Shown here in pieces: positions 1 to 64,000 of a stretch of 64,000 nt of DNA. The notes beneath the pieces are model-generated. The model was given only the letters and a program-made list of their open reading frames with translations, was not told the origin of the DNA and did no database searches. This stretch comes from Gimesia maris. Its GTDB lineage: Bacteria > Planctomycetota > Planctomycetia > Planctomycetales > Planctomycetaceae. The position numbers and the translations under genes were made by a program. Where the stretch lies: assembly GCF_008298035.1 (NCBI RefSeq), contig NZ_CP042910.1, forward strand, positions 2,929,001-2,993,000, read 5' to 3'. How positions within the stretch are numbered: the stretch's first letter is position 1; every line of letters starts with the position of its first letter.

Positions 1-3000
1 TCCCATTGGAAAACACAGACACGCGGCCCGGAAGGACCAACGTAAAACAGTGATTGCGAGTTGTTTAAGTCATCGAATTCCTTCGTCCAGAGCGGCGACG
101 AAATATCTTCATTCAGTTGCAGCAGCGAGACTCCATGAATCTTGCGGCTGCTGCCGAGTGGAATGAAATGACCGACGCGGGTATTTTGTGAATGATAGGG
201 ATAGGAAATGCGGTCTGACACTTCGATCTTTCCAATCGTCAGCCCCGCGTGTTTGTTGATGACATGCAGCTGTCCCCCGGCTTTCAACAGCAGTTGAGAG
301 ATTTCCGGTGGAGGGAGAAACTTACGCTCATAATTTTTATACGTATTTCTGATTTCCGGGGATGGTGTTCCCAGGTCACTCTGGCGAATGATCAGGTGAG
401 AGACCTCGTGTTTCAGTGGCTGCATGGCCTGAAAGATGTTCCAGGTCTGAGAACTGCGATCAAAGCGATTGACATACTGCTTTCCCGTGATATCGGTGTC
501 GAGTATGACTTGCGCATATTTGTTGTCCAGTTCACTGAGTAACGCAGCTGCCTCATGAGGCAGCCCTGCCGCCTGCCAGAGTTCCAGAAGTTCACAGGTG
601 GCATTGGCTGCAATCTGCCCGTCGGGATGACTGCGGTTGAGCATCAGCAGGAATTCTGCCTGTTGGATCTGTCCCTGTTCGGTCAGTCGGGCTGCCAGTC
701 TGCTGCGGACTGCGACTGCCTGTGACCAGCTGCCATAGGTGTCGAGAAACGCCTGCAATGCGGGAATGGAACCATCTTTCAATGCGGCCTGTTGATCATC
801 GGTGATTTTTGCATCCAGTGCTTCGCGGTCTACTCGATCTGCTTTCGCGGTCACTTTTTCCATCAGTCCCGCGATCAGGCTTTTGGTGGTGACCAGGTGA
901 TCGGTGTCTCCCGCCATCGCCAGGGGCTGAATGACATCAATGTTCTTAAATTCTTCGGCAACATCCATCAATGCCTGGTAGTTTTCCTGCTCCAGCAGAT
1001 ATCGGGATTTGCGTGAAAGGTAACGACCTCGTTCCTGCGGGGTGGTGGCAAGCCGTTCGAGTTTCGCGAGGATCTGAAATTCATCCTGGGTCGACTGATT
1101 CAGTTCGGCATAGAGCAATTCCCGTAAGAGCGACTCAGAACGTGATTTGACATTGGCAGCAGTGGGAATGGAGAGCAGAGTCTCCAGCCTGTGTTGCGCA
1201 CTGTTTAAATTACCCAGCGCCAGCTCCAGCTCTGCTTTTAGCAGTTGGTTGCCCTGGTTTTGGGGCGAATTCAGACTCTGGTGATCGATCTGAGGTAAGC
1301 TGGTCAGCATGGCTTCTGCCTGAGGAAAAGCATCAATCTGCCAGAGCCCCAGTGAGATCACCTTGTCTTGATGGGCAATAATATTTCCGGGATACCAGCT
1401 GTGCCTGGACTGGTCATGATTTGATTTCTGCGCAGAGCCCTGATAGGCGTATGCCGCACCCTGACGCAGTTTCTGTTTAAAATCTCTGTTCAGGATCTCT
1501 GTGATTTGTGTGGTATTACTCAGGGTAAAGCCAGATTCTTTTCCCGTGGGAATATCGATACTGAGTACGCTCCCCGTTTTGATGGGCAGCAGGTAGTTTT
1601 TGTGTGACAGAAATCCTTTACCGGTGACAGGACCGACGTGCAGATGCCAGAGTTCTCTCCCATCTTCGATATGCCGGCCTCGGCAATAGTCAGAGCCGAC
1701 AATCAGTACTGTCTCGTCGACCACCGCGGCGACATATTCTGCATCTTCGCGGTGAACTTCTTCCCAGAGCGGGAGACCGGTATTTAAATCGACACAATGA
1801 ATATAGGGGGAGCCTGTCGGAAGATAAAACACGCGATGCTGATCAATTAAGGGGGCACTCGACAGACCGGGATGCCCAAAAGCGAGAGGGCGGTAATACC
1901 GTTTCTGTGAAATCCGGCGGTACTGTTCTCCGTCGCCATAATAGTAGTTCCAGAGGAGATCACCATTTGTCGCATCGATGGCGACCAGAGTATCCATCTG
2001 GGTTGTGCAGACCAGAACCCCCTGACTGCTGGTTAGCGGACAGTGCATATAGGCGCGGGTACGATCTGTGAAAATCGGTTGATTCACGAATGCAATTCCC
2101 TGCTTCCAGTGAATCGCTCCGTTTTGCGGGTTGATACACAGAATAGAGAGTTGACTGTGATGTTCAGCAATGGCGTAAATATAATTTCCGACAGGCAATG
2201 GCGCCCCGAGGAAATAGTAACCTTCAATAGTCCATGTCGGTTTTGTCTGCAACTCAGCGGTTTCGCTGCCTGCAGGTGATGCTGTCACGCCTGTCTTCTG
2301 GCGGTCTGCAGCAGGTTTCCTGTTCAAAGGAAGTGCCACCAACCGGTTCCCCTTCTGGGACACGAGGGAAAAATGAGACGTCGCTTTCCGCAGTCCCATG
2401 TTGACCTGAGCAGGAGGCAGTGTATCTGGCAAATAGTCGATCGCAAATACAGACTGGCCATTGCTGCTGAGGGAACCATAGATGGAGTTATAATTATAAA
2501 ACTTTTCCAGTGGCAGATTCTGGGAATAGGTTGAATGAGAGGGTGTGTGTTCTTCCAGTTGATCAATCAGCTGGCTGAGGCTGCCGGCACTCTGAAACAG
2601 CCAGGCTGTTTTCCCGGAATCCAGATTGACCGCACGAATCCCTTTGAAATCCCGATAAATCACCAGATCATCCACGGCGATGGGCTGGTTCGTCACCGCA
2701 GTCGAGAGGTTTTCCCGAAACTGTTTGGTCTCCCAGTTGCGTAAGGTTTCGAGTGGACGGTCTTTGTCGGTCAATCCAATCGGGTGGCTCCAGACCGGGT
2801 TCAGATAGGGAAGACTGGCGTCGACGGACTGGTTGCGTTTTGGATTACCCTGTGAAACGGGCCAGTCACTTCTCTGCTGCGAGGAGGCTCCGGTGAGCGA
2901 AGTATCCAGAATCTGGAGCGCCTGTTCCAGCCGGAGTGTTTTACCGGACACGATGACTTTTGCTGTCCCGTATGCTTCCAGAATCTGTGTGGTTTTTTCA

Positions 3001-3728
3001 TGCTGATGTGACTGCTGATAGGTTAAAGCGGCTTTCAGTAAATGAACCGGTTCCAGCCGTGACTGTTGCAGACGGCTTTCAAGTAGCAGGTCCCAGTAGC
3101 GTGCAGCGAAATCGAAGTTACCCTGTTCCATGTAATGGGTGGCTAAATAATTCAGGGCTTCAAAGCCTGCTCGCAGGGGAAAAAATCGTAATGCCAGCAG
3201 TTCATAGAGTCGCAGATCATTTGTCTGCCTTGCCTGCTGCAATAACTGGTTTGCCTGAGGCCCCGAGATACGTTCGTAGTCTGCCAGTGAGCGAGGCGAA
3301 AACTGGGAATACAATTGACGGGTGCGTTCGCGGAAATTCACCGGGCGTGGCTGATCATCGGACCAGAAGAAGTAATCTTCCTGGTGATCGAGAAGCTTTT
3401 CGAGCTGTAAAGCTCCTTCAGTGAATTCGCGATTCTGGAATTTCTGCTCTGCCCGATCAAACTGAGTCTGCAGGTTCCGGTTTCTGTATATTCGGTGGAT
3501 TAACGCTTCGCGTTCCTCTGAGACCGACTGATCCGATTCACTCTGATCCGGGACTTCCTTCTGTTCTGGCGGGTCGAGGAATGCCAGCAGCGGTTGCCTG
3601 TTCTGTTTTTCACCTGAGAGTAGATAGAAACAGGGATAAAACAGAACCACACCAAGACAGAGCAAGATTCTGGTTGAGACATTCTTCGGGAACTGAAATC
3701 CCGAGAATGGAGGAAATAATCGATTCAT
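1..3728 (-). CDS. Large exported PQQ-type beta-propeller protein (C-terminus outside window)
   Basis: An uninterrupted minus-strand frame begins at the ATG at 3728-3726 and runs off the left edge, giving at least 1242 residues. Residues 1-40 hold one hydrophobic segment (ILLCLGVVLFYPCFYLLSG), a signal anchor. Residues about 80-260 are helical and TPR-like. The middle has repeated propeller signatures such as VNLDSGKTAWLF, INPQNGAIHW, IDATNGDLLWNY and VDLNTGLPLWEE, typical of PQQ-binding-like (PF13360-type) blades. The region after about residue 780 is again helical. Proteins of this architecture are common in planctomycetes and are presumed to be periplasmic scaffolds or binding proteins. No catalytic residues are visible and PQQ binding itself is not shown. 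Architecture confident, function unknown. Confidence 0.85.
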   Translation of the reverse strand, partial: MNRLFPPFSGFQFPKNVSTRILLCLGVVLFYPCFYLLSGEKQNRQPLLAFLDPPEQKEVPDQSESDQSVSEEREALIHRIYRNRNLQTQFDRAEQKFQNREFTEGALQLEKLLDHQEDYFFWSDDQPRPVNFRERTRQLYSQFSPRSLADYERISGPQANQLLQQARQTNDLRLYELLALRFFPLRAGFEALNYLATHYMEQGNFDFAARYWDLLLESRLQQSRLEPVHLLKAALTYQQSHQHEKTTQILEAYGTAKVIVSGKTLRLEQALQILDTSLTGASSQQRSDWPVSQGNPKRNQSVDASLPYLNPVWSHPIGLTDKDRPLETLRNWETKQFRENLSTAVTNQPIAVDDLVIYRDFKGIRAVNLDSGKTAWLFQSAGSLSQLIDQLEEHTPSHSTYSQNLPLEKFYNYNSIYGSLSSNGQSVFAIDYLPDTLPPAQVNMGLRKATSHFSLVSQKGNRLVALPLNRKPAADRQKTGVTASPAGSETAELQTKPTWTIEGYYFLGAPLPVGNYIYAIAEHHSQLSILCINPQNGAIHWKQGIAFVNQPIFTDRTRAYMHCPLTSSQGVLVCTTQMDTLVAIDATNGDLLWNYYYGDGEQYRRISQKRYYRPLAFGHPGLSSAPLIDQHRVFYLPTGSPYIHCVDLNTGLPLWEEVHREDAEYVAAVVDETVLIVGSDYCRGRHIEDGRELWHLHVGPVTGKGFLSHKNYLLPIKTGSVLSIDIPTGKESGFTLSNTTQITEILNRDFKQKLRQGAAYAYQGSAQKSNHDQSRHSWYPGNIIAHQDKVISLGLWQIDAFPQAEAMLTSLPQIDHQSLNSPQNQGNQLLKAELELALGNLNSAQHRLETLLSIPTAANVKSRSESLLRELLYAELNQSTQDEFQILAKLERLATTPQERGRYLSRKSRYLLEQENYQALMDVAEEFKNIDVIQPLAMAGDTDHLVTTKSLIAGLMEKVTAKADRVDREALDAKITDDQQAALKDGSIPALQAFLDTYGSWSQAVAVRSRLAARLTEQGQIQQAEFLLMLNRSHPDGQIAANATCELLELWQAAGLPHEAAALLSELDNKYAQVILDTDITGKQYVNRFDRSSQTWNIFQAMQPLKHEVSHLIIRQSDLGTPSPEIRNTYKNYERKFLPPPEISQLLLKAGGQLHVINKHAGLTIGKIEVSDRISYPYHSQNTRVGHFIPLGSSRKIHGVSLLQLNEDISSPLWTKEFDDLNNSQSLFYVGPSGPRVCVFQW

Positions 3729-4028
3729 CCTGCGGATTCTCCTCAGATCAGAAACAGGTGCCTGCCATTAAGCGCATCACCGAACACAGGCGGTAACATT
3801 ATAACACAATCCGGGGAAATGCAGACAGGCTAGTTTAAAAAGGAGGCCATCCTCTTCAATATAATAAATGCCCGCATGACAAGTACAGGAAATAAGTTAG
3901 GGTTGTTTATTGTTGAATTGACATAAGTCATGTGAATCATCGACAATAGGAAAATAAGATCCTGGACAGATTACGGAATGTATTAATTCCTTCACTGAAG
4001 ACTGTACAGTCGGGAGAGACAGATCCGC

Positions 4029-6506
4029 ATGCCTTGCTTCAATCACTGCAGATTCAGATTCTTTGCTAAAGTTGTTTGCGGGATGCTTTTGTGGGCTGGT
4101 CTGCCATGGAACACGGTGAGTGTCGCTGAATCGAACAAAATCCCGCTGAAAGAATCGGCAAAAACACCCGTTGATTTCACGCAGGAGGTTCAACCCCTAC
4201 TGGCGAAACATTGCTACTCCTGCCATGGACCTGATGTGCAGGAAGGTGGATTACGTCTGGATCAGAGCGAGCTGGCATTCAGGAAGCTGGAATCAGAGGC
4301 GACAGCCGTTGTACCGAATCACCCGGACCAGAGTGAGCTGATTGCGCGTATCACATCCAAAGACGACAGTTTGCAGATGCCTCCTGAGGGAGAGCGACTC
4401 AAGCCCGAACAGATTCAGGTTCTTAGAAACTGGATCCAGCAGGGTGCGGAATGGAAAAAACACTGGGCGTTTCAACCACCAGAGCGGAAAAGTCCCCCCG
4501 AAACCAATCAGAGTCAGTGGGTGAAAAATCCGATTGATGCTTTTATCCTGGCCGGGCTGGAAGCAAAAGGGCTGACGCCTGCTCCTCCCGCAGATCGCGT
4601 GGCTTTGATCCGCCGCGTCTATTTTGATCTGACAGGACTGCCCCCTGCTCCGGAGGAAGTCGATCAGTTTGTAAATGATTCCTCTCCTGATGCGTACGAG
4701 AAACTGGTCGATCGCCTGCTGGCTTCCCCCCGGTATGGGGAACGCTGGGCGCGTCACTGGCTGGATCTGGTACGTTATGCTGACACGAACAGTTTCGAAC
4801 GGGATGGTGACAAGCCGAATGCCTGGCGATTTCGCGATTACGTCATCCGATTTTTTAACGAAGATAAACCTTACAGTCAGTTTATTAAAGAACAGCTGGC
4901 CGGGGATGAACTGGATCAGGTAACGAATGACACGATTATTGCGACCGGTTATTACCGTCTCGGCCTGTGGGATGACGAACCCGCGGATCCCCTTTTGAGT
5001 TATTACAACGAACTGGATGATATCGTTTCCACGACCAGCCAGGTCTTTCTGGGGCTGACTTTAAACTGCGCCCGCTGCCACGAACATAAAATCGATCCTG
5101 TTCCTCACGAAGATTATTATCGGTTCATGGCGTTTTTTCATGGTTTGAATTCCTATGGGACACGTGGAGATCAGCTGTCGTTTAACCAGACGGATATTAC
5201 CACTCCGGAACTGGCGGCGAAGTATGCTGAATACGATCAGCAGAAAAGTGAGCTGAAGAAAAAAATGCATGCGATCGAAGAGGCTGCAATCAAAAAGATG
5301 CCCGGTGTCGATCAGCGACGATCAGAAACTCGTGAACGGGGCAAACTGCTTAAAGAAAAACTGGCAGAATATCTGGAACCGGAACAGAGTCAGACCTATC
5401 AGGGATTAAAGGAAGAGTTAAAACAGCTGGAAGCAGAACGCAAAAAACTACCTCCCCGGAAAGCAGCACTCAGCGTCAGGCGGAGTCAGAAGGAGCCCCG
5501 TGAAACCTTTGTCCTGTTGCGGGGAAATCCGCACGTACGCGGTGATAAGGTAGAACCGGGCTTTCCGGAACTGTTTGGTAATACCCAGGCAAAAATTCCA
5601 GCGCCCGGGAAAAATCAACAAACTTCAGGCAGACGTCGTGTACTGGCGGAGTGGATTGCCGATGGTGACAATATGCTGACATCGCGGGTGATTGTCAATC
5701 GGATCTGGCAGCATCATTTTGGTCGGGGAATCGTGCAGTCTCCGAATAACTTCGGACAACTGGGCGTGCCTCCCACGCACCCGGAACTGCTGGACTGGCT
5801 GGCTCTGGAATTTGTCAAAGGAGGACAGCGATTCAAGGCATTTCATAAGCTGATCCTCATGTCGAATACGTATCAGATGTCATCCCGGTACTCAGAACAG
5901 GCGGCTGCCGTCGATCCGGCCAATGATCTTTTCTGGCGGTATAACATGCGACGACTGAGTGCAGAAGAGGTGCGTGATTCCATCCTCGCGGTGAATGGCC
6001 GTCTGAATCTGAAAATGTATGGCCCTGGGTTTTATCCGTTGATCTCTCAGGAAGTCTTGCAGGGACAATCTCAGCCGGGCAAAGGCTGGGGACATTCATC
6101 AGAAGAGGAGAGAGCCCGCCGGAGTGTTTATATTTTTGTAAAACGCTCACTGGTGACTCCCCTGCTCTTCAACTTTGACTTTGCCGATACGGACAGCAGT
6201 TGTGCGGTTCGCTTTGTCACTACGCAGCCGGCCCAGGCTTTGGGAATGATCAACGGCCAGTTTGCCAACCGACAGGCGGAACTGTTTGCAGAGCGACTGA
6301 TTGAGGAAGCGGGAACAGAGTATCCCCGGTTTGTCACACGGGCAATTCGTCTGGCATATGGACGTACGCCGCATACCGGTGAAGTGGATGACGGCGTTCA
6401 ACTGATAAAGCGACTGATGGAAAAGCATTCCCTTAAAGAAAAACAGGCGCTGGATTATTTCTGTCTGACGATTTTGAATCGGAATGAATTCGTCTATCTG
6501 GATTAA
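4029..6506 (+). CDS. PSCyt1/DUF1549/DUF1553 planctomycete cytochrome-type protein
   Basis: 825 residues. A signal peptide (hydrophobic core at about residues 11-30) precedes a c-type heme motif CYSCH at residues 62-66, matching the Planctomycete cytochrome c domain (PSCyt1). Residues about 150-360 contain the DUF1549 hallmarks (NPIDAFILAGLE, FDLTGLPP, RYGERWARHWLDLVRYADT) and CARCHEHKIDP, a second CxxCH motif. A charged coiled-coil-like insertion lies at about 390-480 (many K/E/Q). The C-terminal half is DUF1553 (RRVLAEWIADGDNMLTSRVIVNRIWQHHFG; SNTYQMSSRY). It is followed 59 bp downstream by a DUF1501 gene, the standard planctomycete pairing. The family is exported and linked by context to polysaccharide or sulfated-substrate metabolism, but its reaction is not established. 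A purine-rich GGGAGAG lies upstream of the chosen ATG. Confidence 0.93.
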   Translation: MPCFNHCRFRFFAKVVCGMLLWAGLPWNTVSVAESNKIPLKESAKTPVDFTQEVQPLLAKHCYSCHGPDVQEGGLRLDQSELAFRKLESEATAVVPNHPDQSELIARITSKDDSLQMPPEGERLKPEQIQVLRNWIQQGAEWKKHWAFQPPERKSPPETNQSQWVKNPIDAFILAGLEAKGLTPAPPADRVALIRRVYFDLTGLPPAPEEVDQFVNDSSPDAYEKLVDRLLASPRYGERWARHWLDLVRYADTNSFERDGDKPNAWRFRDYVIRFFNEDKPYSQFIKEQLAGDELDQVTNDTIIATGYYRLGLWDDEPADPLLSYYNELDDIVSTTSQVFLGLTLNCARCHEHKIDPVPHEDYYRFMAFFHGLNSYGTRGDQLSFNQTDITTPELAAKYAEYDQQKSELKKKMHAIEEAAIKKMPGVDQRRSETRERGKLLKEKLAEYLEPEQSQTYQGLKEELKQLEAERKKLPPRKAALSVRRSQKEPRETFVLLRGNPHVRGDKVEPGFPELFGNTQAKIPAPGKNQQTSGRRRVLAEWIADGDNMLTSRVIVNRIWQHHFGRGIVQSPNNFGQLGVPPTHPELLDWLALEFVKGGQRFKAFHKLILMSNTYQMSSRYSEQAAAVDPANDLFWRYNMRRLSAEEVRDSILAVNGRLNLKMYGPGFYPLISQEVLQGQSQPGKGWGHSSEEERARRSVYIFVKRSLVTPLLFNFDFADTDSSCAVRFVTTQPAQALGMINGQFANRQAELFAERLIEEAGTEYPRFVTRAIRLAYGRTPHTGEVDDGVQLIKRLMEKHSLKEKQALDYFCLTILNRNEFVYLD

Positions 6507-6565
6507 AAGCGATTCAGGTTGCTGAAACTTGATTTATGAGACACTATGCTTGAAGAGGACCTACG

Positions 6566-8053
6566 ATGACCTTATCGCAACAGGTAAATCAGCAGAGCGG
6601 ACATGCACAGTTTTGTCGTCGCACAAGGCGGGAATTTCTGTGGGAAGCCGGCGGTGGTTTTGCGTCAGTCGCGTTAACCGGGATGATGTCAGCAGATGGC
6701 TTTTTGAACTCACAGGCGCTGGCTGCCGACGGGGTGAGTCAGTTTCAGAATCCGCTGGCTCCCAAAGATCCTCACTTCAAGCCCAAAGCAAAGAGTGTAA
6801 TTTTCCTGTTTATGTACGGTGGTCCCAGCCACGTTGATACGTTCGACCATAAACCCAAACTGTATGGTCTGGACGGCAAGACGGTCGCTGTGAAAACCAA
6901 GGGGCGTGGCGGCGAAAAAAATGAAGGCCGCGTGGTCGGGCCCAAGTGGAAGTTCAAGCAGTATGGTGAATCGGGCCAGTGGGTGTCAGAACTGTTTCCG
7001 CATCTGGCGACCTGTGTGGACGACATTGCGTTTCTGAAATCAATGACTGCTGATTCACCCATCCATGGATCAGCAATGTTAATGATGAATTCCGGACGTA
7101 TTCTGAGCGGTTTTCCCAGTCTGGGTTCGTGGCTCAATTATGGCCTGGGAACTGAGAACGAGAATTTGCCCGGCTATGTGGTCATGCTGGATCCGACAGG
7201 AGGTCCAATCAGTGGAGCCAAAAACTGGTCCAGCGGGTTTATGCCGGCGACTTATCAGGGGACCACAATGCGTTCGAAAGGCGCGCCTCTGATTGATCTG
7301 CGTCGACCGGAAGGCATGTCACGAGCAGTGCAGCGGGAATTGCTGGACGCCTTGAAAGCAGAAAATGAACAGCATGAGGCGACCCGGACCGGTAACTCAG
7401 AACTGGCGGCACGTATAGCCAGCTATGAACTTGCATTCAAAATGCAGCAACATGCACCCGAAGCGGCTGACCTGGCTGCGGAGACTCAACAGACCCAGGA
7501 AATGTATGGCCTGAACAATCCCCGCACGGCTGATTTCGGCAGTCGTTGTCTACTGGCACGCAGGCTGGTGGAACGGGGAGTTCGTTTCATTCAACTTTAT
7601 TCAGGGGGCAACCATAATGATGCGAACTGGGATGCACACGGCGACCTTGAAAAGAATCATAGTTTTCATGCGGGGAATACGGATCAGCCCATTGCAGCAT
7701 TAATCAAGGATTTAAAAGCCCGTGGGCTGTTTGATGATACGATCATCGTCTGGGGAGGTGAATTTGGCAGGCAGCCGACCGCGGAATACGCAAAAGGAAC
7801 CGGGCGCGATCATAACTCGGCCGGGTTCACAATGTGGACAGCCGGAGGCGGAATCAAAGGGGGGATCTCTGTCGGCGCGACCGATGAACTGGGGTCCGCA
7901 GCAGTTGAGAAGCCATTTCATGTCAAACGCCTGCATGCCACGATTCTGAATCAGATGGGCCTTGATCCCAACCGGCTCTCCTACTTTTATGGCGGTCTGG
8001 ATCAGAAGCTGGTCGGAGTCGAGCATACAGAGCCGATTCACGAGATTATCTGA
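6566..8053 (+). CDS. DUF1501 protein, Tat-exported
   Basis: 495 residues. The N-terminus carries a twin-arginine motif (TRREFLWEAGGG, about residues 17-28), then a hydrophobic stretch and an Ala-rich cleavage region (QALAADG), so export by Tat is expected. The body has the DUF1501 landmarks FLFMYGGPSHVDTFDHKP, MTADSPIHGSAMLMMNSGR, RRLVERGVRFIQLYSGG and the metal-ligand-like motifs DAHGDLEKNH, WGGEFGRQPT and GRDHNSAGFTMW. The fold is related to the alkaline phosphatase/sulfatase superfamily. A GAGGA ribosome binding site lies 7 nt before the ATG. Its partner DUF1549/DUF1553 gene is 59 bp upstream in the same direction and probably co-transcribed. Substrate unknown. Confidence 0.93.
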   Translation: MTLSQQVNQQSGHAQFCRRTRREFLWEAGGGFASVALTGMMSADGFLNSQALAADGVSQFQNPLAPKDPHFKPKAKSVIFLFMYGGPSHVDTFDHKPKLYGLDGKTVAVKTKGRGGEKNEGRVVGPKWKFKQYGESGQWVSELFPHLATCVDDIAFLKSMTADSPIHGSAMLMMNSGRILSGFPSLGSWLNYGLGTENENLPGYVVMLDPTGGPISGAKNWSSGFMPATYQGTTMRSKGAPLIDLRRPEGMSRAVQRELLDALKAENEQHEATRTGNSELAARIASYELAFKMQQHAPEAADLAAETQQTQEMYGLNNPRTADFGSRCLLARRLVERGVRFIQLYSGGNHNDANWDAHGDLEKNHSFHAGNTDQPIAALIKDLKARGLFDDTIIVWGGEFGRQPTAEYAKGTGRDHNSAGFTMWTAGGGIKGGISVGATDELGSAAVEKPFHVKRLHATILNQMGLDPNRLSYFYGGLDQKLVGVEHTEPIHEII

Positions 8054-8126
8054 AAGTCTGGATCATCTCGTAAGTCTATCCCACTATTCTAGAAAGTCAG
8101 CCGCTGTTATTCTTGCTTTCAGCAAA

Positions 8127-8156
8127 CCGCAAGAAGTATGGCTATACTGATTGCGG
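8127..8156. other. Nested inverted repeat between convergent genes
   Basis: CCGCAA at 8127-8132 pairs with TTGCGG at 8151-8156, and inside it AGTAT (8135-8139) pairs with ATACT (8144-8148). It sits between the ends of two convergent genes and may act as a terminator. No T-tract follows on either strand, so the role is uncertain. Confidence 0.35.
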
Positions 8157-8160
8157 GTGA

Positions 8161-9147
8161 TCAAGCATGATGTAATGCCGGGAATTCGACGATGACTTTA
8201 ATGACACCATCCCGTCGATCCCGAAACAGTTCAAATGCCTGCTGGATATCAACCAGCGGGAATCGATGAGTGATAATCGGTGTGACATCGATACGACCTT
8301 CCGCGAGCCATTGCATTGCCAGTGGGAAATCGCGGCTGAAATCGGGGTTGATACTGGAATGAATGGTGATATTTTTGAAGACCAGATCGCGGAGACGCAC
8401 CTGATCGATTGTTTCCGGAGGGACTCCAAACACGAGTATACTGCCCGCCTGCCGACAGAGTTCGATGCAGAGGTTCAACTGCTGGTCGGCATGACCGACA
8501 GCCTCGATGACGATGTCGGGTAGTTCCCCTTTCAGGATTTCTCTGGCCGCTTCGACGGGGTTGGTGTGTAGATTGCAGATCGTGGCGGTCGCGCCCATGG
8601 AGGGGCTGATCTGTAGTCGTGATTCGAGCAGATCTATGCCGATGATCTCGCGGGCTCCCATATTGCTGAGGGCTGCATTCATCAATTGTCCCATTGGGCC
8701 CTGCCCGACAACGGCGACCGTCTTATCCAGCAGGTTAGGAAGTTTTTTCAGAGCAAATAAAGCCGTTCCCAGAGGTTGCGCCATTAACGCATGTTCTTCA
8801 GGGATATTGGTGGCGATGGGAATGGCTCTGGTTTCATCCAGAATGAACCGTTCCATTAATCCCAACTGCATTACGGGAACAGCCAGAACCCGGTCCCCTG
8901 CTTTCCAGCGTTGACCATTGGTGGCTGTGACCGTACCAATCATTTCATGTAGCGAGTGGCCGATTTCGATTTCCCATTCATCGCTGCCAATAAAGTAAGG
9001 CAAATCAGATCCACAAAGGCAGGTTGTTTCCGGCTGGAAGATGATTTCTCCCTGTCCAGTCGCGCCTCTGGAGGCAGGTGATAGAACAGGTTCGGGAGCT
9101 TCGATGAGTTCGATTTTTCCGGGAGCGACAAGGTGGCTTACTAACAA
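8161..9147 (-). CDS. Zinc-type (MDR family) alcohol/polyol dehydrogenase
   Basis: 328 residues from a TTG start at 9147-9145. The frame stays open to an ATG at 9276, but the extra 43 residues are hydrophobic and unlike the family, and AGGA lies 8 nt before the TTG. An N-terminal GroES-like domain has CLCGSDLPY (catalytic zinc Cys) and GHSLHEMIG in place of the usual GHE motif. The Rossmann domain has GQGPMGQLMNAAL and an acidic strand end (GIDLLESR), which suggests NAD(H) preference. The four-Cys structural zinc loop is absent. The family oxidises sugars, polyols or amino-alcohols. It is divergent from the Gfo/Idh/MocA gene 174 bp away, and a joint sugar-oxidation role is possible but unproven. 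Confidence 0.85.
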   Translation of the reverse strand: MLVSHLVAPGKIELIEAPEPVLSPASRGATGQGEIIFQPETTCLCGSDLPYFIGSDEWEIEIGHSLHEMIGTVTATNGQRWKAGDRVLAVPVMQLGLMERFILDETRAIPIATNIPEEHALMAQPLGTALFALKKLPNLLDKTVAVVGQGPMGQLMNAALSNMGAREIIGIDLLESRLQISPSMGATATICNLHTNPVEAAREILKGELPDIVIEAVGHADQQLNLCIELCRQAGSILVFGVPPETIDQVRLRDLVFKNITIHSSINPDFSRDFPLAMQWLAEGRIDVTPIITHRFPLVDIQQAFELFRDRRDGVIKVIVEFPALHHA

Positions 9148-9320
9148 TGAACTGATCCTGAAAAATGAGATGCCATGAATGTCCCTGAAAAAGAAGTCAA
9201 TTCTGGAAGCAGTCATGCAGAATGGGTATAGTAATATAAAATATACGATACAGCTTAAATTGCAATGTTGAGCCACTGTGCTGCATCAGCAAAACATCAC
9301 AGGCTACAGGGAGCCAAAAC

Positions 9321-10355
9321 ATGGAGAAGCAGATCACCGTTGCCGTGCTGACGAATGAGACGGGAGCACATTTAAGCGCTTACTTTGCGGCATTGAAGGA
9401 CATTAAAACTGTCAAGGAGGTGGTTTTGTCGGATCCTGGCCAGACTCAGGTGAAAGCGGCACGAAGTCAGCTCGGATCAAAGCTGACTGCCATATATGAT
9501 CAACCTGAAATATTATTTCAGCAGGAAAAACCAGATCTGGTTCTGGTGACGATGCAAGCCCGGCAGGCCCCGCAGGCCATTCATCTGGCGTTAGACAATG
9601 GCTGTCATGTCTTTTCCGAGAAGCCGGCCTGTCTGAGTGTACAGAAGTTTGAACCGCTGGTTCAGAAAGCGGAAAGCAAGCATCTGCATATATCACTGGC
9701 ACTGGCAAATCGAACGAATCCGGAGATACAGTTTGCCCGGTCATTAATTCAGGGAGGTTCCCTGGGGAAGATCTACGGCGTGGAAATGACCCTGCTGGCG
9801 GATCAGACACGTCTCAAAAGTCCTGCCTATCAAAAGAGCTGGTATGCCCATAAGGATCAGGCGGGAGGGGGTTTTTTATCGTGGCTGGGGATTCACTGGC
9901 TTGATCTTTCAATGTATCTGACCGAGTCTTTCATTACGGATGTCGCAGGGTTTACTGCGTTAGTGGGCGGAGAACCAATTGATGTTGAAGATTCTGCCGC
10001 ACTCTCATTTCGTTATGCTGCCGGTTTTCTGGGAACATTGACAGCGGGTTATTATATGAAACAGGGTTACCAGTCGATGATTAAAATCTGGGGCAGTAAA
10101 GGCTGGCTGGAGATGCTTCCTTTTGAAGAGCGGCCTCTGGAATGGACGTTGAACCACAATGGTAAAACATTGAAGTTTGACAAATCGACAGAGCCACGCG
10201 GATATACTCCCGCTGTTGAGAAAGCGGTTTTGGCAGTCGCCCATGATCAACCTCCCCTGCTGACCAGCCGCGAAAGTTTGCGAATTATCCGAACGATTTA
10301 TGCCTTTTATGAAGCCGCCCGATCCGGAATGACACAGACCATTCCGCAAATCTGA
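9321..10355 (+). CDS. Gfo/Idh/MocA family NAD(P)-dependent oxidoreductase
   Basis: 344 residues, start supported by AGGGAG 7 nt upstream. The N-terminal Rossmann half ends with the family signature FSEKPACLSV (the EKP lysine that contacts the nicotinamide and substrate). The C-terminal alpha/beta domain has GGGFLSWLGIHWLDL, equivalent to the usual G-G-G-x-x-x-D-x-G-x-H-x-x-D substrate motif. No signal peptide or Tat motif, so it is predicted cytoplasmic. Such enzymes act on sugars, inositols or related polyols; the sequence does not reveal the substrate. The MDR dehydrogenase is divergently oriented upstream. Confidence 0.88.
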   Translation: MEKQITVAVLTNETGAHLSAYFAALKDIKTVKEVVLSDPGQTQVKAARSQLGSKLTAIYDQPEILFQQEKPDLVLVTMQARQAPQAIHLALDNGCHVFSEKPACLSVQKFEPLVQKAESKHLHISLALANRTNPEIQFARSLIQGGSLGKIYGVEMTLLADQTRLKSPAYQKSWYAHKDQAGGGFLSWLGIHWLDLSMYLTESFITDVAGFTALVGGEPIDVEDSAALSFRYAAGFLGTLTAGYYMKQGYQSMIKIWGSKGWLEMLPFEERPLEWTLNHNGKTLKFDKSTEPRGYTPAVEKAVLAVAHDQPPLLTSRESLRIIRTIYAFYEAARSGMTQTIPQI

Positions 10356-10368
10356 AAGTCGTTACTAC

Positions 10369-10866
10369 TTACATATATTCGTCGTCGTCTTTCAGATCTT
10401 TTTCGGTGATAATGCGATGGCCCTGCTCTGATAAGGTTTTGATTCCCAGGTCGATATCATCAACGCATAATGCGATCGCACCTCTACCATGTCTGCGATA
10501 GAGCAACGGGTAGGTGTAATCAATGTTGACTTCCGCCTGCAGCAGCGAAAGGCAGATGCGCATGTAAGGCTGTGTGTCGTCAGGAAGTTCGACGCCGATC
10601 AGGTCTTTTTCAAAGAAAGTGTAATTTGAGAGTTCGAAAATCTCCCTGGCACGCTCATAATTGTCGAGCACTATGCGACTCATGGCTACATCGACCGAAT
10701 CAACCGTACTCAAGGCGATGATTCTGAGATCAAATTTTTCCAGCAGTTTTAAGAGTTGATGGAGATACCCGACCCGGTTTTCCATAAACACACAGAATTG
10801 TCGCAGGCAGGGCCACTCTTTACCGGGTTCCCCGGTAGGGTAGGAAGATTGATCTTCGAATTCCAT
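10369..10866 (-). CDS. ACT-domain protein
   Basis: 165 residues, ATG with GGAG 10 nt upstream. Residues about 25-60 ([19 protein letters not shown], then [19 protein letters not shown]) have the ACT ligand-binding pattern, and a second ACT-like half follows ([39 protein letters not shown]). No enzymatic domain is attached. Stand-alone ACT proteins are small-ligand (often amino acid) sensors, and homologues are sometimes labelled acetolactate synthase regulatory-like, which is not demonstrated here. It ends 13 bp from the convergent Gfo/Idh/MocA gene. Confidence 0.8.
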
Positions 10867-11176
10867 CTATTATTCTCTCCACGATGTGAACAAATCAGGA
10901 TTGAAAGACGGCACAGAACATCATTCGAACCTGAACTTGCAGTATGACAGAACCAGAACAATCGGCTCTCATCAAGTTCTTATCTACCGGCAATTTAAGA
11001 AAATTAGTCGATAGCGTCAATAAGAGGTCTATTCTCCTGTTCCCTGACTTGGGAAATAAGTCCCTGCGAACAAAATTCCTCTGGTACGAAGCAGTGAGAT
11101 GTTTATGATTCGCAGCAGAAAAGGGTCATGTTCCAGTTCGATCATTAAAAACCGCCTCAAGCCTGGAGTTTCTGCT

Positions 11177-11782
11177 TTGATACGTACTTTTCTGTTTGAT
11201 ATGGGGAATGTACTCGCTTTTTTTTCGCATGATAAGATGTGTGAACAAATGGGGGGCCTCTGTGGCAGATCCCGGACGGAAATTCAGAATCTGTTAATTG
11301 AATCCGGGATGCAGTGGGAATACGAGCGGGGTAAGCTTACTCCTGCTGAATTTCACAGCTGGTTCGAAGAGGTCGTGGAAACAAAAGTCGATTATAATGC
11401 GCTGCAAACCGCAGGTTCGGATATCTTTGAGCTCAACAGCACCATCATTCCCGTCCTGGATGCATTAAAATCTCAAGGTTATCGACTGGTCCTGCTGTCG
11501 AATACCTGCGTGTCTCATTTTGACTTCATCTGGAAGGAGTTTGAGGTACTGCAGAGATTTGATGACTATGTGACGTCTTACACCGTTGGTGCCATCAAGC
11601 CGGAACCTGCCATCTTCGAATGTGCCCTGGAAAAAATCCAGTGTGCGCCGGAGGAAGCCTTCTATACAGATGATATTGCTGAATATATCAGTCACGCGCG
11701 CCAACTGGGGATTCAGGCTGAAGTCTTTATCGATACTGAGACTCTGATTGAACAACTGGCACAACGCGAAATCCGGATCTGA
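11177..11782 (+). CDS. HAD-superfamily phosphatase, YihX-like
   Basis: 201 residues from a TTG at 11177 preceded by GGAG at 8 nt. The frame is open to an ATG at 11099, but the additional 26 residues are basic and unlike the family. Motif I is FDMGNVL, where the usual second Asp is Gly, as in the YihX/epoxide-hydrolase-N branch. Motif II is LLSNTC, motif III includes KPEPAIF and motif IV is FYTDDIAEY. The helical cap follows motif I, as in type C1 HADs. The predicted reaction is hydrolysis of a small phosphate ester in the cytoplasm; YihX itself acts on glucose-1-phosphate, but substrate is not inferable here. Confidence 0.82.
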   Translation: MIRTFLFDMGNVLAFFSHDKMCEQMGGLCGRSRTEIQNLLIESGMQWEYERGKLTPAEFHSWFEEVVETKVDYNALQTAGSDIFELNSTIIPVLDALKSQGYRLVLLSNTCVSHFDFIWKEFEVLQRFDDYVTSYTVGAIKPEPAIFECALEKIQCAPEEAFYTDDIAEYISHARQLGIQAEVFIDTETLIEQLAQREIRI

Positions 11783-12022
11783 GTGAAACCGATCCGAAAT
11801 CACAACAGGTTTCCGTGATAAAAGCCCTTACTTCGTCGTTGACAGAATGTTCAGGTTTCTTATCTTCTTCTCCTCTTCTGTCCCAGGCTCTGCGCAGTCG
11901 ACTCCATTCTTTGGAACGTTGTTTGCGGTATGATTCCGCGATCTTTCGAGGTGCGCCCCGCGTTTCCTCGGTTCACAACGTAAATTTAGAACTTATCGTT
12001 CGTTTCAAAAGTGGAAAGCGTT

Positions 12023-13759
12023 ATGTCGGTCGATTCTTATCCAGAGACTCTGGAGTCACAACCTTCTGGCAGTGAACAGCGGTCTTACCGTGAAAAGTTC
12101 TCGATGGGATGGCCTCAATTGGTGACCTGTCTCTGGTTTGCACTGCTGTTTTTCTACTTTGGTAACGTACATATTTTTTATTCGGATATCTGGGGACATG
12201 TTTCCTACGGCGAATGGATTGTCGCTCATCAGAGTCTGCCTGACTACGACCCTTTCCTTTCTCTGGCAGAAGGGGTCAAGAGCATCGATGCCGCCTGGCT
12301 TTCACAGGTTTTCTTTGCCAAGGTGTATGAATCTTTTGGTGTACGGGGTTTATCGCATATCTTTGCCTTAACAGTATTCACAACCCATGTCCTGTTCTGG
12401 CTGGCTTTTTACCTCAAATCCGGTCGAGTCGGTATCAGTACCCTGGCGTCGTTCCTGCTGGTGCTCATTTCTTCCAGCCGCATTGCCATCATTCGACCGG
12501 AAATTTTCGGAACGCTGTGTGTTGCGCTGACACTGGTTATCATGGCCTGGTCAGAGAAATATGATATCTGGGACCGAAGAGCCAGATCTGATGAGAGCTC
12601 TCAAAACTCTGGAAAAAAGACACCTTTGGCATTATTGCTGGCTCTGTATCTGGGAATTCCACTCATTTTTCTGGCCTGGGCCAACCTGCATGGATCATTC
12701 GTAGTGGGCCTGGCTATTCTGGGACTGCAATTTCTGGGTAGAGTTCTGGAAGTGGGCTGGCGAACCAGAAGCCTGGTTCAGGTCTGTTCTGATCCCTGGG
12801 TCAGACGCTGGCTGGTTGTTACGGAATTATCTGTCTGCGGGGCACTTCTCAATCCTTATCATATAGATCTGTTTCTCAATTCTCTCACATTCCCAAGGAA
12901 TCCCAACCTGAAAGATGTTCTGGAGTGGGAGCCACTTGAATTCAGGGACGCCGAAGGGATCTGGTTCTGTGGTTCCTGGGTACTCATGCTGGGACTCTAC
13001 CGGCACAGTCGGGCAACCATCCGGACAGCAGATGTCCTGCGGGTGGGACTGCTTTCGCTGGCTGTGATTGTGGGGGTGAGAATGATCGGCTGGTTTTCCG
13101 TTGTTTTCGTCTATGCCATGGTTCCTCATCTGGCAAATGTGATCCCGCGTCGAGAGTTACTGGTTCCTGATCTGAGTGAGGATTCGAAAGAGCCACTGCC
13201 CTTCTGGTCCCGTAAAACTCCTGTTATTACAGCGGTTTGTGTATTAATCATCTGGTTCGGGTTTGCATTCTCCAATATCGCGACACCGTTATTTGGTGGA
13301 AAATTAAGGCCACTGGATAAGGTTTACAGTCAGGGTACACCCCGGAAATTAACGGAGTTTTTAAAAGAGCATCCTCCCCAGGGACAGGTCTGGAATCCTC
13401 AGTGGTGGGGAGACTGGCTGGTCTGGGACGGTCCTGTGGGAATGAATGTATTCATGACTACAAATGCGGTACATCTCACACCGCCTCGGGTCTGGAAGGA
13501 TTATCTGGGAATCGCCCGAGCCAATCGAGGCTGGCAGACGGTTGCGGAGAAATATGCAGTGACCACGTTTATCGTACATAAGGAGAAGCAGGTTCAACTG
13601 GACAAACAGGTTCGTCGACTGGAAGGGTTCAAAGTTGTTTATGAAGATGACCTGAGTCTGGTGGTATCACGAGAACCACAATTGATAGCTGCAGCCAGTC
13701 AGAGTGAGATAGAGGATTCAGAACAGCCGGTTAACGAAAATCAGGAGGTGCAGCCATGA
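12023..13759 (+). CDS. Polytopic membrane protein, GT-C glycosyltransferase-like
   Basis: 578 residues from ATG 12023 (GTG 12011 is also in frame; GGAAAG precedes the ATG). About ten hydrophobic segments span residues 35-420. An early extracytoplasmic loop reads FYSDIWGHVSYGEW, resembling the Asp-containing first loop of GT-C/PMT-type enzymes, and is followed by DYDPFLSL and DAAWLSQ. The C-terminal about 150 residues are soluble (GQVWNPQWWGDWLVW). The last base overlaps the next gene as ATGA, so the two are translationally coupled. A glycosyl- or phosphoglycosyl-transferase role is inference from topology and the loop motif; no family signature is decisive. Confidence 0.7.
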   Translation: MSVDSYPETLESQPSGSEQRSYREKFSMGWPQLVTCLWFALLFFYFGNVHIFYSDIWGHVSYGEWIVAHQSLPDYDPFLSLAEGVKSIDAAWLSQVFFAKVYESFGVRGLSHIFALTVFTTHVLFWLAFYLKSGRVGISTLASFLLVLISSSRIAIIRPEIFGTLCVALTLVIMAWSEKYDIWDRRARSDESSQNSGKKTPLALLLALYLGIPLIFLAWANLHGSFVVGLAILGLQFLGRVLEVGWRTRSLVQVCSDPWVRRWLVVTELSVCGALLNPYHIDLFLNSLTFPRNPNLKDVLEWEPLEFRDAEGIWFCGSWVLMLGLYRHSRATIRTADVLRVGLLSLAVIVGVRMIGWFSVVFVYAMVPHLANVIPRRELLVPDLSEDSKEPLPFWSRKTPVITAVCVLIIWFGFAFSNIATPLFGGKLRPLDKVYSQGTPRKLTEFLKEHPPQGQVWNPQWWGDWLVWDGPVGMNVFMTTNAVHLTPPRVWKDYLGIARANRGWQTVAEKYAVTTFIVHKEKQVQLDKQVRRLEGFKVVYEDDLSLVVSREPQLIAAASQSEIEDSEQPVNENQEVQP

Positions 13760-14958
13760 GTCCTCAGGTCATGTCTCTCAAATCCAAATTGAAACTGGCG
13801 GGTTTTCTGTGTTTTCATCTGCTCCTGGCTGGTGTCGTAATTTCATGGGGAGCCCTTCGTTTCCAGAACTGGGAGCAACAGAAGCAGTTGCCGGAATTGC
13901 GTTTGAATCCTCTCTCTGTCACACCTCAGTATAACCGGCCGGAAATCGTATCCGACGAGGATCTGGTGAAGGTACTGAATCGACTGCGGCCACAATTCAG
14001 AGGTAAATCGCCGCGAATTAATCATGTGGATCACGCACTCCGTTTCTGGGGAATTGAAGCGGAATTTGATGATTCTCGGTCACTTTCAGGTATCGAAATG
14101 CGGGATATTCTTCTGGACCATCGTCGTTTTGGAGATGTCTGGGGGAAAAAAACGGATCCCTTGTTAGTCCATAATCAATATGGAGTCAGACCTCGTGTAC
14201 AGGAAGGGTTGGCTACATCAAGCCATGAAGATCATACTCTGGCTACTCTGGCAGAGGTTGGAACGCCCGCTGATTATCCGGTTGTCACATCAGAGGGAGA
14301 GACAAAGTTGTCGGCGATGATCGAGGAAACGATGCGGTCTTTCACGCTGAACCAGGTAGAATATGAATGGTCATCCGTTGTATTTGCTCTGTATTTTAAT
14401 ACCGCGCGGGACTGGATGACGACCGAGGGGCAATACATCAATTTCGATCTGATCTCCGAGCGGATCATGCGACAACCACCTGTCAAAGGGGTCTGTTATG
14501 GAAATCATCGATTACATGCACTGGTGATACTGCTCAGAGTGGATGAGCAGACTTCGATCCTGACAAAAGCCGGTCGTGAAAAAATCGTGAAATATCTACA
14601 GGGGATTACCAGCCTGCTGGTAAAGAATCAGTCCGAGGAAGGCTTCTGGGATAAAAACTGGGATGGCCGACCACTGGATCTGGCTTCCGAGAAGAAATTC
14701 ACTCCTGTCGCGCGCCGTGTTCTGGCAACCGGGCATGCTATGGAATGGTGGTCTCTGGCACCTCCAGAAGTTTTACCTCCGGATGAAACGCTTCAGAAAG
14801 CCGGCCACTGGCTTGTGGAGACTATCCAGCAGATGCCTGAATCTGAGATACAAGGCAGCTATACATTCCTGTCGCATGCAGGTCGTGCACTGGCACTGTG
14901 GCGCGGGAAATTTCCCTTTCAGGTTGACTTATCAAGTCAGGACACTGAATCGCTTTAA
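13756..14958 (+). CDS. Membrane-anchored protein of unknown function, possible alpha/alpha toroid
   Basis: 400 residues. One N-terminal transmembrane segment (residues about 14-34) anchors a long soluble region. From about residue 190 it is helix-rich with toroid-like segments (VCYGNHRLHALVILLRVDE, GHAMEWWSLAPPEVLPP, LSHAGRALALWRGKFP), reminiscent of alpha/alpha barrel proteins such as terpene cyclases or glycan lyases, but no catalytic signature is visible. The start overlaps the stop of the upstream polytopic protein by 4 bp, implying stoichiometric expression and joint function at the membrane. I do not recognise the family. Confidence 0.7.
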   Translation: MSPQVMSLKSKLKLAGFLCFHLLLAGVVISWGALRFQNWEQQKQLPELRLNPLSVTPQYNRPEIVSDEDLVKVLNRLRPQFRGKSPRINHVDHALRFWGIEAEFDDSRSLSGIEMRDILLDHRRFGDVWGKKTDPLLVHNQYGVRPRVQEGLATSSHEDHTLATLAEVGTPADYPVVTSEGETKLSAMIEETMRSFTLNQVEYEWSSVVFALYFNTARDWMTTEGQYINFDLISERIMRQPPVKGVCYGNHRLHALVILLRVDEQTSILTKAGREKIVKYLQGITSLLVKNQSEEGFWDKNWDGRPLDLASEKKFTPVARRVLATGHAMEWWSLAPPEVLPPDETLQKAGHWLVETIQQMPESEIQGSYTFLSHAGRALALWRGKFPFQVDLSSQDTESL

Positions 14959-15018
14959 GAGCGATCATTCATGGTTCCCTGCTCCTCATTATCTGAATGA
15001 CTCTGTCAAGAATCCGTA

Positions 15019-15067
15019 TGTTACAACCTGTGCATTGCGGGTAACACTTTGTTTCAGAGTGTTAACA
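15019..15067 (+). promoter_or_regulatory. Candidate enhancer (activator-binding) region upstream of pilin 1
   Basis: This part of the 430-bp gap before the first pilin contains overlapping inverted repeats: TGTTAC (15019-15024) with GTAACA (15041-15046), and TAACACT (15042-15048) with AGTGTTA (15058-15064), 9 nt apart. It ends in the perfect palindrome TGTTAACA (15060-15067). The same palindrome and half-sites recur upstream of the fourth pilin (28310-28331). The position about 185 bp upstream of the -24 element is typical of sigma-54 enhancer sites. Binding by the activator at 21476-22906 is inference. Confidence 0.5.
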
Positions 15068-15248
15068 GTTGGAAACATGATTGCGCCGTAGCACTCAATG
15101 GCTACCAGTCAATTCAAAATTTGCCGGAATTGGTGCATAAATCGAAAGTTGAGGATTTTACCGATGATGATGTTATTTTCAGATATTGTGAGAAGGCGCA
15201 AGATGCATTGTGGAGCGGAAATGCGAAAAATATGTATTGTGGGTCAGA

Positions 15249-15266
15249 ATGGCACATCGTCTGCTG
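15249..15266 (+). promoter_or_regulatory. Candidate sigma-54 promoter of pilin 1
   Basis: TGGCAC at 15250-15255 is followed by CTGCT at 15261-15265. The invariant GG (15251-15252) and GC (15263-15264) are exactly 10 nt apart, as sigma-54 -24/-12 promoters require. A start site near 15276 would leave a leader of about 113 nt before the pilin ATG. The rest of 14959-15388 shows no convincing gene. Confidence 0.6.
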
Positions 15267-15388
15267 TATTTTTGAAACGTCTGCGCAGGGCGTGTGCAGA
15301 CGAGTTAATTTACTCGAATGTTAAAAGCTGCATTTGCTTGCAGTGCATCGAGTTGGCATTAACCATTTGATCTATGTGAGGAGTAAGA

Positions 15389-15712
15389 ATGAAGATGTTT
15401 CAGCAGTTTTGGAATGATGAAAATGGTTTCGTCGTTTCAACAGAATTAGTGCTGATCGCTACTGTGTTGGTTCTCGGCATGATTGTCGGACTGACTACAT
15501 TGCGCGATCAGGTCATCGCGGAACTTGCAGACGTTGCCGCTGCATTTTCTAACAGTAACCAGAGCTATTCCTTCTCAGGGATTACTGGTCACTCTTCCAG
15601 CACATCGGGGTCGATCTTCAACGACAACCTGGACTTCTGTGATCAAGACACAATTACAGCTGGGCAAGACAATCATTGTATCAACATTATTGCTGCTGAA
15701 GCAGAAGGTTAA
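15389..15712 (+). CDS. Tad/Flp-type pilin 1
   Basis: 107 residues; GAGGAG sits 5 nt before the ATG. A short leader ends in Gly13, followed by FVVSTEL and a single hydrophobic helix (about residues 20-38), the layout of Flp-family prepilins. The conserved Glu is at +6 after the Gly (Glu19), not +5 as in canonical Flp, and the following Tyr is Leu. The tail is far longer than in classical Flp (50-60 residues). It carries SYSFSGITGHSSST and Cys84/Cys97, which could form a disulfide outside the cell. Cys positions are identical in pilin 2. First gene of the Tad cluster, with its own candidate sigma-54 promoter. Pilin assignment is firm by context; whether it is the major subunit is unknown. Confidence 0.88.
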   Translation: MKMFQQFWNDENGFVVSTELVLIATVLVLGMIVGLTTLRDQVIAELADVAAAFSNSNQSYSFSGITGHSSSTSGSIFNDNLDFCDQDTITAGQDNHCINIIAAEAEG

Positions 15713-15872
15713 TCGATACGATTATCTTCTGCCGGGGTGAAAGTTCACTCCAGAGTCAGCGGATTAACTCATGTTGTTATTTGATTTGCTCTACAACTAC
15801 TAATGTTTCAATTTTTTTCACTATGTTCAAACGAACTGAATAAAACAGTTCACAAAATAATGAGGAGTTAGA

Positions 15873-16199
15873 ATGAACATGCTTACTAAGTTCTGGAATG
15901 ATGAGGCCGGTTTTGTAGTCTCGTCTGAACTCGTACTGATCGGCACAATCCTGGTTCTGGGTGTTGTCGTTGGTTTGGCCACCGTTCGTGATCAGGTTGT
16001 TCAGGAATTGGGTGACCTTGCATTAGCTATTTCAAACATTAATCAAAGTTACAGTTTTTCAGGTGTTACCGGACACACATCCAGCACAGCTGGTTCAGTG
16101 TTCGCTGACCTGACAGACTTCTGCGACACGACCGCTGATGCATCTGGTTCAGAACCAGAGTGTATCAACGTGCAGATTCCAGCTGTAGCTGGTGGCTAA
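15873..16199 (+). CDS. Tad/Flp-type pilin 2
   Basis: 108 residues, tandem paralogue of pilin 1 with a strong GAGGAG ribosome binding site. It shares the leader pattern FWNDEAG, the segment FVVSSELVLI, NQSYSFSGVTGH and the Cys pair at residues 84 and 97 (DFCD and ECIN). Divergence is concentrated in the linker between the two cysteines. The 160-bp spacer from pilin 1 has no GG-N10-GC match, so it is probably transcribed from the pilin 1 promoter. A strong hairpin follows its stop codon. Confidence 0.88.
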   Translation: MNMLTKFWNDEAGFVVSSELVLIGTILVLGVVVGLATVRDQVVQELGDLALAISNINQSYSFSGVTGHTSSTAGSVFADLTDFCDTTADASGSEPECINVQIPAVAGG

Positions 16200-16223
16200 G
16201 TTTTGCCTGCTTGAAAATTTATT

Positions 16224-16257
16224 ATCTGTTTCCGGAGACGCCCCTCCGGAAACAGAT
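16224..16257 (+). terminator. Strong hairpin after pilin 2
   Basis: A perfect 14-bp stem (16224-16237 with 16244-16257) closes a 6-nt loop. Only a weak T-run follows (GATTTCT). It may be a terminator that uncouples pilin 1/2 from downstream genes, or a 3' stabiliser of abundant pilin mRNA. The next sigma-54-type promoter starts 22 bp later, which favours termination. Confidence 0.6.
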
Positions 16258-16278
16258 GATTTCTAAAGTCGTTCGACT

Positions 16279-16296
16279 TTGGCACATAAGATGCCT
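16279..16296 (+). promoter_or_regulatory. Candidate sigma-54 promoter of pilin 3
   Basis: TGGCACAT at 16280-16287 matches the pilin 1 element base for base. GG (16281-16282) and GC (16293-16294) are exactly 10 nt apart. The predicted start near 16306 gives a leader of about 50 nt. It could drive pilin 3 and the downstream cpaB-cpaF-tadB-tadC genes. Confidence 0.6.
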
Positions 16297-16356
16297 GAGT
16301 AGGTAATATTTGTAAAATATCAGTCTAGAATTTATTCAGACGGGATTTGAGTGGGA

Positions 16357-16650
16357 ATGAGAATTGCTTGTCAATTATGGAATGAAGAAGGTGGAAGTGT
16401 TTCCCCTTTTGCGACGGTATTGTTGATGACAATTCTGCTTTTGGGTCTTTTGCCAGGAGTTGTCACTCTGCGAGATCAGATCGTTCAGGAGTTTGGAGAT
16501 GTGGCCGTTGCGATTGAGACCTTTGATCAGTCTTACAGTTATTCGTTCAACGGTGTCACCAGCCAATATATTGACTCCACTAGTGTGAGTGATGCAGCTG
16601 GTGAAGCGCCTGCCGGGCTCGATCTTACAATTTCAGCATCAAGCGAATAA
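16357..16650 (+). CDS. Divergent Tad/Flp-type pilin 3 (minor pilin or pseudopilin)
   Basis: 97 residues from ATG 16357 (GTG 16351 is also in frame, but the ATG aligns exactly with the starts of pilins 1 and 2). The leader ends in Gly13 at the same position, and VTLRDQIVQEFGDVAVAI aligns with the paralogues. The Glu that positions pilins for assembly is Ala19 (SVSPFAT), a Pro sits in the hydrophobic helix at residue 33, and both tail cysteines are missing. This suggests an initiating or tip minor pilin or a decaying copy. The reading frame is intact and it has its own candidate sigma-54 promoter. Confidence 0.75.
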   Translation: MRIACQLWNEEGGSVSPFATVLLMTILLLGLLPGVVTLRDQIVQEFGDVAVAIETFDQSYSYSFNGVTSQYIDSTSVSDAAGEAPAGLDLTISASSE

Positions 16651-16776
16651 TCAAAAGAGCTATTTAAATTCCGACAGTAATCAAACAAGAGTGTATTTCA
16701 TCTGAAGTCTGCTTAAGGCTGACACCAGTTGAAGTCAAACTATAATTCAATATCCGAAGATTTCAGGGAAGTTAGC

Positions 16777-17775
16777 GTGGCAAAAATTAGTCCAGGAACG
16801 ATGACGGCAGCGATTTTCGCAATCCTATTAGGTCTGGGTGCAGCATATACTGTAAGGCAGTTTCTCCATGAGAAGCCAAAGCCTTTCGTTCTGGCTGAAG
16901 ATCCACCGGCAGGACCTAAGAAAATAGTGCTTCCAATTGCTTCGCGTGATCTGGTACCGGGGCAGAAACTTTCGCTCGACGATATCTCACTACTGCAAAT
17001 CTCTCCCGAGCTGCTTTCCAAACGCTATGATGCTGATTCTGAAGGCAAACAGCGGATTATGATGACTCAGTATATCGCAGGTCGAACTCTTAAAACAGCG
17101 ATTAAAGCAGGTCAGCCTTTTCATACAATTGATCTGTTTGCCAATGGAATGGGACCCGGGATTTCAGAAATCCTGGAACCTGGAAACCGTGCTGTTACTG
17201 TCGCAATCCACAAGATTGGGAATGTCGCTGGCTTTTCCCGGCCGGGTACTATTGTTGATGTTCTGTTCCGTTCCAAAGAAACGGATGGTATACCAGAAAC
17301 CACGATTACGCTGCTGGAAAAAGTACGCGTCCTTGCTGTAGGAGACCAGGCTGTCCCCGGGCACAAGGTGGGAGAGGGAGGTGGCATGGATCACCCTGTT
17401 ACCCTTGAGGTTTCTCCAGAACAGGGCAAAGTCCTTAAAGTGGTAGAGGATCATGGCATATTAAGTCTGGCATTACGCCATCCTGATGAAAATACAGAGG
17501 TTGTGTCTGCGGGACGTGCCAGTGATCGACTGACACTATCCAATATTCTAGGCTTTATGCCCAATCAGCGCGTTTCCAGTATGGATATCTATCGTGGGGG
17601 CAGTTTGAATACAGTGCACTTCAAAGGTAATCGTGCCTACAAAAGTCAGAACTGGATTGACGCAATTGAGACACCAATTGCTTCAGAAGTAATCCCTCCC
17701 GGAAAAACAACGACTACGATGAAACCGTCCAATAACAAAACTTCGGAGATTTCGACACCTGTCAGTGGGTTGTAA
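16777..17775 (+). CDS. cpaB: Flp pilus assembly protein CpaB
   Basis: 332 residues from GTG 16777 preceded by AGGGAAG; the frame extends to TTG 16729, but the protein then lacks the usual CpaB-like start (AKISPGTMT). One N-terminal transmembrane helix (AAIFAILLGLGAAYTVRQFL) is followed by a SAF domain (PIASRDLVPGQKLSLDDI) and the RcpC/CpaB core (GNRAVTVAI, PGTIVDVLF). CpaB is a periplasmic, inner-membrane-attached component of Tad machines that interacts with the secretin. It lies between the pilins and cpaF; the secretin gene normally next to it is absent from this window. Confidence 0.9.
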   Translation: MAKISPGTMTAAIFAILLGLGAAYTVRQFLHEKPKPFVLAEDPPAGPKKIVLPIASRDLVPGQKLSLDDISLLQISPELLSKRYDADSEGKQRIMMTQYIAGRTLKTAIKAGQPFHTIDLFANGMGPGISEILEPGNRAVTVAIHKIGNVAGFSRPGTIVDVLFRSKETDGIPETTITLLEKVRVLAVGDQAVPGHKVGEGGGMDHPVTLEVSPEQGKVLKVVEDHGILSLALRHPDENTEVVSAGRASDRLTLSNILGFMPNQRVSSMDIYRGGSLNTVHFKGNRAYKSQNWIDAIETPIASEVIPPGKTTTTMKPSNNKTSEISTPVSGL

Positions 17776-17981
17776 CTGCTGTCAGATCGTGTGTGATTCT
17801 CGACTCGATATCGGATGATCGTAAGTAGCGGCGTTGATAGTTAACAATGAGCATAGCTCCATGTGGCGGTCAGGGTGCGCTTCGACTTCAACGGCTGTAG
17901 GATTAATTGACGGGGTATTATATCCAGGCAATTGGTTCTTTTAAGCCAGGATAACAAATCTTCATAAATATTAGGTTTAGC

Positions 17982-19316
17982 ATGGAATCACTTGGTACGA
18001 AAAAACTTTTTGTGGAACCGATCAGTTACATTCCTGAGAACAGGGAAGCTGAACTTCGATTTCAGAAACAAAAAGTAATCATTCATCAGGAACTGGTGGA
18101 TTCCCTTGATCTGTCCATGCTGGCCCAGATTTCAGAAAAGGAACTCTCTGGCGAAGTGCGTGCAGTCGCTATGGAGATCTGTGATGATCACGCATCAGTG
18201 CTTGAGGGGATTGACCGGGAAAGACTTCTGGGTGAATTATTAAGTGAGGTTTTCGGGCTGGGGCCACTCGATCAACTCATGCAGGATCCTGAAGTGAGTG
18301 ATATCCTGGTTAATCATGCCTATGAAATACATATTGAAAAGGCGGGACAATTGCAGGAGTCTGATGTCATTTTCGCTGACAATCAGCACCTGATGCGAAT
18401 TATCCAGCGGATTGTATCACGCGTTGGCCGCAGGATCGACGAAGTCAATCCCATGGTCGATGCCAGGCTCCCTGATGGCTCCCGTATCAACGCCATTATT
18501 CCTCCACTGGCGTTAAACGGCCCCTCGTTATCGATTCGAAGGTTTGGGACGAAGCCCCTGCAGATTGATGATCTGATAGAAAAAAAATCTGTCACACCAG
18601 AGATCGTTGATTTCCTGGCTGCGGTGGTTGATTCCCGGATCAGTATGTTGATTTCGGGGGGGACCGGCAGTGGTAAAACAACGATGTTGAATGCCCTGTC
18701 GAACTTTATTCCACGTGAAGAACGCCTGATTACTATTGAGGATTCAGCTGAGTTGCTGTTACAGCATAAGCATGTCGTTCGGCTGGAAACTAAAGTAGAC
18801 AACACGGAAGGTGTAGGAGAGATCTCGCAGCGACAGCTTGTGAAAAACAGTTTGCGTATGCGTCCCGACCGAATCATTGTCGGTGAGGTGCGGGGGGCAG
18901 AAGCGTTGGATATGCTCCAGGCGATGAATACAGGCCATGAAGGTTCTCTGACGACCGTTCACGCCAATGATACCCGTGATGCACTGGCCCGACTGGAGAT
19001 GATGGTGGCCATGAGTGGGTTTGATCTGCCACTGCCGGTGATCAGACAATATATCGCAAACGGAATCGGAATCATCCTGCACGTGTCTCGTCTGAAAGGC
19101 GGTCAACGTTGCATTACGAAAGTTTCTGAGATCGTCTCACTGAACAGCCAGGGAGATTACAAAGTAGAAGATATATTCGGCTTCGAGCAAACGGGAATTG
19201 ATGATCAGGGAAATGCCCAGGGTAAATTTTATGCTACGGGGTATCGCCCTGCGTGTCTCAAACGCATGGAATCATCAGGAATCAAATTGAGCCAGCAGAT
19301 TTTTGAGAAAAAGTAA
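17982..19316 (+). CDS. cpaF: Tad pilus assembly ATPase CpaF/TadA
   Basis: 444 residues, secretion ATPase of the GspE/VirB11 superfamily. Walker A is GGTGSGKT at residues 226-233. Downstream are ITIEDSAELLL (Asp box), RMRPDRIIVGEVRGAEALDMLQAMNTGH (Walker B region) and TTVHANDTRDALARL (His box). The N-terminal about 150 residues carry the CpaF extension (DPEVSDILVNHAYEIHIE). It powers pilin polymerisation at the inner membrane with TadB and TadC, which follow in the same direction. Length is normal for the family. Confidence 0.95.
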   Translation: MESLGTKKLFVEPISYIPENREAELRFQKQKVIIHQELVDSLDLSMLAQISEKELSGEVRAVAMEICDDHASVLEGIDRERLLGELLSEVFGLGPLDQLMQDPEVSDILVNHAYEIHIEKAGQLQESDVIFADNQHLMRIIQRIVSRVGRRIDEVNPMVDARLPDGSRINAIIPPLALNGPSLSIRRFGTKPLQIDDLIEKKSVTPEIVDFLAAVVDSRISMLISGGTGSGKTTMLNALSNFIPREERLITIEDSAELLLQHKHVVRLETKVDNTEGVGEISQRQLVKNSLRMRPDRIIVGEVRGAEALDMLQAMNTGHEGSLTTVHANDTRDALARLEMMVAMSGFDLPLPVIRQYIANGIGIILHVSRLKGGQRCITKVSEIVSLNSQGDYKVEDIFGFEQTGIDDQGNAQGKFYATGYRPACLKRMESSGIKLSQQIFEKK

Positions 19317-19389
19317 ATAATGAATTCAGAGACCTTTTGTCCCTGGTTTTGAGTATTGTGTTTTAACGAGTAAGTGGAGAACTCCTGTA

Positions 19390-20322
19390 GTGGACAGTTC
19401 ATCGATAGCATTGATTTGTTTTGCTGCAGTGACAGTTTTTGTACTGGCAGCTTATCTGTTTGTCCGTGATTTGACCGGAGTGGCTGGTTCCAAAGGTGAA
19501 AAGTTTTCAAAACGGCCTCGATTGCGCAGGATCCATAATGTATTTGATCAACAGCCTGCGACCAGTGTGCTGGGAAAATTCGATCAGAGTTTTGATAGAC
19601 TGGTTCTTGAGAACGGCTCTGATTTTACTCCATTCAGCGCATTTCTCCTGTTGATTGCCTGCGGTCTGGCAATTGGCGGCAGTATTTTCATTTACACAAA
19701 TCAACCGCTGGCGGGGATAGCCGGGATGATTGGGGGAATGATTGCTGTTCTGATTATTCTGCACTACCGCCGTAAAAAACGCATGCAGACCATTCAGGAA
19801 GAGCTTCCGGAAATGATCGATTTACTGGCGCGATCTACGCATGCAGGTGCCAGTCTCGAACAGGCGATTGCGATAGTTGGTGAAGAAACCAAAGGGCCAT
19901 TGAGTTTTGAATTCAGACGCTGTGCCCGCCAGCTAGATATGAATTTGTCAGTTCCAGCTGTGATGAAGTCACTTTCCAGCCGAATCCAGTTGATCGATCT
20001 GAAAATATTAACGTCTACACTAATGCTGTATCGGAAAACGGGTGGAAATCTGCCTGCGAATCTGGAACGTATGGCGGACGTGGTTCGAGATCGCATTAAC
20101 TATCGTCGCCAGATGAAGGCATCTACAGGAGCAGGACGTGCCTCCGCTCTGCTGATGACCGTAGTGGCTCCGGTAGCTTTTGTTGTGTTACTGGTTGCGT
20201 TTCCTGCTCATGTTTCCAATCTTTACACCGATCCCATTGGTAATATTCTATTGTTGATTGCAATTGTTCTGGAAGTAATCGGAATCCTCTGGGTTTCGAC
20301 CCTTTTAAGAACAGATTATTAA
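19390..20322 (+). CDS. tadB: Tad inner-membrane platform protein TadB
   Basis: 310 residues from a GTG with GGAG 10 nt upstream. It has a transmembrane helix at the N-terminus, a pair at about residues 75-120 and two at the C-terminus, with a T2SSF-type cytoplasmic domain between (LPEMIDLLARSTHAGASLEQAIAIV, LKILTSTLMLYRKTGGNLPANLERMA). This is the TadB layout. It pairs with TadC (next gene) as the platform driven by the CpaF ATPase. Confidence 0.93.
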   Translation: MDSSSIALICFAAVTVFVLAAYLFVRDLTGVAGSKGEKFSKRPRLRRIHNVFDQQPATSVLGKFDQSFDRLVLENGSDFTPFSAFLLLIACGLAIGGSIFIYTNQPLAGIAGMIGGMIAVLIILHYRRKKRMQTIQEELPEMIDLLARSTHAGASLEQAIAIVGEETKGPLSFEFRRCARQLDMNLSVPAVMKSLSSRIQLIDLKILTSTLMLYRKTGGNLPANLERMADVVRDRINYRRQMKASTGAGRASALLMTVVAPVAFVVLLVAFPAHVSNLYTDPIGNILLLIAIVLEVIGILWVSTLLRTDY

Positions 20323-20392
20323 ACGTCGATTCGGCCTTTCACAAACTGGTTGACTGTCAGAAAGATACCGGTTTTTTATTAAAGAGATTTTC

Positions 20393-21397
20393 ATGTTTAT
20401 CGAACTCGTCACCGTTGCCACTTTCCTGTTAGTCTGTTTTGTTATCTTCCTGATCGGAGACGCAATTTCAGCAGGCCATCGTACAGGCAGGAATAAGAAT
20501 TCAAAGTACGATGAACGAGGTGCCAATTATTACAAAACATCTAAGGTTGGTGTCTTCAGTCGTGCGCTTGCTGGTGTGATTCCACAATCCAGCCAGGAAA
20601 TCAGTAAAATTGAGCTCGATTTGAAACGGGCCGGTTATTATCGCTCAACGGCACTGGTCGAATATCTGGCTACTCGAAACATGCTTGTCGTTCTTGTTTT
20701 AATTGGGACGGGCGTTGGTTGTGTATTGGCAGATCCCGGTTCGAACCTGCCTGAAATTATTCTGATCGCTGGATTACTCATTGCCGGTGCAGGCTATGGG
20801 CTGCCTCGAATTGTCCTGCAAAATCAAGCAAATCGTCGTGTGCATCGCATCCAGAGAGGTCTGCCCGATGCACTTGACCTGGTGATGATGTGCCTGACCG
20901 GTGGAGTCCCATTACGCACGGCATTAGAACGCGTCACCGATGAAGTCCGTTTTTCTCACCCGGACATTGCCGTCGAATTTGAAATTATACGCAGGCATGC
21001 TGATGCAAACTCCATGGCAGATGCTTTAAAACAGTTTGCTAAACGGATCGATGCACCAGACGTGAATGCCCTGTCTTTAATGATTTCGCAGACAGAGCGA
21101 CTGGGGACAAATGTTTCGACGGCATTGATCGATTTTGCTGATGGGGTACGAAGAAAATACCGACAACGGGCTGAAGAGAACTCCAGCAAAACCAGCATCA
21201 AGCTGTTATTCCCGATCATCTTTTGCATGGCTCCCCCCATTTATATTCTGTTCTTCGGACCAGCGGTTCTTGAACTGCGTAATTTTCTGATCCGTGAACA
21301 TCGCCCGGGAGGAATTCTTGAGCCAACGACTTATGGAGATTCCATCAGTACGACATCTGAGTCAGTCCGTCAGCAGGCTGAAAATAGCGGTCTGTAA
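20393..21397 (+). CDS. tadC: Tad inner-membrane platform protein TadC
   Basis: 334 residues. One N-terminal transmembrane helix, a pair at about residues 95-145 and a C-terminal one (FPIIFCMAPPIYILFFGPAVL), flanking a T2SSF domain (GLPDALDLVMMCLTGGVPLRTALERV, LMISQTERLGTNVSTALIDFA). Paralogous to TadB in fold. Last gene of the Tad cluster on this strand; the convergent sigma-54 activator ends 79 bp downstream. Confidence 0.93.
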   Translation: MFIELVTVATFLLVCFVIFLIGDAISAGHRTGRNKNSKYDERGANYYKTSKVGVFSRALAGVIPQSSQEISKIELDLKRAGYYRSTALVEYLATRNMLVVLVLIGTGVGCVLADPGSNLPEIILIAGLLIAGAGYGLPRIVLQNQANRRVHRIQRGLPDALDLVMMCLTGGVPLRTALERVTDEVRFSHPDIAVEFEIIRRHADANSMADALKQFAKRIDAPDVNALSLMISQTERLGTNVSTALIDFADGVRRKYRQRAEENSSKTSIKLLFPIIFCMAPPIYILFFGPAVLELRNFLIREHRPGGILEPTTYGDSISTTSESVRQQAENSGL

Positions 21398-21475
21398 AAT
21401 CAGCAAACTTTACTGCGGGCTCGGAATCGCTGAGTGAAATGTGTTTTTCGAAAACAGATGGTTCTGAAATCGGGC

Positions 21476-22906
21476 TTAATTTTCAGCCTGGATTTTCTTC
21501 TTTGTAGTCGATTTCTTTTGTTCCAGCATTCCGTACTTGCGCATTTTCTTATAGAGCCCTACCCGACTGATTCCCAAAGCTTTTGCTGTAGCAGTCTTTC
21601 GGTATCCATTCTCAGAGAGCGATTTCTGAAGGAGATGTTTCTCACTGATTGCCACCTGATCTGCCAGAGATTTGCTCTCCATGTCCTGGTACAGTTTTGC
21701 CTGGTTAGACTGGTCGACTTCCACAATAATATTGGGAGAAAATTCATCGGCCGTCAATTCGCCTTGATTGGAAAACAGCACCGCTCGTTGAATCTGGTTT
21801 TTTAATTCACGCAGATTCCCAGGCCAGTGGTACTGTTTGAGCATTTCAGGCACACTGCGATGTATTTTTGATATGGTAATTCCATGTTGCTCACAACATT
21901 CCGTAATAAACTGGACAGCGAGTGGAATAATATCATGGGGACGCTCGCGGAGCGCCGGTAGCCGAAACTGGAGAACATTCAGTCGATAATATAAATCAGA
22001 ACGAAATTTGTTATTGCGGGTAAGTTCATCCAGTTCCACGTTAGCAGCGACGATAAGCCGTGCTTCAGAAATGCGGGACTCTGTGGATCCAACAGGTTCA
22101 AACTGCCCTGTCTCAATTACTTTCAGTAATTTTGCCTGGTCTTTGGATGAGAGAATATCAATTTCGTCCAGAAGCAGAGTCCCCTTTCCTGCTGCTTCAA
22201 AGCGACCAATTTTGGAGCGATCAGCGCCGGTAAACGATCCTCTCAGGTGACCGAACAATTCGCTTTCAATCAAATCGGAAGGGAGTGCACCACAGGCAAT
22301 GTTCTGAAAAGGTTCTGCGCTTCTTGGTGAGAGCTCGTGTATCATGGAAGCCAGAGTCGTTTTCCCGGTACCTGTTTCACCAACCAGAAGCAGTGTGACA
22401 TTGTGCCGGGCAATTTTTGTGATTTGATCAAGAATGGGAATCATTGCTTCGGTGTAAGTGACAACGTACCTGTTTTGATCAAAAATTCGACGCGATTCTG
22501 GCAAGTCGGTTGATTTTACCACAGGATCAATGGAATCCAGGTCATCTGCAAGTGACTGAATTTCTTCAGGTACAGGCGGGTATTCCAGATAACTGTCTGT
22601 CAGAAAGTTGGCAGACTCCAGTAGCTCAAGGGGAATAAACTGGTCAATGATGGAAACCACCTTAACGGGGGTTGTACATTGCTCGCGCATATATTGCAGG
22701 ATTGACTTCCGATCCTCAATTTCCTGAATAGACTGATCGGCACGTAAATCGATGAATAATACAGTCTGGCTCGATTCCTGAAGTGCACGCTTCAGATCCT
22801 CATGGCAGAAAATCGTTTTCAACTTCAGATTGATCTCTTCCAGTTGACAGTTGAGCTTCAATCCGATTTGGGTGTCCGAGGTATAGAGAATTCCAGGCAG
22901 GTGCAT
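21476..22906 (-). CDS. Sigma-54-dependent transcriptional activator (Fis-type HTH)
   Basis: 476 residues from the ATG at 22906, placed 6 nt after AGGA; upstream in-frame starts (ATG 22909, TTG 22927) fit less well. Residues 1-125 resemble a degenerate receiver domain (TVLFIDLRAD) without a clear phosphoacceptor set. The AAA+ domain has Walker A GETGTGKT (about residues 176-183), the sigma-54 contact loop as GSFTGA (about 223-228) and Walker B LLLDEID. A Fis-type HTH ends the protein (RKTATAKALGISRVGLYKKM). It converts closed sigma-54 complexes to open ones. Convergent with tadC and near three candidate sigma-54 pilin promoters, so it is the likely pilus regulator. Confidence 0.92.
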   Translation of the reverse strand: MHLPGILYTSDTQIGLKLNCQLEEINLKLKTIFCHEDLKRALQESSQTVLFIDLRADQSIQEIEDRKSILQYMREQCTTPVKVVSIIDQFIPLELLESANFLTDSYLEYPPVPEEIQSLADDLDSIDPVVKSTDLPESRRIFDQNRYVVTYTEAMIPILDQITKIARHNVTLLLVGETGTGKTTLASMIHELSPRSAEPFQNIACGALPSDLIESELFGHLRGSFTGADRSKIGRFEAAGKGTLLLDEIDILSSKDQAKLLKVIETGQFEPVGSTESRISEARLIVAANVELDELTRNNKFRSDLYYRLNVLQFRLPALRERPHDIIPLAVQFITECCEQHGITISKIHRSVPEMLKQYHWPGNLRELKNQIQRAVLFSNQGELTADEFSPNIIVEVDQSNQAKLYQDMESKSLADQVAISEKHLLQKSLSENGYRKTATAKALGISRVGLYKKMRKYGMLEQKKSTTKKKIQAEN

Positions 22907-22927
22907 CATGGATCCTTTTGTACTCAA

Positions 22928-23550
22928 TCAAGCAGGCTGCAATCTTATACCGTATGTCCAAATAATCTGTTCAGTCAATTTGTTGTGCTAAGAAAGTCTG
23001 GGACTTAAAGCCTGAAGGACTGAGTTGATTAGGTAGAATATAGCGGTTGTGATGATGGCGTTACGATAACAAAAGTTATCACCAGAAGCAAATATGTAAT
23101 CAGGGGTAAATAGGAAACTCGAAATAACCGGATTCATAGTAAATATTCACCCCGATCTAAAGCCAGTACAAAATATAAAAAGTACAGATTGATTTAAATT
23201 GAGAGGTGTAAATTTGTGTATATTCAGGGTGTGTGTTTCAAAGGGGGGTAATGGGTAAGTGTTATTTTCAAGCAGGCTTAAGAAAATTGGTCCTGAACTG
23301 GATTCGGAAAACTCAACTGCAGGGAAGTATGTCGCTGGTCCAGTTAATCCATTCGTACCAGTTCGTCGACGACTGCCAGAAATACATCTCATTTGTATTA
23401 CAACGCCATTAAATTTTTTTGAGATATGTCCTGGTGCATTTGTCGATTTAGTAAAACAGGAAGCTCGAGAATCAAACAGCATGGATCGCTCTGACAAGTC
23501 CGGAGATTCTTTTTTCTAGACCTCATCCATTCTGGTAATTTAAAATCCTC
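22928..23550. other. Intergenic region between divergent genes
   Basis: 623 bp, AT-rich, between the sigma-54 activator and an exported orphan protein. Short open frames exist on both strands but none has a ribosome binding site together with a recognisable product. I found no GG-N10-GC promoter or terminator here. Confidence 0.5.
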
Positions 23551-24909
23551 ATGAGCGATCGAATTCATTTCTGTATCAGTTGTTCTCTGCTGCTGTTCAT
23601 GGTGGGACTGGTCGTGGCACCATCCAGTTCTCAGTCGCCATCGCCAGAGCCACCCCGGCAAAATTACACCAGTCTTCAAACGCGACAGACTGTTCAACAA
23701 TTTTTGGATGAGGAATCCGAGCAGACTGCACTTGTCAGTCTCAGTGGAGTACTGCCAGAAAATAATAACCAGGATATCAAGCACTACATTCCGTTAAATG
23801 TCGTACCACAAATCACGGCTGGTAAAACAGAGCAACAGTCTCCAGTTTCTGCACCCAAGCCGAAGAATCAGGTTCCAAAACAGAATTGGTCATCGTCCCG
23901 TGCTGTACGTCAGAAACTCGAGCAGACAGTTGAGACAGCCAATGGTTTAATTTACCAGTCAGAGAATTCTTTTTCTCGGGGACTGCTTCCGCTGGTAGAT
24001 TACAACCTGGCATTGAATCTGGCTTACGATACTAAGATCAAGGCAGCCGAGATACAGAACCAGAGTCACGTAAAATTACAACTGTTAAATGAGAAGAGAA
24101 ACCTGATTCAGAAAGCAGTAGAGCAGTTGCAGGCATTTAATCAGCCTGCCGCTCAAGGCTGGTACGGGGATCTGGTCCATGCCAGGCTGCTTCTGGCACA
24201 AAATGATTATGAAATCGCCGGCGTTTCAAACAACCGCGACCGTCAACAGGCTGCCCTGGGGCAGGTCACCCGCCTGGCTAATGAATATCATTCCGTCCGT
24301 GAAGTGGAATTTCGAGTGGGGGAAGCGGGAATTGACGAATATCGTCGTGCTTCTCGTGCTGTAAATATTGCCAGACAAGAGCAGAATCGCTTCAGCAAGG
24401 TGAAAGATGAGACGAGTCTGATGAACTATGCAGAGGATCTCCGTCAAATCGAGACAGCAGTGGAGTGGTTTTCTTCAAACGGAGCAGGTTTGGGTAGAGC
24501 AGATCTGGTCGATCTGTCCAAAGCACATCTGAATTATGTCGAGGGGAGATACAGCCAGAATCAGAACCGAGAATCAGAAAGCCGGAAATTCTTTGCTGAC
24601 AGCTTACAACAGGCGAAAGCTGCCTGGGAATTGAGGATTGATCAGTATTATCCCAAGGGAACTGCAAATCTGCATGACATCACGACATCCTGGATTTTAT
24701 GGAATGCCTCTGGATCTGCGCTTTCAGAACTCAAGTCCAGTCAGTCTGCTAATATCAAGCAGTCATTAACTGAGGGCTTAGACCGGATGGTTAATACCGC
24801 AGATCAGATCACCGATCGCAGAGGGAGACTGGCTGGTGATATCAGCATGGTTCATTGTCTGAAGAACTCGGAATTTCTGGTGGAACTGCAAAACGTTCAG
24901 AAAAAATAA
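23551..24909 (+). CDS. Exported protein of unknown function, helix-rich
   Basis: 452 residues with a signal peptide (LLLFMVGLVVAPSSSQS, about residues 13-29). Residues 30-110 are Gln/Ser/Pro-rich and probably disordered. The remainder is almost entirely helical, with long heptad-like stretches (LQLLNEKRNLIQKAVEQL; GVSNNRDRQQAALGQV), vaguely like TolC-type or TPR helical hairpins, but no family signature is present. It lies between the sigma-54 activator and tRNA-Cys, downstream of the Tad cluster. A role in the envelope or pilus is only positional inference. Confidence 0.7.
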   Translation: MSDRIHFCISCSLLLFMVGLVVAPSSSQSPSPEPPRQNYTSLQTRQTVQQFLDEESEQTALVSLSGVLPENNNQDIKHYIPLNVVPQITAGKTEQQSPVSAPKPKNQVPKQNWSSSRAVRQKLEQTVETANGLIYQSENSFSRGLLPLVDYNLALNLAYDTKIKAAEIQNQSHVKLQLLNEKRNLIQKAVEQLQAFNQPAAQGWYGDLVHARLLLAQNDYEIAGVSNNRDRQQAALGQVTRLANEYHSVREVEFRVGEAGIDEYRRASRAVNIARQEQNRFSKVKDETSLMNYAEDLRQIETAVEWFSSNGAGLGRADLVDLSKAHLNYVEGRYSQNQNRESESRKFFADSLQQAKAAWELRIDQYYPKGTANLHDITTSWILWNASGSALSELKSSQSANIKQSLTEGLDRMVNTADQITDRRGRLAGDISMVHCLKNSEFLVELQNVQKK

Positions 24910-24933
24910 CCGTAACCGCACTCATCTGCGCAT

Positions 24934-24968
24934 AAAAAAAACAGCATCCCGAGGGAAGCTGTTTTTTT
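24934..24968. terminator. Bidirectional rho-independent terminator
   Basis: AAAAAAAACAGC (24934-24945) pairs with GCTGTTTTTTT (24958-24968), with an inner TCCC/GGGA pair. A-run and T-run flank the stem, so it can end the exported-protein transcript on + and the tRNA-Cys transcript on -. Confidence 0.85.
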
Positions 24969-24976
24969 ATTATAAG

Positions 24977-25050
24977 AGGCGCCGCCCGGATTCGAACCGG
25001 GGAATAACGGATTTGCAATCCGCCGCCTTAGACCACTTGGCTACGGCGCC
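24977..25050 (-). tRNA. tRNA-Cys (GCA)
   Basis: 74 nt on the minus strand. The acceptor stem GGCGCCG/CGGCGCC is perfect and the T-arm reads CCCGG-TTCGAAT-CCGGG. The anticodon loop TTGCAAA on a GCGGA/TCCGT stem gives anticodon GCA (25014-25016), and the discriminator base is U73, as in tRNA-Cys. The 3' CCA is not encoded and must be added. A bidirectional terminator follows 8 nt downstream. Confidence 0.97.
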
Positions 25051-25520
25051 CTGAAATTTATTGCTTCTTAACTCTGATAAACGCTTATCTGTCCAGAGTT
25101 TATTGTGTTGAAATTATTTAATCAACAGAAGCGATACAGTCATTATTCGACTCTTCTTCGTCTGGATTTGACCGAATCCTAATAACCGATCGAAGTTAGG
25201 TCAAGCATTCGGCCAGTGATCGGCAAGATTTTTGTAAGCTTCCCAGGTTAACAACAGAATGATCAGTGATGACATACGGTGATTGCAGGATCTTTGCTTA
25301 CAGAAATGGAAGCGAATATAGCTTCTGAGTGACTAACAGTCCCGCATTGGTGGCAATCCTTGCTCGATCCGTGTAGCATCGAGACTAGATCTGCCCTGCG
25401 ATTTTTTCAGAAGTCGTCTCCTGGGCAATGGTTCATAATTTCCCTTCTCAGTATTCCAGGCAAAGTCTTCAGGGATTGAGAAAAGCTTTTTCGTTACCAG
25501 AATAGACCAGTAGAAATATT
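25051..25520. other. Intergenic region upstream of the ParB-HTH-like gene
   Basis: 470 bp without a convincing gene, RNA or promoter. A TTGGTGGCAATCCTTGC stretch looks like a sigma-54 site, but GG and GC are not 10 nt apart. The tRNA-Cys promoter should lie at its left end. Confidence 0.4.
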
Positions 25521-26336
25521 ATGATTGATCATACAGACACAACAGCAAAAATGACGGAAGAACAATTAATTGATCGTGCCCGTGAAGCCTTAAGTGACAG
25601 TAGCTGGGTGATTGGCGAATGTGCTGCCCAATGGACGAAAAAATATGCCAAGGGCAGAACTGATGCTGATTTTGGTGCGATGGTCGGTTTGAGTGGTGAT
25701 CAGATTTATCAGCGTCGACGTGTCTGGGAAACGTTCGGAGATGTACGGGAACAGTACCAGCATCTCAAATGGTCGCATTACTATATCGCATTGACCTGGG
25801 ATGATGCTCCAGAATGTCTGCAATGGGCGGAAGAGAATCAGGCGACTGTTGCAGAATTAAAAGCATGGCGTCGGGCTGTAAATGGTGAAGATCTTTCTAT
25901 CTCCGAACCATTTGAAGAGTACCCAGTCGATTCCGAAGTGACATTTGTCTCAGATGAACCGATCTCGGTAAAGGATCCCTCTGAATACGGTCAGCTGGAA
26001 CGGGGAGAATCAGGTTCCCGCGAGCAGTCTGACTCACCTGCTACGGTTGGGGCTCATGCGCGTGATGTTGGAGGCACCGGCAATGACTATAGTCCTTTCC
26101 GCTCTGGAGCGGGCGCACCAGCGCCTCAAGGATCAAGTTCCGAAGTGGCTGTTGTAGCGAAGCCTGAAATCACTCCGGAGCAGGCAATTAAGCGGATCTG
26201 TTCTGCTGTGGAACGCTGTCATAAAATGTTAAGTCCCGAAGTAGTTTCGGCATTCCCGGAATTATCTCCCAAACTGAAAAAACGTTTTATCAAAGCAATC
26301 AGTGAATTGAATTCTGCTGCAGCCCGGCTTCAGTAA
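25521..26336 (+). CDS. Predicted DNA-binding protein with ParB/KorB-like helical region
   Basis: 271 residues. Residues about 10-60 are helical with a putative HTH (DADFGAMVGLSGDQIYQRRR). Residues about 75-115 (LKWSHYYIALTWDDAPECLQ and EENQATVAELKAWRRAV) follow the order of helices found in ParB-type proteins (a 'SHARALL..LEDPE..L.WAV.ELE' pattern). Residues 120-225 are acidic, Gly/Ser-rich and probably disordered. The C-terminal about 50 residues are helical again. No N-terminal ParB nuclease/CTPase motif is present, so it is not a classical ParB. Isolated gene between tRNA-Cys and the HtrA protease; function unknown. Confidence 0.65.
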   Translation: MIDHTDTTAKMTEEQLIDRAREALSDSSWVIGECAAQWTKKYAKGRTDADFGAMVGLSGDQIYQRRRVWETFGDVREQYQHLKWSHYYIALTWDDAPECLQWAEENQATVAELKAWRRAVNGEDLSISEPFEEYPVDSEVTFVSDEPISVKDPSEYGQLERGESGSREQSDSPATVGAHARDVGGTGNDYSPFRSGAGAPAPQGSSSEVAVVAKPEITPEQAIKRICSAVERCHKMLSPEVVSAFPELSPKLKKRFIKAISELNSAAARLQ

Positions 26337-26484
26337 TCTACGGACCGAAAGTGCTTAAGGGGAAAGCAGCAGTTGCGATTCTGAAGTGTTCTGACCTAAA
26401 ATATGAGTCCTTTAACTCTGTACTCAGCCTCGTTCGTTTGCTGTAAATAATCAGTTTATTTATTCTGAAACAGGGACAGACAGC

Positions 26485-27630
26485 TTGGATTCTCCATCCA
26501 GAAAATCTTCAGCGATCCAGCGCTGGTTAATTCTCATTTTAATTGTCCTGATTGTTCTGATGACAGGCGAATTGATCAGACGTCAGTTCCGACAGACATC
26601 GTATCAGTTTCCGATGGCAACAAATCTGACCCAGTCTGAAATCAGGACAATCGATCTTTTTAGAGAAGCATCACCTTCGGTGGTGCATATCCGAACGGCC
26701 GAGATCGCATTCGAACTGGGGCGATTCAGTTTGAATCAGTCGAAGACGCCGCAGGGATCTGGGAGCGGGTTCATCTGGAACCGGAGGGGGCATATTGTCA
26801 CTAACTATCATGTGATCCAAAATGCCGATGAAATGACTGTGACCCTGGCGGATAACTCGACATGGAATGCCTACCGTGTCAGAGTCGCACCTTCGAAAGA
26901 TCTGGCTGTATTAAAAATTGATGCACCTGAAAACCTGCTGAAACCCATTGAAATCGGCGCCTCTTCCAACCTGCAGGTAGGCCAGACGGTATTGGCGATT
27001 GGAAACCCCTTCGGCCTGGACCAGACTCTGACGACTGGCATTATCAGTGGATTAGGCCGGGAAATCATTTCGGTAACTGGTAGATCAATCCGAAATGTGA
27101 TTCAAACCGATGCTGCCATCAACCCCGGTAACTCAGGAGGGCCGCTGCTCGACAGCTCCGGGCGACTAATTGGAATGAATACGGCAATCTACAGTTCATC
27201 ACACGTTTACGCTGGCATTGGGTATGCAGTACCCGTTGACCTGATCAGCCGATTTGTTCCTCAATTGATCGAGTATGGAAAGATTCAGAGCCCGAGCCTG
27301 AATTTCACGGGAGTCGATGATTTTGTGACTGGCAAACTCAAAAAGAATGGCGTTTTACCCCCTTCCATCCATGGGGTCATGGTTCAGGATCTGGTCGAAG
27401 GTGGCGCAGCGGATCAGGCTGGATTACTGGAAATCAGGCGGGACGAGAGTGGGAAGATCGTTTTGGGAGACCTGATCATGCAAATGGATGAAACACCAAT
27501 TATGGGATCGAATTCACTTCTGGATGCGTTAGAAGATCATAAGGTGGGCGATGTTGTGACGCTCACGATATTCCGAAATAATCGAAAATTGAAACTCAAA
27601 GCCAAGCTGCAGGACTGGAAAAACGAGTAG
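26485..27630 (+). CDS. HtrA/DegP-family serine protease with PDZ domain
   Basis: 381 residues from a TTG with AGGGACAG upstream. An N-terminal transmembrane helix (residues about 14-29) anchors the protein with its body outside the cytoplasm. The S1C protease domain has the complete triad: His109 (TNYHVIQ), Asp139 (SKDLAVLKI) and Ser217 (NPGNSGGPLL). A single C-terminal PDZ domain (VQDLVEGGAADQAGLLEI, LGDLIMQMDETPI) completes the DegS-like arrangement. Expected role is envelope protein quality control or regulated proteolysis. It has no close operon partner; the STAS gene is 198 bp downstream behind a promoter. Confidence 0.94.
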   Translation: MDSPSRKSSAIQRWLILILIVLIVLMTGELIRRQFRQTSYQFPMATNLTQSEIRTIDLFREASPSVVHIRTAEIAFELGRFSLNQSKTPQGSGSGFIWNRRGHIVTNYHVIQNADEMTVTLADNSTWNAYRVRVAPSKDLAVLKIDAPENLLKPIEIGASSNLQVGQTVLAIGNPFGLDQTLTTGIISGLGREIISVTGRSIRNVIQTDAAINPGNSGGPLLDSSGRLIGMNTAIYSSSHVYAGIGYAVPVDLISRFVPQLIEYGKIQSPSLNFTGVDDFVTGKLKKNGVLPPSIHGVMVQDLVEGGAADQAGLLEIRRDESGKIVLGDLIMQMDETPIMGSNSLLDALEDHKVGDVVTLTIFRNNRKLKLKAKLQDWKNE

Positions 27631-27766
27631 TATTCCTGCTGCATCACTTTTCCTCAGAAACTCAACATGACTCTGGGGGGAGTACGTTAAGGATAACGTG
27701 TTGATAAATATTCGGTTTTAATAGACTTGCGTCAATAGATCTTGGACTTCGAATCGGATTTCTTGG

Positions 27767-27794
27767 TTGACACTTTAGTGATTTGGATTACTAT
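27767..27794 (+). promoter_or_regulatory. Sigma-70-type promoter of the STAS gene
   Basis: TTGACA (27767-27772) and TACTAT (27789-27794) are separated by 16 bp. The predicted start near 27801 leaves a short leader before the STAS gene. Confidence 0.5.
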
Positions 27795-27828
27795 GTGTAG
27801 GTTCCTTTGATGTTCTCATCTGAATGCA

Positions 27829-28236
27829 GTGAGGGCTTTTACAAACGACGCTCTAGTTGACAGTTCAATTATGCCTGCTGATTATCCACCGGAAATAGTC
27901 AAAGAAGGTCAGGTCACTGTTGTGGCTTTGGGGCCTGAATATGAAAACCTGGACGAACCCAGGCTGGACGCCTTGACGGATGTGCTGTTGCAGGTTGCTG
28001 AGACTGCCTCTCCCCCCATCGTTGTTCTGGATCTCTCACACACCTCATTTTTTGGGTCTGCTTTTATCGAAGTGATTTTCCGGATGTGGAATCGTCTGAA
28101 TCACAGAGAAGGTGGAAAGTTTACGATTTGTGGTTTGAGTGAATACTGTACCGAGGTACTGGAAGTAACTCACCTTGATCAGCTTTGGGAAACTTTCGAT
28201 ACCAGAGACGCAGCAATCAAAGCGCTTAATCCTTGA
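27829..28236 (+). CDS. STAS-domain protein, anti-sigma-factor-antagonist-like
   Basis: 135 residues from GTG 27829; an ATG at 27871 (MPADYPPE) is an alternative and neither has a clear ribosome binding site. Residues about 30-120 follow the STAS fold: VTVVAL, VVLDLSHTSFFGSAFIEVI (the loop normally carrying the phosphorylatable Ser), FTICGLSEYCTEVLEVTHL. No partner anti-sigma kinase or PP2C phosphatase is in the window. It probably acts in a partner-switching pathway in the cytoplasm. Its position next to the fourth pilin promoter is noted but not proof of a link. Confidence 0.78.
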   Translation: MRAFTNDALVDSSIMPADYPPEIVKEGQVTVVALGPEYENLDEPRLDALTDVLLQVAETASPPIVVLDLSHTSFFGSAFIEVIFRMWNRLNHREGGKFTICGLSEYCTEVLEVTHLDQLWETFDTRDAAIKALNP

Positions 28237-28300
28237 ACCCCAGTTGTTCGCTGTCATCAGTCTCTCGAATGCTTCGCTGATGTAATCTTCTGGAAGCCTG

Positions 28301-28331
28301 GTTAACGCAAGTGTTTCTGATTGTTAACACT
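28301..28331 (+). promoter_or_regulatory. Candidate enhancer site upstream of pilin 4
   Basis: AGTGTT (28310-28315) and AACACT (28326-28331) form an inverted repeat with 10 nt between, overlapping the palindrome TGTTAACA (28322-28329). GTTAAC occurs again at 28301-28306. The same palindrome and half-sites occur upstream of pilin 1 (15042-15067). It lies about 150 bp before the -24 element. Confidence 0.5.
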
Positions 28332-28477
28332 ATTGCATTCCATTGCCTCTCTTTCTTATCAGATTCGGACGCGTACTGATTTCGACGTGAGCCGTATGTT
28401 GACCGGTTACAGGCTGTTTTCAGCGGTTTCGGTCAGCTCAGCGTGCTCTGCTTGTAGAATCGCGAGATTTCGAATGA

Positions 28478-28496
28478 TTGGTACAGGTTGTGCATA
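28478..28496 (+). promoter_or_regulatory. Candidate sigma-54 promoter of pilin 4
   Basis: TGGTAC (28479-28484) and GTGCA (28490-28494): GG at 28480-28481 and GC at 28492-28493 are 10 nt apart. The predicted start near 28505 excludes translation from codons upstream of it and supports the GTG or ATG starts at 28544 or 28529. Confidence 0.55.
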
Positions 28497-28543
28497 GATC
28501 ATTGCCAGAGGATTTTCTATCTGGACATATGAAAGGGAGACCT

Positions 28544-28732
28544 GTGTTTCAAAAAATTAAAACACAAACCAGACGATGGAAGAAAAAGGTTCGTGGTGCT
28601 GTGTTTGTTGAATATCTGCTGCTACTCACCATTATTGGAATTGGGGCCATCGCAGGTCTTACTACGTTGCGTAGTGCTTTAATCAATGAACTTATGGATC
28701 TTGCCAACGCAATCAATGCTATTAATTCATAG
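28544..28732 (+). CDS. Canonical Flp-type pilin 4
   Basis: 62 residues from GTG 28544 (AGGGAG 4 nt upstream); ATG 28529 would add five residues. The basic leader ends in Gly18, followed by AVFVEY, giving the classical Flp cleavage pattern with Glu at +5 and Tyr at +6, then one hydrophobic helix and a short tail (LMDLANAINAINS). The length is that of typical Flp subunits. It shares GLTTLR and the EL-DLA-AI pattern with pilins 1-3 of the main cluster about 12 kb away. It is monocistronic, with its own sigma-54-type promoter and a strong terminator. It may be the major pilin or an alternative subunit. Confidence 0.85.
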   Translation: MFQKIKTQTRRWKKKVRGAVFVEYLLLLTIIGIGAIAGLTTLRSALINELMDLANAINAINS

Positions 28733-28767
28733 AACTGAATGCGGTAATGTTTATTAAGTAATGAAAT

Positions 28768-28797
28768 GGCCCGGGCTAACAGTCCGGGCCTTTTTTA
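28768..28797 (+). terminator. Rho-independent terminator of pilin 4
   Basis: GGCCCGG (28768-28774) pairs with CCGGGCC (28784-28790), followed by TTTTTTATTT. Confidence 0.93.
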
Positions 28798-28848
28798 TTT
28801 GTGTATTCTGTTTATATTCCTGTGTTTTCCCTTTTTAGTGTAAAAAGA

Positions 28849-28878
28849 TTGAAACAAATGGAATGAATCGAATATAAT
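28849..28878 (+). promoter_or_regulatory. Sigma-70-type promoter
   Basis: TTGAAA (28849-28854) and a perfect TATAAT (28873-28878) with an 18-bp spacer, 62 bp upstream of the following exported-protein gene. Confidence 0.65.
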
Positions 28879-28940
28879 AAGTACGATGAATATACAACCA
28901 GTGGTTGTTCTCTATTAAATGGATCGAATGAGGCAGCATC

Positions 28941-29540
28941 ATGAAACGATTACTGATATTAGCCATTGTGATGGGCGGGTTTTATATAACCATGACCGGA
29001 TTCAGTTCTGCGGATCAGAAGCCCGAAGTTCCGGTAGCTCAGAGACAGGTCAGAGATACATATCCCCAGGATTCGGATTACCGGGATTATGATCGTGATG
29101 ATTTAAAGACAGGTCTGGTCAGAGCTTTCTACGACGCACTGGGGGCTGTTGAAAATCAGCACAAAGAGAATGGTGACATTGAGAACAATGGATTAGGCAC
29201 AAATGAAAGAAATAATAATGCTTTCGAAAACAGAGGTTTGATCCAACGGCAGAAATATATCGGACCTGATGGGAAAGAGCATACCGCGTTCGAAGAAGCA
29301 CGTCGGACGATCTACCAGGCTGATCGCATTCTGGCACGAATCAAAGCCGAAAACAAAGTGGCCTTACAAAAGCTTCGGCATCCACCTCGTCGAATTCTCC
29401 CTGGACACGCTCCGGCTCCCAAGGTGAAAGAATTAACTTTAAAACAGAAAATTGAAGTTCAGGAAAAGCAGGTTCAGCAGCAACAGCGAAAACTCCAGGC
29501 ATTGAAACAGCAACTGGTAAACAGTCCTGAGACAAATTAA
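28941..29540 (+). CDS. Small exported coiled-coil protein of unknown function
   Basis: 199 residues. The signal peptide (residues 1-24, cleavage near FSSA/DQ) is clear. Residues 40-110 are Asp/Asn/Arg-rich (DSDYRDYDRDDLKTG, NNGLGTNERNNNAF). Residues about 165-195 form a Gln/Lys-rich coiled coil (KQKIEVQEKQVQQQQRKLQ). No enzymatic motif. Its own sigma-70 promoter is visible, and it ends at a terminator shared with the convergent PQQ gene. Presumed periplasmic or envelope structural protein; not recognised. Confidence 0.75.
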   Translation: MKRLLILAIVMGGFYITMTGFSSADQKPEVPVAQRQVRDTYPQDSDYRDYDRDDLKTGLVRAFYDALGAVENQHKENGDIENNGLGTNERNNNAFENRGLIQRQKYIGPDGKEHTAFEEARRTIYQADRILARIKAENKVALQKLRHPPRRILPGHAPAPKVKELTLKQKIEVQEKQVQQQQRKLQALKQQLVNSPETN

Positions 29541-29564
29541 CCTGTTTGAAAGACCAGACTCTTA

Positions 29565-29604
29565 AGCCGTGACAGAAGTTTTGCTTCTGCACGGCTATTT
29601 TTTT
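29565..29604. terminator. Terminator overlapping the 3' end of the convergent PQQ gene
   Basis: AGCCGTG/CACGGCT and CAGAAG/CTTCTG form an interrupted stem followed by ATTTTTTTT on +. The T-run lies inside the last codons (Lys-Lys-stop) of the minus-strand gene ending at 29595, so coding sequence and terminator are shared. Confidence 0.85.
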
Positions 29605-31034
29605 TGGAGATCGAGGCAGATCAGCCTTTTCTCATCACGCAGATAGAGTCGGCGATTAGCCAGCGCAGGGTGAGCCCAGGCTTTGAAACTGAGCAACCCG
29701 GTCAGTTTCCCTTTCTCACGGTATTCTGTGGGATTGGCTTCCACGAGAATCAGTGTCCCCTGCTCTGTGAGGCAGATCAGATGGCCCTCTGCGGCGATCT
29801 GCGTACATTTTCCGACACGTCGTGTCTGCCATTGAATCTTTCCCCGCTGCATATCCAGACAGCGATAGGTGACGGCCGCCAGATCTCCATGTGGTCCGTA
29901 AATATAGCCGTCATTGATCATACTGGTTGCAAACTGGTTCTGCAGTGAAAGGCTTTTCCATTGCGAGATGGGACGGATTTCTTCATTCTGTCGAAATAAG
30001 GCGAACCGCATGCAGCCTGTACCATACGCAGAAGAGATAAAAAGTGATTCATCATTCCAGACGGGAGTTGCGCAGTTGCAGTTGTATTTATTTCCCCAGA
30101 CAATGCGCCAGAGCAGACTTCCCTCTGCCGGGTTCAGTGAGAGGATTGATGATCCGGTCGGTACGATAATCTGTCTCTGATCAAGCGTATCAATTACGAT
30201 GGGAGAACCATATCCGGGTGGATCATTGCCTGCGCCCCAGACCAGCTTTCCGGTATCTTTATTGATTGCTATTACGGAATTATTGTTGTTTCCACCAGGC
30301 TGGAGGATAACCAGGTCTCCTTCGATTAAAGGGGAGGCAGACATACCCCAGTAATATAAAGTCTGTTCTTCCTGTCGTGGCGCTCCGCTGATCTGAAAAA
30401 TATTGACTTTCCAGAGAACCTTGCCTGATTTGGCATTCAGACAAAGTAAATCGCCCGCAGGTAGCAGGCAGTATAGTTTGCCCGCATGGTATGTGGGGGT
30501 CGACCGCGGGCCACTTGCCTGTTTCTGATGATCGATATAGGTCGGAGCTGCCTCTGTGGTCCAGAGTTTTTTACCGGACCGGGCATCGAAGCAGACCACA
30601 AAATCCTTTGTCAGATGCGTCGCCATGGTCCAGAGCCGACCCTCGGCGATGACCATTGATGAATAGCCCCCTCCCAGTGGGACCCGCCATAAAACGGCTG
30701 GTTTATGTACATTCCAGTTCAGATTCAGACCTGTTTCGTCGGAAATTCCATTTCGGTGATTTCCCAGAAAGGAAGTCCAGCGGTTCGCCTCTGTCTTTAA
30801 ATCGGATGGTTCATCGGGATCAGAGGTTTTGTCTGCAGTTTTAGCGATCCCAGGGGTGATCACAGGTAGCTGCCCCTGTACGAGGCTGGAAGACAGGATG
30901 AGTACCAGCAGTAAGACAAAGGTATGAGTCAGAACCATCTGGCGGTAGAACGTCTTTATGTCTCTCTTTGTTTCAGGCCAAACCATCTTGATCAATCCGT
31001 TAAAATGAAGCAATTCCGCTGAGTTGAAATCCAT
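29595..31034 (-). CDS. Exported PQQ-type beta-propeller protein
   Basis: 479 residues from ATG 31034; in-frame ATGs at 30986 and 30938 would place the signal sequence (TFVLLLVLILSSSLVQG) nearer the start, and I cannot decide between them. The rest is a propeller with blades marked by CFDARSGKKLWTTEA, LNAKSGKVLWKVN, INKDTGKLVWGAG and LNPAEGSLLWRIV. The opening WTSFLGNHRNGISDETGL is typical of planctomycete outer-membrane-biogenesis-BamB-like annotations. It resembles the protein at 32905-34467 in blade order and in the opening motif, so the two are probably paralogues. No catalytic residues seen. It lies just downstream of ridA on the same strand. Confidence 0.88.
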   Translation of the reverse strand: MDFNSAELLHFNGLIKMVWPETKRDIKTFYRQMVLTHTFVLLLVLILSSSLVQGQLPVITPGIAKTADKTSDPDEPSDLKTEANRWTSFLGNHRNGISDETGLNLNWNVHKPAVLWRVPLGGGYSSMVIAEGRLWTMATHLTKDFVVCFDARSGKKLWTTEAAPTYIDHQKQASGPRSTPTYHAGKLYCLLPAGDLLCLNAKSGKVLWKVNIFQISGAPRQEEQTLYYWGMSASPLIEGDLVILQPGGNNNNSVIAINKDTGKLVWGAGNDPPGYGSPIVIDTLDQRQIIVPTGSSILSLNPAEGSLLWRIVWGNKYNCNCATPVWNDESLFISSAYGTGCMRFALFRQNEEIRPISQWKSLSLQNQFATSMINDGYIYGPHGDLAAVTYRCLDMQRGKIQWQTRRVGKCTQIAAEGHLICLTEQGTLILVEANPTEYREKGKLTGLLSFKAWAHPALANRRLYLRDEKRLICLDLQKK

Positions 31035-31051
31035 TTTCTTCAGCTGGCCGA

Positions 31052-31516
31052 TTATTCAACCTCTACCCAGAGTGCCAGCTGAACGGCTGCGTTCAATGGC
31101 ATTTCTGAAATCCCCAGCGCCACACGCGTATGTTTGCCTTGATCACCGAAAATATCAGTTAACATTTGCGATGCGGCATTCAGCACATAAGGTTGCCGAT
31201 CAAATCCAGGTGCAGAATGCACGTATCCTTCCAGACGGATCACCCGTTTGATCTTTGAAAGTTCACCGATGACCGTTTTGATTTGTGCCAATGCATTGAG
31301 CAGACAGATGCTGGCGGCATTGGAGCCATCGTCTTCATGCAGGTGATCGCCCACTTTTCCCTTGAACATCAATTCGCTGCCGATGAATGGCAACTGGCCG
31401 CTGGTAACAATGACATTTCCAAACTGGGTGGCGGGAATGTATGATCCTACCGCCTGAGGAGGAGAAGGCAGTGTGTGCCCCAGTTCCATGATGCGCGATT
31501 CGGGGGTCTGGCTCAT
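31052..31516 (-). CDS. RidA family protein (YjgF/YER057c/UK114)
   Basis: 154 residues, with GAGGA about 10 nt before the ATG. It has the chorismate-mutase-like RidA fold: FGNVIVTSGQLPFIG near the N-terminus and HTRVALGISEMPLNAAVQLALWVEV at the end. The Arg in this C-terminal motif matches the substrate-binding Arg of deaminase-active RidA. Family members hydrolyse reactive enamine/imine intermediates in the cytoplasm. The length and DGSNAASICLLNALAQIK segment fit the longer RidA subgroup. It is 17 bp upstream of the PQQ gene on the same strand, so probably co-transcribed, without an obvious functional link. Confidence 0.9.
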   Translation of the reverse strand: MSQTPESRIMELGHTLPSPPQAVGSYIPATQFGNVIVTSGQLPFIGSELMFKGKVGDHLHEDDGSNAASICLLNALAQIKTVIGELSKIKRVIRLEGYVHSAPGFDRQPYVLNAASQMLTDIFGDQGKHTRVALGISEMPLNAAVQLALWVEVE

Positions 31517-31683
31517 TGTGAGTAAAGTCCTCTGAAGGTGAATGTGATGTTATCAACTGCTTTCGCAGTCATCCCTGCAGTGGAATCATAACATATCCTA
31601 AGCCATCCCGACCAGCAGAAGTTATGGGGAATCGACCGATATTCCCGTCGATATTGTGAACTGGTTCAACAGAAATCGAAGAC

Positions 31684-32718
31684 ATGAATTCAGAAAATCC
31701 GGATCGTCAGGAGCATCAAAGTGGAGTATCTCCCAGACGCAGGTGGCGAAAATCGATTCAGGTCTGGCTGATGAAAGTATTGGTCCTGCTGATTTCCATC
31801 TTCTGGTGCCTGGCCATCTCCATTCGATTTACAGTCCGAGATTCGAGCAGTGTCATTTCGACGTTGATCTTTTACATGTCGCCTTTAATTCTGTTGAGCC
31901 TGGGGGCGTTCGTCGTATTTGTGCTGGCCTGGAAAGTTCAATGGCGGCGGATTGCTGTGATCTGGTTACTACTCTCGATCCTGACCGGAACCTGGTGCTG
32001 GAAGACACAATTTCAAAACGGTACAAATGCGAACAGAGTATCAAAACAGGATCAGTCGACGAAACGGGTTCTGTTCTGGAATATTGGTGATCGGCTCTGG
32101 GGACTGGAACATGCCATCAATGAAATGCGTCACCTGGATCCGGATCTGATCGGCCTGGTCGAAGCGGGCGCTGATTCTGCTGAAATGAAGCAATTCTGGA
32201 AACAGACATGTCCGGATCATCCCTATCAGGTTGTACAGAATGGATTCGTTTTCCTGTCACGTCTTCCGATAGAAGATACTTCAGCTGGCAGACTGGCGGA
32301 TATGGGGCAGTATCTGAAATTCAGTCTGCAGTCTGATCATCCAGACGTCAGAGCTCCCGCTGTTTTCCTTGTGGATATCTACAGTAAAGTCCTGAAATCA
32401 AGAAAAGCGGCTCTTGAAGAACTGGCAGATCAGGCATCACAACTGAATCAGCAACCAGTTCTGGTTTTGGGGGACTTTAATACCCCCGGGGATTCAGTGC
32501 ACTTTGACCCGCTGAGAAAGAATTTCAAGAACAGCCTGGAAATCGCCGGCGACGGATACCTGGCGACCTGGCCATTGCCTGTACCGGTCCTGGATCTGGA
32601 TGGGATCTGGACGAATGAATTCATTGAACTGTATCACGCGGAGAATCGCTGGACGTGGGTTTCTGATCATCGCCCGGTGTGCATTGAAATGTCTTTCAAG
32701 CTGCCAGCTGAGAAATGA
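31684..32718 (+). CDS. Membrane-anchored endonuclease/exonuclease/phosphatase-fold protein
   Basis: 344 residues. Three transmembrane helices occupy about residues 30-110 (VLVLLISIFWCLAI, FYMSPLILLSLGAFVVFVL, IAVIWLLLSILTGTWCW). The C-terminal domain is of the EEP family: VLFWNIGD, DLIGLVEAG (metal Glu), VLVLGDFNTPGDS (Asp-x-Asn) and WVSDHRPVCIEM (terminal Asp-His). It resembles YafD-type membrane EEP proteins and is probably an extracytoplasmic phosphodiesterase or phosphatase. The nearest gene downstream in the same direction is a PQQ protein after a 186-bp gap. Confidence 0.87.
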   Translation: MNSENPDRQEHQSGVSPRRRWRKSIQVWLMKVLVLLISIFWCLAISIRFTVRDSSSVISTLIFYMSPLILLSLGAFVVFVLAWKVQWRRIAVIWLLLSILTGTWCWKTQFQNGTNANRVSKQDQSTKRVLFWNIGDRLWGLEHAINEMRHLDPDLIGLVEAGADSAEMKQFWKQTCPDHPYQVVQNGFVFLSRLPIEDTSAGRLADMGQYLKFSLQSDHPDVRAPAVFLVDIYSKVLKSRKAALEELADQASQLNQQPVLVLGDFNTPGDSVHFDPLRKNFKNSLEIAGDGYLATWPLPVPVLDLDGIWTNEFIELYHAENRWTWVSDHRPVCIEMSFKLPAEK

Positions 32719-32904
32719 GACATTCATCGATGCCGGATACTGTAATTCTCCCAGTCGTGAATGGTCGGGAAAGGTTTTCAATCTTCGACAATTCCGGTTT
32801 CCAGCTTCATACTGTGGGTGAATCGCAGTATAATCGAAGCCTGTTTGCTGATTACCAAACTTCAGAACCTGTCATCTGGTGACACCGAATCAGAAGGAAT
32901 TCTC

Positions 32905-34467
32905 ATGCGATCTATCAGTCGATTGAGCGTGTTGTTATGTCTGTTGACGATCAGCTTCGGCAGCAGAGTCGAGGCGGCAATCTTCAGCGGAGAAATCAAA
33001 TCTGTTTCTGCAGAACAGAAACAGGTCGTCGTTAAAACAACGGGGGGAAAAGAAAAGAGTTTTCAGATTCCCGCAGACGTGCCTGTCACGTTCAATGGAA
33101 AACCCGCAGAATTTGGTCAGTTTGAAATCGGTCAGCGCGCTACAATCTTCACTTCTTCGAAGGGGGAGATTACCCGTTTTTCGGTTCGGGACGCTGTGAT
33201 AAAAAAAAAGAGTGAGCCTGTCGGCCGTTCGAAAAAAAATATGAAGGAACGCAAGAGCACTTCAATTTCGGATGCGACTCCTGCCGCACAGGGATGGACG
33301 CAGTTCCGCGGTCCTGATCGACGAAATATTTCCTATGAAACCGGCTTGAGTAAGGATTGGAATCAGAATCCTCCCAAACTGTTATGGACCGCACGAGGTT
33401 TAGGCGAAGGTTATTCCTCGGTTTCTCTGAGTGGAAACCTGGTGTTTACGATGGGAACAAAGGCGAACGAAGAAACGGTGATGGCCATTGACGTCAACAC
33501 TGGTGAAATCGTCTGGTCACAAGCAAATGGACCCGTATTTAATAACAATCAAGGCAACGGACCCCGCTCAACTCCGACCATCGAAGGCGATCGACTGTAT
33601 GCGTTGGGGGCTAATGGAAACCTGGTTTGCTTATCCACCAAAGATGGCAATCTGGAATGGAGCAAAAACATCCTCCAGGAGTTCAACGCACGCAATATTG
33701 TCTGGGGGATCAGCGAATCACCATTGATTGACGGAGATCAGCTGATCTGTACCCCGGGGGGACAAGGGGCAACCATGGTTGCCTTGAAGAAACAGGATGG
33801 CAGTCTTATCTGGAAATCGGATGTGCCCGGAAATCCACAGGCGGGATATGCCTCTGCCATTACTATTAATACAGGTGGAATCAGGCAGTATGTGAATTTC
33901 ACACATGCCGGTGTGATGGGAATTGAATCGACCACTGGCAGACCTTTGTGGGGCAATGACAGGGCGGCGAATAAAACAGCAAACTGCTCTGCCCCGGTGT
34001 TCTATGCAGAGAAGAATTCGATCTTTTACGCTTCCGGATACGGAACCGGTGGAGCCCTGCTCCAGTTGTCGGCGGCTCAGAATGGTGTGAATGCGCAGTT
34101 GGCGTATTTCATTCCCGAGATGAAGAATCATCATGGCGGCATGGTGGAAGTGGATGGCTTTCTGTATGGCTCAAGTGATCCGGGTGTGCTGACTTGTATC
34201 AATCTTGCTAATGGACAGGCTGCCTGGCAGAATCGTTCTGTGGGAAAAGGCGCGCTGACCTGTGCAGACGGGCATCTCTACTTGCGAAGCGAAAAAGGCC
34301 CAGTGGCGCTGGTGGAAGTCAATCCGAAAGGCTACGTAGAAAAGGGCCGCTTTAACCAGCCGGATCGCAGTGGAAATATGGCCTGGCCTCACCCGGTCGT
34401 CGTTGATGGCAAACTGTTTTTGCGCGATCAGGATATTCTGTTATGCTATGACGTCCGTAACAGATAA
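32905..34467 (+). CDS. Exported PQQ-type beta-propeller protein with N-terminal small domain
   Basis: 520 residues from ATG 32905, which has AAGGA upstream and begins directly with a signal peptide (LSVLLCLLTISFGSRVEAA); the frame is open further upstream. Residues 24-105 form a small beta-rich domain (GEIKSVSAEQKQVVVKTTGG, VPVTFNGKPAEFGQFEIG). A basic linker with KSEPVGRSKKNMKERKS leads to the propeller (QFRGPDRRNISYETGL; IDVNTGEIVW; STKDGNLEWSKN; KQDGSLIWKSD). Paralogous to 29595-31034. A short gap of 114 bp separates it from the sulfatase gene. Confidence 0.88.
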   Translation: MRSISRLSVLLCLLTISFGSRVEAAIFSGEIKSVSAEQKQVVVKTTGGKEKSFQIPADVPVTFNGKPAEFGQFEIGQRATIFTSSKGEITRFSVRDAVIKKKSEPVGRSKKNMKERKSTSISDATPAAQGWTQFRGPDRRNISYETGLSKDWNQNPPKLLWTARGLGEGYSSVSLSGNLVFTMGTKANEETVMAIDVNTGEIVWSQANGPVFNNNQGNGPRSTPTIEGDRLYALGANGNLVCLSTKDGNLEWSKNILQEFNARNIVWGISESPLIDGDQLICTPGGQGATMVALKKQDGSLIWKSDVPGNPQAGYASAITINTGGIRQYVNFTHAGVMGIESTTGRPLWGNDRAANKTANCSAPVFYAEKNSIFYASGYGTGGALLQLSAAQNGVNAQLAYFIPEMKNHHGGMVEVDGFLYGSSDPGVLTCINLANGQAAWQNRSVGKGALTCADGHLYLRSEKGPVALVEVNPKGYVEKGRFNQPDRSGNMAWPHPVVVDGKLFLRDQDILLCYDVRNR

Positions 34468-34581
34468 TGCGGTTTTTCGATTGATCAGTAACACTCCGTT
34501 TACGAGTCACTTCCCATGCGACACTCTCTGGGAGCTCGGGCAGCGAGGTTCTTTACAACTTTTGATTTGAAAGAAATAGAT

Positions 34582-36495
34582 ATGCGGTTTCGAAGTGCTC
34601 TGTTGAATCAGTTTACATGGATATGGTTCTGTCTGTTTATTGTTTGCAGTGGTGTGACTTCGATCAGCCTTTCTGCCGCAGAATCAGAACCGGATCGTCC
34701 AAATATTTTATGGATCACAAGTGAAGACAATGGTCCCCATCTGGGCTGTTACGGAGATGAGTATGCGGATACTCCCCACATTGACGGTCTGGCTAAGAAA
34801 GGCATGATTTATCTGAACTGCTGGTCGACCGCGCCGGTTTGTGCTCCTGCAAGAACGACGCTGATTACCGGCATGTATCCGACCTGCCTGGGAGCCGAAC
34901 ACATGCGAAGTATGGTCAAGTTGCCTGAGAGTATCAAACTGTACCCACAGTACCTGAAGCAGGCTGGCTATTACTGCACGAATAACAGCAAGGAAGATTA
35001 CAATGTAGAAAAATCGGGTGAGGTCTGGGACCAGTCGAATGGAAAGGCGCACTGGAAGAATCGAAAGCAGGGACAGCCCTTTTTTGCTATTTTCAATCAC
35101 ACCATCAGTCATGAAAGTAAAATTCGCAATCGCCCGCATACGTTGATTCATGATCCCGCCAAAGTTCGGATCCCTGCTTACCATCCTGATACCCCCGAAG
35201 TCCGCCATGACTGGGCGCAGTATTATGATCGCATCACCGAAATGGATGCAAAGGTCGGCAAGAATCTCAAGGAACTGGCCGAAGCCGGGCTCACTGAAGA
35301 AACGATTATTTTCTACTATGGTGACCATGGTTCCGGGATGCCACGGAGTAAACGCTGGCCTTACAATTCAGGTTTACAGGTTCCCCTGGTGGTGTATGTT
35401 CCCCCGAAATTTCGCAAGCTGGCCCCCGCGGATTATCAGTCCCAGGGGAAAACAGATCGACTGGTAGGCTTTGTTGATTTTGCACCGACTGTCTTGAGTC
35501 TGGCCGGTATTAAACCACCTCAGCATATGCAGGGCGATGCCTTCATGGGGCAGTATGATACGAAGCCACAAGAGTATCTGTTTGGCTTTCGAGGCAGAAT
35601 GGATGAACGCTATGACCTGGTGCGATCAGTCCGTAATCAGCGTTACCTGTATATCAAGAACTATATGCCTCACAAAAAATATGGTCAGTACCTGAATTAC
35701 ATGTTCCAGACACCGACGACTCAAGTCTGGAAAAAAATGTATGATGCCGGTGAACTCAAGCCGCCCCAAACTTATTTCTGGGAGACGAAACCCGCTGAAG
35801 AACTGTACGACCTGCAGGCAGATCGGGACGAAGTCAACAATCTGGCTGACTCAGCAGAACATCAAGCGGTTCTAACAGAACTGAAGCAGGCACAGCACAA
35901 AAAGATACTGGCCATCAGAGATCTGGGTTTTCTGCCTGAAGCAGAGTTTCACAGCCTGGCTGATGGCGGGGCTCCCTATCTGGTTGGTCAGAACAAAGAG
36001 CTGTATCCACTCAAACAGATTTTGAAGATGGCTGACCTTGCATCATCGGGAAAGCCGTCAGGCGTGGGCCAGCTGATCAAAGGGCTCAGCAGCCAGAACG
36101 CAGCGATACGTTACTGGGCAGCAATGGGGCTGTTAATGCGTGGCGAACCAGCAGTTGCGCAGGCGCATGAGTCACTTCAAAAAGCTCTGGAAGATAATTC
36201 AAAATCGGTGCGTTGTATTGCTGCAGAGGCACTCGGGAAATATGGGACTCAGCAGGATGTTGACAATGCTGTCGATACTCTGATTTCATTATCAGATCAG
36301 AAAAAAGTAGGCGTCTATGTGGCCATGCTGGCATTAAATGGCCTGGATAAACTGGGTAGTGAAAAAGTGGCCCGGGTGCAGGACCAGATCGCAAAGCTGC
36401 CACTGAAGAATACTCAACTGGACCGACGGTTGCAGTCATACGTAGGCCGACTGGTAGAACGCCTGCAGGAACAGCAGGCTCAAGCTGCAGAGTAA
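34582..36495 (+). CDS. Exported sulfatase with C-terminal HEAT-like repeats
   Basis: 637 residues from ATG 34582; the frame extends upstream to 34516 but the signal peptide begins just after this ATG. The formylglycine motif is CAPAR at residues 87-91 in the context APVCAPARTTLITGMYP. The metal-binding start is NILWITSEDN (with Glu-Asp), and FYYGDHGSGMPRSKR carries the later metal Asp-His. This is the family S1 type, hydrolysing sulfate esters of glycans in the periplasm after activation by a formylglycine-generating enzyme, not in this window. Residues about 490-630 are helical repeats (AIRYWAAMGLLMRG, SVRCIAAEALGKYG), an unusual addition of HEAT type. Confidence 0.93.
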   Translation: MRFRSALLNQFTWIWFCLFIVCSGVTSISLSAAESEPDRPNILWITSEDNGPHLGCYGDEYADTPHIDGLAKKGMIYLNCWSTAPVCAPARTTLITGMYPTCLGAEHMRSMVKLPESIKLYPQYLKQAGYYCTNNSKEDYNVEKSGEVWDQSNGKAHWKNRKQGQPFFAIFNHTISHESKIRNRPHTLIHDPAKVRIPAYHPDTPEVRHDWAQYYDRITEMDAKVGKNLKELAEAGLTEETIIFYYGDHGSGMPRSKRWPYNSGLQVPLVVYVPPKFRKLAPADYQSQGKTDRLVGFVDFAPTVLSLAGIKPPQHMQGDAFMGQYDTKPQEYLFGFRGRMDERYDLVRSVRNQRYLYIKNYMPHKKYGQYLNYMFQTPTTQVWKKMYDAGELKPPQTYFWETKPAEELYDLQADRDEVNNLADSAEHQAVLTELKQAQHKKILAIRDLGFLPEAEFHSLADGGAPYLVGQNKELYPLKQILKMADLASSGKPSGVGQLIKGLSSQNAAIRYWAAMGLLMRGEPAVAQAHESLQKALEDNSKSVRCIAAEALGKYGTQQDVDNAVDTLISLSDQKKVGVYVAMLALNGLDKLGSEKVARVQDQIAKLPLKNTQLDRRLQSYVGRLVERLQEQQAQAAE

Positions 36496-36506
36496 TAACA
36501 TGCAAG

Positions 36507-36545
36507 GGAGCGTAAATCCGGTTGTCGTATTTACGCTCCTCTTTG
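36507..36545. terminator. Terminator between convergent sulfatase and ileS
   Basis: GGAGCGTAAAT (36507-36517) pairs with ATTTACGCTCC (36529-36539), followed by TCTTTG on +. The 11-bp stem is symmetrical and may serve both genes. Confidence 0.75.
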
Positions 36546-36553
36546 TATTCGGA

Positions 36554-39500
36554 TTATGCCTTTTCGATTCGGAGAGTCACCTTGCTGTTCCCGATCGAAA
36601 CTTCTTTACTGTCATCTGTCTGCTCTGACTGTTCCAGTTTGTCTCCGAGTGTTTCACCCAGGATGTAGTCGGACCAGTTGGTAACCGCTGCTTTAACTTC
36701 GGTTGCATCTGCAGGATTGAAGAAGATTTTGATCCGGTCTTCAATCTCCAGATCTGCTTCCTTGCGCAATTGCTGAATCTGCCGCACAAAGTCGCGGGCC
36801 ATGCCTTCCTGCTCGAGTTCAGGAGAGAGCTTCGTGGAAACGGCGATTTGAATCCCCTGCTCGTCCGCACATACCCAGTCGGCGGCCTGCTCCGTCCCGA
36901 CCAGAACGTCATCTGGTTCAAGATCAATCTGATTGCCTGAGAGCTCAATGGAAACCGATTGACCCCGTCTGAGCGGTCCCAGTACTTCGTCGCCAACTTC
37001 AGGCAACTGCTGACGCAGCATGCCCAACAGCTTGCCGTATTTCGGTCCCAGCGTTTTCAGGTTCGGCTTGTAGGTGTAGCTGACCAGGTCATCCAGGTTT
37101 TCACAACGCGTCACCTGTTTGATGTTCAATTCCTCTTCAATCGTATTAGCCAGGTTTTCGATTGCATCCGCCTGCTGAGGCGTCTGGCAGGCAAATCGTA
37201 ATTCAGCCAGTGGCTGACGGACCCGCTGATTGGATTCATCACGCAGCTTATGACCCAGTTTCACAACGATTTGTGCCTGTGCCGCCCGGAAGTTGAGTTC
37301 TTCATCAAGCAGTGAAGCATCGCATTGAGGAAAATCACAGAGGTGAACGCTGTTCGGGGCAGAATTGTCCCAACTGGTGACGAGGTTCTGATACATGCGC
37401 TCGCTGAGGAACGGAATACTGGGAGCCAACGCTTTGGAAAGCGTGACCAATACCTCAAACAGAGTCTGATAGGCGGCCAGTTTATCGGTATCGTTGGCAT
37501 CCTGAGAACGCCAGAAACGACGTCGGTTGCGTCTGATATACCAGTTCGACAGATCATCAATAAATGCTGTGGCGTTTTTCAGAAAACCGGCGAAGTTATA
37601 CGCTTCGATTTCCGTTTTCGCGGAAGACAGCAACGCCTGCAGGTTTGATAAAATCCAGCGGTCAATTTCCGGACGCTCTGTAACGGGGATCCGATCCTGG
37701 GCAGGATTAAACTCATCCAGACGCGCGTAGTTGACAAAGAAGGCATAGGAGTTCCAGAGCGGGATCAACACCTGGCGGCGGATTTCATCGGCAGGTTTAC
37801 TTTCCACCAGGCAGGTGGGAGCACCTTCTTTGGTTTCACTGATCGGGCCTTCCGGAGTTTCCAGGGTCACCTGCTGATCAGGATTCCTCATGCCGAATCT
37901 CAGGTCCGACGCAGGGTTGTGAGCCAGATACATCCAGCGCATGGTGTCGACACCCAGTTGCTCTGCCGCTTCTTCGAACCAGATGGCGGTTCCATCTGAT
38001 TTATGCATCGGCTTGCCTTCTTCATTCAGCACCAGTCGATAACCGAGCAGCGTTTTGAACGGAGGCGTGCCATCCATCATGGTTGCCATCGAGAGCAACG
38101 CGTAGAACCAGTTACGGAACTGTCCAGGGAAACATTCGGTAACCAGGTCCGCAGGATACCATTTTTCCCACTCAGCCTGGTTTGTATTGTACTGCATGGT
38201 TGAGAAAGGCACGATGCCCGCATCCAGCCAGGGATTACCGACATCCGGGATCCGCGACATCAGATTTCCCGTTTTCGGATTTTTGAGTTTGACTGCGTCA
38301 ATCCAGGGGCGATGAGGAGTGTGCCCTTCCAGTGCTTCCCAGCCTTCGACTGCGCGTTCTTTCAACTCAGCCAGGGAGCCAATCACTTCGAAGTCTCCGG
38401 TTTCTTCATCGACCCAGATCGGCAGTGCCAGTCCCCAGAAGCGTTTTTTAGAGACCATCCAGTCCCGCATGTTGGTGAGCCATTCCAGTTCGTGTTGCTC
38501 ACCATCAATACTGGAAGGAACCCAGTCAATCTGACGCGTGACATCTTTGATCTCTTCGCGCCAGTCCATATTGATGAACCATTCATCGACCAGACGGAAG
38601 ATCAGTTCATCGCCGGTTCGCCAGCAGTGTGGGTAGATATGCGGGTAGGACTCCACAGAGACCAGCAGTTCCTTTTCTTTCAGGCGTTCGAATACCAGCT
38701 CAGGTGTGGCAGGATCAATGGCTTCTCTGCCTGTAAATTCTCCAAAGCCTTCCTCGAAGCGTCCATCTTCACCAAGCGGCGCGATTGCAACCAGCCCCAG
38801 CTGGATTCCCAGCTGATGGTCGACGTCACCGCAGCCGGGCGCGGTGTGAACGATACCCGTTCCTTCGCCGGCGACGACATGCGGATTGCCTTTAAAGTCT
38901 CTACCGCCATCCACCACTTTGTGGCAGGAGATGCCAGTCTGATCCAGCAGCGATTCATCACTGGGATGACCGCCGGGAGACTGTTGTGCGGGCAGATCAT
39001 CAAAGGGCCCCGTATATTCCCAGCCGACCATCTGCGCACCCTTGATGGTTTCAAGGATTTCATAGCCCCCCTGCTCTTTAAAGATCTGGGCCAGGGTTTT
39101 CAGTTTGGGGACGTCTTTCGGCCAGGACCATTCCGGGCGTCCGAATCCTTCTTTAAATTCGCGGCTCAACCGCTGGTATTCCAGGTTTTCTTTGGCGAAG
39201 TAATAGATGGCATCATCTTTTTTCGCACGGAGTTTGACATAATCCAGCTCGGGGTTGATGGCAGCGGCCACGTTACTGGTCAGTGTCCAGGGAGTGGTCG
39301 TCCAGATCAGCAGGTATTCATTTTCCCGATCTTTGAGGGGGAATCGCACGAAGACGGACTTGTGGACAGAAAGTTTTCGTCCGTCAGCGACTTCCATCTG
39401 GCTGTAGGCACTGCCTCCGCGACCGGACCAGGGCATGACGTCGTGACCACGATAGACTTTACCCCGTTCAAAACATTTCTTGAGAAACGTCCAGATGGTT

Positions 39501-40102
39501 TCGTTGTTCTCGGTAGAGAAGGTGAAGTAACTGCCTCCCCATTCTGCGTTCCCCAGACGCGAAACCAGCATATCCGCTTTATCGGTAATCTGTTTGCCGC
39601 TGGGGGCCGTCAGTGTGACTTCTGTGTCTTTTCCGACATACTCTGCCAGTTTTCGCAGTTCATCGGGATTGTCCCAGTCCATCCAGTAGCCCAGACGCAC
39701 CGATTGTTCCGTCTGACGGGCAGCGAAACGCAGCACGCGTTTTTTACACTCGTTGACGAATTTGTCGATCCCATGGGAAACGACTTCCTGTTTCGTGCCA
39801 TACCCCAGTTCTTTTTCGACTTCGACTTCGACCCAGAGTCCCTGGCAGTCAAAACCGTTTTGAAAACGAAGCTCGTGCCCGGTCATGGCGTAATAACGCT
39901 GGTAAGCATCCTTGTAGGCTCTGCCCCACGCATGATGAACCCCCATTGGGTTATTGGCAGTCATCGGACCGTCGATAAAACTCCATTTGGGTTTGCCCTG
40001 ATTTTTCTTACGGAGCTGGTCAAACGTCTGGTTCACTTCCCAGAATTTGAGGATTTCGTGTTCACCTTTGATGAAGCTGGCGTCAGTGACTTTTTGAAAC
40101 AT
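36554..40102 (-). CDS. ileS: Isoleucyl-tRNA synthetase
   Basis: 1182 residues. Class Ia catalytic core: the HIGH motif is MGVHHAWG and the KMSKS loop is [31 protein letters not shown] and [17 protein letters not shown] (editing domain entry) identify Ile[15 protein letters not shown] marks the anticodon-binding domain. The C-terminal region ([17 protein letters not shown]) is the extension found in the longer IleRS class, and no terminal zinc knuckle of Cys is visible. It charges tRNA-Ile in the cytoplasm. The divergent motifs match a lineage of long bacterial/eukaryote-like IleRS, which is recollection, not measurement. A 606-codon frame on the opposite strand (38312-40132) is an antisense shadow. 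Confidence 0.95.
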
Positions 40103-40359
40103 CGGAAAATCTTATTGAGTGGTTTTGTTTGAAAATGAGTTTTGAGAAATTAAACGAGTCCAATTTCACTATGGCGACAGACTGACTAAGATAGGGAATT
40201 CATCGATCCGCTCTGTGTCATGTTCTGCAGGTCCTGTCCTGAGACAGAAGTATAATAGCGGGAATGCGTTAAGTATTACATAGACAGCACTTTCTTACGA
40301 GGCATGTAAATCCGTATTTGTAGCTGTTTTATCATAATTTTTCCAGTTTGAGAGTCAGA

Positions 40360-40836
40360 ATGTCCGAGTCGAAAGAACCATTAATACACGTTGTCCTGTA
40401 TCAGCCGGATATCCCTCAAAATACAGGGAATATCGGTCGAACCTGTGTTGCCGTCGGCGCCAAACTGTGGCTGGTACGTCCGCTGGGATTCCAGCTCGAC
40501 GCCAAGCATTTACGGCGTGCCGGCATGGATTACTGGCAGCACCTGAACTGGGAAGCCGTGGACAGCCTGGCGGAAGTGCAGTCACAGCTACAGGACAGGA
40601 CATGGTGGAAGCTGACCAAGTTCGCAACCCGCTATGTCTGGGATGCGGAGCTGGAACCCGGTCAGGTGTTCCTGTTCGGCAGTGAAAGTAACGGATTGCC
40701 TCCCCGAATTCTCGAAGAAGATCCTGATTCGAATCTGAAGCTGCCGATGCACCAGGAAGTGCGCAGTCTGAATCTGGCCAGTACCGCGACCGCCGTCATG
40801 TATGAAGCAGTACGACAGTTCGGGGGACTGGCCTGA
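40360..40836 (+). CDS. trmL: tRNA (cytidine/uridine-34-2'-O)-methyltransferase TrmL
   Basis: 158 residues from ATG 40360 (TTG 40348 is also in frame). SPOUT-class signatures are complete: [18 protein letters not shown] near the N-terminus, [32 protein letters not shown] and the trefoil-knot SAM-binding end [17 protein letters not shown]. TrmL methylates the wobble ribose in tRNA-Leu isoacceptors. Length is typical. It ends 5 bp from the convergent aldo/keto reductase gene. Confidence 0.93.
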
Positions 40837-40841
40837 GCAGA

Positions 40842-41843
40842 TTATTTCCCCCGCCCGGTGACGGGGTATTGCGGATCCTGAAAACCTTTTCCACTATGTT
40901 CTCCGGGAGGTACGAGAGAATCGATGAAGGCTTCGTCTTCGGCTGTGATCTCGACGTCCAGGCAGCCCAGGTTGTCGTCGAACTGTTCCATGGTGCGCGG
41001 GCCGATGATGATCGATGTGAGAATGGGGTTGGCCATGCACCAGGCGAGCGCAAAGTTCGTCATAGAGACTCCCTTCTTGTCACAGTAAGCTGCGATTTCC
41101 TGGGAGAGTTGAATACTCACATCACGCAGTTCGGCTTCTTTCATGCGTTTATCATCGCGCGAGGCTCGGCTGCCTTCCGGGAAAGGCTGATCGGGACGGT
41201 ATTTTCCGGTCAGAATTCCACGAGCCAGTGGGCTGTAACTGACGACGCCAATCCCTTTTTCCTGGCAGAGAGGCATCAGTTCCACTTCAATATCACGATT
41301 CATGATATTATACAGAGGCTGTACACAGCTGAATGAATACAGGTTGCGGACATCACTCGTCCAGAGCGCTTCTGCCAACCGCCACGCACGGAAGTTGGAA
41401 CAGGCGATATAGCGTACCTTTCCAGACCGGACCATATCGTCCAGGGTTCGAAGTGTTTCTTCAATCGGGGTCTGGTAATCAGGAGTGTGGACATAGTAGA
41501 TGTCGACGTAGTCGGTATCCAGACGCTGTAGACTGCGATCCAGTTCCCGCATCAGGTGGACACGGCTGGCGCCGGCGTCATTGGGGCCGTCACCCATCGG
41601 CGCACGTCCCTTGGTGGCCAGGACGACTTTATCGCGTCTGTCTTTCAATGCCTTGCCCACAACCAGTTCAGATCCACCGGTGCTGTACATGTTGGCGGTG
41701 TCGAAAAAATTGATACCCTGATCAATGGCTTTATGCATAATGGCGATCGAGTCTGCTTCACCGGTCGGGCCACCAAACATCATTGTGCCCAGGCAGACGG
41801 GAGAAACACGTACGCCAGCTTTACCTAAGTTGCGGTAATCCAT
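40842..41843 (-). CDS. Aldo/keto reductase
   Basis: 333 residues from ATG 41843 with AGGA 8 nt upstream (an ATG three codons earlier is also in frame). The (beta/alpha)8 signatures are present: NFFDTANMYSTGGSE (catalytic Asp and Tyr), KVVLATKG (Lys), YVDIYYVHTPD (His), and the NADPH site IIGPRTMEQFDDNL. It reduces carbonyl compounds with NADPH in the cytoplasm. The sequence is close to the general voltage-gated-channel-beta/YhdN-like AKR group; no specific substrate can be read. Confidence 0.92.
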   Translation of the reverse strand: MDYRNLGKAGVRVSPVCLGTMMFGGPTGEADSIAIMHKAIDQGINFFDTANMYSTGGSELVVGKALKDRRDKVVLATKGRAPMGDGPNDAGASRVHLMRELDRSLQRLDTDYVDIYYVHTPDYQTPIEETLRTLDDMVRSGKVRYIACSNFRAWRLAEALWTSDVRNLYSFSCVQPLYNIMNRDIEVELMPLCQEKGIGVVSYSPLARGILTGKYRPDQPFPEGSRASRDDKRMKEAELRDVSIQLSQEIAAYCDKKGVSMTNFALAWCMANPILTSIIIGPRTMEQFDDNLGCLDVEITAEDEAFIDSLVPPGEHSGKGFQDPQYPVTGRGK

Positions 41844-42135
41844 AAGTAACATCCTGAAGAGTAAGGGGGTGGAAGTCGGTCGAGATTTTCAAGAGTTCTA
41901 TCTTCGGTTTTTATGACACATTTCTCAAGGGACCTTAAATTCCTTGAACAGACGTGGTTGAAGATTCTCGCTCAGCCTGTTAAAGTAACTCTTTGCATCT
42001 TGGGGTTAATATGTGCCCCGACTGATTCTGCAATGACTGTTGGTTATTAAGATGAATGATACCAATGGTTTATGATAAAATGAATTCAACTGAACTTACT
42101 TAATCTAGAAGCAAATACGAAAGGCATTTCTTCGA

Positions 42136-42225
42136 ATGGGAACCAAGAAGACAGGTAAAGGTCGTCGAAAAATTGGTCGTAAGAAACGACGTGCACGAGC
42201 TAAGATCAGGCATCGTAAGGGTTAA
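42136..42225 (+). CDS. 29-residue highly basic protein, bS22/mS38 (AURKAIP1/COX24)-like
   Basis: The ATG at 42136 opens a 29-codon gene ending in TAA at 42223-42225. The product is almost entirely Lys/Arg/Gly: it begins MGTKKTGKGRRKIG and ends ARAKIRHRKG. This KKRR...K-RHRK pattern is like the short mycobacterial bS22/mitochondrial mS38 family, whose members bind rRNA in the small subunit; assignment is by recalled motif, not alignment. A purine-rich AAAGG lies about 12 nt before the start, and hairpins follow. It is standing alone between the aldo/keto reductase and ferredoxin reductase genes, with 283 bp upstream free of other genes. Gene real on compositional grounds; family less certain. 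Confidence 0.72.
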   Translation: MGTKKTGKGRRKIGRKKRRARAKIRHRKG

Positions 42226-42263
42226 TTCCCATTCTCGCCTGGCGACGCAGGTCCTGGCTGGCT

Positions 42264-42285
42264 CCTTAAAGTGTTCACTTTAAGG
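42264..42285 (+). terminator. Perfect hairpin downstream of the small basic protein
   Basis: CCTTAAAGTG (42264-42273) is fully complementary to CACTTTAAGG (42276-42285). It is followed by TTCTGATTCTTT, a moderately T-rich tail, so it can end the transcript of the small basic protein gene. Confidence 0.55.
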
Positions 42286-42353
42286 TTCTGATTCTTTACG
42301 CAATCAGTGAAGCAGCGCCGGAATAAAACTGCGGGATCGCCGAATATCAGAGA

Positions 42354-42380
42354 CAAAAAGGGGCTTATTAAAGCCCCTTC
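42354..42380 (-). terminator. Terminator of the ferredoxin-NADP reductase gene
   Basis: AAGGGGCTT (42358-42366) pairs with AAGCCCCTT (42371-42379) around the loop ATTA. On the minus strand the stem is followed by a T-run (AAAAA at 42355-42359 on +), making it the terminator of the gene ending at 42423. Confidence 0.88.
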
Positions 42381-42422
42381 TTTCGTTGACGGATGCAACC
42401 ACTTTGCCTGGATCGAGATCAC

Positions 42423-43382
42423 TTACCAGTATTTCTCGAAGTGGATATTCCCCGGGTTTTTGGGGGTGGAAAGCGTGTATCCCTGCTCTGCGAGCAGTTC
42501 TACCATCCCCTTGGAATCCGGGAAAACCAGTTCCCCGCGATCATTTTTTTCGGGAAGTCCGATCATGGAAGGGTTACCACAGAGAAACACGTGTGTTTTA
42601 TCGGGGGCGGGTGACCAGCCAAATGTTTCCTGAAAACGTTCGGGTTGAATGATATCCTGAAGGTACTGTTTTCCCACATAGGACGGATGATTTTCATCCA
42701 TGTTTTCCGGCTCGCGTGTGGTGAAAGCACCGTAGCGGTAGTTGGAAAACTGTTTTTGCAGTTGTTCCTGCTGAGCAAGATATCCCAGATCCCCTTTGTA
42801 GCGGACACAGGTCATGGAAACAATGCGTCCTGTATGCCCACGTTTTAACAATTCGATGCTCATCGAATTATGAGGCGCCTCGCCTGTTCCCGTGCCGGCA
42901 AAAATTACGTTATCACCGGGTTGGACCGGCTTCAGGGTGTAAGTTCCCACGGGTTTTTTCCCCAGATGCAGGCGATCTCCCTCTTTGAGACGAAACAACC
43001 GCGGCGTGAGTGGGGGATCATCCGTATCAGGGCGTAAGACCAGTGTGATGTAAAACTCCAGATAATCAATCTCGTCATTGGCCAGCAGGTCACCCTGCAG
43101 ATCCAGCATCGGACAGGAAATCGAATATGCGCGTCGAATCAGTTTCGGCTTTTCTAATTCTGCCAGAGGACCGCCATCAACGCGGTGTTCCCAGGAGCCC
43201 AGTCCCAGTGTCGTGTACTGTCCACCCGAGAAGCGGGGGACGTCTTCGTCAGGTTTGATGCGCACAATCATCAGATGATCGTGTGGCATACGCAGATCCA
43301 TCACGGACGCGTTATAGTATTTATTGCGTAGCTCTTCAATTTCTGGAGTCGATTGCCCGGTCGGAGGATTCGATGGATTCAT
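42423..43382 (-). CDS. Ferredoxin--NADP(+) reductase-type flavoprotein
   Basis: 319 residues. The FAD-binding motif RRAYSISCP and the later KPVGTYTLKPV fit the FNR fold. The NADP-binding start is IFAGTGTGEAPHNSMSIEL. The C-terminal part has VFLCGNPSMIGLPEKN and ends GNIHFEKYW, close to the terminal aromatic of bacterial (subclass I) FNRs. It transfers electrons between NADPH and ferredoxin or flavodoxin in the cytoplasm. The N-terminal 20 residues (TGQSTPEIEELRNKYYNAS) are an extension relative to the core. The region upstream contains a tandem repeat. Confidence 0.9.
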   Translation of the reverse strand: MNPSNPPTGQSTPEIEELRNKYYNASVMDLRMPHDHLMIVRIKPDEDVPRFSGGQYTTLGLGSWEHRVDGGPLAELEKPKLIRRAYSISCPMLDLQGDLLANDEIDYLEFYITLVLRPDTDDPPLTPRLFRLKEGDRLHLGKKPVGTYTLKPVQPGDNVIFAGTGTGEAPHNSMSIELLKRGHTGRIVSMTCVRYKGDLGYLAQQEQLQKQFSNYRYGAFTTREPENMDENHPSYVGKQYLQDIIQPERFQETFGWSPAPDKTHVFLCGNPSMIGLPEKNDRGELVFPDSKGMVELLAEQGYTLSTPKNPGNIHFEKYW

Positions 43383-43477
43383 GACTCTCCCTGTCGCGCT
43401 GGGTTACCACCGATGTCGATGGTCTCTTGATTTTGAATTGAGGGTCCGTCAACTTGTCCGTAGCAGAACCACTCATT

Positions 43478-43525
43478 TTCCAGGTCATTCTCTACTTGAT
43501 TCCAGGTCATTCTCTACTTGATTCC
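43478..43525. repeat. Tandem 22-bp repeat, two copies plus a start of a third
   Basis: The 22-bp unit beginning TTCCAGGTCATTC occurs at 43478-43499 and again, identical, at 43500-43521, followed by TTCC. It lies in the 389-bp gap upstream of the ferredoxin reductase gene. The remainder of 43383-43771 shows no gene. Confidence 0.9.
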
Positions 43526-43771
43526 TGGAGGAACTCTATAAATCAAATAGAGATAATAACATGATGTTCTCTCTAATTGTGTCTATCTTCTATCACTTTT
43601 TCTGCTCAGAAAGTCAAGTGAGATCCCGAGTTTAATGACAGACAGACCTATTTCAGATTCATCAGGGGCAGCTTGTTGTAATTAAAAAAACCTTACTGAA
43701 TCCGGAAATGATGAATAACAGATTTGGGGAAAACAGGGCATTAAATCCGGTTTCAACGCGACTGTCAGTTC

Positions 43772-44758
43772 TCAACTCTTGTCAATAATGGGTCTGGTTC
43801 CCTGAATATTCACACCACTGCCAATCAGGAGATTGTGGTCATAGCACCAGAGATAGAATCGTCCTGTCTTCTCGGGTGGCAGCACTTTGAGGTTTTCGAA
43901 CCCTGCCTGCTCGAACCAGGACTTGAGTTCTTCTGTTGTATGGTGGTACTGATAAGTGGGGGCGAACCAGTCAAAGGTATCACAGACGCGGTTTTCCCAA
44001 TTGGGATGATTACTGAAATTGACGATTTTGTTGAGGACCTTGTTGATGACCGGCAGACCGCCCAGCCAGGCCCCCAGGCGACACCAGGGTTCCAGCTTTT
44101 CCGGCGACATGCGTGTTGTGATTTTTCGTAACCCGCTGTTGATCCATTCCTGCCACCACTGATTCCTGCGATAGAGCCAGACGGAGTATTTTCCACCTGG
44201 TTTAACCATACGTGCAACAGCATCAAAAACAGCGCGCGTGTCCTTATCGTGATGCATGACCCCGATGGAAAATACAAAATCAAATGTTTTCGGTTCAAAT
44301 GGCAGATATTTTAAATCAGCCTGAACCAGGTTCACCTGATCAAGATGCGCATTGAGTTGTTGTGCTTTTTCGACGGCAGTGGTGTGGTCTGCTCCGAAGA
44401 CGATGCCCCCTGCTTCGGCTGCGACTTTGCAGTAGCGCCCGCCGCCACAGCCGGCATCCAGTATTTTCAGGCCTTTCAGTTCGTGCAGCGCCATCCCCGT
44501 TTTCGCGGTGAATGTGGCCTGGTCTTCGTCATCGTGTGCGACTTCGTATTTATTCCACTGCAGACCAAAACTGGAGAGGTGTTCCTGTTCAACAAAACGG
44601 GGAATTCCTTTGATAACCGGGTAAGTCTGGCTGGTCTGAGGGTCAACCAGCTCTTGCTGTGACTCACTCCATTCCAGGGGATGGCACGTTTCTGGTGTTC
44701 GCAATGCTTCCAGAAGATCCTGAGAAAGAAATGTGCTGGTTGATGTTTCTTTCGTCAT
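43772..44758 (-). CDS. SAM-dependent methyltransferase with Trm112-like N-terminal region
   Basis: 328 residues. Residues about 10-55 have the Trm112/YcaR-like pattern without its zinc cysteines (LLEALRTPETCHPLEW...YPVIKGIPRFV). The Rossmann class I domain follows: motif I ILDAGCGGGRYCKVAAEAG, acidic GADHTTAVEKA, VQADLKYLPFEPKTFDFVFSIGVMHH, and motif IV region GGKYSVWLYRRN. C-terminal about 130 residues are helical and Trp-rich. It is probably a small-molecule or lipid methyltransferase; substrate unknown. The MBL hydrolase gene starts 790 bp away on the same strand, with a short gap of 54 bp between the two genes. Confidence 0.85.
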   Translation of the reverse strand: MTKETSTSTFLSQDLLEALRTPETCHPLEWSESQQELVDPQTSQTYPVIKGIPRFVEQEHLSSFGLQWNKYEVAHDDEDQATFTAKTGMALHELKGLKILDAGCGGGRYCKVAAEAGGIVFGADHTTAVEKAQQLNAHLDQVNLVQADLKYLPFEPKTFDFVFSIGVMHHDKDTRAVFDAVARMVKPGGKYSVWLYRRNQWWQEWINSGLRKITTRMSPEKLEPWCRLGAWLGGLPVINKVLNKIVNFSNHPNWENRVCDTFDWFAPTYQYHHTTEELKSWFEQAGFENLKVLPPEKTGRFYLWCYDHNLLIGSGVNIQGTRPIIDKS

Positions 44759-44812
44759 GATGGCTGACTGCTTACCTGAAAATGATCTGAGAAGTGATGA
44801 GAGTTTCTGTGC

Positions 44813-45547
44813 TTAAAATTCCAGTTCCATCAGGTCTTCGCCCAGAATCGTATTGGGAAAGATCTGCTGGGCGACTTTAATTCCGATGGGATCGTCGCCT
44901 GTCTGCTGTGGGTCAATGTGTGTGAGGACCAGTTTTCCTACTTGGGCATCCCGCGCGAGTTCCGCGACAGGTGTCGTATGACTGTGCCCGGTTTTGTCGG
45001 CCCATTCCGCCATGTCATCCGGAAAATAACATTCATGGATCAAGAGATCGACACCCTTTACAAATTCGAGATGCTGCCTGGGATTGGCTGTATCTGTGAT
45101 GTAGGCCAGCGAATGTCCGGGCCAGTCGATGCGATATCCCACTGAGCCGCCGGGGTGCTCCATGGGAATGTGCTGCAGGATTCCCTGCTCTCTGACGGAG
45201 ACTGTTTCCGGAAGCGGCGTGAATTCATAATCGGGTAGTAAGGGGAAGATTTCTTCAGAAAACAGATGTGTCTGGATTGCAGCCAGCTTGGATGCTTCCC
45301 CGTATAGTTTTACAGAATCGACCTGATCAGTAAGCATGGGAACCAGGAAAAATGAGAGTCCGACAATATGATCGAGGTGGGCATGTGTGAGAAAAATCTG
45401 CAGATCCCGCGTCTGGAGAAACTGTTGAACGCGAAAAAAACTGGTGCCGGCATCAAAGATCAATCCCAGTTCCGGGAGCATCAGGCAGGCAGTATGGCGG
45501 CGTTCATTCGGGTGATAACCACCGGTCCCCAGCAAGACAATTCGCAT
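44813..45547 (-). CDS. Metallo-beta-lactamase-fold hydrolase, RNase Z-like
   Basis: 244 residues. The metal motif THAHLDHIVGLSF (HxHxDH) and later LLIHECYFPDDM and HSHTTPVAELARDA, LVLTHIDPQQ supply the remaining ligands. The order and spacing resemble the RNase Z/ElaC and arylsulfatase-like branch, though the exosite arm of true RNase Z is not evident. Predicted cytoplasmic phosphodiesterase or hydrolase. Upstream of the methyltransferase gene on the same strand (54-bp gap), so co-transcription is likely. Confidence 0.87.
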   Translation of the reverse strand: MRIVLLGTGGYHPNERRHTACLMLPELGLIFDAGTSFFRVQQFLQTRDLQIFLTHAHLDHIVGLSFFLVPMLTDQVDSVKLYGEASKLAAIQTHLFSEEIFPLLPDYEFTPLPETVSVREQGILQHIPMEHPGGSVGYRIDWPGHSLAYITDTANPRQHLEFVKGVDLLIHECYFPDDMAEWADKTGHSHTTPVAELARDAQVGKLVLTHIDPQQTGDDPIGIKVAQQIFPNTILGEDLMELEF

Positions 45548-45669
45548 TGTTCCACTCCCCCGCGATTGGGTTTCCCCATTATCCGATTTCGTTGTCTACT
45601 TGCCTGAATTGAGTTCAGCCCGTCGGACAAACAGCAATGCAGCATCAGATCATAGTCTCTGTAAAACAT

Positions 45670-45705
45670 GCCCGTTAATCAAGTTGTGATACCTGATTAA
45701 CGGGC
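45670..45705 (-). terminator. Terminator of gnd
   Basis: GCCCGTTAATCA (45670-45681) pairs with TGATTAACGGGC (45694-45705). On the minus strand it is followed by ATGTTTTAC, a T-rich stretch. It ends the gnd transcript (stop at 45755). Confidence 0.8.
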
Positions 45706-45754
45706 AGAAAAGCAAGTTGACTACAATAAAGTGTGATCGCTACAGGTCAGAGAT

Positions 45755-47191
45755 TTACGAGTCCAGACGGCGTTCACGAATCCAGTCGGTGTGGAACGTG
45801 CCTTCTTTATCCGTTCTCTGGTAGGTATGGGCACCAAAGTAATCCCGTTGTGCCTGCAGCAGATTGGCAGGCAGACGAGCCTGACGATATCCATCAAAGT
45901 AGCTCAGAGCGGCTGTAAAGCTGGGAACAGGAAGACCGAGTTCCACGGCAGTAGCGACCGCGCGTCTCCAACTGGGTTGCGCTTTTTCGACGGCATTGCG
46001 GAAGAAGTCGTCCAGCAGCAGGTTCTCCAGTTGCGGGTTTTTGTCAAAGGCTGCTTTGATATCCTGCAGGAAGGTGGAGCGAATGATACAGCCGCCACGC
46101 CACAGCAGGGCGATGTCGCCATTATTCAGGTTCCAGCCGAAGTGTTCGGCGGCGGAATTCAGTTGAACATAACCCTGGGCATAGCTGCATAATTTCGATG
46201 CATACAACGCCTGGCGTACGTCTTCGATGAACTGGTCCCGATCCCCTTCAAACTTTTTGTCTGGTCCACTGAGAATTTTGGAAGCTCGCACACGGGCGTC
46301 TTTCTGCGCGGACAGACACCGGGCATACACGGCTTCGGTAATCAGCGTGGTGGGAACACCCAGGTCGAGAGCATGCTGGCTCATCCACTTTCCGGTTCCC
46401 TTCTGCTTGGCGGTATCCAGGATTTCATCGACCAGGTACTCGCCGGTTTCTTCATCAATCACGGTGAAAATGTCACGGGTGATTTCAATCAGGTAACTTT
46501 CCAGTTCGCCCTGATTCCATTCATCGAACACTTTGTACAATTCCTGGTTGGTCAGGCCCAAAGCGTGTTTGAGAATGTAATACGATTCACAGATCAACTG
46601 CATGTCGCCATACTCGATCCCGTTGTGGACCATTTTGACGTAGTGGCCTGCACCGGCTTCCCCTACCCATTCGCAGCAGGGAATATCATTATTTTCGCCT
46701 ACTTTGGCTGAGATGTCCTGCAGGATCGATTTCACGTGTGGCCAGCCGGCGGGAGATCCACCAGGCATGATGCTGGGGCCTTTGAGAGCACCCTCTTCAC
46801 CGCCGGAAACACCGGTTCCAATAAACAGCAGGCCAGCGTCTTCGACTTCTTTGGTGCGTCGATTGGTGTCGTCGAAGTGGGTGTTTCCGCCGTCAATAAT
46901 GATGTCGCCGGGGCTCAGCATGCCTTTCAGATCGTCAATGATGGAGTCGACGGCAGGTCCTGCTTTGACCATCAGCATAATCTTACGGGGGGATGCCAGA
47001 TTATCGACGAGTTCTTTCAGAGTATGGTAGCCAGTGATATTCTGTTCGTCGGTTTTACTGCTGACAAATTCGTCGGTGACACTGGTTGTCCGGTTAAAAA
47101 CACCCACTGAATAGCCATGATTTGCCATATTCAGAACCAGGTTCTGTCCCATCACTGCCAGACCTACCAGGCCGATATCGTGTTTTGACAT
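45755..47191 (-). CDS. gnd: 6-phosphogluconate dehydrogenase, decarboxylating
   Basis: 478 residues, the normal length of the long form. N-terminal Rossmann site GLAVMGQNLVLNMANHGYSV with VFNRT, then IIDGGNTHFDDTNRR, GTGVSGGEEGALKGPSIMPGG and the catalytic GAGHYVKMVHNGIEYGDMQ (Lys and Asn). C-terminal IIRSTFLQDI and the tail closing the site. It oxidises 6-phosphogluconate to ribulose-5-phosphate with NADP in the pentose phosphate pathway. It is the last of three same-strand genes (pfk, HAD, gnd). Confidence 0.97.
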   Translation of the reverse strand: MSKHDIGLVGLAVMGQNLVLNMANHGYSVGVFNRTTSVTDEFVSSKTDEQNITGYHTLKELVDNLASPRKIMLMVKAGPAVDSIIDDLKGMLSPGDIIIDGGNTHFDDTNRRTKEVEDAGLLFIGTGVSGGEEGALKGPSIMPGGSPAGWPHVKSILQDISAKVGENNDIPCCEWVGEAGAGHYVKMVHNGIEYGDMQLICESYYILKHALGLTNQELYKVFDEWNQGELESYLIEITRDIFTVIDEETGEYLVDEILDTAKQKGTGKWMSQHALDLGVPTTLITEAVYARCLSAQKDARVRASKILSGPDKKFEGDRDQFIEDVRQALYASKLCSYAQGYVQLNSAAEHFGWNLNNGDIALLWRGGCIIRSTFLQDIKAAFDKNPQLENLLLDDFFRNAVEKAQPSWRRAVATAVELGLPVPSFTAALSYFDGYRQARLPANLLQAQRDYFGAHTYQRTDKEGTFHTDWIRERRLDS

Positions 47192-47277
47192 TTTAAATTC
47201 TCGTTTACTTCTGATGTGTTGTGGTTAATAAATGAGATCCGTTTCCGCTGTTTCCAAAGAAAACGACCAGAGACCTG

Positions 47278-48162
47278 TTATCGTTTCCAGGGAGGCAGCT
47301 CGGGAAGATAACTGTCGAATTCCGAGATGATTTTCTGCTGGTATTCCCCGGCAAATTCGCCATTAAGGAACTTGTCACAGGCTTCGCCGATGAATCGTTC
47401 CCAGCTGGCTTCTTCTGCGCCGGGGTTAATCGGATAGAATAAAGCGCCGACCGCTTCTGCTGCTTTCATGTCTCCGGGAGCGTCTCCGATCATCAGAACT
47501 TTGTCTGAGTCGTATCCGCAGGCTTTGGCCTGTCCCAGCGTTTCTTTTTTACTGCCGGCTTCCTGGCCACAGATCGCATCCACGTACTGAGCGATATCGT
47601 GCTCTTCCCATTCTTTGTTGAGTGCTTCATTGGGAGTTGCCGAGCAGACGATCATGTCGGCTACCGGATCCAGTTTGATCAGGCTCTCTCTGACGTTGGG
47701 ATAGGGAGGCACATCATGAACCATATCGGCAATCATTTCATTGACAGCCAGCGACCACTTCAGTGCCAGTGCCAGATCCGGGTCATTCGTTTTTTCCACT
47801 TCGGCAGCCAACGTCGGATTGCCCAGCTTGGTTTCCCGGTCAATCCAGTCACGAACTCCCTGCAACTTCGGAATCTTTACATTACGAGAGATGACTTCCG
47901 GTCGCTCTTCCAGCAGGTCCAGTGCTAATGTGTAAGAGATAAACCGGTTGGCACCGCGCCATTTGGAATACAGGTTCGTGAACTCAGCTGCTTCACGGGC
48001 ATATTTTGAAATGGGCTGCAAACCAAAGTAGTTGATGAAGTTGGGAATGAAACACTCTTTGTGTTTAATTTCCATCGAATCAAAAGCGCAACCATCTGAG
48101 TCAATGCCAATCAAAAACTCATTTTTTTTCTCAAAGTTGGAGTCCAACGGATTATCCGACAC
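47278..48162 (-). CDS. HAD-superfamily hydrolase in the pfk-gnd cluster
   Basis: 294 residues. Motif I is GIDSDGCAFDSMEIK (Asp-x-Asp), the cap region includes SKWRGANRFISYTLALDLLEERP, motif II is VCSATPN, motif III has the Lys of GSKKETLGQAKACG and motif IV is VLMIGDAPGDMKAAEAVG. All four motifs are complete, so an active phosphatase is expected. Placed between pfk and gnd with 86- and 98-bp gaps, it probably acts on a sugar phosphate, which is inference. Cytoplasmic. Confidence 0.87.
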   Translation of the reverse strand: MSDNPLDSNFEKKNEFLIGIDSDGCAFDSMEIKHKECFIPNFINYFGLQPISKYAREAAEFTNLYSKWRGANRFISYTLALDLLEERPEVISRNVKIPKLQGVRDWIDRETKLGNPTLAAEVEKTNDPDLALALKWSLAVNEMIADMVHDVPPYPNVRESLIKLDPVADMIVCSATPNEALNKEWEEHDIAQYVDAICGQEAGSKKETLGQAKACGYDSDKVLMIGDAPGDMKAAEAVGALFYPINPGAEEASWERFIGEACDKFLNGEFAGEYQQKIISEFDSYLPELPPWKR

Positions 48163-48260
48163 AATCTTCTCCCCAATGTTTATTTTAAAGTCTGATACAG
48201 TGATTCAATACAGTTGACCGCCGGGCAGACGGTCAAAGTTCAAGCAGACGGATATTCGAT

Positions 48261-49547
48261 TTATCTGTCAGCCTGAGGTACATATTTCGGCAATTTCTGA
48301 TCCGAGAACAGAGGCTGTAACTGAGCCAGCCGCATCCGCCCATTAATCATTGGAATACTGGGCCAGTCGTTGCCAACCAGTGGTTTACAGTACTTGACGA
48401 AATCATCGGTCACGTCCATTCCGTCGGCGGTAATCCAGTTTTTGGGGAAGGTGCGTTCGCTGTTTGCCACTTCCGGTAAGGGGACTTTGTCATAACGGAC
48501 GTTGTAGCCGGGGCCTTCTGCCCGCAGGATTGTGGACATATAGCCTGACTCGCCGGCGGCAGCCAGTAAAGCGGCTTTCTGCCCTGCTCCATAGGCTTCG
48601 TCCAGGTCGACGGTGGATGCGTAGGCGATATTGTGACGCTGGTCTGTGCCTGGAATATTGGCCCGGGCGGCGCCTTTGACGGCCAGTCCACGTTGATTTA
48701 ATTCATTTACGAGTAATTGCGCGACGGTCAGCTGGCTGGAGCTGAACTGGGTATGCCCAAAGGAATCTTTGGTTTCGCCGATGTCTCCCAGTGAGAGACC
48801 TTCGCTGACAACCACGATCAGACGACCATCTTTTTTGAGCTGGTCATTGACCTGGGCATGAATCTGCTCAATGCTGACCGGGTTCTCTGCAAGATAAATC
48901 TGCATGGGGATTTTCCGTTGCGGATCAGCCAGACGGGCCGCGGCGGGAATGAAGCCGATTTTGCGTCCCATGGCCTGTAGAACCAGAACCGGATCAGCGG
49001 GGCAACTTCCCCGGTTTTCTTCGTTGGCCATCTGGACCATACTCATCCAGTAACGGGCTGTACTGCCATAACCGGGAGTGTGGTCGATCAGTTTGAACTC
49101 GCTGTCTCCTACATCGTTGTCGATGGTTTTGGGGACGCCGATTCCGACGATGTCGACGCCGCGTTCGGTTGCCATCTGCGCGACTTTATTCGCGGTATCC
49201 ATCGAGTCATTTCCGCCAATGTAGCAGAAATAGCCGATGTTATGCGCCTTGAAGACTTCGACGATCCGGTCAAAGTCTTCATTCTGATGTTCTTTCAGCT
49301 TGTAGCGACAGGTTCCTACAGAACCAGCGGCAGGTGTCACTCTTAAAAGGGCAATTTCTTCTGGAGACTGACCACTTAAATTGAGCAGTTCTTCTTTGAG
49401 AACCCCTTCAATTCCATGCCAGCCAGCATAGATTGTGCCGATTTCCGGGAGATCCCGGGCTGTTTCGACCAACCCTCTCAGGCTGTTGTTAATGACTGGT
49501 GAAGGTCCACCAGACTGTGCCACAATCATATTCTTAGGACTTGCCAC
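48261..49547 (-). CDS. 6-phosphofructokinase, probably PPi-dependent
   Basis: 428 residues. N-terminal AQSGGPSPVINNSLRG, the phosphoryl-donor loop YIGGNDSMDTANKVA, the catalytic GVPKTIDNDVGDS and substrate motif LQAMGRKIGFIPAAARL are present. The residue after GGN is Asp rather than the Gly of GGDGS in ATP-dependent enzymes, which points to the PPi-dependent class (usual form GGDDS); the Asn is a variation. It interconverts fructose-6-phosphate and fructose-1,6-bisphosphate. First gene of pfk-HAD-gnd on the minus strand. Confidence 0.9.
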   Translation of the reverse strand: MASPKNMIVAQSGGPSPVINNSLRGLVETARDLPEIGTIYAGWHGIEGVLKEELLNLSGQSPEEIALLRVTPAAGSVGTCRYKLKEHQNEDFDRIVEVFKAHNIGYFCYIGGNDSMDTANKVAQMATERGVDIVGIGVPKTIDNDVGDSEFKLIDHTPGYGSTARYWMSMVQMANEENRGSCPADPVLVLQAMGRKIGFIPAAARLADPQRKIPMQIYLAENPVSIEQIHAQVNDQLKKDGRLIVVVSEGLSLGDIGETKDSFGHTQFSSSQLTVAQLLVNELNQRGLAVKGAARANIPGTDQRHNIAYASTVDLDEAYGAGQKAALLAAAGESGYMSTILRAEGPGYNVRYDKVPLPEVANSERTFPKNWITADGMDVTDDFVKYCKPLVGNDWPSIPMINGRMRLAQLQPLFSDQKLPKYVPQADR

Positions 49548-49991
49548 GTTTTCTCCTCACTCTGTTGTTGTCTATTTGAGATGCTTTGTGACCCACCTGG
49601 GTACAGAACATATCCCTCTGTTACTTTGGGGCCCTTGTCTCTCTGTAATGAACCAGATCTGATCCCAGAACCGAGACCGGTATGTATGAATCAATTCGGG
49701 CGAGTACGAATGCTTCCCACAAGGTCCAGGGCGATTATTAGAAGGCTATTGTTGATTAAAGTGCTTTTAATTAACAGTTTATCGTTAATGTTATCATTGC
49801 CTGAGTCGGCAGGAAATAGCCTATGTTCAGTGTGGGCAATTATGTTTTACAGACTCACAAAGACTTGTATCAACTCACTTAGTCGGGATATTACCCGATT
49901 TTGTGCTCTAATTCAAAGTATCGCCGTGCTGCCAATACAGAAAGTTCCGGGAAAGTTTGGCCATGAAAGTTAAATAAATACCGGGGAACGC
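49548..49991. other. Intergenic region upstream of pfk
   Basis: 444 bp, AT-rich on the right side. A 130-codon frame on + exists (49581-49973) but has no recognisable product or ribosome binding site. No clear terminator or RNA element seen. Confidence 0.45.
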
Positions 49992-51209
49992 CTATTTCTG
50001 GGGAGTCAATGTGATTTTGACCCCCTGCATTTTATAGTCCAGCTTAAAAGAGCTGAATAATGCGTCAAAAAACTCATCGGCTTCCGCATCGACAACCGCG
50101 ACGTCGATGAGTTGCAGGAGGTTGATGTCTGCTTCCACCAGTTCCTGTTTGTCATATTCAAACTCAATACCCGACTGTTCCAGTTTCTGCATGATTGCCA
50201 GAACCGGAACCTTCTTCACCCTTAGTGTGAACTTCCTTCTGTTAAGCGGGACTGTCTTCCCCCCGCCAGCTCGAACTGGATGCACAGTCTTTTTGGGATT
50301 CAAAAGTTGCTCGATCTGTTCATGGACGTCCATTGCAGCCTGAACGGAAAGAAGTTTGCCGGAACTGGTTAATACTAAATCCGGAAACTGTTCCTTTATC
50401 TGTGCGGTGACCGAATCGATTGATTTTCCTGGCAAGGGATACGTTCGTTTGATCAGAACTTTGTCCGGAACCGCTGCGAGCCGAATACCAGTTGCCTCCC
50501 CTGCCCACTCATAAGTCAGATCGAACTGAATCAGGATCAGGGAAAGCGATTCAGTAGCGTTCACAGAGACCAGAGAAAAGTTCGACCACAGATCGTGGGG
50601 AACCAGTTGTTCATTGTCGATCTTGATCTGGTAGGAATTGGTGATGTTCTGCAGGATTTCAGCAGGCTTGTCCAGATCCTGAAAGTGAAATGTATGATTT
50701 CTTGAAAGCTGAATGACCCGTGATTTGAGTGTGTTCTGTGAGTCAGCCAACTCGTGAAGGGCATCAGATTTCAGCTGCAATAGTGTTTTGAGCTTTGATA
50801 CTTCCGCATCCGGGCCAATAAAAATATTACTGCCAACAATAATGCACCTGGCTTGTATCAGATCTGCGATTTGAGCCAGCCCCTGTTCCAGTGTCTGATT
50901 CTGAAGATCAATTTTCAATTTACGGGAAGGGTCAATTCGTCGATCCAGGATGATCGAGATATTCTGTGTCTCTCTGATTCTCTGGAGGATGGCCCGGATT
51001 CCCACGTTGGACCAGGATGCGGAGAATGGTTGTGTCAGAGCCTGTCGGAAATTTCGTTCAGTGAGATAACGGGGGATTTCCCGATTGAGTAAAACGGGGG
51101 GTTCCCCTGATCCCTGATTGGCGTATCCCCTCTGATTCTCTGTGTTTCTGAACAAAAACAGCATCAGGAAGATAATCAGCCAGATTTTAGGGAGTATCAG
51201 CTTGCTCAC
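49992..51209 (-). CDS. Exported protein with secretin/STN-like short domains
   Basis: 405 residues, signal peptide at residues 1-25 (IWLIIFLMLFLF). Residues about 60-120 have the STN/secretin N0 pattern: ISIILDRRIDPSRKLKIDLQN and QTLEQGLAQIADLIQ, then IIVGSNIFIGP. A second similar module is near 180-260 (YQIKIDNEQLVPHDLW...LSLILIQFDLTYEW), and a third near the C-terminus (KKVPVLAIMQKLEQSGIEFEYDK). No secretin pore domain follows, so it is not the missing Tad secretin. Envelope protein of unknown role, divergent from the Hsp70-like gene. Confidence 0.72.
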   Translation of the reverse strand: MSKLILPKIWLIIFLMLFLFRNTENQRGYANQGSGEPPVLLNREIPRYLTERNFRQALTQPFSASWSNVGIRAILQRIRETQNISIILDRRIDPSRKLKIDLQNQTLEQGLAQIADLIQARCIIVGSNIFIGPDAEVSKLKTLLQLKSDALHELADSQNTLKSRVIQLSRNHTFHFQDLDKPAEILQNITNSYQIKIDNEQLVPHDLWSNFSLVSVNATESLSLILIQFDLTYEWAGEATGIRLAAVPDKVLIKRTYPLPGKSIDSVTAQIKEQFPDLVLTSSGKLLSVQAAMDVHEQIEQLLNPKKTVHPVRAGGGKTVPLNRRKFTLRVKKVPVLAIMQKLEQSGIEFEYDKQELVEADINLLQLIDVAVVDAEADEFFDALFSSFKLDYKMQGVKITLTPQK

Positions 51210-51381
51210 AGATCGATTCTTTTCCGCTGGTCGGAATTTTTACAGTAAAGGCCGGGTGAAAAACCGGAATCATGTGCTGGAGTGTGACCGGGTTCCATGA
51301 TACCATATCAGTACGGGCCTTTCCTGTCATATTTTATCTATCCGAGATGTGATAGTCTAATGTAAAGAGAGTCAGTACTTT

Positions 51382-53397
51382 ATGCAGAAAATACAGGCAG
51401 TTGGAATCGATTTAGGAACTACTTATTCCTGTATTGCGCATCTGAATGAGCATGGGGAGCCGGTAACGATTCCCAACCAGGAAGGAGAACTGTCCACACC
51501 CTCTGTTGCCATGTTTGATGGCGCGGAGGTCATTGTCGGCACGGAAGCATTACGGCATGCGATCGTGAACCCTCGAAATGTGGTTCAACATGCCAAACGT
51601 TTTCTGGGTAAACCGAATTTCCGCTGGGAAATCGATGGCCGCTATTTCACACCACGTGATATCTCTGCTTTTATATTAAAAAAACTGCTATCTGCTGCTG
51701 AAGAACGCATCGGGCCTATCGAGTCAGCCGTTATTACGGTGCCCGCGCAATTCAGTGATCTGCAGCGCCAGGAAACGATTGCTGCTGGAAAACAGGCAGG
51801 GCTGAAACAGGTTGATCTGATTAATGAACCAGTGGCGGCTGCGTTATGCTATGTGCTGGGAGCAGAAGGGATGTGGTTTGCCGAACTGGCTGAAGAGCAG
51901 CGCATTCTCGTTTACGATCTGGGGGGCGGTACCTTTGATCTTTCGCTGGTCAAATATCAGAAAGATGAAGTGAATGTCCTTGCCAGTGGCGGGGATTTAA
52001 AGCTGGGGGGGATTGACTGGAACAGTAAATTGCAGGCCACGATCGCAGAACAGTTTTTCGGCGAGTTTGGTGTCAATCCTGCGAATGATCCGGAAAGCCT
52101 GCAGTATCTGGCAAATGAAGTGGAACAGGCCAAACGCAGTCTGACTGTCCGTCCTAAAACAACCATGGCCTGTCAGGTGGGGTCGCAACGCAAAACGTAT
52201 CAGATCACGCAATCACAATTCGAGCAGCTCACTAAAGGACTTGTTGAACAGACCACCAGCATTACCAGAGCATTACTCAAAGACAACGGCATGGGCTGGG
52301 CTCATGTAGATGTCGTACTGACAACCGGTGGCTCCTCCCGGATGCCTATGATTCGTGATGCTTTGAAGCAGGCAAGTGGAACGACGAGGAATCTGTCGCT
52401 GCCTCCTGATCAGTCTATTGCGCATGGGGCCGCCTATTATTCCGGTATGCTCTTGAGCAATCGTGAATATGCCGAATCCATTCTGACATCCGAAGCAGCC
52501 AGTCGTCTGGCAAAAATGAAGCAACATAGTGTGAATGCTCGTTCGCTGGGGTTTCTGGTACGAGATCAGTCCGGGCAGCAACGCATTCCTCACTATATTC
52601 TTCCTGCGAATACCAAGCTACCCGCATCGGTCAAGCATACCTACGGAACCGTTTCCCCCAATCAGAGGCGTGTGCATCTGAAGTTAATTGAAAGTGGTGC
52701 CTCTCAGGATGAACCCTTTGTGATTCTGGGGAACTGTGTGGTCGAGGGGCTCCCCGCCGATTTACCCGTGGACTCAAAAATTGAAGTCTTAATTGAATAC
52801 GACGCCGAAGCGCGGGTGCATGTTTCCGCCAGAGACTGTACGAGTGGAAAAGAAGCGGAAATAGAAATTACCCGCGAACAGAACCTGGTGCAGCAGGCTC
52901 CCGAGGGAGCGAAACAGGAATCACCGGCATCTCCACCTTCAGCGGTGGATTCGGAGCCTTTGTTACTGGACGATATTCTGGATCAGGCCGAGTCCGTCAG
53001 TCAACCGCAGCAGAAGAGGCCAGTTCCAGAGTCACAGCCTGTTTCTCCCCGTCCGAAGCCGGCTACCAGAGGTCTGGACAGCTCTGAGCGTCCGGTTGCA
53101 CTCTGCAATCAGTGTGGTGAACCACAATTGGGTCCCCCTGCAGCCGATTGTCCCACACCGGATAAGCATGCCAAAGGGGCACTGTCATCACGACAGCCGC
53201 GTCCTCAGAAAAAACAGAGAAAGCAGCAGCCGCCTCAGCGCGGTGCGCAGAATTCACAGTCTACCCGTAAACAGAAAGCGGGAACGCGACGATCTGCTGC
53301 AAATCCACCAGCGGGAAAGAATCAAACGCAGTCAAAGTCAGCCAGTCAAATTGATGCTGCAGAGGATGAATTCTGGGATCTGCTGGAAGATGCCTGA
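51382..53397 (+). CDS. Hsp70 (DnaK)-like protein with low-complexity Cys-containing tail
   Basis: 671 residues. The nucleotide-binding domain is intact: IDLGTTYSCIAHL, AVITVPAQFSDLQRQ, NEPVAAALCY, VYDLGGGTFDLSLV, and TTGGSSRMPMIRDAL. A substrate-binding beta domain follows (RSLGFLVRD, LPANTKLPASVKHTYGT, VEGLPADLPVDSKIEVLIEYD). The helical lid is replaced by an approx. 170-residue Pro/Gln/Ser/Lys tail with CNQCGEPQ and a later Cys (PPAADCPTP), basic (KKQRKQQPPQRGAQ) and acidic at the very end (EDEFWDLLEDA). Not a classical DnaK, since no dnaJ or grpE is adjacent. Cytoplasmic ATP-dependent chaperone-like protein of unknown client. Confidence 0.9.
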   Translation: MQKIQAVGIDLGTTYSCIAHLNEHGEPVTIPNQEGELSTPSVAMFDGAEVIVGTEALRHAIVNPRNVVQHAKRFLGKPNFRWEIDGRYFTPRDISAFILKKLLSAAEERIGPIESAVITVPAQFSDLQRQETIAAGKQAGLKQVDLINEPVAAALCYVLGAEGMWFAELAEEQRILVYDLGGGTFDLSLVKYQKDEVNVLASGGDLKLGGIDWNSKLQATIAEQFFGEFGVNPANDPESLQYLANEVEQAKRSLTVRPKTTMACQVGSQRKTYQITQSQFEQLTKGLVEQTTSITRALLKDNGMGWAHVDVVLTTGGSSRMPMIRDALKQASGTTRNLSLPPDQSIAHGAAYYSGMLLSNREYAESILTSEAASRLAKMKQHSVNARSLGFLVRDQSGQQRIPHYILPANTKLPASVKHTYGTVSPNQRRVHLKLIESGASQDEPFVILGNCVVEGLPADLPVDSKIEVLIEYDAEARVHVSARDCTSGKEAEIEITREQNLVQQAPEGAKQESPASPPSAVDSEPLLLDDILDQAESVSQPQQKRPVPESQPVSPRPKPATRGLDSSERPVALCNQCGEPQLGPPAADCPTPDKHAKGALSSRQPRPQKKQRKQQPPQRGAQNSQSTRKQKAGTRRSAANPPAGKNQTQSKSASQIDAAEDEFWDLLEDA

Positions 53398-53464
53398 TAC
53401 CGGTCTTGTTTCCCTCGGCAATGATTCCAGAACTCAATCAACAACTTAGGATGTAAGAGCTCAG

Positions 53465-54577
53465 ATGAAAATTGAACGGATTGAATTGTATCATGTGGCA
53501 ATGCCCCTGATTTATCCCTGGCGAACCGCTTATGGCGAAGATGCGGCCATCCATTCTGTTCTGTGCCGCATGATCAGTGGATCTGTGGAAGGCTGGGGAG
53601 AAAGTACCCCGCTGGCAGCTCCCTGCTATAGTCCGGAATGGGCCGGCGGCGTATTTCATACCGTATCGGAATGGCTGGCACCAGCTGTGATTGGTCAGGA
53701 TTATGAAAGTGGAGACGCCCTGCAGCAAACACTCTCACTCTATAAAGGCAATCCCTTTGCCAAAGCGGCCCTGGATAATGCCTGGTGGAGTCTGCACAGC
53801 CGGATTTCAGGAATTCCTCTGCATACGGCTCTGGGCGCGACACGTGACGAAGTTCCCGTCGGTGCTGATTTCGGGGTCATGGATCATCTGGATGATTTGA
53901 TAGAAGCCGTTGGGACCGCGGTGGCAGAAAAATTTCCTCGCATCAAACTCAAATTTCGACCGGGTTGGGATGTTCCGATGCTACAGGCGGTGCGATCTGC
54001 GTTTCCGGACGACATATTTCACATTGACTGTAACAGCGGCTATCGACTGAGTGATGTTGCCCTGTTCCAGGCCATTGATGAATTTCAGCTGGCGATGATT
54101 GAGCAGCCACTGCAGCATGACGATCTCACAGATCACCGTGAACTGCAAAAGATGATTCAGACACCGGTCTGTCTGGATGAAAGTATTACACATCCGTATC
54201 GCGCACAGCAGGCGGTCGATCTAAAAAGTTGTCAGTATGTGAATGTCAAGCCGGGACGCGTCGGTGGATTAACGAACGCCGTCAAAATTCATGATCTTTG
54301 TCAGCAGGCAGGCATTCCCTGCTGGGTGGGGGGGATGCTGGAAAGTGCCACTGGTGCCTCTCATTGTGCCGCCCTGGCCATGCTGGACAACTTCACCTAT
54401 CCCGCTGATATTTTCCCCAGTGAAAAGTATTACCGTGAAGATCTGGCTGAGGTTCCTCTCTCGTTGTCAGTGACGAATGCGGGAGTACCGGGAGTCAAAG
54501 CGTTTTCAGAATTACCTGATCCGGACAGTGGGAGATTACAGGCACTGACAATACAGAAAAAAATCATCAGTTCCTGA
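53465..54577 (+). CDS. menC: Enolase-superfamily protein, MenC (o-succinylbenzoate synthase)-like
   Basis: 370 residues. The enolase-superfamily barrel residues are visible: KLKFRPGWD (the K-x-K catalytic lysine), DCNSGY (metal Asp), IEQPL (metal Glu), CLDESIT (metal Asp) and the second Lys in NVKPGRVGGLTNA, with GGMLESATG at the end. The order is that of the MenC/N-acylamino-acid racemase branch. It would dehydrate SHCHC to o-succinylbenzoate in menaquinone synthesis, or racemise N-succinylamino acids; no other men gene is in view, so the choice is open. It is 67 bp after the Hsp70-like gene. Confidence 0.85.
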   Translation: MKIERIELYHVAMPLIYPWRTAYGEDAAIHSVLCRMISGSVEGWGESTPLAAPCYSPEWAGGVFHTVSEWLAPAVIGQDYESGDALQQTLSLYKGNPFAKAALDNAWWSLHSRISGIPLHTALGATRDEVPVGADFGVMDHLDDLIEAVGTAVAEKFPRIKLKFRPGWDVPMLQAVRSAFPDDIFHIDCNSGYRLSDVALFQAIDEFQLAMIEQPLQHDDLTDHRELQKMIQTPVCLDESITHPYRAQQAVDLKSCQYVNVKPGRVGGLTNAVKIHDLCQQAGIPCWVGGMLESATGASHCAALAMLDNFTYPADIFPSEKYYREDLAEVPLSLSVTNAGVPGVKAFSELPDPDSGRLQALTIQKKIISS

Positions 54578-54733
54578 GGTGAATATGGCGGCTGGTTTAT
54601 TGTCAAATGTTCATTGTGTGGGTTTGGTCTTGAGATAAAATGCAGCCGAAAATCAGGAAAACTTTCAATAAAAGGACCTTATTGGGGAATAACCTGTGGT
54701 GTTTCAGTATCTTTCTACTTAGAGAGTCAGGTT

Positions 54734-55255
54734 ATGTCATTATCGAATCATAACAATTCAGATGAACTGACAAGACTGGTTGATGAACATTATCAACTGC
54801 TGTTTCGTTATGCGTACCGATTGTCTGGTGATAACGCTGATGCTGAAGATCTCACACAACAGACCTATTTGATCGCCCAGAAAAAATTGTCGCAGTTACG
54901 TGATCCGAAGCTGGCCCGCTCCTGGCTTTGCACGATTTTGAGAAATCTGTTCCTGAAAAAAGTAACACACAAAAAAGGCGCCGTTTCGTTGAGTCTGACA
55001 TTTGATCTGGCTTCTGAAGAAACGATAACGCCGGAACTGACATCGCAAGAGTTACAGAAAGCCCTGGATGAACTGACCGAGGAATTTCGAGTTCCTTTAT
55101 TGATGTATTATTTTGAAGAGCGGTCTTACAAAGAAATCTCTTCAGTATTATCAATTCCGGTGGGGACCGTGATGAGCCGTTTGTCGAGAGCAAAGTCATT
55201 TTTACAGGAACGTTTTTCAGAACCACTACGAGATGTCACTGCGATTCACTCATAA
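54734..55255 (+). CDS. ECF-type RNA polymerase sigma factor
   Basis: 173 residues from ATG 54734; the longer frame to 54614 adds 40 residues without sigma features. Region 2: YQLLFRYAYRLSGDNADAEDLTQQTYLIAQKKL; region 4: LDELTEEFRVPLLMYYFEERSYKEISSVLSIPVGTVMSRLSRAKSFLQ. This is the sigma-70 family group 4 layout. It starts 157 bp after menC and is followed at 28 bp by a single-span membrane protein, likely its regulator. Target promoters unknown. Confidence 0.93.
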   Translation: MSLSNHNNSDELTRLVDEHYQLLFRYAYRLSGDNADAEDLTQQTYLIAQKKLSQLRDPKLARSWLCTILRNLFLKKVTHKKGAVSLSLTFDLASEETITPELTSQELQKALDELTEEFRVPLLMYYFEERSYKEISSVLSIPVGTVMSRLSRAKSFLQERFSEPLRDVTAIHS

Positions 55256-55282
55256 TTATTTCATCGGAAACTTGGTTTCATT

Positions 55283-56035
55283 ATGAACACGTCAGAACCA
55301 TCCAGGTCATCAGGTTTTCCTGAATCAGAAAATACTGATTCAGGTCATTACGCTGCTGATCCGGTTTTTGACGCACAACTGAACCGGACTCTATTTGATG
55401 TCAATGTCCCGGATGGGCTGCGCGAGACATTACTGAAGTCGCTTTCTGACCATGAGTCTGTTGATCCTGTCAGTAATTCGCCGATGGACGCTCCCCGTAA
55501 ACGGTTTCGACATAATCCGAATATTCTGGCAGGGCTCTCTGCCTGCCTGGTTTTCGCGGCGATTCTGACGTACTTCTGGGCTGCCCGGGGACCGGTTATT
55601 GAGTTAGCCCGGTTTGGACCGGAACTGAATCTGGACAGTCGTCTGTTACCAGAATTCGATCAGCATTTCCCCGCGCGCCTGCCAGAACAGGGAGGCTGGA
55701 ATTCCCGGGGGCATTTGACAATCTATAATAAAACCTATGGTGTTGTCGCAGGAACTGCAGGCATACAAGATGCTGCTGCTCGATTTTTTCGGCTCCGCAC
55801 TGGAAATAACCGGTCTGTTTTTGGTGCCTTACTGCAGATTCCCGCCTCTCAGGTCTCTCCCCTGCCAGCACAAACCTCTTTCGATCCGGGGCAGGTTGAA
55901 TATTCCCAGTTAGACAAAGGGAATTACGCAACTGTGAGATGGATTGAAAATGATCAGGTTTATGTGTGTATTGTCTTTGGCGGTGCGCGGGAACTGGAAG
56001 CCTTAGGTCGCGCCCTGCAATCCGCTTCTGCTTGA
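55283..56035 (+). CDS. Single-span membrane protein, candidate anti-sigma factor
   Basis: 250 residues. A cytoplasmic N-terminal part of about 85 residues (QLNRTLFDVNVPDGLRETLL) has no HXXXCXXC zinc motif. A transmembrane helix follows (ILAGLSACLVFAAILTYFWAA), then an approx. 140-residue extracytoplasmic domain (GPELNLDSRLLPEFDQHFP, VVAGTAGIQDAAARFFRL). Position 28 bp after the ECF sigma gene is the classical anti-sigma place, so the assignment is contextual. If correct, it is of a non-zinc type. Confidence 0.65.
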   Translation: MNTSEPSRSSGFPESENTDSGHYAADPVFDAQLNRTLFDVNVPDGLRETLLKSLSDHESVDPVSNSPMDAPRKRFRHNPNILAGLSACLVFAAILTYFWAARGPVIELARFGPELNLDSRLLPEFDQHFPARLPEQGGWNSRGHLTIYNKTYGVVAGTAGIQDAAARFFRLRTGNNRSVFGALLQIPASQVSPLPAQTSFDPGQVEYSQLDKGNYATVRWIENDQVYVCIVFGGARELEALGRALQSASA

Positions 56036-56114
56036 AATCAGACCCCTGACCGGCTCTACTGATAGAGAGTTGTCGATACTGATCTGATGCAAACATTTTC
56101 TACAAGGGGCTGTC

Positions 56115-57194
56115 ATGCGCGTTTTACTTCAGTGCTGTCTGATGATGATGGGGGTCTGTATGTTTTCTGATGTTCCCTGTGAAGCGGGAAGTTATGCCTA
56201 TATCTCTCTGGGGGGAGAGAAAAAAATTGCCATCTATCAGTTGAATGAAGAGACGGGGGCTCTGACTCATCTGGAAGACGTTTCCCTGGAGGGGGCACCC
56301 GGTTGTCTGGAAGTTGACCCACAAAAGAAATATCTGTTTGCCTCCGTCCGGAGCGCATCGAAGTTCATGAGTTTCTCGATAGACCCACAAACCGGAAAAC
56401 TGAAACTCATTTCCAGTATCCCGGCAGGAGGCAACGCCGCCTACATCGCGACTGATAAATCAGGCGGATATCTGTTTTCGGCGTATTACGGTGAAGGGAA
56501 AGTGGCCGTCCATCGCCTGGGGAAACAGGGAGAGATACTGGAAGAGATTCTGCAGACCATTCCGACTGCGAAAAATGCACATGCGATATTACCCGATCAG
56601 AATAATCAGTTTGTGTTTGTTCCTCATACCGGTCCGAATGTGATTTATCAGTTTCTCTGGGACGAAAAACAGGGAGTCTTGAAAGCGAACACTCCCCCCA
56701 GGCTCTCAGCGGCAGCGGGTCTGGAGCCACGCCATCTGGCAGTATCTCAAGACAATCGCTTCCTCTACTTTGATAATGAAAAAGGAAGTTCAGTCACTGC
56801 ATATAAACTGAATCCAGAGACGGGGATTCTGTCAGCCTTTCAGACGGTTTCGACGTTACCCGATGAGTTTAAGGGTAATAATACCTGTGCCGATATCGAA
56901 CTCTCTCCGTCGGGCGATTATTTATATGCCTCGAATCGAGGGCATAACAGTATCGCCTGTTTCGCCGTCGATCAGCAGACAGGTCGGTTGAAGTCCATCG
57001 GTCAGGCTGCTACGGAAGATACTCCGCGCTCTTTTAATATCGATCCGACGGGGCGATTCCTGTATGCGGCGGGACAGAAAAATGGCAAACTGGCTGCGTA
57101 CAAAATCTCGCCTGAAGACGGAACTCTGGAACGATTTGCGACATATGAAGTGGGTAAATCTCCTTCGTGGGTAGAGATTGTAAAGTTTCCCTGA
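56115..57194 (+). CDS. Exported lactonase-family seven-bladed beta-propeller (YbhE/Pgl-like)
   Basis: 359 residues with a signal peptide (residues 1-25). Blade repeats include YAYISLGGEKKIAIYQL, LEVDPQKKYLFASVRS, YIATDKSGGYLFSAYYGEGKV, DIELSPSGDYLYASNRGHNSI and FNIDPTGRFLYAAGQ, the pattern of Pfam Lactonase. Cytoplasmic members hydrolyse 6-phosphogluconolactone, but this one is exported, so a different lactone or binding role is likely. Not close to gnd. Gap to the next gene is 189 bp. Confidence 0.86.
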   Translation: MRVLLQCCLMMMGVCMFSDVPCEAGSYAYISLGGEKKIAIYQLNEETGALTHLEDVSLEGAPGCLEVDPQKKYLFASVRSASKFMSFSIDPQTGKLKLISSIPAGGNAAYIATDKSGGYLFSAYYGEGKVAVHRLGKQGEILEEILQTIPTAKNAHAILPDQNNQFVFVPHTGPNVIYQFLWDEKQGVLKANTPPRLSAAAGLEPRHLAVSQDNRFLYFDNEKGSSVTAYKLNPETGILSAFQTVSTLPDEFKGNNTCADIELSPSGDYLYASNRGHNSIACFAVDQQTGRLKSIGQAATEDTPRSFNIDPTGRFLYAAGQKNGKLAAYKISPEDGTLERFATYEVGKSPSWVEIVKFP

Positions 57195-57383
57195 TCCGCA
57201 AAATTGCCTCTAAAGCACAGACTGTACTCAGGTTTTAAGGGAAATCGTTCAGTGCAAATACAGGGTGAGTCGATGAATTCCAGTGGATGGGCTCATTTGT
57301 GGGGTTCGTCTCTGCGCAGGTTTTTTGTCACTGCGTTTAGTTTACATCGACTTTTTCTGTTCCCGTGAAGAGAGAGGCTCATC

Positions 57384-57785
57384 ATGCGCTTTTCTATATT
57401 CTCTTTGATTCTGTCTCAACTCTTCTTTGCCGCCGCCTATGGTCAGGAACAGCCACCGCTTCAGATCAGCTCTGATCACAGCTCAACCGGCTCCCCGCAG
57501 AGTAACATCAATATCACAAAAATTCCGTGGAATGCTGCTACCGGACCGGCGTATCAGCGAATGTCTGTCAGTCAGAAACTGATTCAGCAAAGAGCGTTTC
57601 TACAGGCACAACAGCGAATGCAGCGAATCAGTGCCCGCAAAGCGATGGGGATATCACCGGGCAGACCGACTATTTATGTGAATGTCACTCCGCTGCCAAC
57701 CTATTCTCAAATCATGCAGCAGTCAGCGTGGTATAACTACAATCCGTATCAATTCAATGGCTACTGGTACGGACCCGAATATTGA
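57384..57785 (+). CDS. Small exported protein of unknown function
   Basis: 133 residues. Signal peptide (LILSQLFFAAAYG, cleavage near residue 20). The mature part is Gln/Ser-rich with a helical middle (QKLIQQRAFLQAQQRMQR) and an aromatic tail (WYNYNPYQFNGYWYGPEY). No family recognised. GAGAGAGG lies before the ATG. It ends 18 bp from the convergent TfoX-N gene. Confidence 0.7.
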   Translation: MRFSIFSLILSQLFFAAAYGQEQPPLQISSDHSSTGSPQSNINITKIPWNAATGPAYQRMSVSQKLIQQRAFLQAQQRMQRISARKAMGISPGRPTIYVNVTPLPTYSQIMQQSAWYNYNPYQFNGYWYGPEY

Positions 57786-57803
57786 GATCTGCTCGACCTT
57801 AAT

Positions 57804-58136
57804 TCAATCTTTGGCGGGAAGTGACTGTGCAAACTTGACCGCCTGATGGATCCAGTATTTGAGATCTTCTGCACTTTCATACCCCGCCTGCTCTACATAG
57901 ATCATGCTTTTGAGCGGCTTGCCTGTGAAATCCATTTCGTGCGTGTCAGGTTCTTCCAGCGCTTTACGGGCATTTTTCTCTCCCAGTCTCAGCATCAGTC
58001 TTTCGCGTATTACACCACAACACATATTGCCGTGTAACATAAAGCAGATTCCGCCAAACATTTTTCGTTCTGAAAAGCCTTTGCGGCGTTTCAGCAGCAG
58101 GCGAACTCTTTGTGCCAGATCTTCATCGTACGCCAT
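57804..58136 (-). CDS. TfoX N-terminal-domain family protein
   Basis: 110 residues from ATG 58136 with GGAG 6 nt upstream; the frame is open to 58196, but those extra residues are basic and not family-like. FSERKMFGGICFMLHGNMCCGVI and the following LMLRLGEKNARKAL match the TfoX_N domain. MDFTGKPLKSMIYVEQAGYES also fits. No TfoX C-terminal domain. Function of stand-alone TfoX-N proteins is not established; in TfoX the domain is part of a competence regulator. Confidence 0.85.
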   Translation of the reverse strand: MAYDEDLAQRVRLLLKRRKGFSERKMFGGICFMLHGNMCCGVIRERLMLRLGEKNARKALEEPDTHEMDFTGKPLKSMIYVEQAGYESAEDLKYWIHQAVKFAQSLPAKD

Positions 58137-58275
58137 TTGATTCTCCAAACTGGATTTTTTTCTCAGCGACTTTCTTTTTACCAGAAAACTGAACAAACTG
58201 AGAGTAGTTGCTACTCTAAAATAGGGTTGAAAGTGTATCAGTTTCTGCTGAAAGTATAAAAGTGAGAGGATCGAA

Positions 58276-59190
58276 ATGGTATTGATTCGATTACTGGTCC
58301 TGGTCTGTCTGGTGGGAACCGGGATTTTGATTGAAACGTTGGCTGCTCAGAATGAGCAAACGAATTCCAAAACGGTAACGCACGCGGCCCAGTTTCATTC
58401 TCTGAGTATTCCCGGACTGGATAATGTCTTTCAGATCGACAGGCAGTTTTATTCGGGTAGTGGACCACATGGGGAACAGAGTTTTCAGGAACTCAAAAAA
58501 CTGGGCATTAAAACGATCGTCAGTGTGGATGGTACGACGCCCGATCTGGTACACGCGAGAAAAGCAGGGATGAAATATATTCATATCCCGATCGGGTATG
58601 ATGGTGTTTCCGAGGACGCTGGCCTGGCTTTTGCGCGAGTGGCGCGGGATTTGAATGGACCGGTTTATATTCACTGTCATCATGGCAAACATCGTGGTCC
58701 GACGGCAGCAGCAGTAGTCGGGCTGTGCCGAGGCAGCCTGGATCAGAATAGTGCTCTGCAGTTTCTGACACAGGCGGGGACAAGTAAGGATTACTCCGGG
58801 CTCTGGAATGATGTGAAAACTTTCAAGGTCCCTGAAGCCAATGCGATCCTGCCTGAACTGGTTGAAACAGCCAAAGTTCCTCCCATGGTGACTGCAATGA
58901 CGCTGATCAGCCACAATTTTGAATTGGCGGGCAAGTTACAGCAGAGTAAACCCGGGGATCAAAAGGAAAGGCTGCGGGTTTTAGTGCTGCTGCGCGAAGA
59001 GTTACACGAAACTGCACGCAAATACTCTGATGATTATGATGAGATGTTCAAACAGTGGCTGGCAGAATCAGAAGCGCAGGTAAAAGAACTGGAGGCGGCT
59101 GTTCAACAGGGAAATCAGCAGGCGTTTTCAACCGGTATGAAAAACCTGAAGTCGCAGTGCAAACGTTGTCATAAAGCCTATCGGGACTGA
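58276..59190 (+). CDS. Exported tyrosine/dual-specificity phosphatase fused to a c-type heme motif
   Basis: 304 residues. Signal peptide at residues 1-24 (LLVLVCLVGTGILIETLAA). Residues about 50-185 are a dual-specificity/tyrosine phosphatase-like domain with the complete P-loop HCHHGKHR (Cys134, Arg140). IKTIVSVDGTTPD and YIHIPIGYDGV are the typical preceding strands. The C-terminal about 100 residues are helical (REELHETARKYSDDYDEMF) and end with CKRCH at 295-299, a covalent heme-binding motif in the position found in cytochrome c'/c556-type helical bundles. So it is probably a periplasmic phosphatase with a heme-dependent partner domain. A fusion of these two domains is unusual; function unknown. 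Confidence 0.82.
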   Translation: MVLIRLLVLVCLVGTGILIETLAAQNEQTNSKTVTHAAQFHSLSIPGLDNVFQIDRQFYSGSGPHGEQSFQELKKLGIKTIVSVDGTTPDLVHARKAGMKYIHIPIGYDGVSEDAGLAFARVARDLNGPVYIHCHHGKHRGPTAAAVVGLCRGSLDQNSALQFLTQAGTSKDYSGLWNDVKTFKVPEANAILPELVETAKVPPMVTAMTLISHNFELAGKLQQSKPGDQKERLRVLVLLREELHETARKYSDDYDEMFKQWLAESEAQVKELEAAVQQGNQQAFSTGMKNLKSQCKRCHKAYRD

Positions 59191-59208
59191 AATTTCTTTT
59201 AAGTTCGT

Positions 59209-60867
59209 TCAATCGGTTTCTTTCCAGATGAGCTCTACTCGCAGACCTTTTGTTGGTCCTGCAGGTTCCGTCGCCAGCTTCATTTCAAAATCATTATTGC
59301 CATTCTGGACATGTGCCAGAGCGCGGGGGGCAAACTGGAAACGTAATTCCGCTGCTGCCTGGTCGATCAGTGCTGCCGGGTCTGTCTGGTGCGGACTTTC
59401 CAGCCTGATAAAGCAGTGATAGACGGCCGTGGATTGTTTCCGAATCCATTCATTGAGCGAGAGACGCAAGCGGTTCTTTTTGATCTCTCCCTGCAGTGGT
59501 CTCCAGGACTTCTGGTCATTCGAAATGGAAATGCGTGGATGAATCTCTGAAGAATTTAATGCGAGATCGATGTGCCCTGACAGTAAGACGTAAGGCCAGC
59601 TTAACTGCCATTGTCGCTGATTGCCTGCAGTCTGTTTGAGATCATGCAGGTCCCGAACCGTTCGTTTGAGAATGCCCTCTCCTGCTAAGGGAGGTTCTGG
59701 AGAGTGGGATTTGTTTTTTTGATGGACCCGTTCCGGGTTGGAGTAGCGGAACTCGACGTAGTCTAAAGGTTCGAGTACCGGTAAAACGCTGGTGTCTCTG
59801 ATTTGTGGTTGCCTCTCATTCACCCGGTTGTCTGCAGTGGAAGTATACAGTTTCGCAATCAGTTCAGATGGGCTTCCCAGCGGGTCCCTGGGGGTTTGGG
59901 TGATGATCTGAGGCTGTTCTGCCAGTTCTTCGACCCCCGCGATCTTTCCCTGCCGATTCCGATAAAAGACCTGGTGATCCGGGTCGAACATATGCCATTG
60001 ACCATCGTAGAAGGTTTCCGCGACGACGTGTCCTGAGAGGCCCCAGACGCGACTCTGCAAACCTGCTTTTCTGGCGAGGACCATGAAGTTGGTCGCACAG
60101 TCATCACAAAAACCATAACCATACACATTCAGGAATTTGACGGGATCATGGAGTTCGTCCCCCTGCTCTGCCGGATCGTAGTGGTAGCGCCAGTCGACGA
60201 GGAACCTCCAGATGGCGATCGATTTCTCTTCCGCGTTCATACCGGGTTTGAGAATGCTGGCCAGCATTGCTGACTGACTGGAAAGATCAGGCGCTCCTTT
60301 GCATTTCCAGGCCGGTGTAATCGTGGTTTTTGAGTCGAGGTTCTGCCAGATCATTTTGAGGGGATGAGATTCTCTATCGAGATCCACGGGAACAGTAATT
60401 TCCGAATTTGATTCCGTCAAAACGAATGAGGCTGTTTTTTGCAGATAGGATTCGGTACTGACCAGTTCATATTTTCTTCCATTCGTTCTGGGGTCAGTGG
60501 AGTCACTGGTGGAGAAATAGAGAGTCCCGGGAGTCCAATGGCTATAGTGGCCTCGGCCCTGCTCTCTGATTCGTCTGTGAAGGGCGTGGGGGAATGGAAG
60601 TGGTTTTCCATTTTCCAGAAGTTCACATCGGGATTTTGCATCTTTGTCAGCAGGTCTCTGGATTTTCAGGCGCGCACTGTAGGCGGCACCCTGTTCATGC
60701 GTGATGTTGGCTGGCTGGATCAGTTCTGTGATCACTTCTGACTTGTGTCCTGATTGAGTCTGGGGCTGGATGATGCCCTGCTCGGCTTGCAGTTGTACAG
60801 GCAGGAAAACTGCGACATAAAAGAGCAATCGATAATTCAAACTCGCCGTCAGTTTTAATATCTTCAT
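59209..60867 (-). CDS. Exported transglutaminase-like protein
   Basis: 552 residues. A signal peptide (residues about 12-29) is followed by a beta-rich N-terminal part. The transglutaminase core is at about residues 215-300: MNAEEKSIAIWRFLVDWRYHY, GYGFCDDCATNFMVLARKAG (catalytic Cys254), SGHVVAETFY (His280) and WHMFDPDH (Asp296). The triad is complete, so thiol protease or amidase activity is plausible. The C-terminal about 230 residues are beta-type (SGHIDLALNSSEIHPRISISN). It is exported and convergent with the phosphatase-cytochrome gene. Substrate unknown. Confidence 0.82.
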   Translation of the reverse strand: MKILKLTASLNYRLLFYVAVFLPVQLQAEQGIIQPQTQSGHKSEVITELIQPANITHEQGAAYSARLKIQRPADKDAKSRCELLENGKPLPFPHALHRRIREQGRGHYSHWTPGTLYFSTSDSTDPRTNGRKYELVSTESYLQKTASFVLTESNSEITVPVDLDRESHPLKMIWQNLDSKTTITPAWKCKGAPDLSSQSAMLASILKPGMNAEEKSIAIWRFLVDWRYHYDPAEQGDELHDPVKFLNVYGYGFCDDCATNFMVLARKAGLQSRVWGLSGHVVAETFYDGQWHMFDPDHQVFYRNRQGKIAGVEELAEQPQIITQTPRDPLGSPSELIAKLYTSTADNRVNERQPQIRDTSVLPVLEPLDYVEFRYSNPERVHQKNKSHSPEPPLAGEGILKRTVRDLHDLKQTAGNQRQWQLSWPYVLLSGHIDLALNSSEIHPRISISNDQKSWRPLQGEIKKNRLRLSLNEWIRKQSTAVYHCFIRLESPHQTDPAALIDQAAAELRFQFAPRALAHVQNGNNDFEMKLATEPAGPTKGLRVELIWKETD

Positions 60868-60997
60868 AACGATACCAGTTCAGAGGTTTGGAAAATTAAG
60901 ACAAGAAAATCAGTAGAAAAAGCGATTAAGTTGTTGAGAATCATAGCAGGGCTGGGTGATAATGCACCCTCATTATTATTTAATATCAGGTAGGTCT

Positions 60998-62137
60998 ATG
61001 CGAATTAAATCCACGTTATTATGGCTCTGTCTTATCATGGTGGCAGGTCCTGTCGGCACGGCTCAGGCAGAAGACGGTGTCACCCGAAAACGGTCAGAGC
61101 CAGCGAGCATCAACTCATCCTGGGATGATCTGCTTGACGGCATTGATACTCCGGAAGATTGGATTGAGCATAAAAAGGTGCTCAAAAAACGCTATCTAAA
61201 CCTGATCCGAGACCAGTTCAAACCTGATAAACCAGACCTGCAAATTCAGTTTCATGATACGGTGATCGTGGATGGTGTCTATCGCCGACAATTGATCAGT
61301 TATCAGGTCGAAGATGATGAACGGGCGCATGCTTACCTGGGAGTCCCTTTGTTCTTGCGGGGACCGGCTCCTGCGGTCGTTGCTTTGCATGGAACTTATA
61401 AACAGGGAAAATCGCGGGCAGCCGGTCTGATTGAGAATCCCGATAAAGCCTACCTGGATCATTTATGTCGGCGAGGATACGTGGTGATTGCTCCCGACCA
61501 TTTTGTTGCCGGTCACCGCATTCCCAAAGCAGGTCCTTACGATACCGAGGCATTTTACAAAAAACATCCCGAGTGGACTGCTGTGGGCAAATTTACCTAC
61601 GAGCACTCGATTGCCATCGATGTGCTGCAGACAATGAAAGAAGTAGTGCCCGATAAAATTGGGGTGCTGGGACATTCTCTGGGCGGGCATGGATCGATGT
61701 TTCTCGCAGCCTATGATGATCGTGTCCAGGCCGCCGCTGGTAACTGCAGTGCCTCTTTTTTCCGCCAGAACTCAAAAGTGGAAGCCTGGTCCCGCGATCA
61801 CTGGTATATCTACTTTAAACACATCCGCCCTGACCTGTTGAAAGGGGAACTGCCTCCGATTGACTTTCATGAAATCATGGCTCTGATCGCGCCGCGGGCT
61901 TTTCTGGACCTGTCCGGACTGAATGATGGAGATCCCCTGACTCAACGCCAGCGAGTGCTGATGTTACTCAAAGTCATGGATGTGTACGAACTGGAAAAGG
62001 CACCGCAGAACTTCGCATTTTTTGTACACGGAAAAGGTCATTCTGTCGCGCATGAATCACGCGAGTTGATGTATGGCTGGATGGATTCGCATCTGAAGCC
62101 ATCCGCGGCAACAAAAACAAAACTGGTAACACCCTGA
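60998..62137 (+). CDS. Exported alpha/beta hydrolase (dienelactone hydrolase/acetyl-xylan-esterase-like)
   Basis: 379 residues from ATG 60998, which opens a signal peptide (LLWLCLIMVAGPVGTAQA); the open frame extends upstream to 60956. The nucleophile elbow is GHSLGGHG (Ser about residue 227), with the oxyanion strand VVALHGTYKQ, the acid near GLNDGDPLTQ and the His in HGKGHSVAHE. Planctomycete proteins of this kind are often esterases acting on polysaccharide acyl groups, which is inference. It starts 130 bp from the divergent transglutaminase-like gene and is 23 bp before sixA. Confidence 0.85.
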   Translation: MRIKSTLLWLCLIMVAGPVGTAQAEDGVTRKRSEPASINSSWDDLLDGIDTPEDWIEHKKVLKKRYLNLIRDQFKPDKPDLQIQFHDTVIVDGVYRRQLISYQVEDDERAHAYLGVPLFLRGPAPAVVALHGTYKQGKSRAAGLIENPDKAYLDHLCRRGYVVIAPDHFVAGHRIPKAGPYDTEAFYKKHPEWTAVGKFTYEHSIAIDVLQTMKEVVPDKIGVLGHSLGGHGSMFLAAYDDRVQAAAGNCSASFFRQNSKVEAWSRDHWYIYFKHIRPDLLKGELPPIDFHEIMALIAPRAFLDLSGLNDGDPLTQRQRVLMLLKVMDVYELEKAPQNFAFFVHGKGHSVAHESRELMYGWMDSHLKPSAATKTKLVTP

Positions 62138-62160
62138 AATAAGATGGAAAGCGGAATTAG

Positions 62161-62652
62161 ATGGAGCTGATTATTATCAGGCATGGAAAAGCGGAGCATG
62201 CCGGCGTTGTACCTGGAGGAGATTCTGCCAGACCTTTGACCGAACATGGCAGTTATCAGTTTCGCAAGGTGGCGCAATGGATGGTCGAGCATCAGAGTTG
62301 CCCTGACTTGATTCTGCACAGCCCGCTGGTAAGAACCACTCAAACCGCACGGATCCTGCAGGAAGTAGCGGAGTTGGATGACGACTTCTGTCATCCTCAG
62401 AACTGGCTTGGTTTCGGTTTGAATCTGGAGGAACTGCTCTCGTTCGTCAGTAAGACTGCTTATGAACGTGTCGCAGTCGTCGCACACATGCCTGATGTGG
62501 CACGTTGTACTTCGGAACTGATCGGTGGTGGCTACATCACATTCAAACCTGGCAACGCCGCGTGTATTCAGTTTGATTCAGTGATCACACCAGGCCAGGG
62601 AAGTTTGAAATGGCATCTGAGTGCACCTCTATTTAATCTTCACTCGTTTTGA
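62161..62652 (+). CDS. sixA: Phosphohistidine phosphatase SixA
   Basis: 163 residues. Histidine-phosphatase fold with the RHG motif (IIIRHGKAEHAG, His8) and the second His in VVAHMPDVAR. The segment DLILHSPLVRTTQTARIL supplies the additional Arg. Length is typical of SixA. It removes phosphate from phosphohistidine (for example HPt domains) in the cytoplasm, although broader small-phosphatase activity cannot be excluded. It starts 23 bp after the esterase gene. Confidence 0.9.
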   Translation: MELIIIRHGKAEHAGVVPGGDSARPLTEHGSYQFRKVAQWMVEHQSCPDLILHSPLVRTTQTARILQEVAELDDDFCHPQNWLGFGLNLEELLSFVSKTAYERVAVVAHMPDVARCTSELIGGGYITFKPGNAACIQFDSVITPGQGSLKWHLSAPLFNLHSF

Positions 62653-62705
62653 ATCGCTATCCTCTGATCGCGGCATAGAGAACGCTGCTTTTTGAGCAAA
62701 GCAGA

Positions 62706-63377
62706 TTATGAATGTTGAGGCGAGAACAGGTCGAGCACACGCGCATCGGTCAGGCTGTCAGCAATGAACCGAGCCGAACTGAAGTCGCCATAATTACTGT
62801 ATTCGTGTGGAATCGAAACCACATATGCCCCTGCTCCGACTCCCGATTTCGTACCTGTCTCACTGTCTTCCAGGACCAGCATCCGTTCGGGGGTGACACT
62901 CATTTTTTCAGCAGCAGTCAGATAGATTTCCGGATGAGGCTTGCCGTGGGTGACGTCTTCCGCAGTCAAACTGATGGGAAAACGATGTGTCAGGTCAAAC
63001 TGGACGAGCAGAGTCTCGAGGTAAGGCCGTGGAGATGAAGTTGCGACACACTTGGGGATATCCAACTCTTCCAGGTAGTCCAGCAGCTCAAACAACCCTT
63101 TCATGGGTTTCAGGTGTTCCTGCAATAGCGAACGAAAAATTTCCTGGCTTTCGAGCCAGAGTTCGTGAGGATCTTCCGGCTTCTCCAGATGGCTGGAGAG
63201 ATGTTCAAATCCTTCCAGAGCCCGACGTCCCATCATGCCCCGCAGGATATCGGGGGTCATCGTTTTGCCACGACGCTGCAGGAGTGCATCACCAGAAAGA
63301 AAAAACACGTGTTCGGTATTAAACATTAAACCATCCAGATCAAAGGCGACGGCCTGGATGGGGAGATGATCTGACAT
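62706..63377 (-). CDS. HAD-superfamily phosphatase/beta-phosphoglucomutase-like
   Basis: 223 residues. Motif I is FDLDGLMFNTEHVF (Asp-x-Asp), motif II has CVATSSP, motif III includes KPHPEIYLTAAEKM and motif IV is MLVLEDSETGTKSGVGAGAYV. The cap after motif I is the small helical type C1. Full motif set suggests an active phosphatase or mutase on a sugar phosphate. Cytoplasmic, convergent with sixA; no operon partner. Confidence 0.88.
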   Translation of the reverse strand: MSDHLPIQAVAFDLDGLMFNTEHVFFLSGDALLQRRGKTMTPDILRGMMGRRALEGFEHLSSHLEKPEDPHELWLESQEIFRSLLQEHLKPMKGLFELLDYLEELDIPKCVATSSPRPYLETLLVQFDLTHRFPISLTAEDVTHGKPHPEIYLTAAEKMSVTPERMLVLEDSETGTKSGVGAGAYVVSIPHEYSNYGDFSSARFIADSLTDARVLDLFSPQHS

Positions 63378-63558
63378 GAGTAAACTCTTTATCGTAAAAC
63401 AGTAACTGGTTAAGCGACTCTGTGGTGTAGATTAGTCGTTCTGCCCAGCGGGTTCAATCGAACGGTACAGACTGTATTCCGTTTTCCTGGAGCGGCTCCA
63501 GGACGATTGGTGCCGGGGATCAACGCTAAAGAGGCGCTATGATGAACTCTGATGCGAT

Positions 63559-64000
63559 CTAAAATGATGGTTTCTGCCCGCGATAGCTGAGATCGAGCAG
63601 TTCCATGGGATGCGCCACCCAGAGTGGTTGCTGAGACTGGCGGAGTTTGGAATCGATCTGCAGTGTGCAGCCTACATTACCGCTGATGACGATTTCTGCT
63701 CCGGTTTTCAGAATATTGTTCAGTTTGCGTTTGCCCAACTGGTCCGCCATTTCCGGCTGTGTCAGGTTATAGCTGCCTGCGGCCCCGCAGCAGATTGTCG
63801 ATTCGTTGAGGGGAATCAGGTCAAGTGCGGGAATCAATTCCAGCAGCTTGCGGGGCTGATTTTGAACTTTCTGAGCGTGGACCAGATGGCAGGCATCATG
63901 GTAAGTCGCGCGAAAGGGAATTTCTCCCTGGGGGGCAATCGGACCCAGTTCAAACAGAAACTCGGAGACATCCTTGAACTTTGATGCCAGCCGTTTCAAC
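63559..64000 (-). CDS. Glycolate oxidase iron-sulfur subunit (GlcF)-like protein, N-terminus outside window
   Basis: The frame runs in from the right edge; 147 codons are visible. The CCG domain is clear: YHDACHLVHAQKV, STICCGAAGSYNLTQPEMA and ISGNVGCTLQI. These cysteine-rich motifs are those of GlcF-like and heterodisulfide reductase-type Fe-S subunits. It would pass electrons from a flavoprotein partner such as GlcD. The N-terminal ferredoxin-like part lies outside, so full-length status is unknown. The ATG at 63999 is probably internal. Confidence 0.85.
   Translation of the reverse strand, partial: LKRLASKFKDVSEFLFELGPIAPQGEIPFRATYHDACHLVHAQKVQNQPRKLLELIPALDLIPLNESTICCGAAGSYNLTQPEMADQLGKRKLNNILKTGAEIVISGNVGCTLQIDSKLRQSQQPLWVAHPMELLDLSYRGQKPSF

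Follow-up and report, generated by a model that had tools for sequence, protein, structure and literature searches.

A 304-residue protein encoded by Gimesia maris almost certainly consists of two domains, judging from its sequence and structural model: a phosphatase-type domain with the DSP/PTP fold is followed by a domain of the class II cytochrome c type. The protein is a real and new pairing of domains, each of known fold. Its N-terminus is of the export type, the motifs of both domains are conserved among relatives, and the two motifs occur together nearly universally. We know of no characterised phosphatase-haem c fusion, and no description of one was found in the open-licence PMC literature. 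The gene lies in the 64,000-nucleotide stretch of contig NZ_CP042910.1 (positions 2,929,001 to 2,993,000) that was analysed, hereafter called the window, and has the following features in window coordinates.

58276..59190 (stop included), plus strand: fusion gene, 304 amino acids, DSP/PTP fold and class II cytochrome c (open reading frame, Pfam, AlphaFold2 model)
58276..58347, plus strand: hydrophobic export segment, residues 1-24, with its end set by eye (sequence)
58396..58860, plus strand: PTP/DSP-fold domain, residues 41-195 (fold matches to TpbA 4r0s_B and DSP23/VHZ 2img)
58600..58602, plus strand: Asp109, candidate general acid (phmmer alignment with TpbA Asp105)
58672..58695, plus strand: P-loop H133-C134-X5-R140, HCHHGKHR (sequence, conservation)
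58873..59187, plus strand: class II cytochrome c four-helix bundle, residues 200-304 (Pfam PF01322 at 256-303, model, 6r6m_A match)
58897..58899, plus strand: Met208, candidate sixth haem ligand (invariance, fold-range offsets)
59158..59172, plus strand: CKRCH haem-c attachment motif, residues 295-299 (sequence, conservation)
59182..59184, plus strand: Arg303, four residues past the haem His (conservation; same spacing in cytochromes c')

The original prediction had placed an HCX5R loop and a C-terminal CxxCH on one exported-type polypeptide, and all three elements are present, the loop at residues 133-140, CKRCH at residues 295-299 and a hydrophobic segment at the N-terminus. By a simple Kyte-Doolittle test, a hydrophobic stretch also lies ahead of the domain in 77 of 80 named relatives. 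CxxCH occurs three times in the 22,277 residues of six-frame open stretches of at least 150 amino acids in the window, once in the fusion gene and twice in one other cytochrome-looking frame. An 835-residue frame at 3999-6503 (plus strand) with two CxxCH motifs is probably a cytochrome protein of planctomycete type.

Pfam recognises Cytochrom_C_2 at residues 256-303 of the window protein (33.4 bits against a cut-off of 26.5). DSP and PTP families match within residues 53-166 under their cut-offs, the nearest being Tc-R-P (26.7 against 27), with DSPc at 22.9 against 33.5. When the window protein and 79 relatives were scanned singly, Tc-R-P, a DSP family, matched 71 of the 80 rows at E 0.01 and Cytochrom_C_2 matched 70. 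Compared with PDB sequences, the phosphatase half matched TpbA at E 4e-6 and the PRL phosphatases at E 1e-3, and a profile of the cytochrome half, by way of its C-terminal half, found class II cytochromes at E 1e-5.

The AlphaFold2 model of the full protein, built from the window protein and 79 relatives, has a mean pLDDT of 91.5 and a pTM of 0.84 and shows a PTP-like fold followed by four helices (residues 203-222, 226-250, 256-277 and 281-303). In VIA-align comparisons of this model, residues ~41-195 matched DSP23/VHZ (2img; Z 16.8, rmsd 2.4, 140 aligned) and TpbA (4r0s_B; Z 16.7, rmsd 3.0, 153 aligned), and residues 202-304 matched the Kuenenia NaxLS chain 6r6o_A (Z 15.6, rmsd 1.6, 101 aligned). 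Because phosphatases filled the match lists of the full model, the C-terminal domain was also modelled separately (pLDDT 89.2). NaxLS again headed the list (6r6m_A; Z 15.0, rmsd 1.9, 101 aligned), which also contains b562-type chains at lower ranks. Designed bundles reach Z 14.2 and 14.1, within 1 of NaxLS; the NaxLS match counts as tied with them and is close to chance for helical bundles. Foldseek listed cytochromes c' first for this domain, with a weak best E value (5.5e-3, to a cytochrome c'), and gave its highest TM-score to NaxLS (0.82, against up to 0.73 for other listed rows outside NaxLS). The protein thus has what characterises class I Cys-PTPs and DSPs (a PTP fold with Z 16-17 to DSPs, an HCX5R loop and an upstream Asp) and class II cytochromes c of PF01322 (a four-helix bundle with a C-terminal CxxCH).

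Conservation was examined in two sets of relatives. The named set holds the best 80 of 480 confirmed loci from a scan that used the loop as one of its two patterns. Cys134 and Arg140 are present in all 80 of these partly loop-selected loci, and both haem cysteines, His299, Met208 and Arg303 are present in all 79 that reach the cytochrome, the remaining one (L075) being cut by its contig end. A pattern-free set from whole-protein and profile searches gave 60 loci and 47 distinct rows, of which one is the window gene and 12 are common to the named set. Here the loop Cys and Arg were found in 45/45 relatives with a loop and CxxCH plus Met208 in 46/46; the contig-cut L029 is without the loop part. 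With the window protein included, Met208 is Met in 80/80 lettered rows of the named set and 47/47 pattern-free rows, and Arg303 is Arg in 80/80 and 46/47, the exception (L025) stopping earlier. Asp109 is slightly more variable (77/81 and 42/46 rows). Val84-Asp85 is found in 81/81 rows of the named set plus window, where the stand-alone relatives compared read NLR. His135 is not universal (Phe in L145, L146 and L159, Lys in L156), and Cys149, the sole further Cys that is frequent in the helix after the loop, occurs in 50/81 rows. An orthologue without CxxCH or without the Cys134/Arg140 pair, a case named beforehand as refuting the proposal, was absent from both tallied sets (79/79 and 45/45). 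Retention of the motifs is less uniform beyond these tallies: L143 has an altered loop that keeps Cys and Arg, L158 is without CxxCH in the frames printed, and three relatives are split.

The domain pair recurs in other planctomycetes: by hand count, the fusion profile has matches at E 1e-50 or better in about 130 of 392 planctomycete genomes. A search of the phylum at E 1e-10 or better matched 186 of 392, ordinary stand-alone phosphatases included. Given the former number and the presence of the fusion in isolates, a chance origin or artefact, such as a gene fusion error or a spurious CxxCH, has a practically negligible probability, and nothing was found in its favour. Of 16 other genomes of the window's genus, 12 carry the gene at nearly full length and one carries a copy cut by the contig end; the gene is absent from the remaining three, two of which are 96 and 99% complete. 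Cultured Singulisphaera, Rhodopirellula and Blastopirellula species carry the fusion family. Loci outside the planctomycetes, with metagenome bins among the sources, come from Verrucomicrobia, Lentisphaeria, Hydrogenedentota, Sumerlaeota and Bacteroidales. The Verrucomicrobia loci look sporadic, because, of the 194 genomes in the phylum to which L070 (a verrucomicrobial single-cell genome) belongs, only the query genome itself matched at E 1e-30. Two planctomycete plasmid records of relatives are named 'dual specificity protein phosphatase' and 'hypothetical protein'; the former, WP_148599161.1 from an Aquisphaera giovannonii plasmid (86% coverage, 34% identity), bears a name that omits the cytochrome domain.

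The CX5R spacing and Asp109 fit class I Cys phosphatases, and from the sequence and the model we consider chemistry of the Cys-phosphatase type probable. The closest solved structure by sequence, and one of the best by fold, is TpbA (PA3885), a periplasmic dual-specificity phosphatase of Pseudomonas aeruginosa that presumably has no haem domain. TpbA likewise has an HCX5R loop and an acid Asp at the equivalent place, and PMC4409338 gives the role of this Asp105 and the loop HCKHGNNR. The residue after the loop Arg is Thr in TpbA and Ser in VHR, unlike Gly141 of the fusion protein. Position 141 is Gly in 68, Ser in 10 and Ala in 3 of 81 rows, and the window protein lacks the usual Ser/Thr; the loop ends in HRGP in 66, HRSP in 10, HRAP in 3 and HRGS in 1 of the 80 named relatives. 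The residue before the Arg is His in the fusion family as opposed to Asp in stand-alone relatives. A Ser or Thr after the Arg is usual but not defining: the PRL phosphatases (PTP4A), which are eukaryotic, are not known to carry haem and share the PTP fold of the N-terminal domain, have a small residue and then Pro at this point. With Gly141 in place of Ser/Thr, turnover may be slow.

Motif and model together make it very likely that the C-terminal domain binds haem, and covalent attachment is likely because of the export-type N-terminus and the cytochrome-assembly matches in the genome. Two Cytochrom_C_asm matches in G. maris exceed the cut-off; one of them, next to a frame resembling hemA, may be something other than a haem lyase. 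The proposed ligands are His299 and, on the distal side, Met208, whose equivalence to residues in other cytochromes was derived from fold ranges, not from sequence alignment. Range offsets place Met208 (residue 14 of the C-domain model) at residue 32 of 6r6m, with 13-14% identity, and place Met208 and His299 at residues 7 and 102 of b562-type chains such as 5l31_C and 8den_A. We take Met7 and His102 to be the haem ligands of cytochrome b562; a sequence-profile alignment with this cytochrome covers the last helices only and pairs His299 with the b562 His. In NaxLS, residue 32 is Cys by the entry titles; the depositors mutated it (entries titled C32G and C32M/C101M), and Cys is presumably the distal haem ligand there. 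Because Met208 is invariant and, by these fold ranges, occupies the position of the distal ligand, a six-coordinate His/Met resting haem appears likelier from the model than an open gas-binding site.

The C-terminal domain had been described as a helical domain like cytochrome c'. The four-helix fold is right, but the invariant Met208 points to a six-coordinate His/Met haem and argues against a five-coordinate cytochrome c' proper. As in cytochromes c' and PF01322, the bundle carries a C-terminal CxxCH and an Arg four residues past the His (CHxxYR in the PDB alignments of cytochromes c'). Unlike cytochromes c', the domain has about 105 residues, has the Met at the distal place and is joined to a phosphatase. 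NaxLS (Kusta0087/0088) of the planctomycete Kuenenia stuttgartiensis, the first-listed fold match, is instead a complex that pairs two small cytochromes, for which a role as electron carriers is discussed (PMC8388095). A second class II cytochrome domain in the G. maris genome belongs to a 384-residue lipoprotein-like protein (L172, G000:C1 near 3901416) with a C-terminal CTECHSEYK, which adjoins a frame that looks by eye like a trypsin-like protease.

Both sets of relatives favour full-length matches, and partial matches were therefore also examined. Seventeen further regions were hand-picked from partial or weak matches and fetched in search of members without CxxCH. Seven are ordinary HCxxGxDRT phosphatases and ten have the family-type loop HCxxGxHR. 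Among these ten, four are fused with CxxCH (L153, L154, L159, L167), two are contig-cut (L151, L152) and three are split (L155-L157); in the last, L158, CxxCH is absent from the three frames printed. The weak planctomycete matches L148-L150 and L160-L166 are ordinary DSPs with an HCxxGxDRT-type loop and no cytochrome. In the split state (G059, G186 and G197), the family loop lies in a phosphatase frame, and a separate frame just after it encodes a helical domain together with a segment that resembles a signal or lipoprotein sequence. The second frames carry CAQCH or CVECH, the third being contig-cut ahead of the motif (L157, G197). In L156, no ATG precedes the hydrophobic segment of the second frame, and this split may be a frameshift. 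The phosphatase frame of L157 lacks a signal segment and is extended on either side; by eye, this region (L157:19-972, reverse-complement numbering) has foreign-looking sequence ahead of the phosphatase and, behind it, what seems to be another copy of the domain in degenerate form.

A tree of 44 rows (the window protein, 30 of the 80 named loci, three split and ten stand-alone relatives) sets the stand-alone rows on one side (100/99) and unites all 31 fused rows in a single clade (99/97), with the three split rows placed between these two groups. The order of the split rows is unsure because they sit on branches of 1.07 to 1.82, of which two were flagged as long, and their grouping is unsupported (37/0). 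The simplest reading is that the fusion arose from a stand-alone phosphatase by way of adjacent genes. The fusion is old, and the relatives examined nearly always retain it as a unit.

The gene neighbourhoods were clustered from 680 frames at 81 loci (80 relatives and the window), and no conserved kinase, sensor or redox partner was found among the 22 top clusters printed. The neighbourhoods are mostly not conserved and thus do not indicate a substrate or partner kinase. An alpha/beta hydrolase gene lies downstream in nine loci, including the window (60956-62137), as identified by Pfam on the window and L058 copies. Directly upstream of the gene in the window are a small exported-looking protein and a TfoX_N-domain protein encoded on the opposite strand (57384-57785 and 57804-58196), clustered homologues of which are found at the same place in L031 and L032.

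Some relatives carry additional domains. An alkaline phosphatase (PF00245) is fused N-terminally in L042:3015-5525 and L065:4282-6792, and L058:4282-6792 appears to be a third such fusion, judged from the same length of 837 residues. A homologous alkaline-phosphatase-type gene is directly upstream in L045, L053, L068, L072 and L077. Pfam was run on L042 among the fused forms (E 1.6e-42) and on L053:715-2493 among the upstream copies (E 1.9e-42); because both matches stop at profile position 318 of 423, the C-terminal part of the alkaline phosphatase seems to be missing. The module also stands behind Na+-dependent nucleoside transporter domains in L144:957-3272 (plus strand, G406) and behind a Na/Ca exchanger in L143:1982-3790 (minus strand, G317), where CTRCH and the Met are kept despite the loop TCETGRDR. 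The long frames of L141 and L145 were discounted as N-terminal fusions because their upstream translation looks odd by eye. These neighbour and fusion hints fit phosphoester work outside the cytoplasm.

We propose that the protein would be exported to the periplasm or cell surface, where the Cys134-Arg140 loop of its DSP/PTP domain would hold a phosphate ester or similar oxyanion, with Cys134 as the attacking residue and Asp109 as the acid. The class II cytochrome c domain would bind a single haem covalently, with His299 and probably Met208 as ligands. The redox state of this haem, or electrons passing through it, would most likely determine how reactive the phosphatase is: the haem might, for example, keep Cys134 reduced in an oxidising compartment or switch the enzyme off. 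Weighed against its rivals, this whole chain to a redox-controlled, haem-c-coupled exported Cys phosphatase is a tentative reading with a little less than an even chance, and the redox coupling itself is plausible rather than probable; we infer haem loading, His/Met ligation and phosphoesterase chemistry. The proposal draws on the co-conservation of the motifs, the high-confidence folds, CX5R with Asp109, the split state, the tree, the Cytochrom_C_asm matches, and the alkaline phosphatase fusions and upstream genes. Against it stand Gly141, the absence of Asp109 from 4/81 and 4/46 rows, the DSP scores under the Pfam cut-offs, the altered loop of L143, the mostly unconserved neighbourhoods and the near-chance fold match of the cytochrome. 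More speculatively, the family may represent a new class of extracytoplasmic Cys phosphatases (perhaps PRL-like phosphocysteine switches, perhaps oxyanion reductases) gated by a covalently attached His/Met haem c, assembled stepwise from adjacent phosphatase and cytochrome genes in planctomycetes and sporadic in other phyla, that provides a redox- or gas-controlled phosphate signal outside the cytoplasm; we regard this as somewhat doubtful. If true, it would tie phosphate signalling or phosphoester use directly to the periplasmic redox state. The family is widespread in Planctomycetota, occurs in cultured species and is small enough for expression and assay.

Cross-talk between the domains is hypothetical, and the haem domain could instead serve for docking or carry electrons. 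It might tether the protein to, or carry electrons for, another enzyme, with the phosphatase working independently and the fusion merely co-localising the two. The role of electron carrier discussed for the top-listed fold match NaxLS (PMC8388095) is in line with this, as are the fusions to alkaline phosphatase, nucleoside transporter and Na/Ca exchanger, which show that the module tolerates varied company. We consider it rather unlikely, because no fused copy lacks either motif among 79 and 45 complete relatives and the parts stay adjacent in the three split cases. Coupling to a gas rather than to redox state would require NO, CO or O2 to change phosphatase activity by binding at the haem, either at an open site or by displacing Met208. 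Displacement of Met by gas is known from the His/Met haem sensors EcDOS and RcoM, the class II fold is related to that of cytochrome c', some of whose listed PDB entries are NO or CO complexes, and Arg303 is conserved as in c'. Met208, however, is invariant at the distal place and the resting haem is probably six-coordinate, which makes redox coupling likelier than an open-site sensor and gas sensing as a whole quite unlikely.

Other alternatives concern the chemistry at Cys134. The phosphatase domain might act as a binder or sensor with a long-lived phosphocysteine, such as the PRLs form, rather than as a turnover enzyme, and haem redox would then read or reset its state. The R-G-P, R-S-P and R-A-P loop ends counted above resemble the R-A-P end of the PRL loop, and PRL-1 and the phosphocysteine structure 9mex are among the fold matches. 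This reading is decidedly unlikely, however, given that TpbA is closer by sequence than the PRLs and that no CNNM-type partner was found among the top 22 neighbourhood clusters. A haem-coupled oxyanion or sulfur redox enzyme, in which Cys134 would bind, for example, arsenate or carry a persulfide while the haem gives or takes electrons, is very unlikely. CX5R loops do occur in the arsenate reductases Acr2/ArsC, and NCBIfam reports a weak similarity to the Blh sulfurtransferase (E 8e-7; 28.3 bits, where the cut-off is 625), but Asp109 fits a phosphatase acid and the further Cys149 is found in 50/81 rows only. DUF442/TIGR01244/Blh proteins belong to the same fold family (DUF442 3gxg, Z 15.7). 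A Blh/DUF442-type sulfurtransferase was dropped as the best reading because the two TIGR01244-like proteins of the G. maris genome (L169 and L170, both below the family cut-off) have the CX4R loop HCKSGKR, whereas the fusion has the CX5R loop HCHHGKHR. L170 (G000:C1:6447947-6448327) shares its locus with a 482-residue frame that by eye resembles a persulfide dioxygenase with rhodanese domains.
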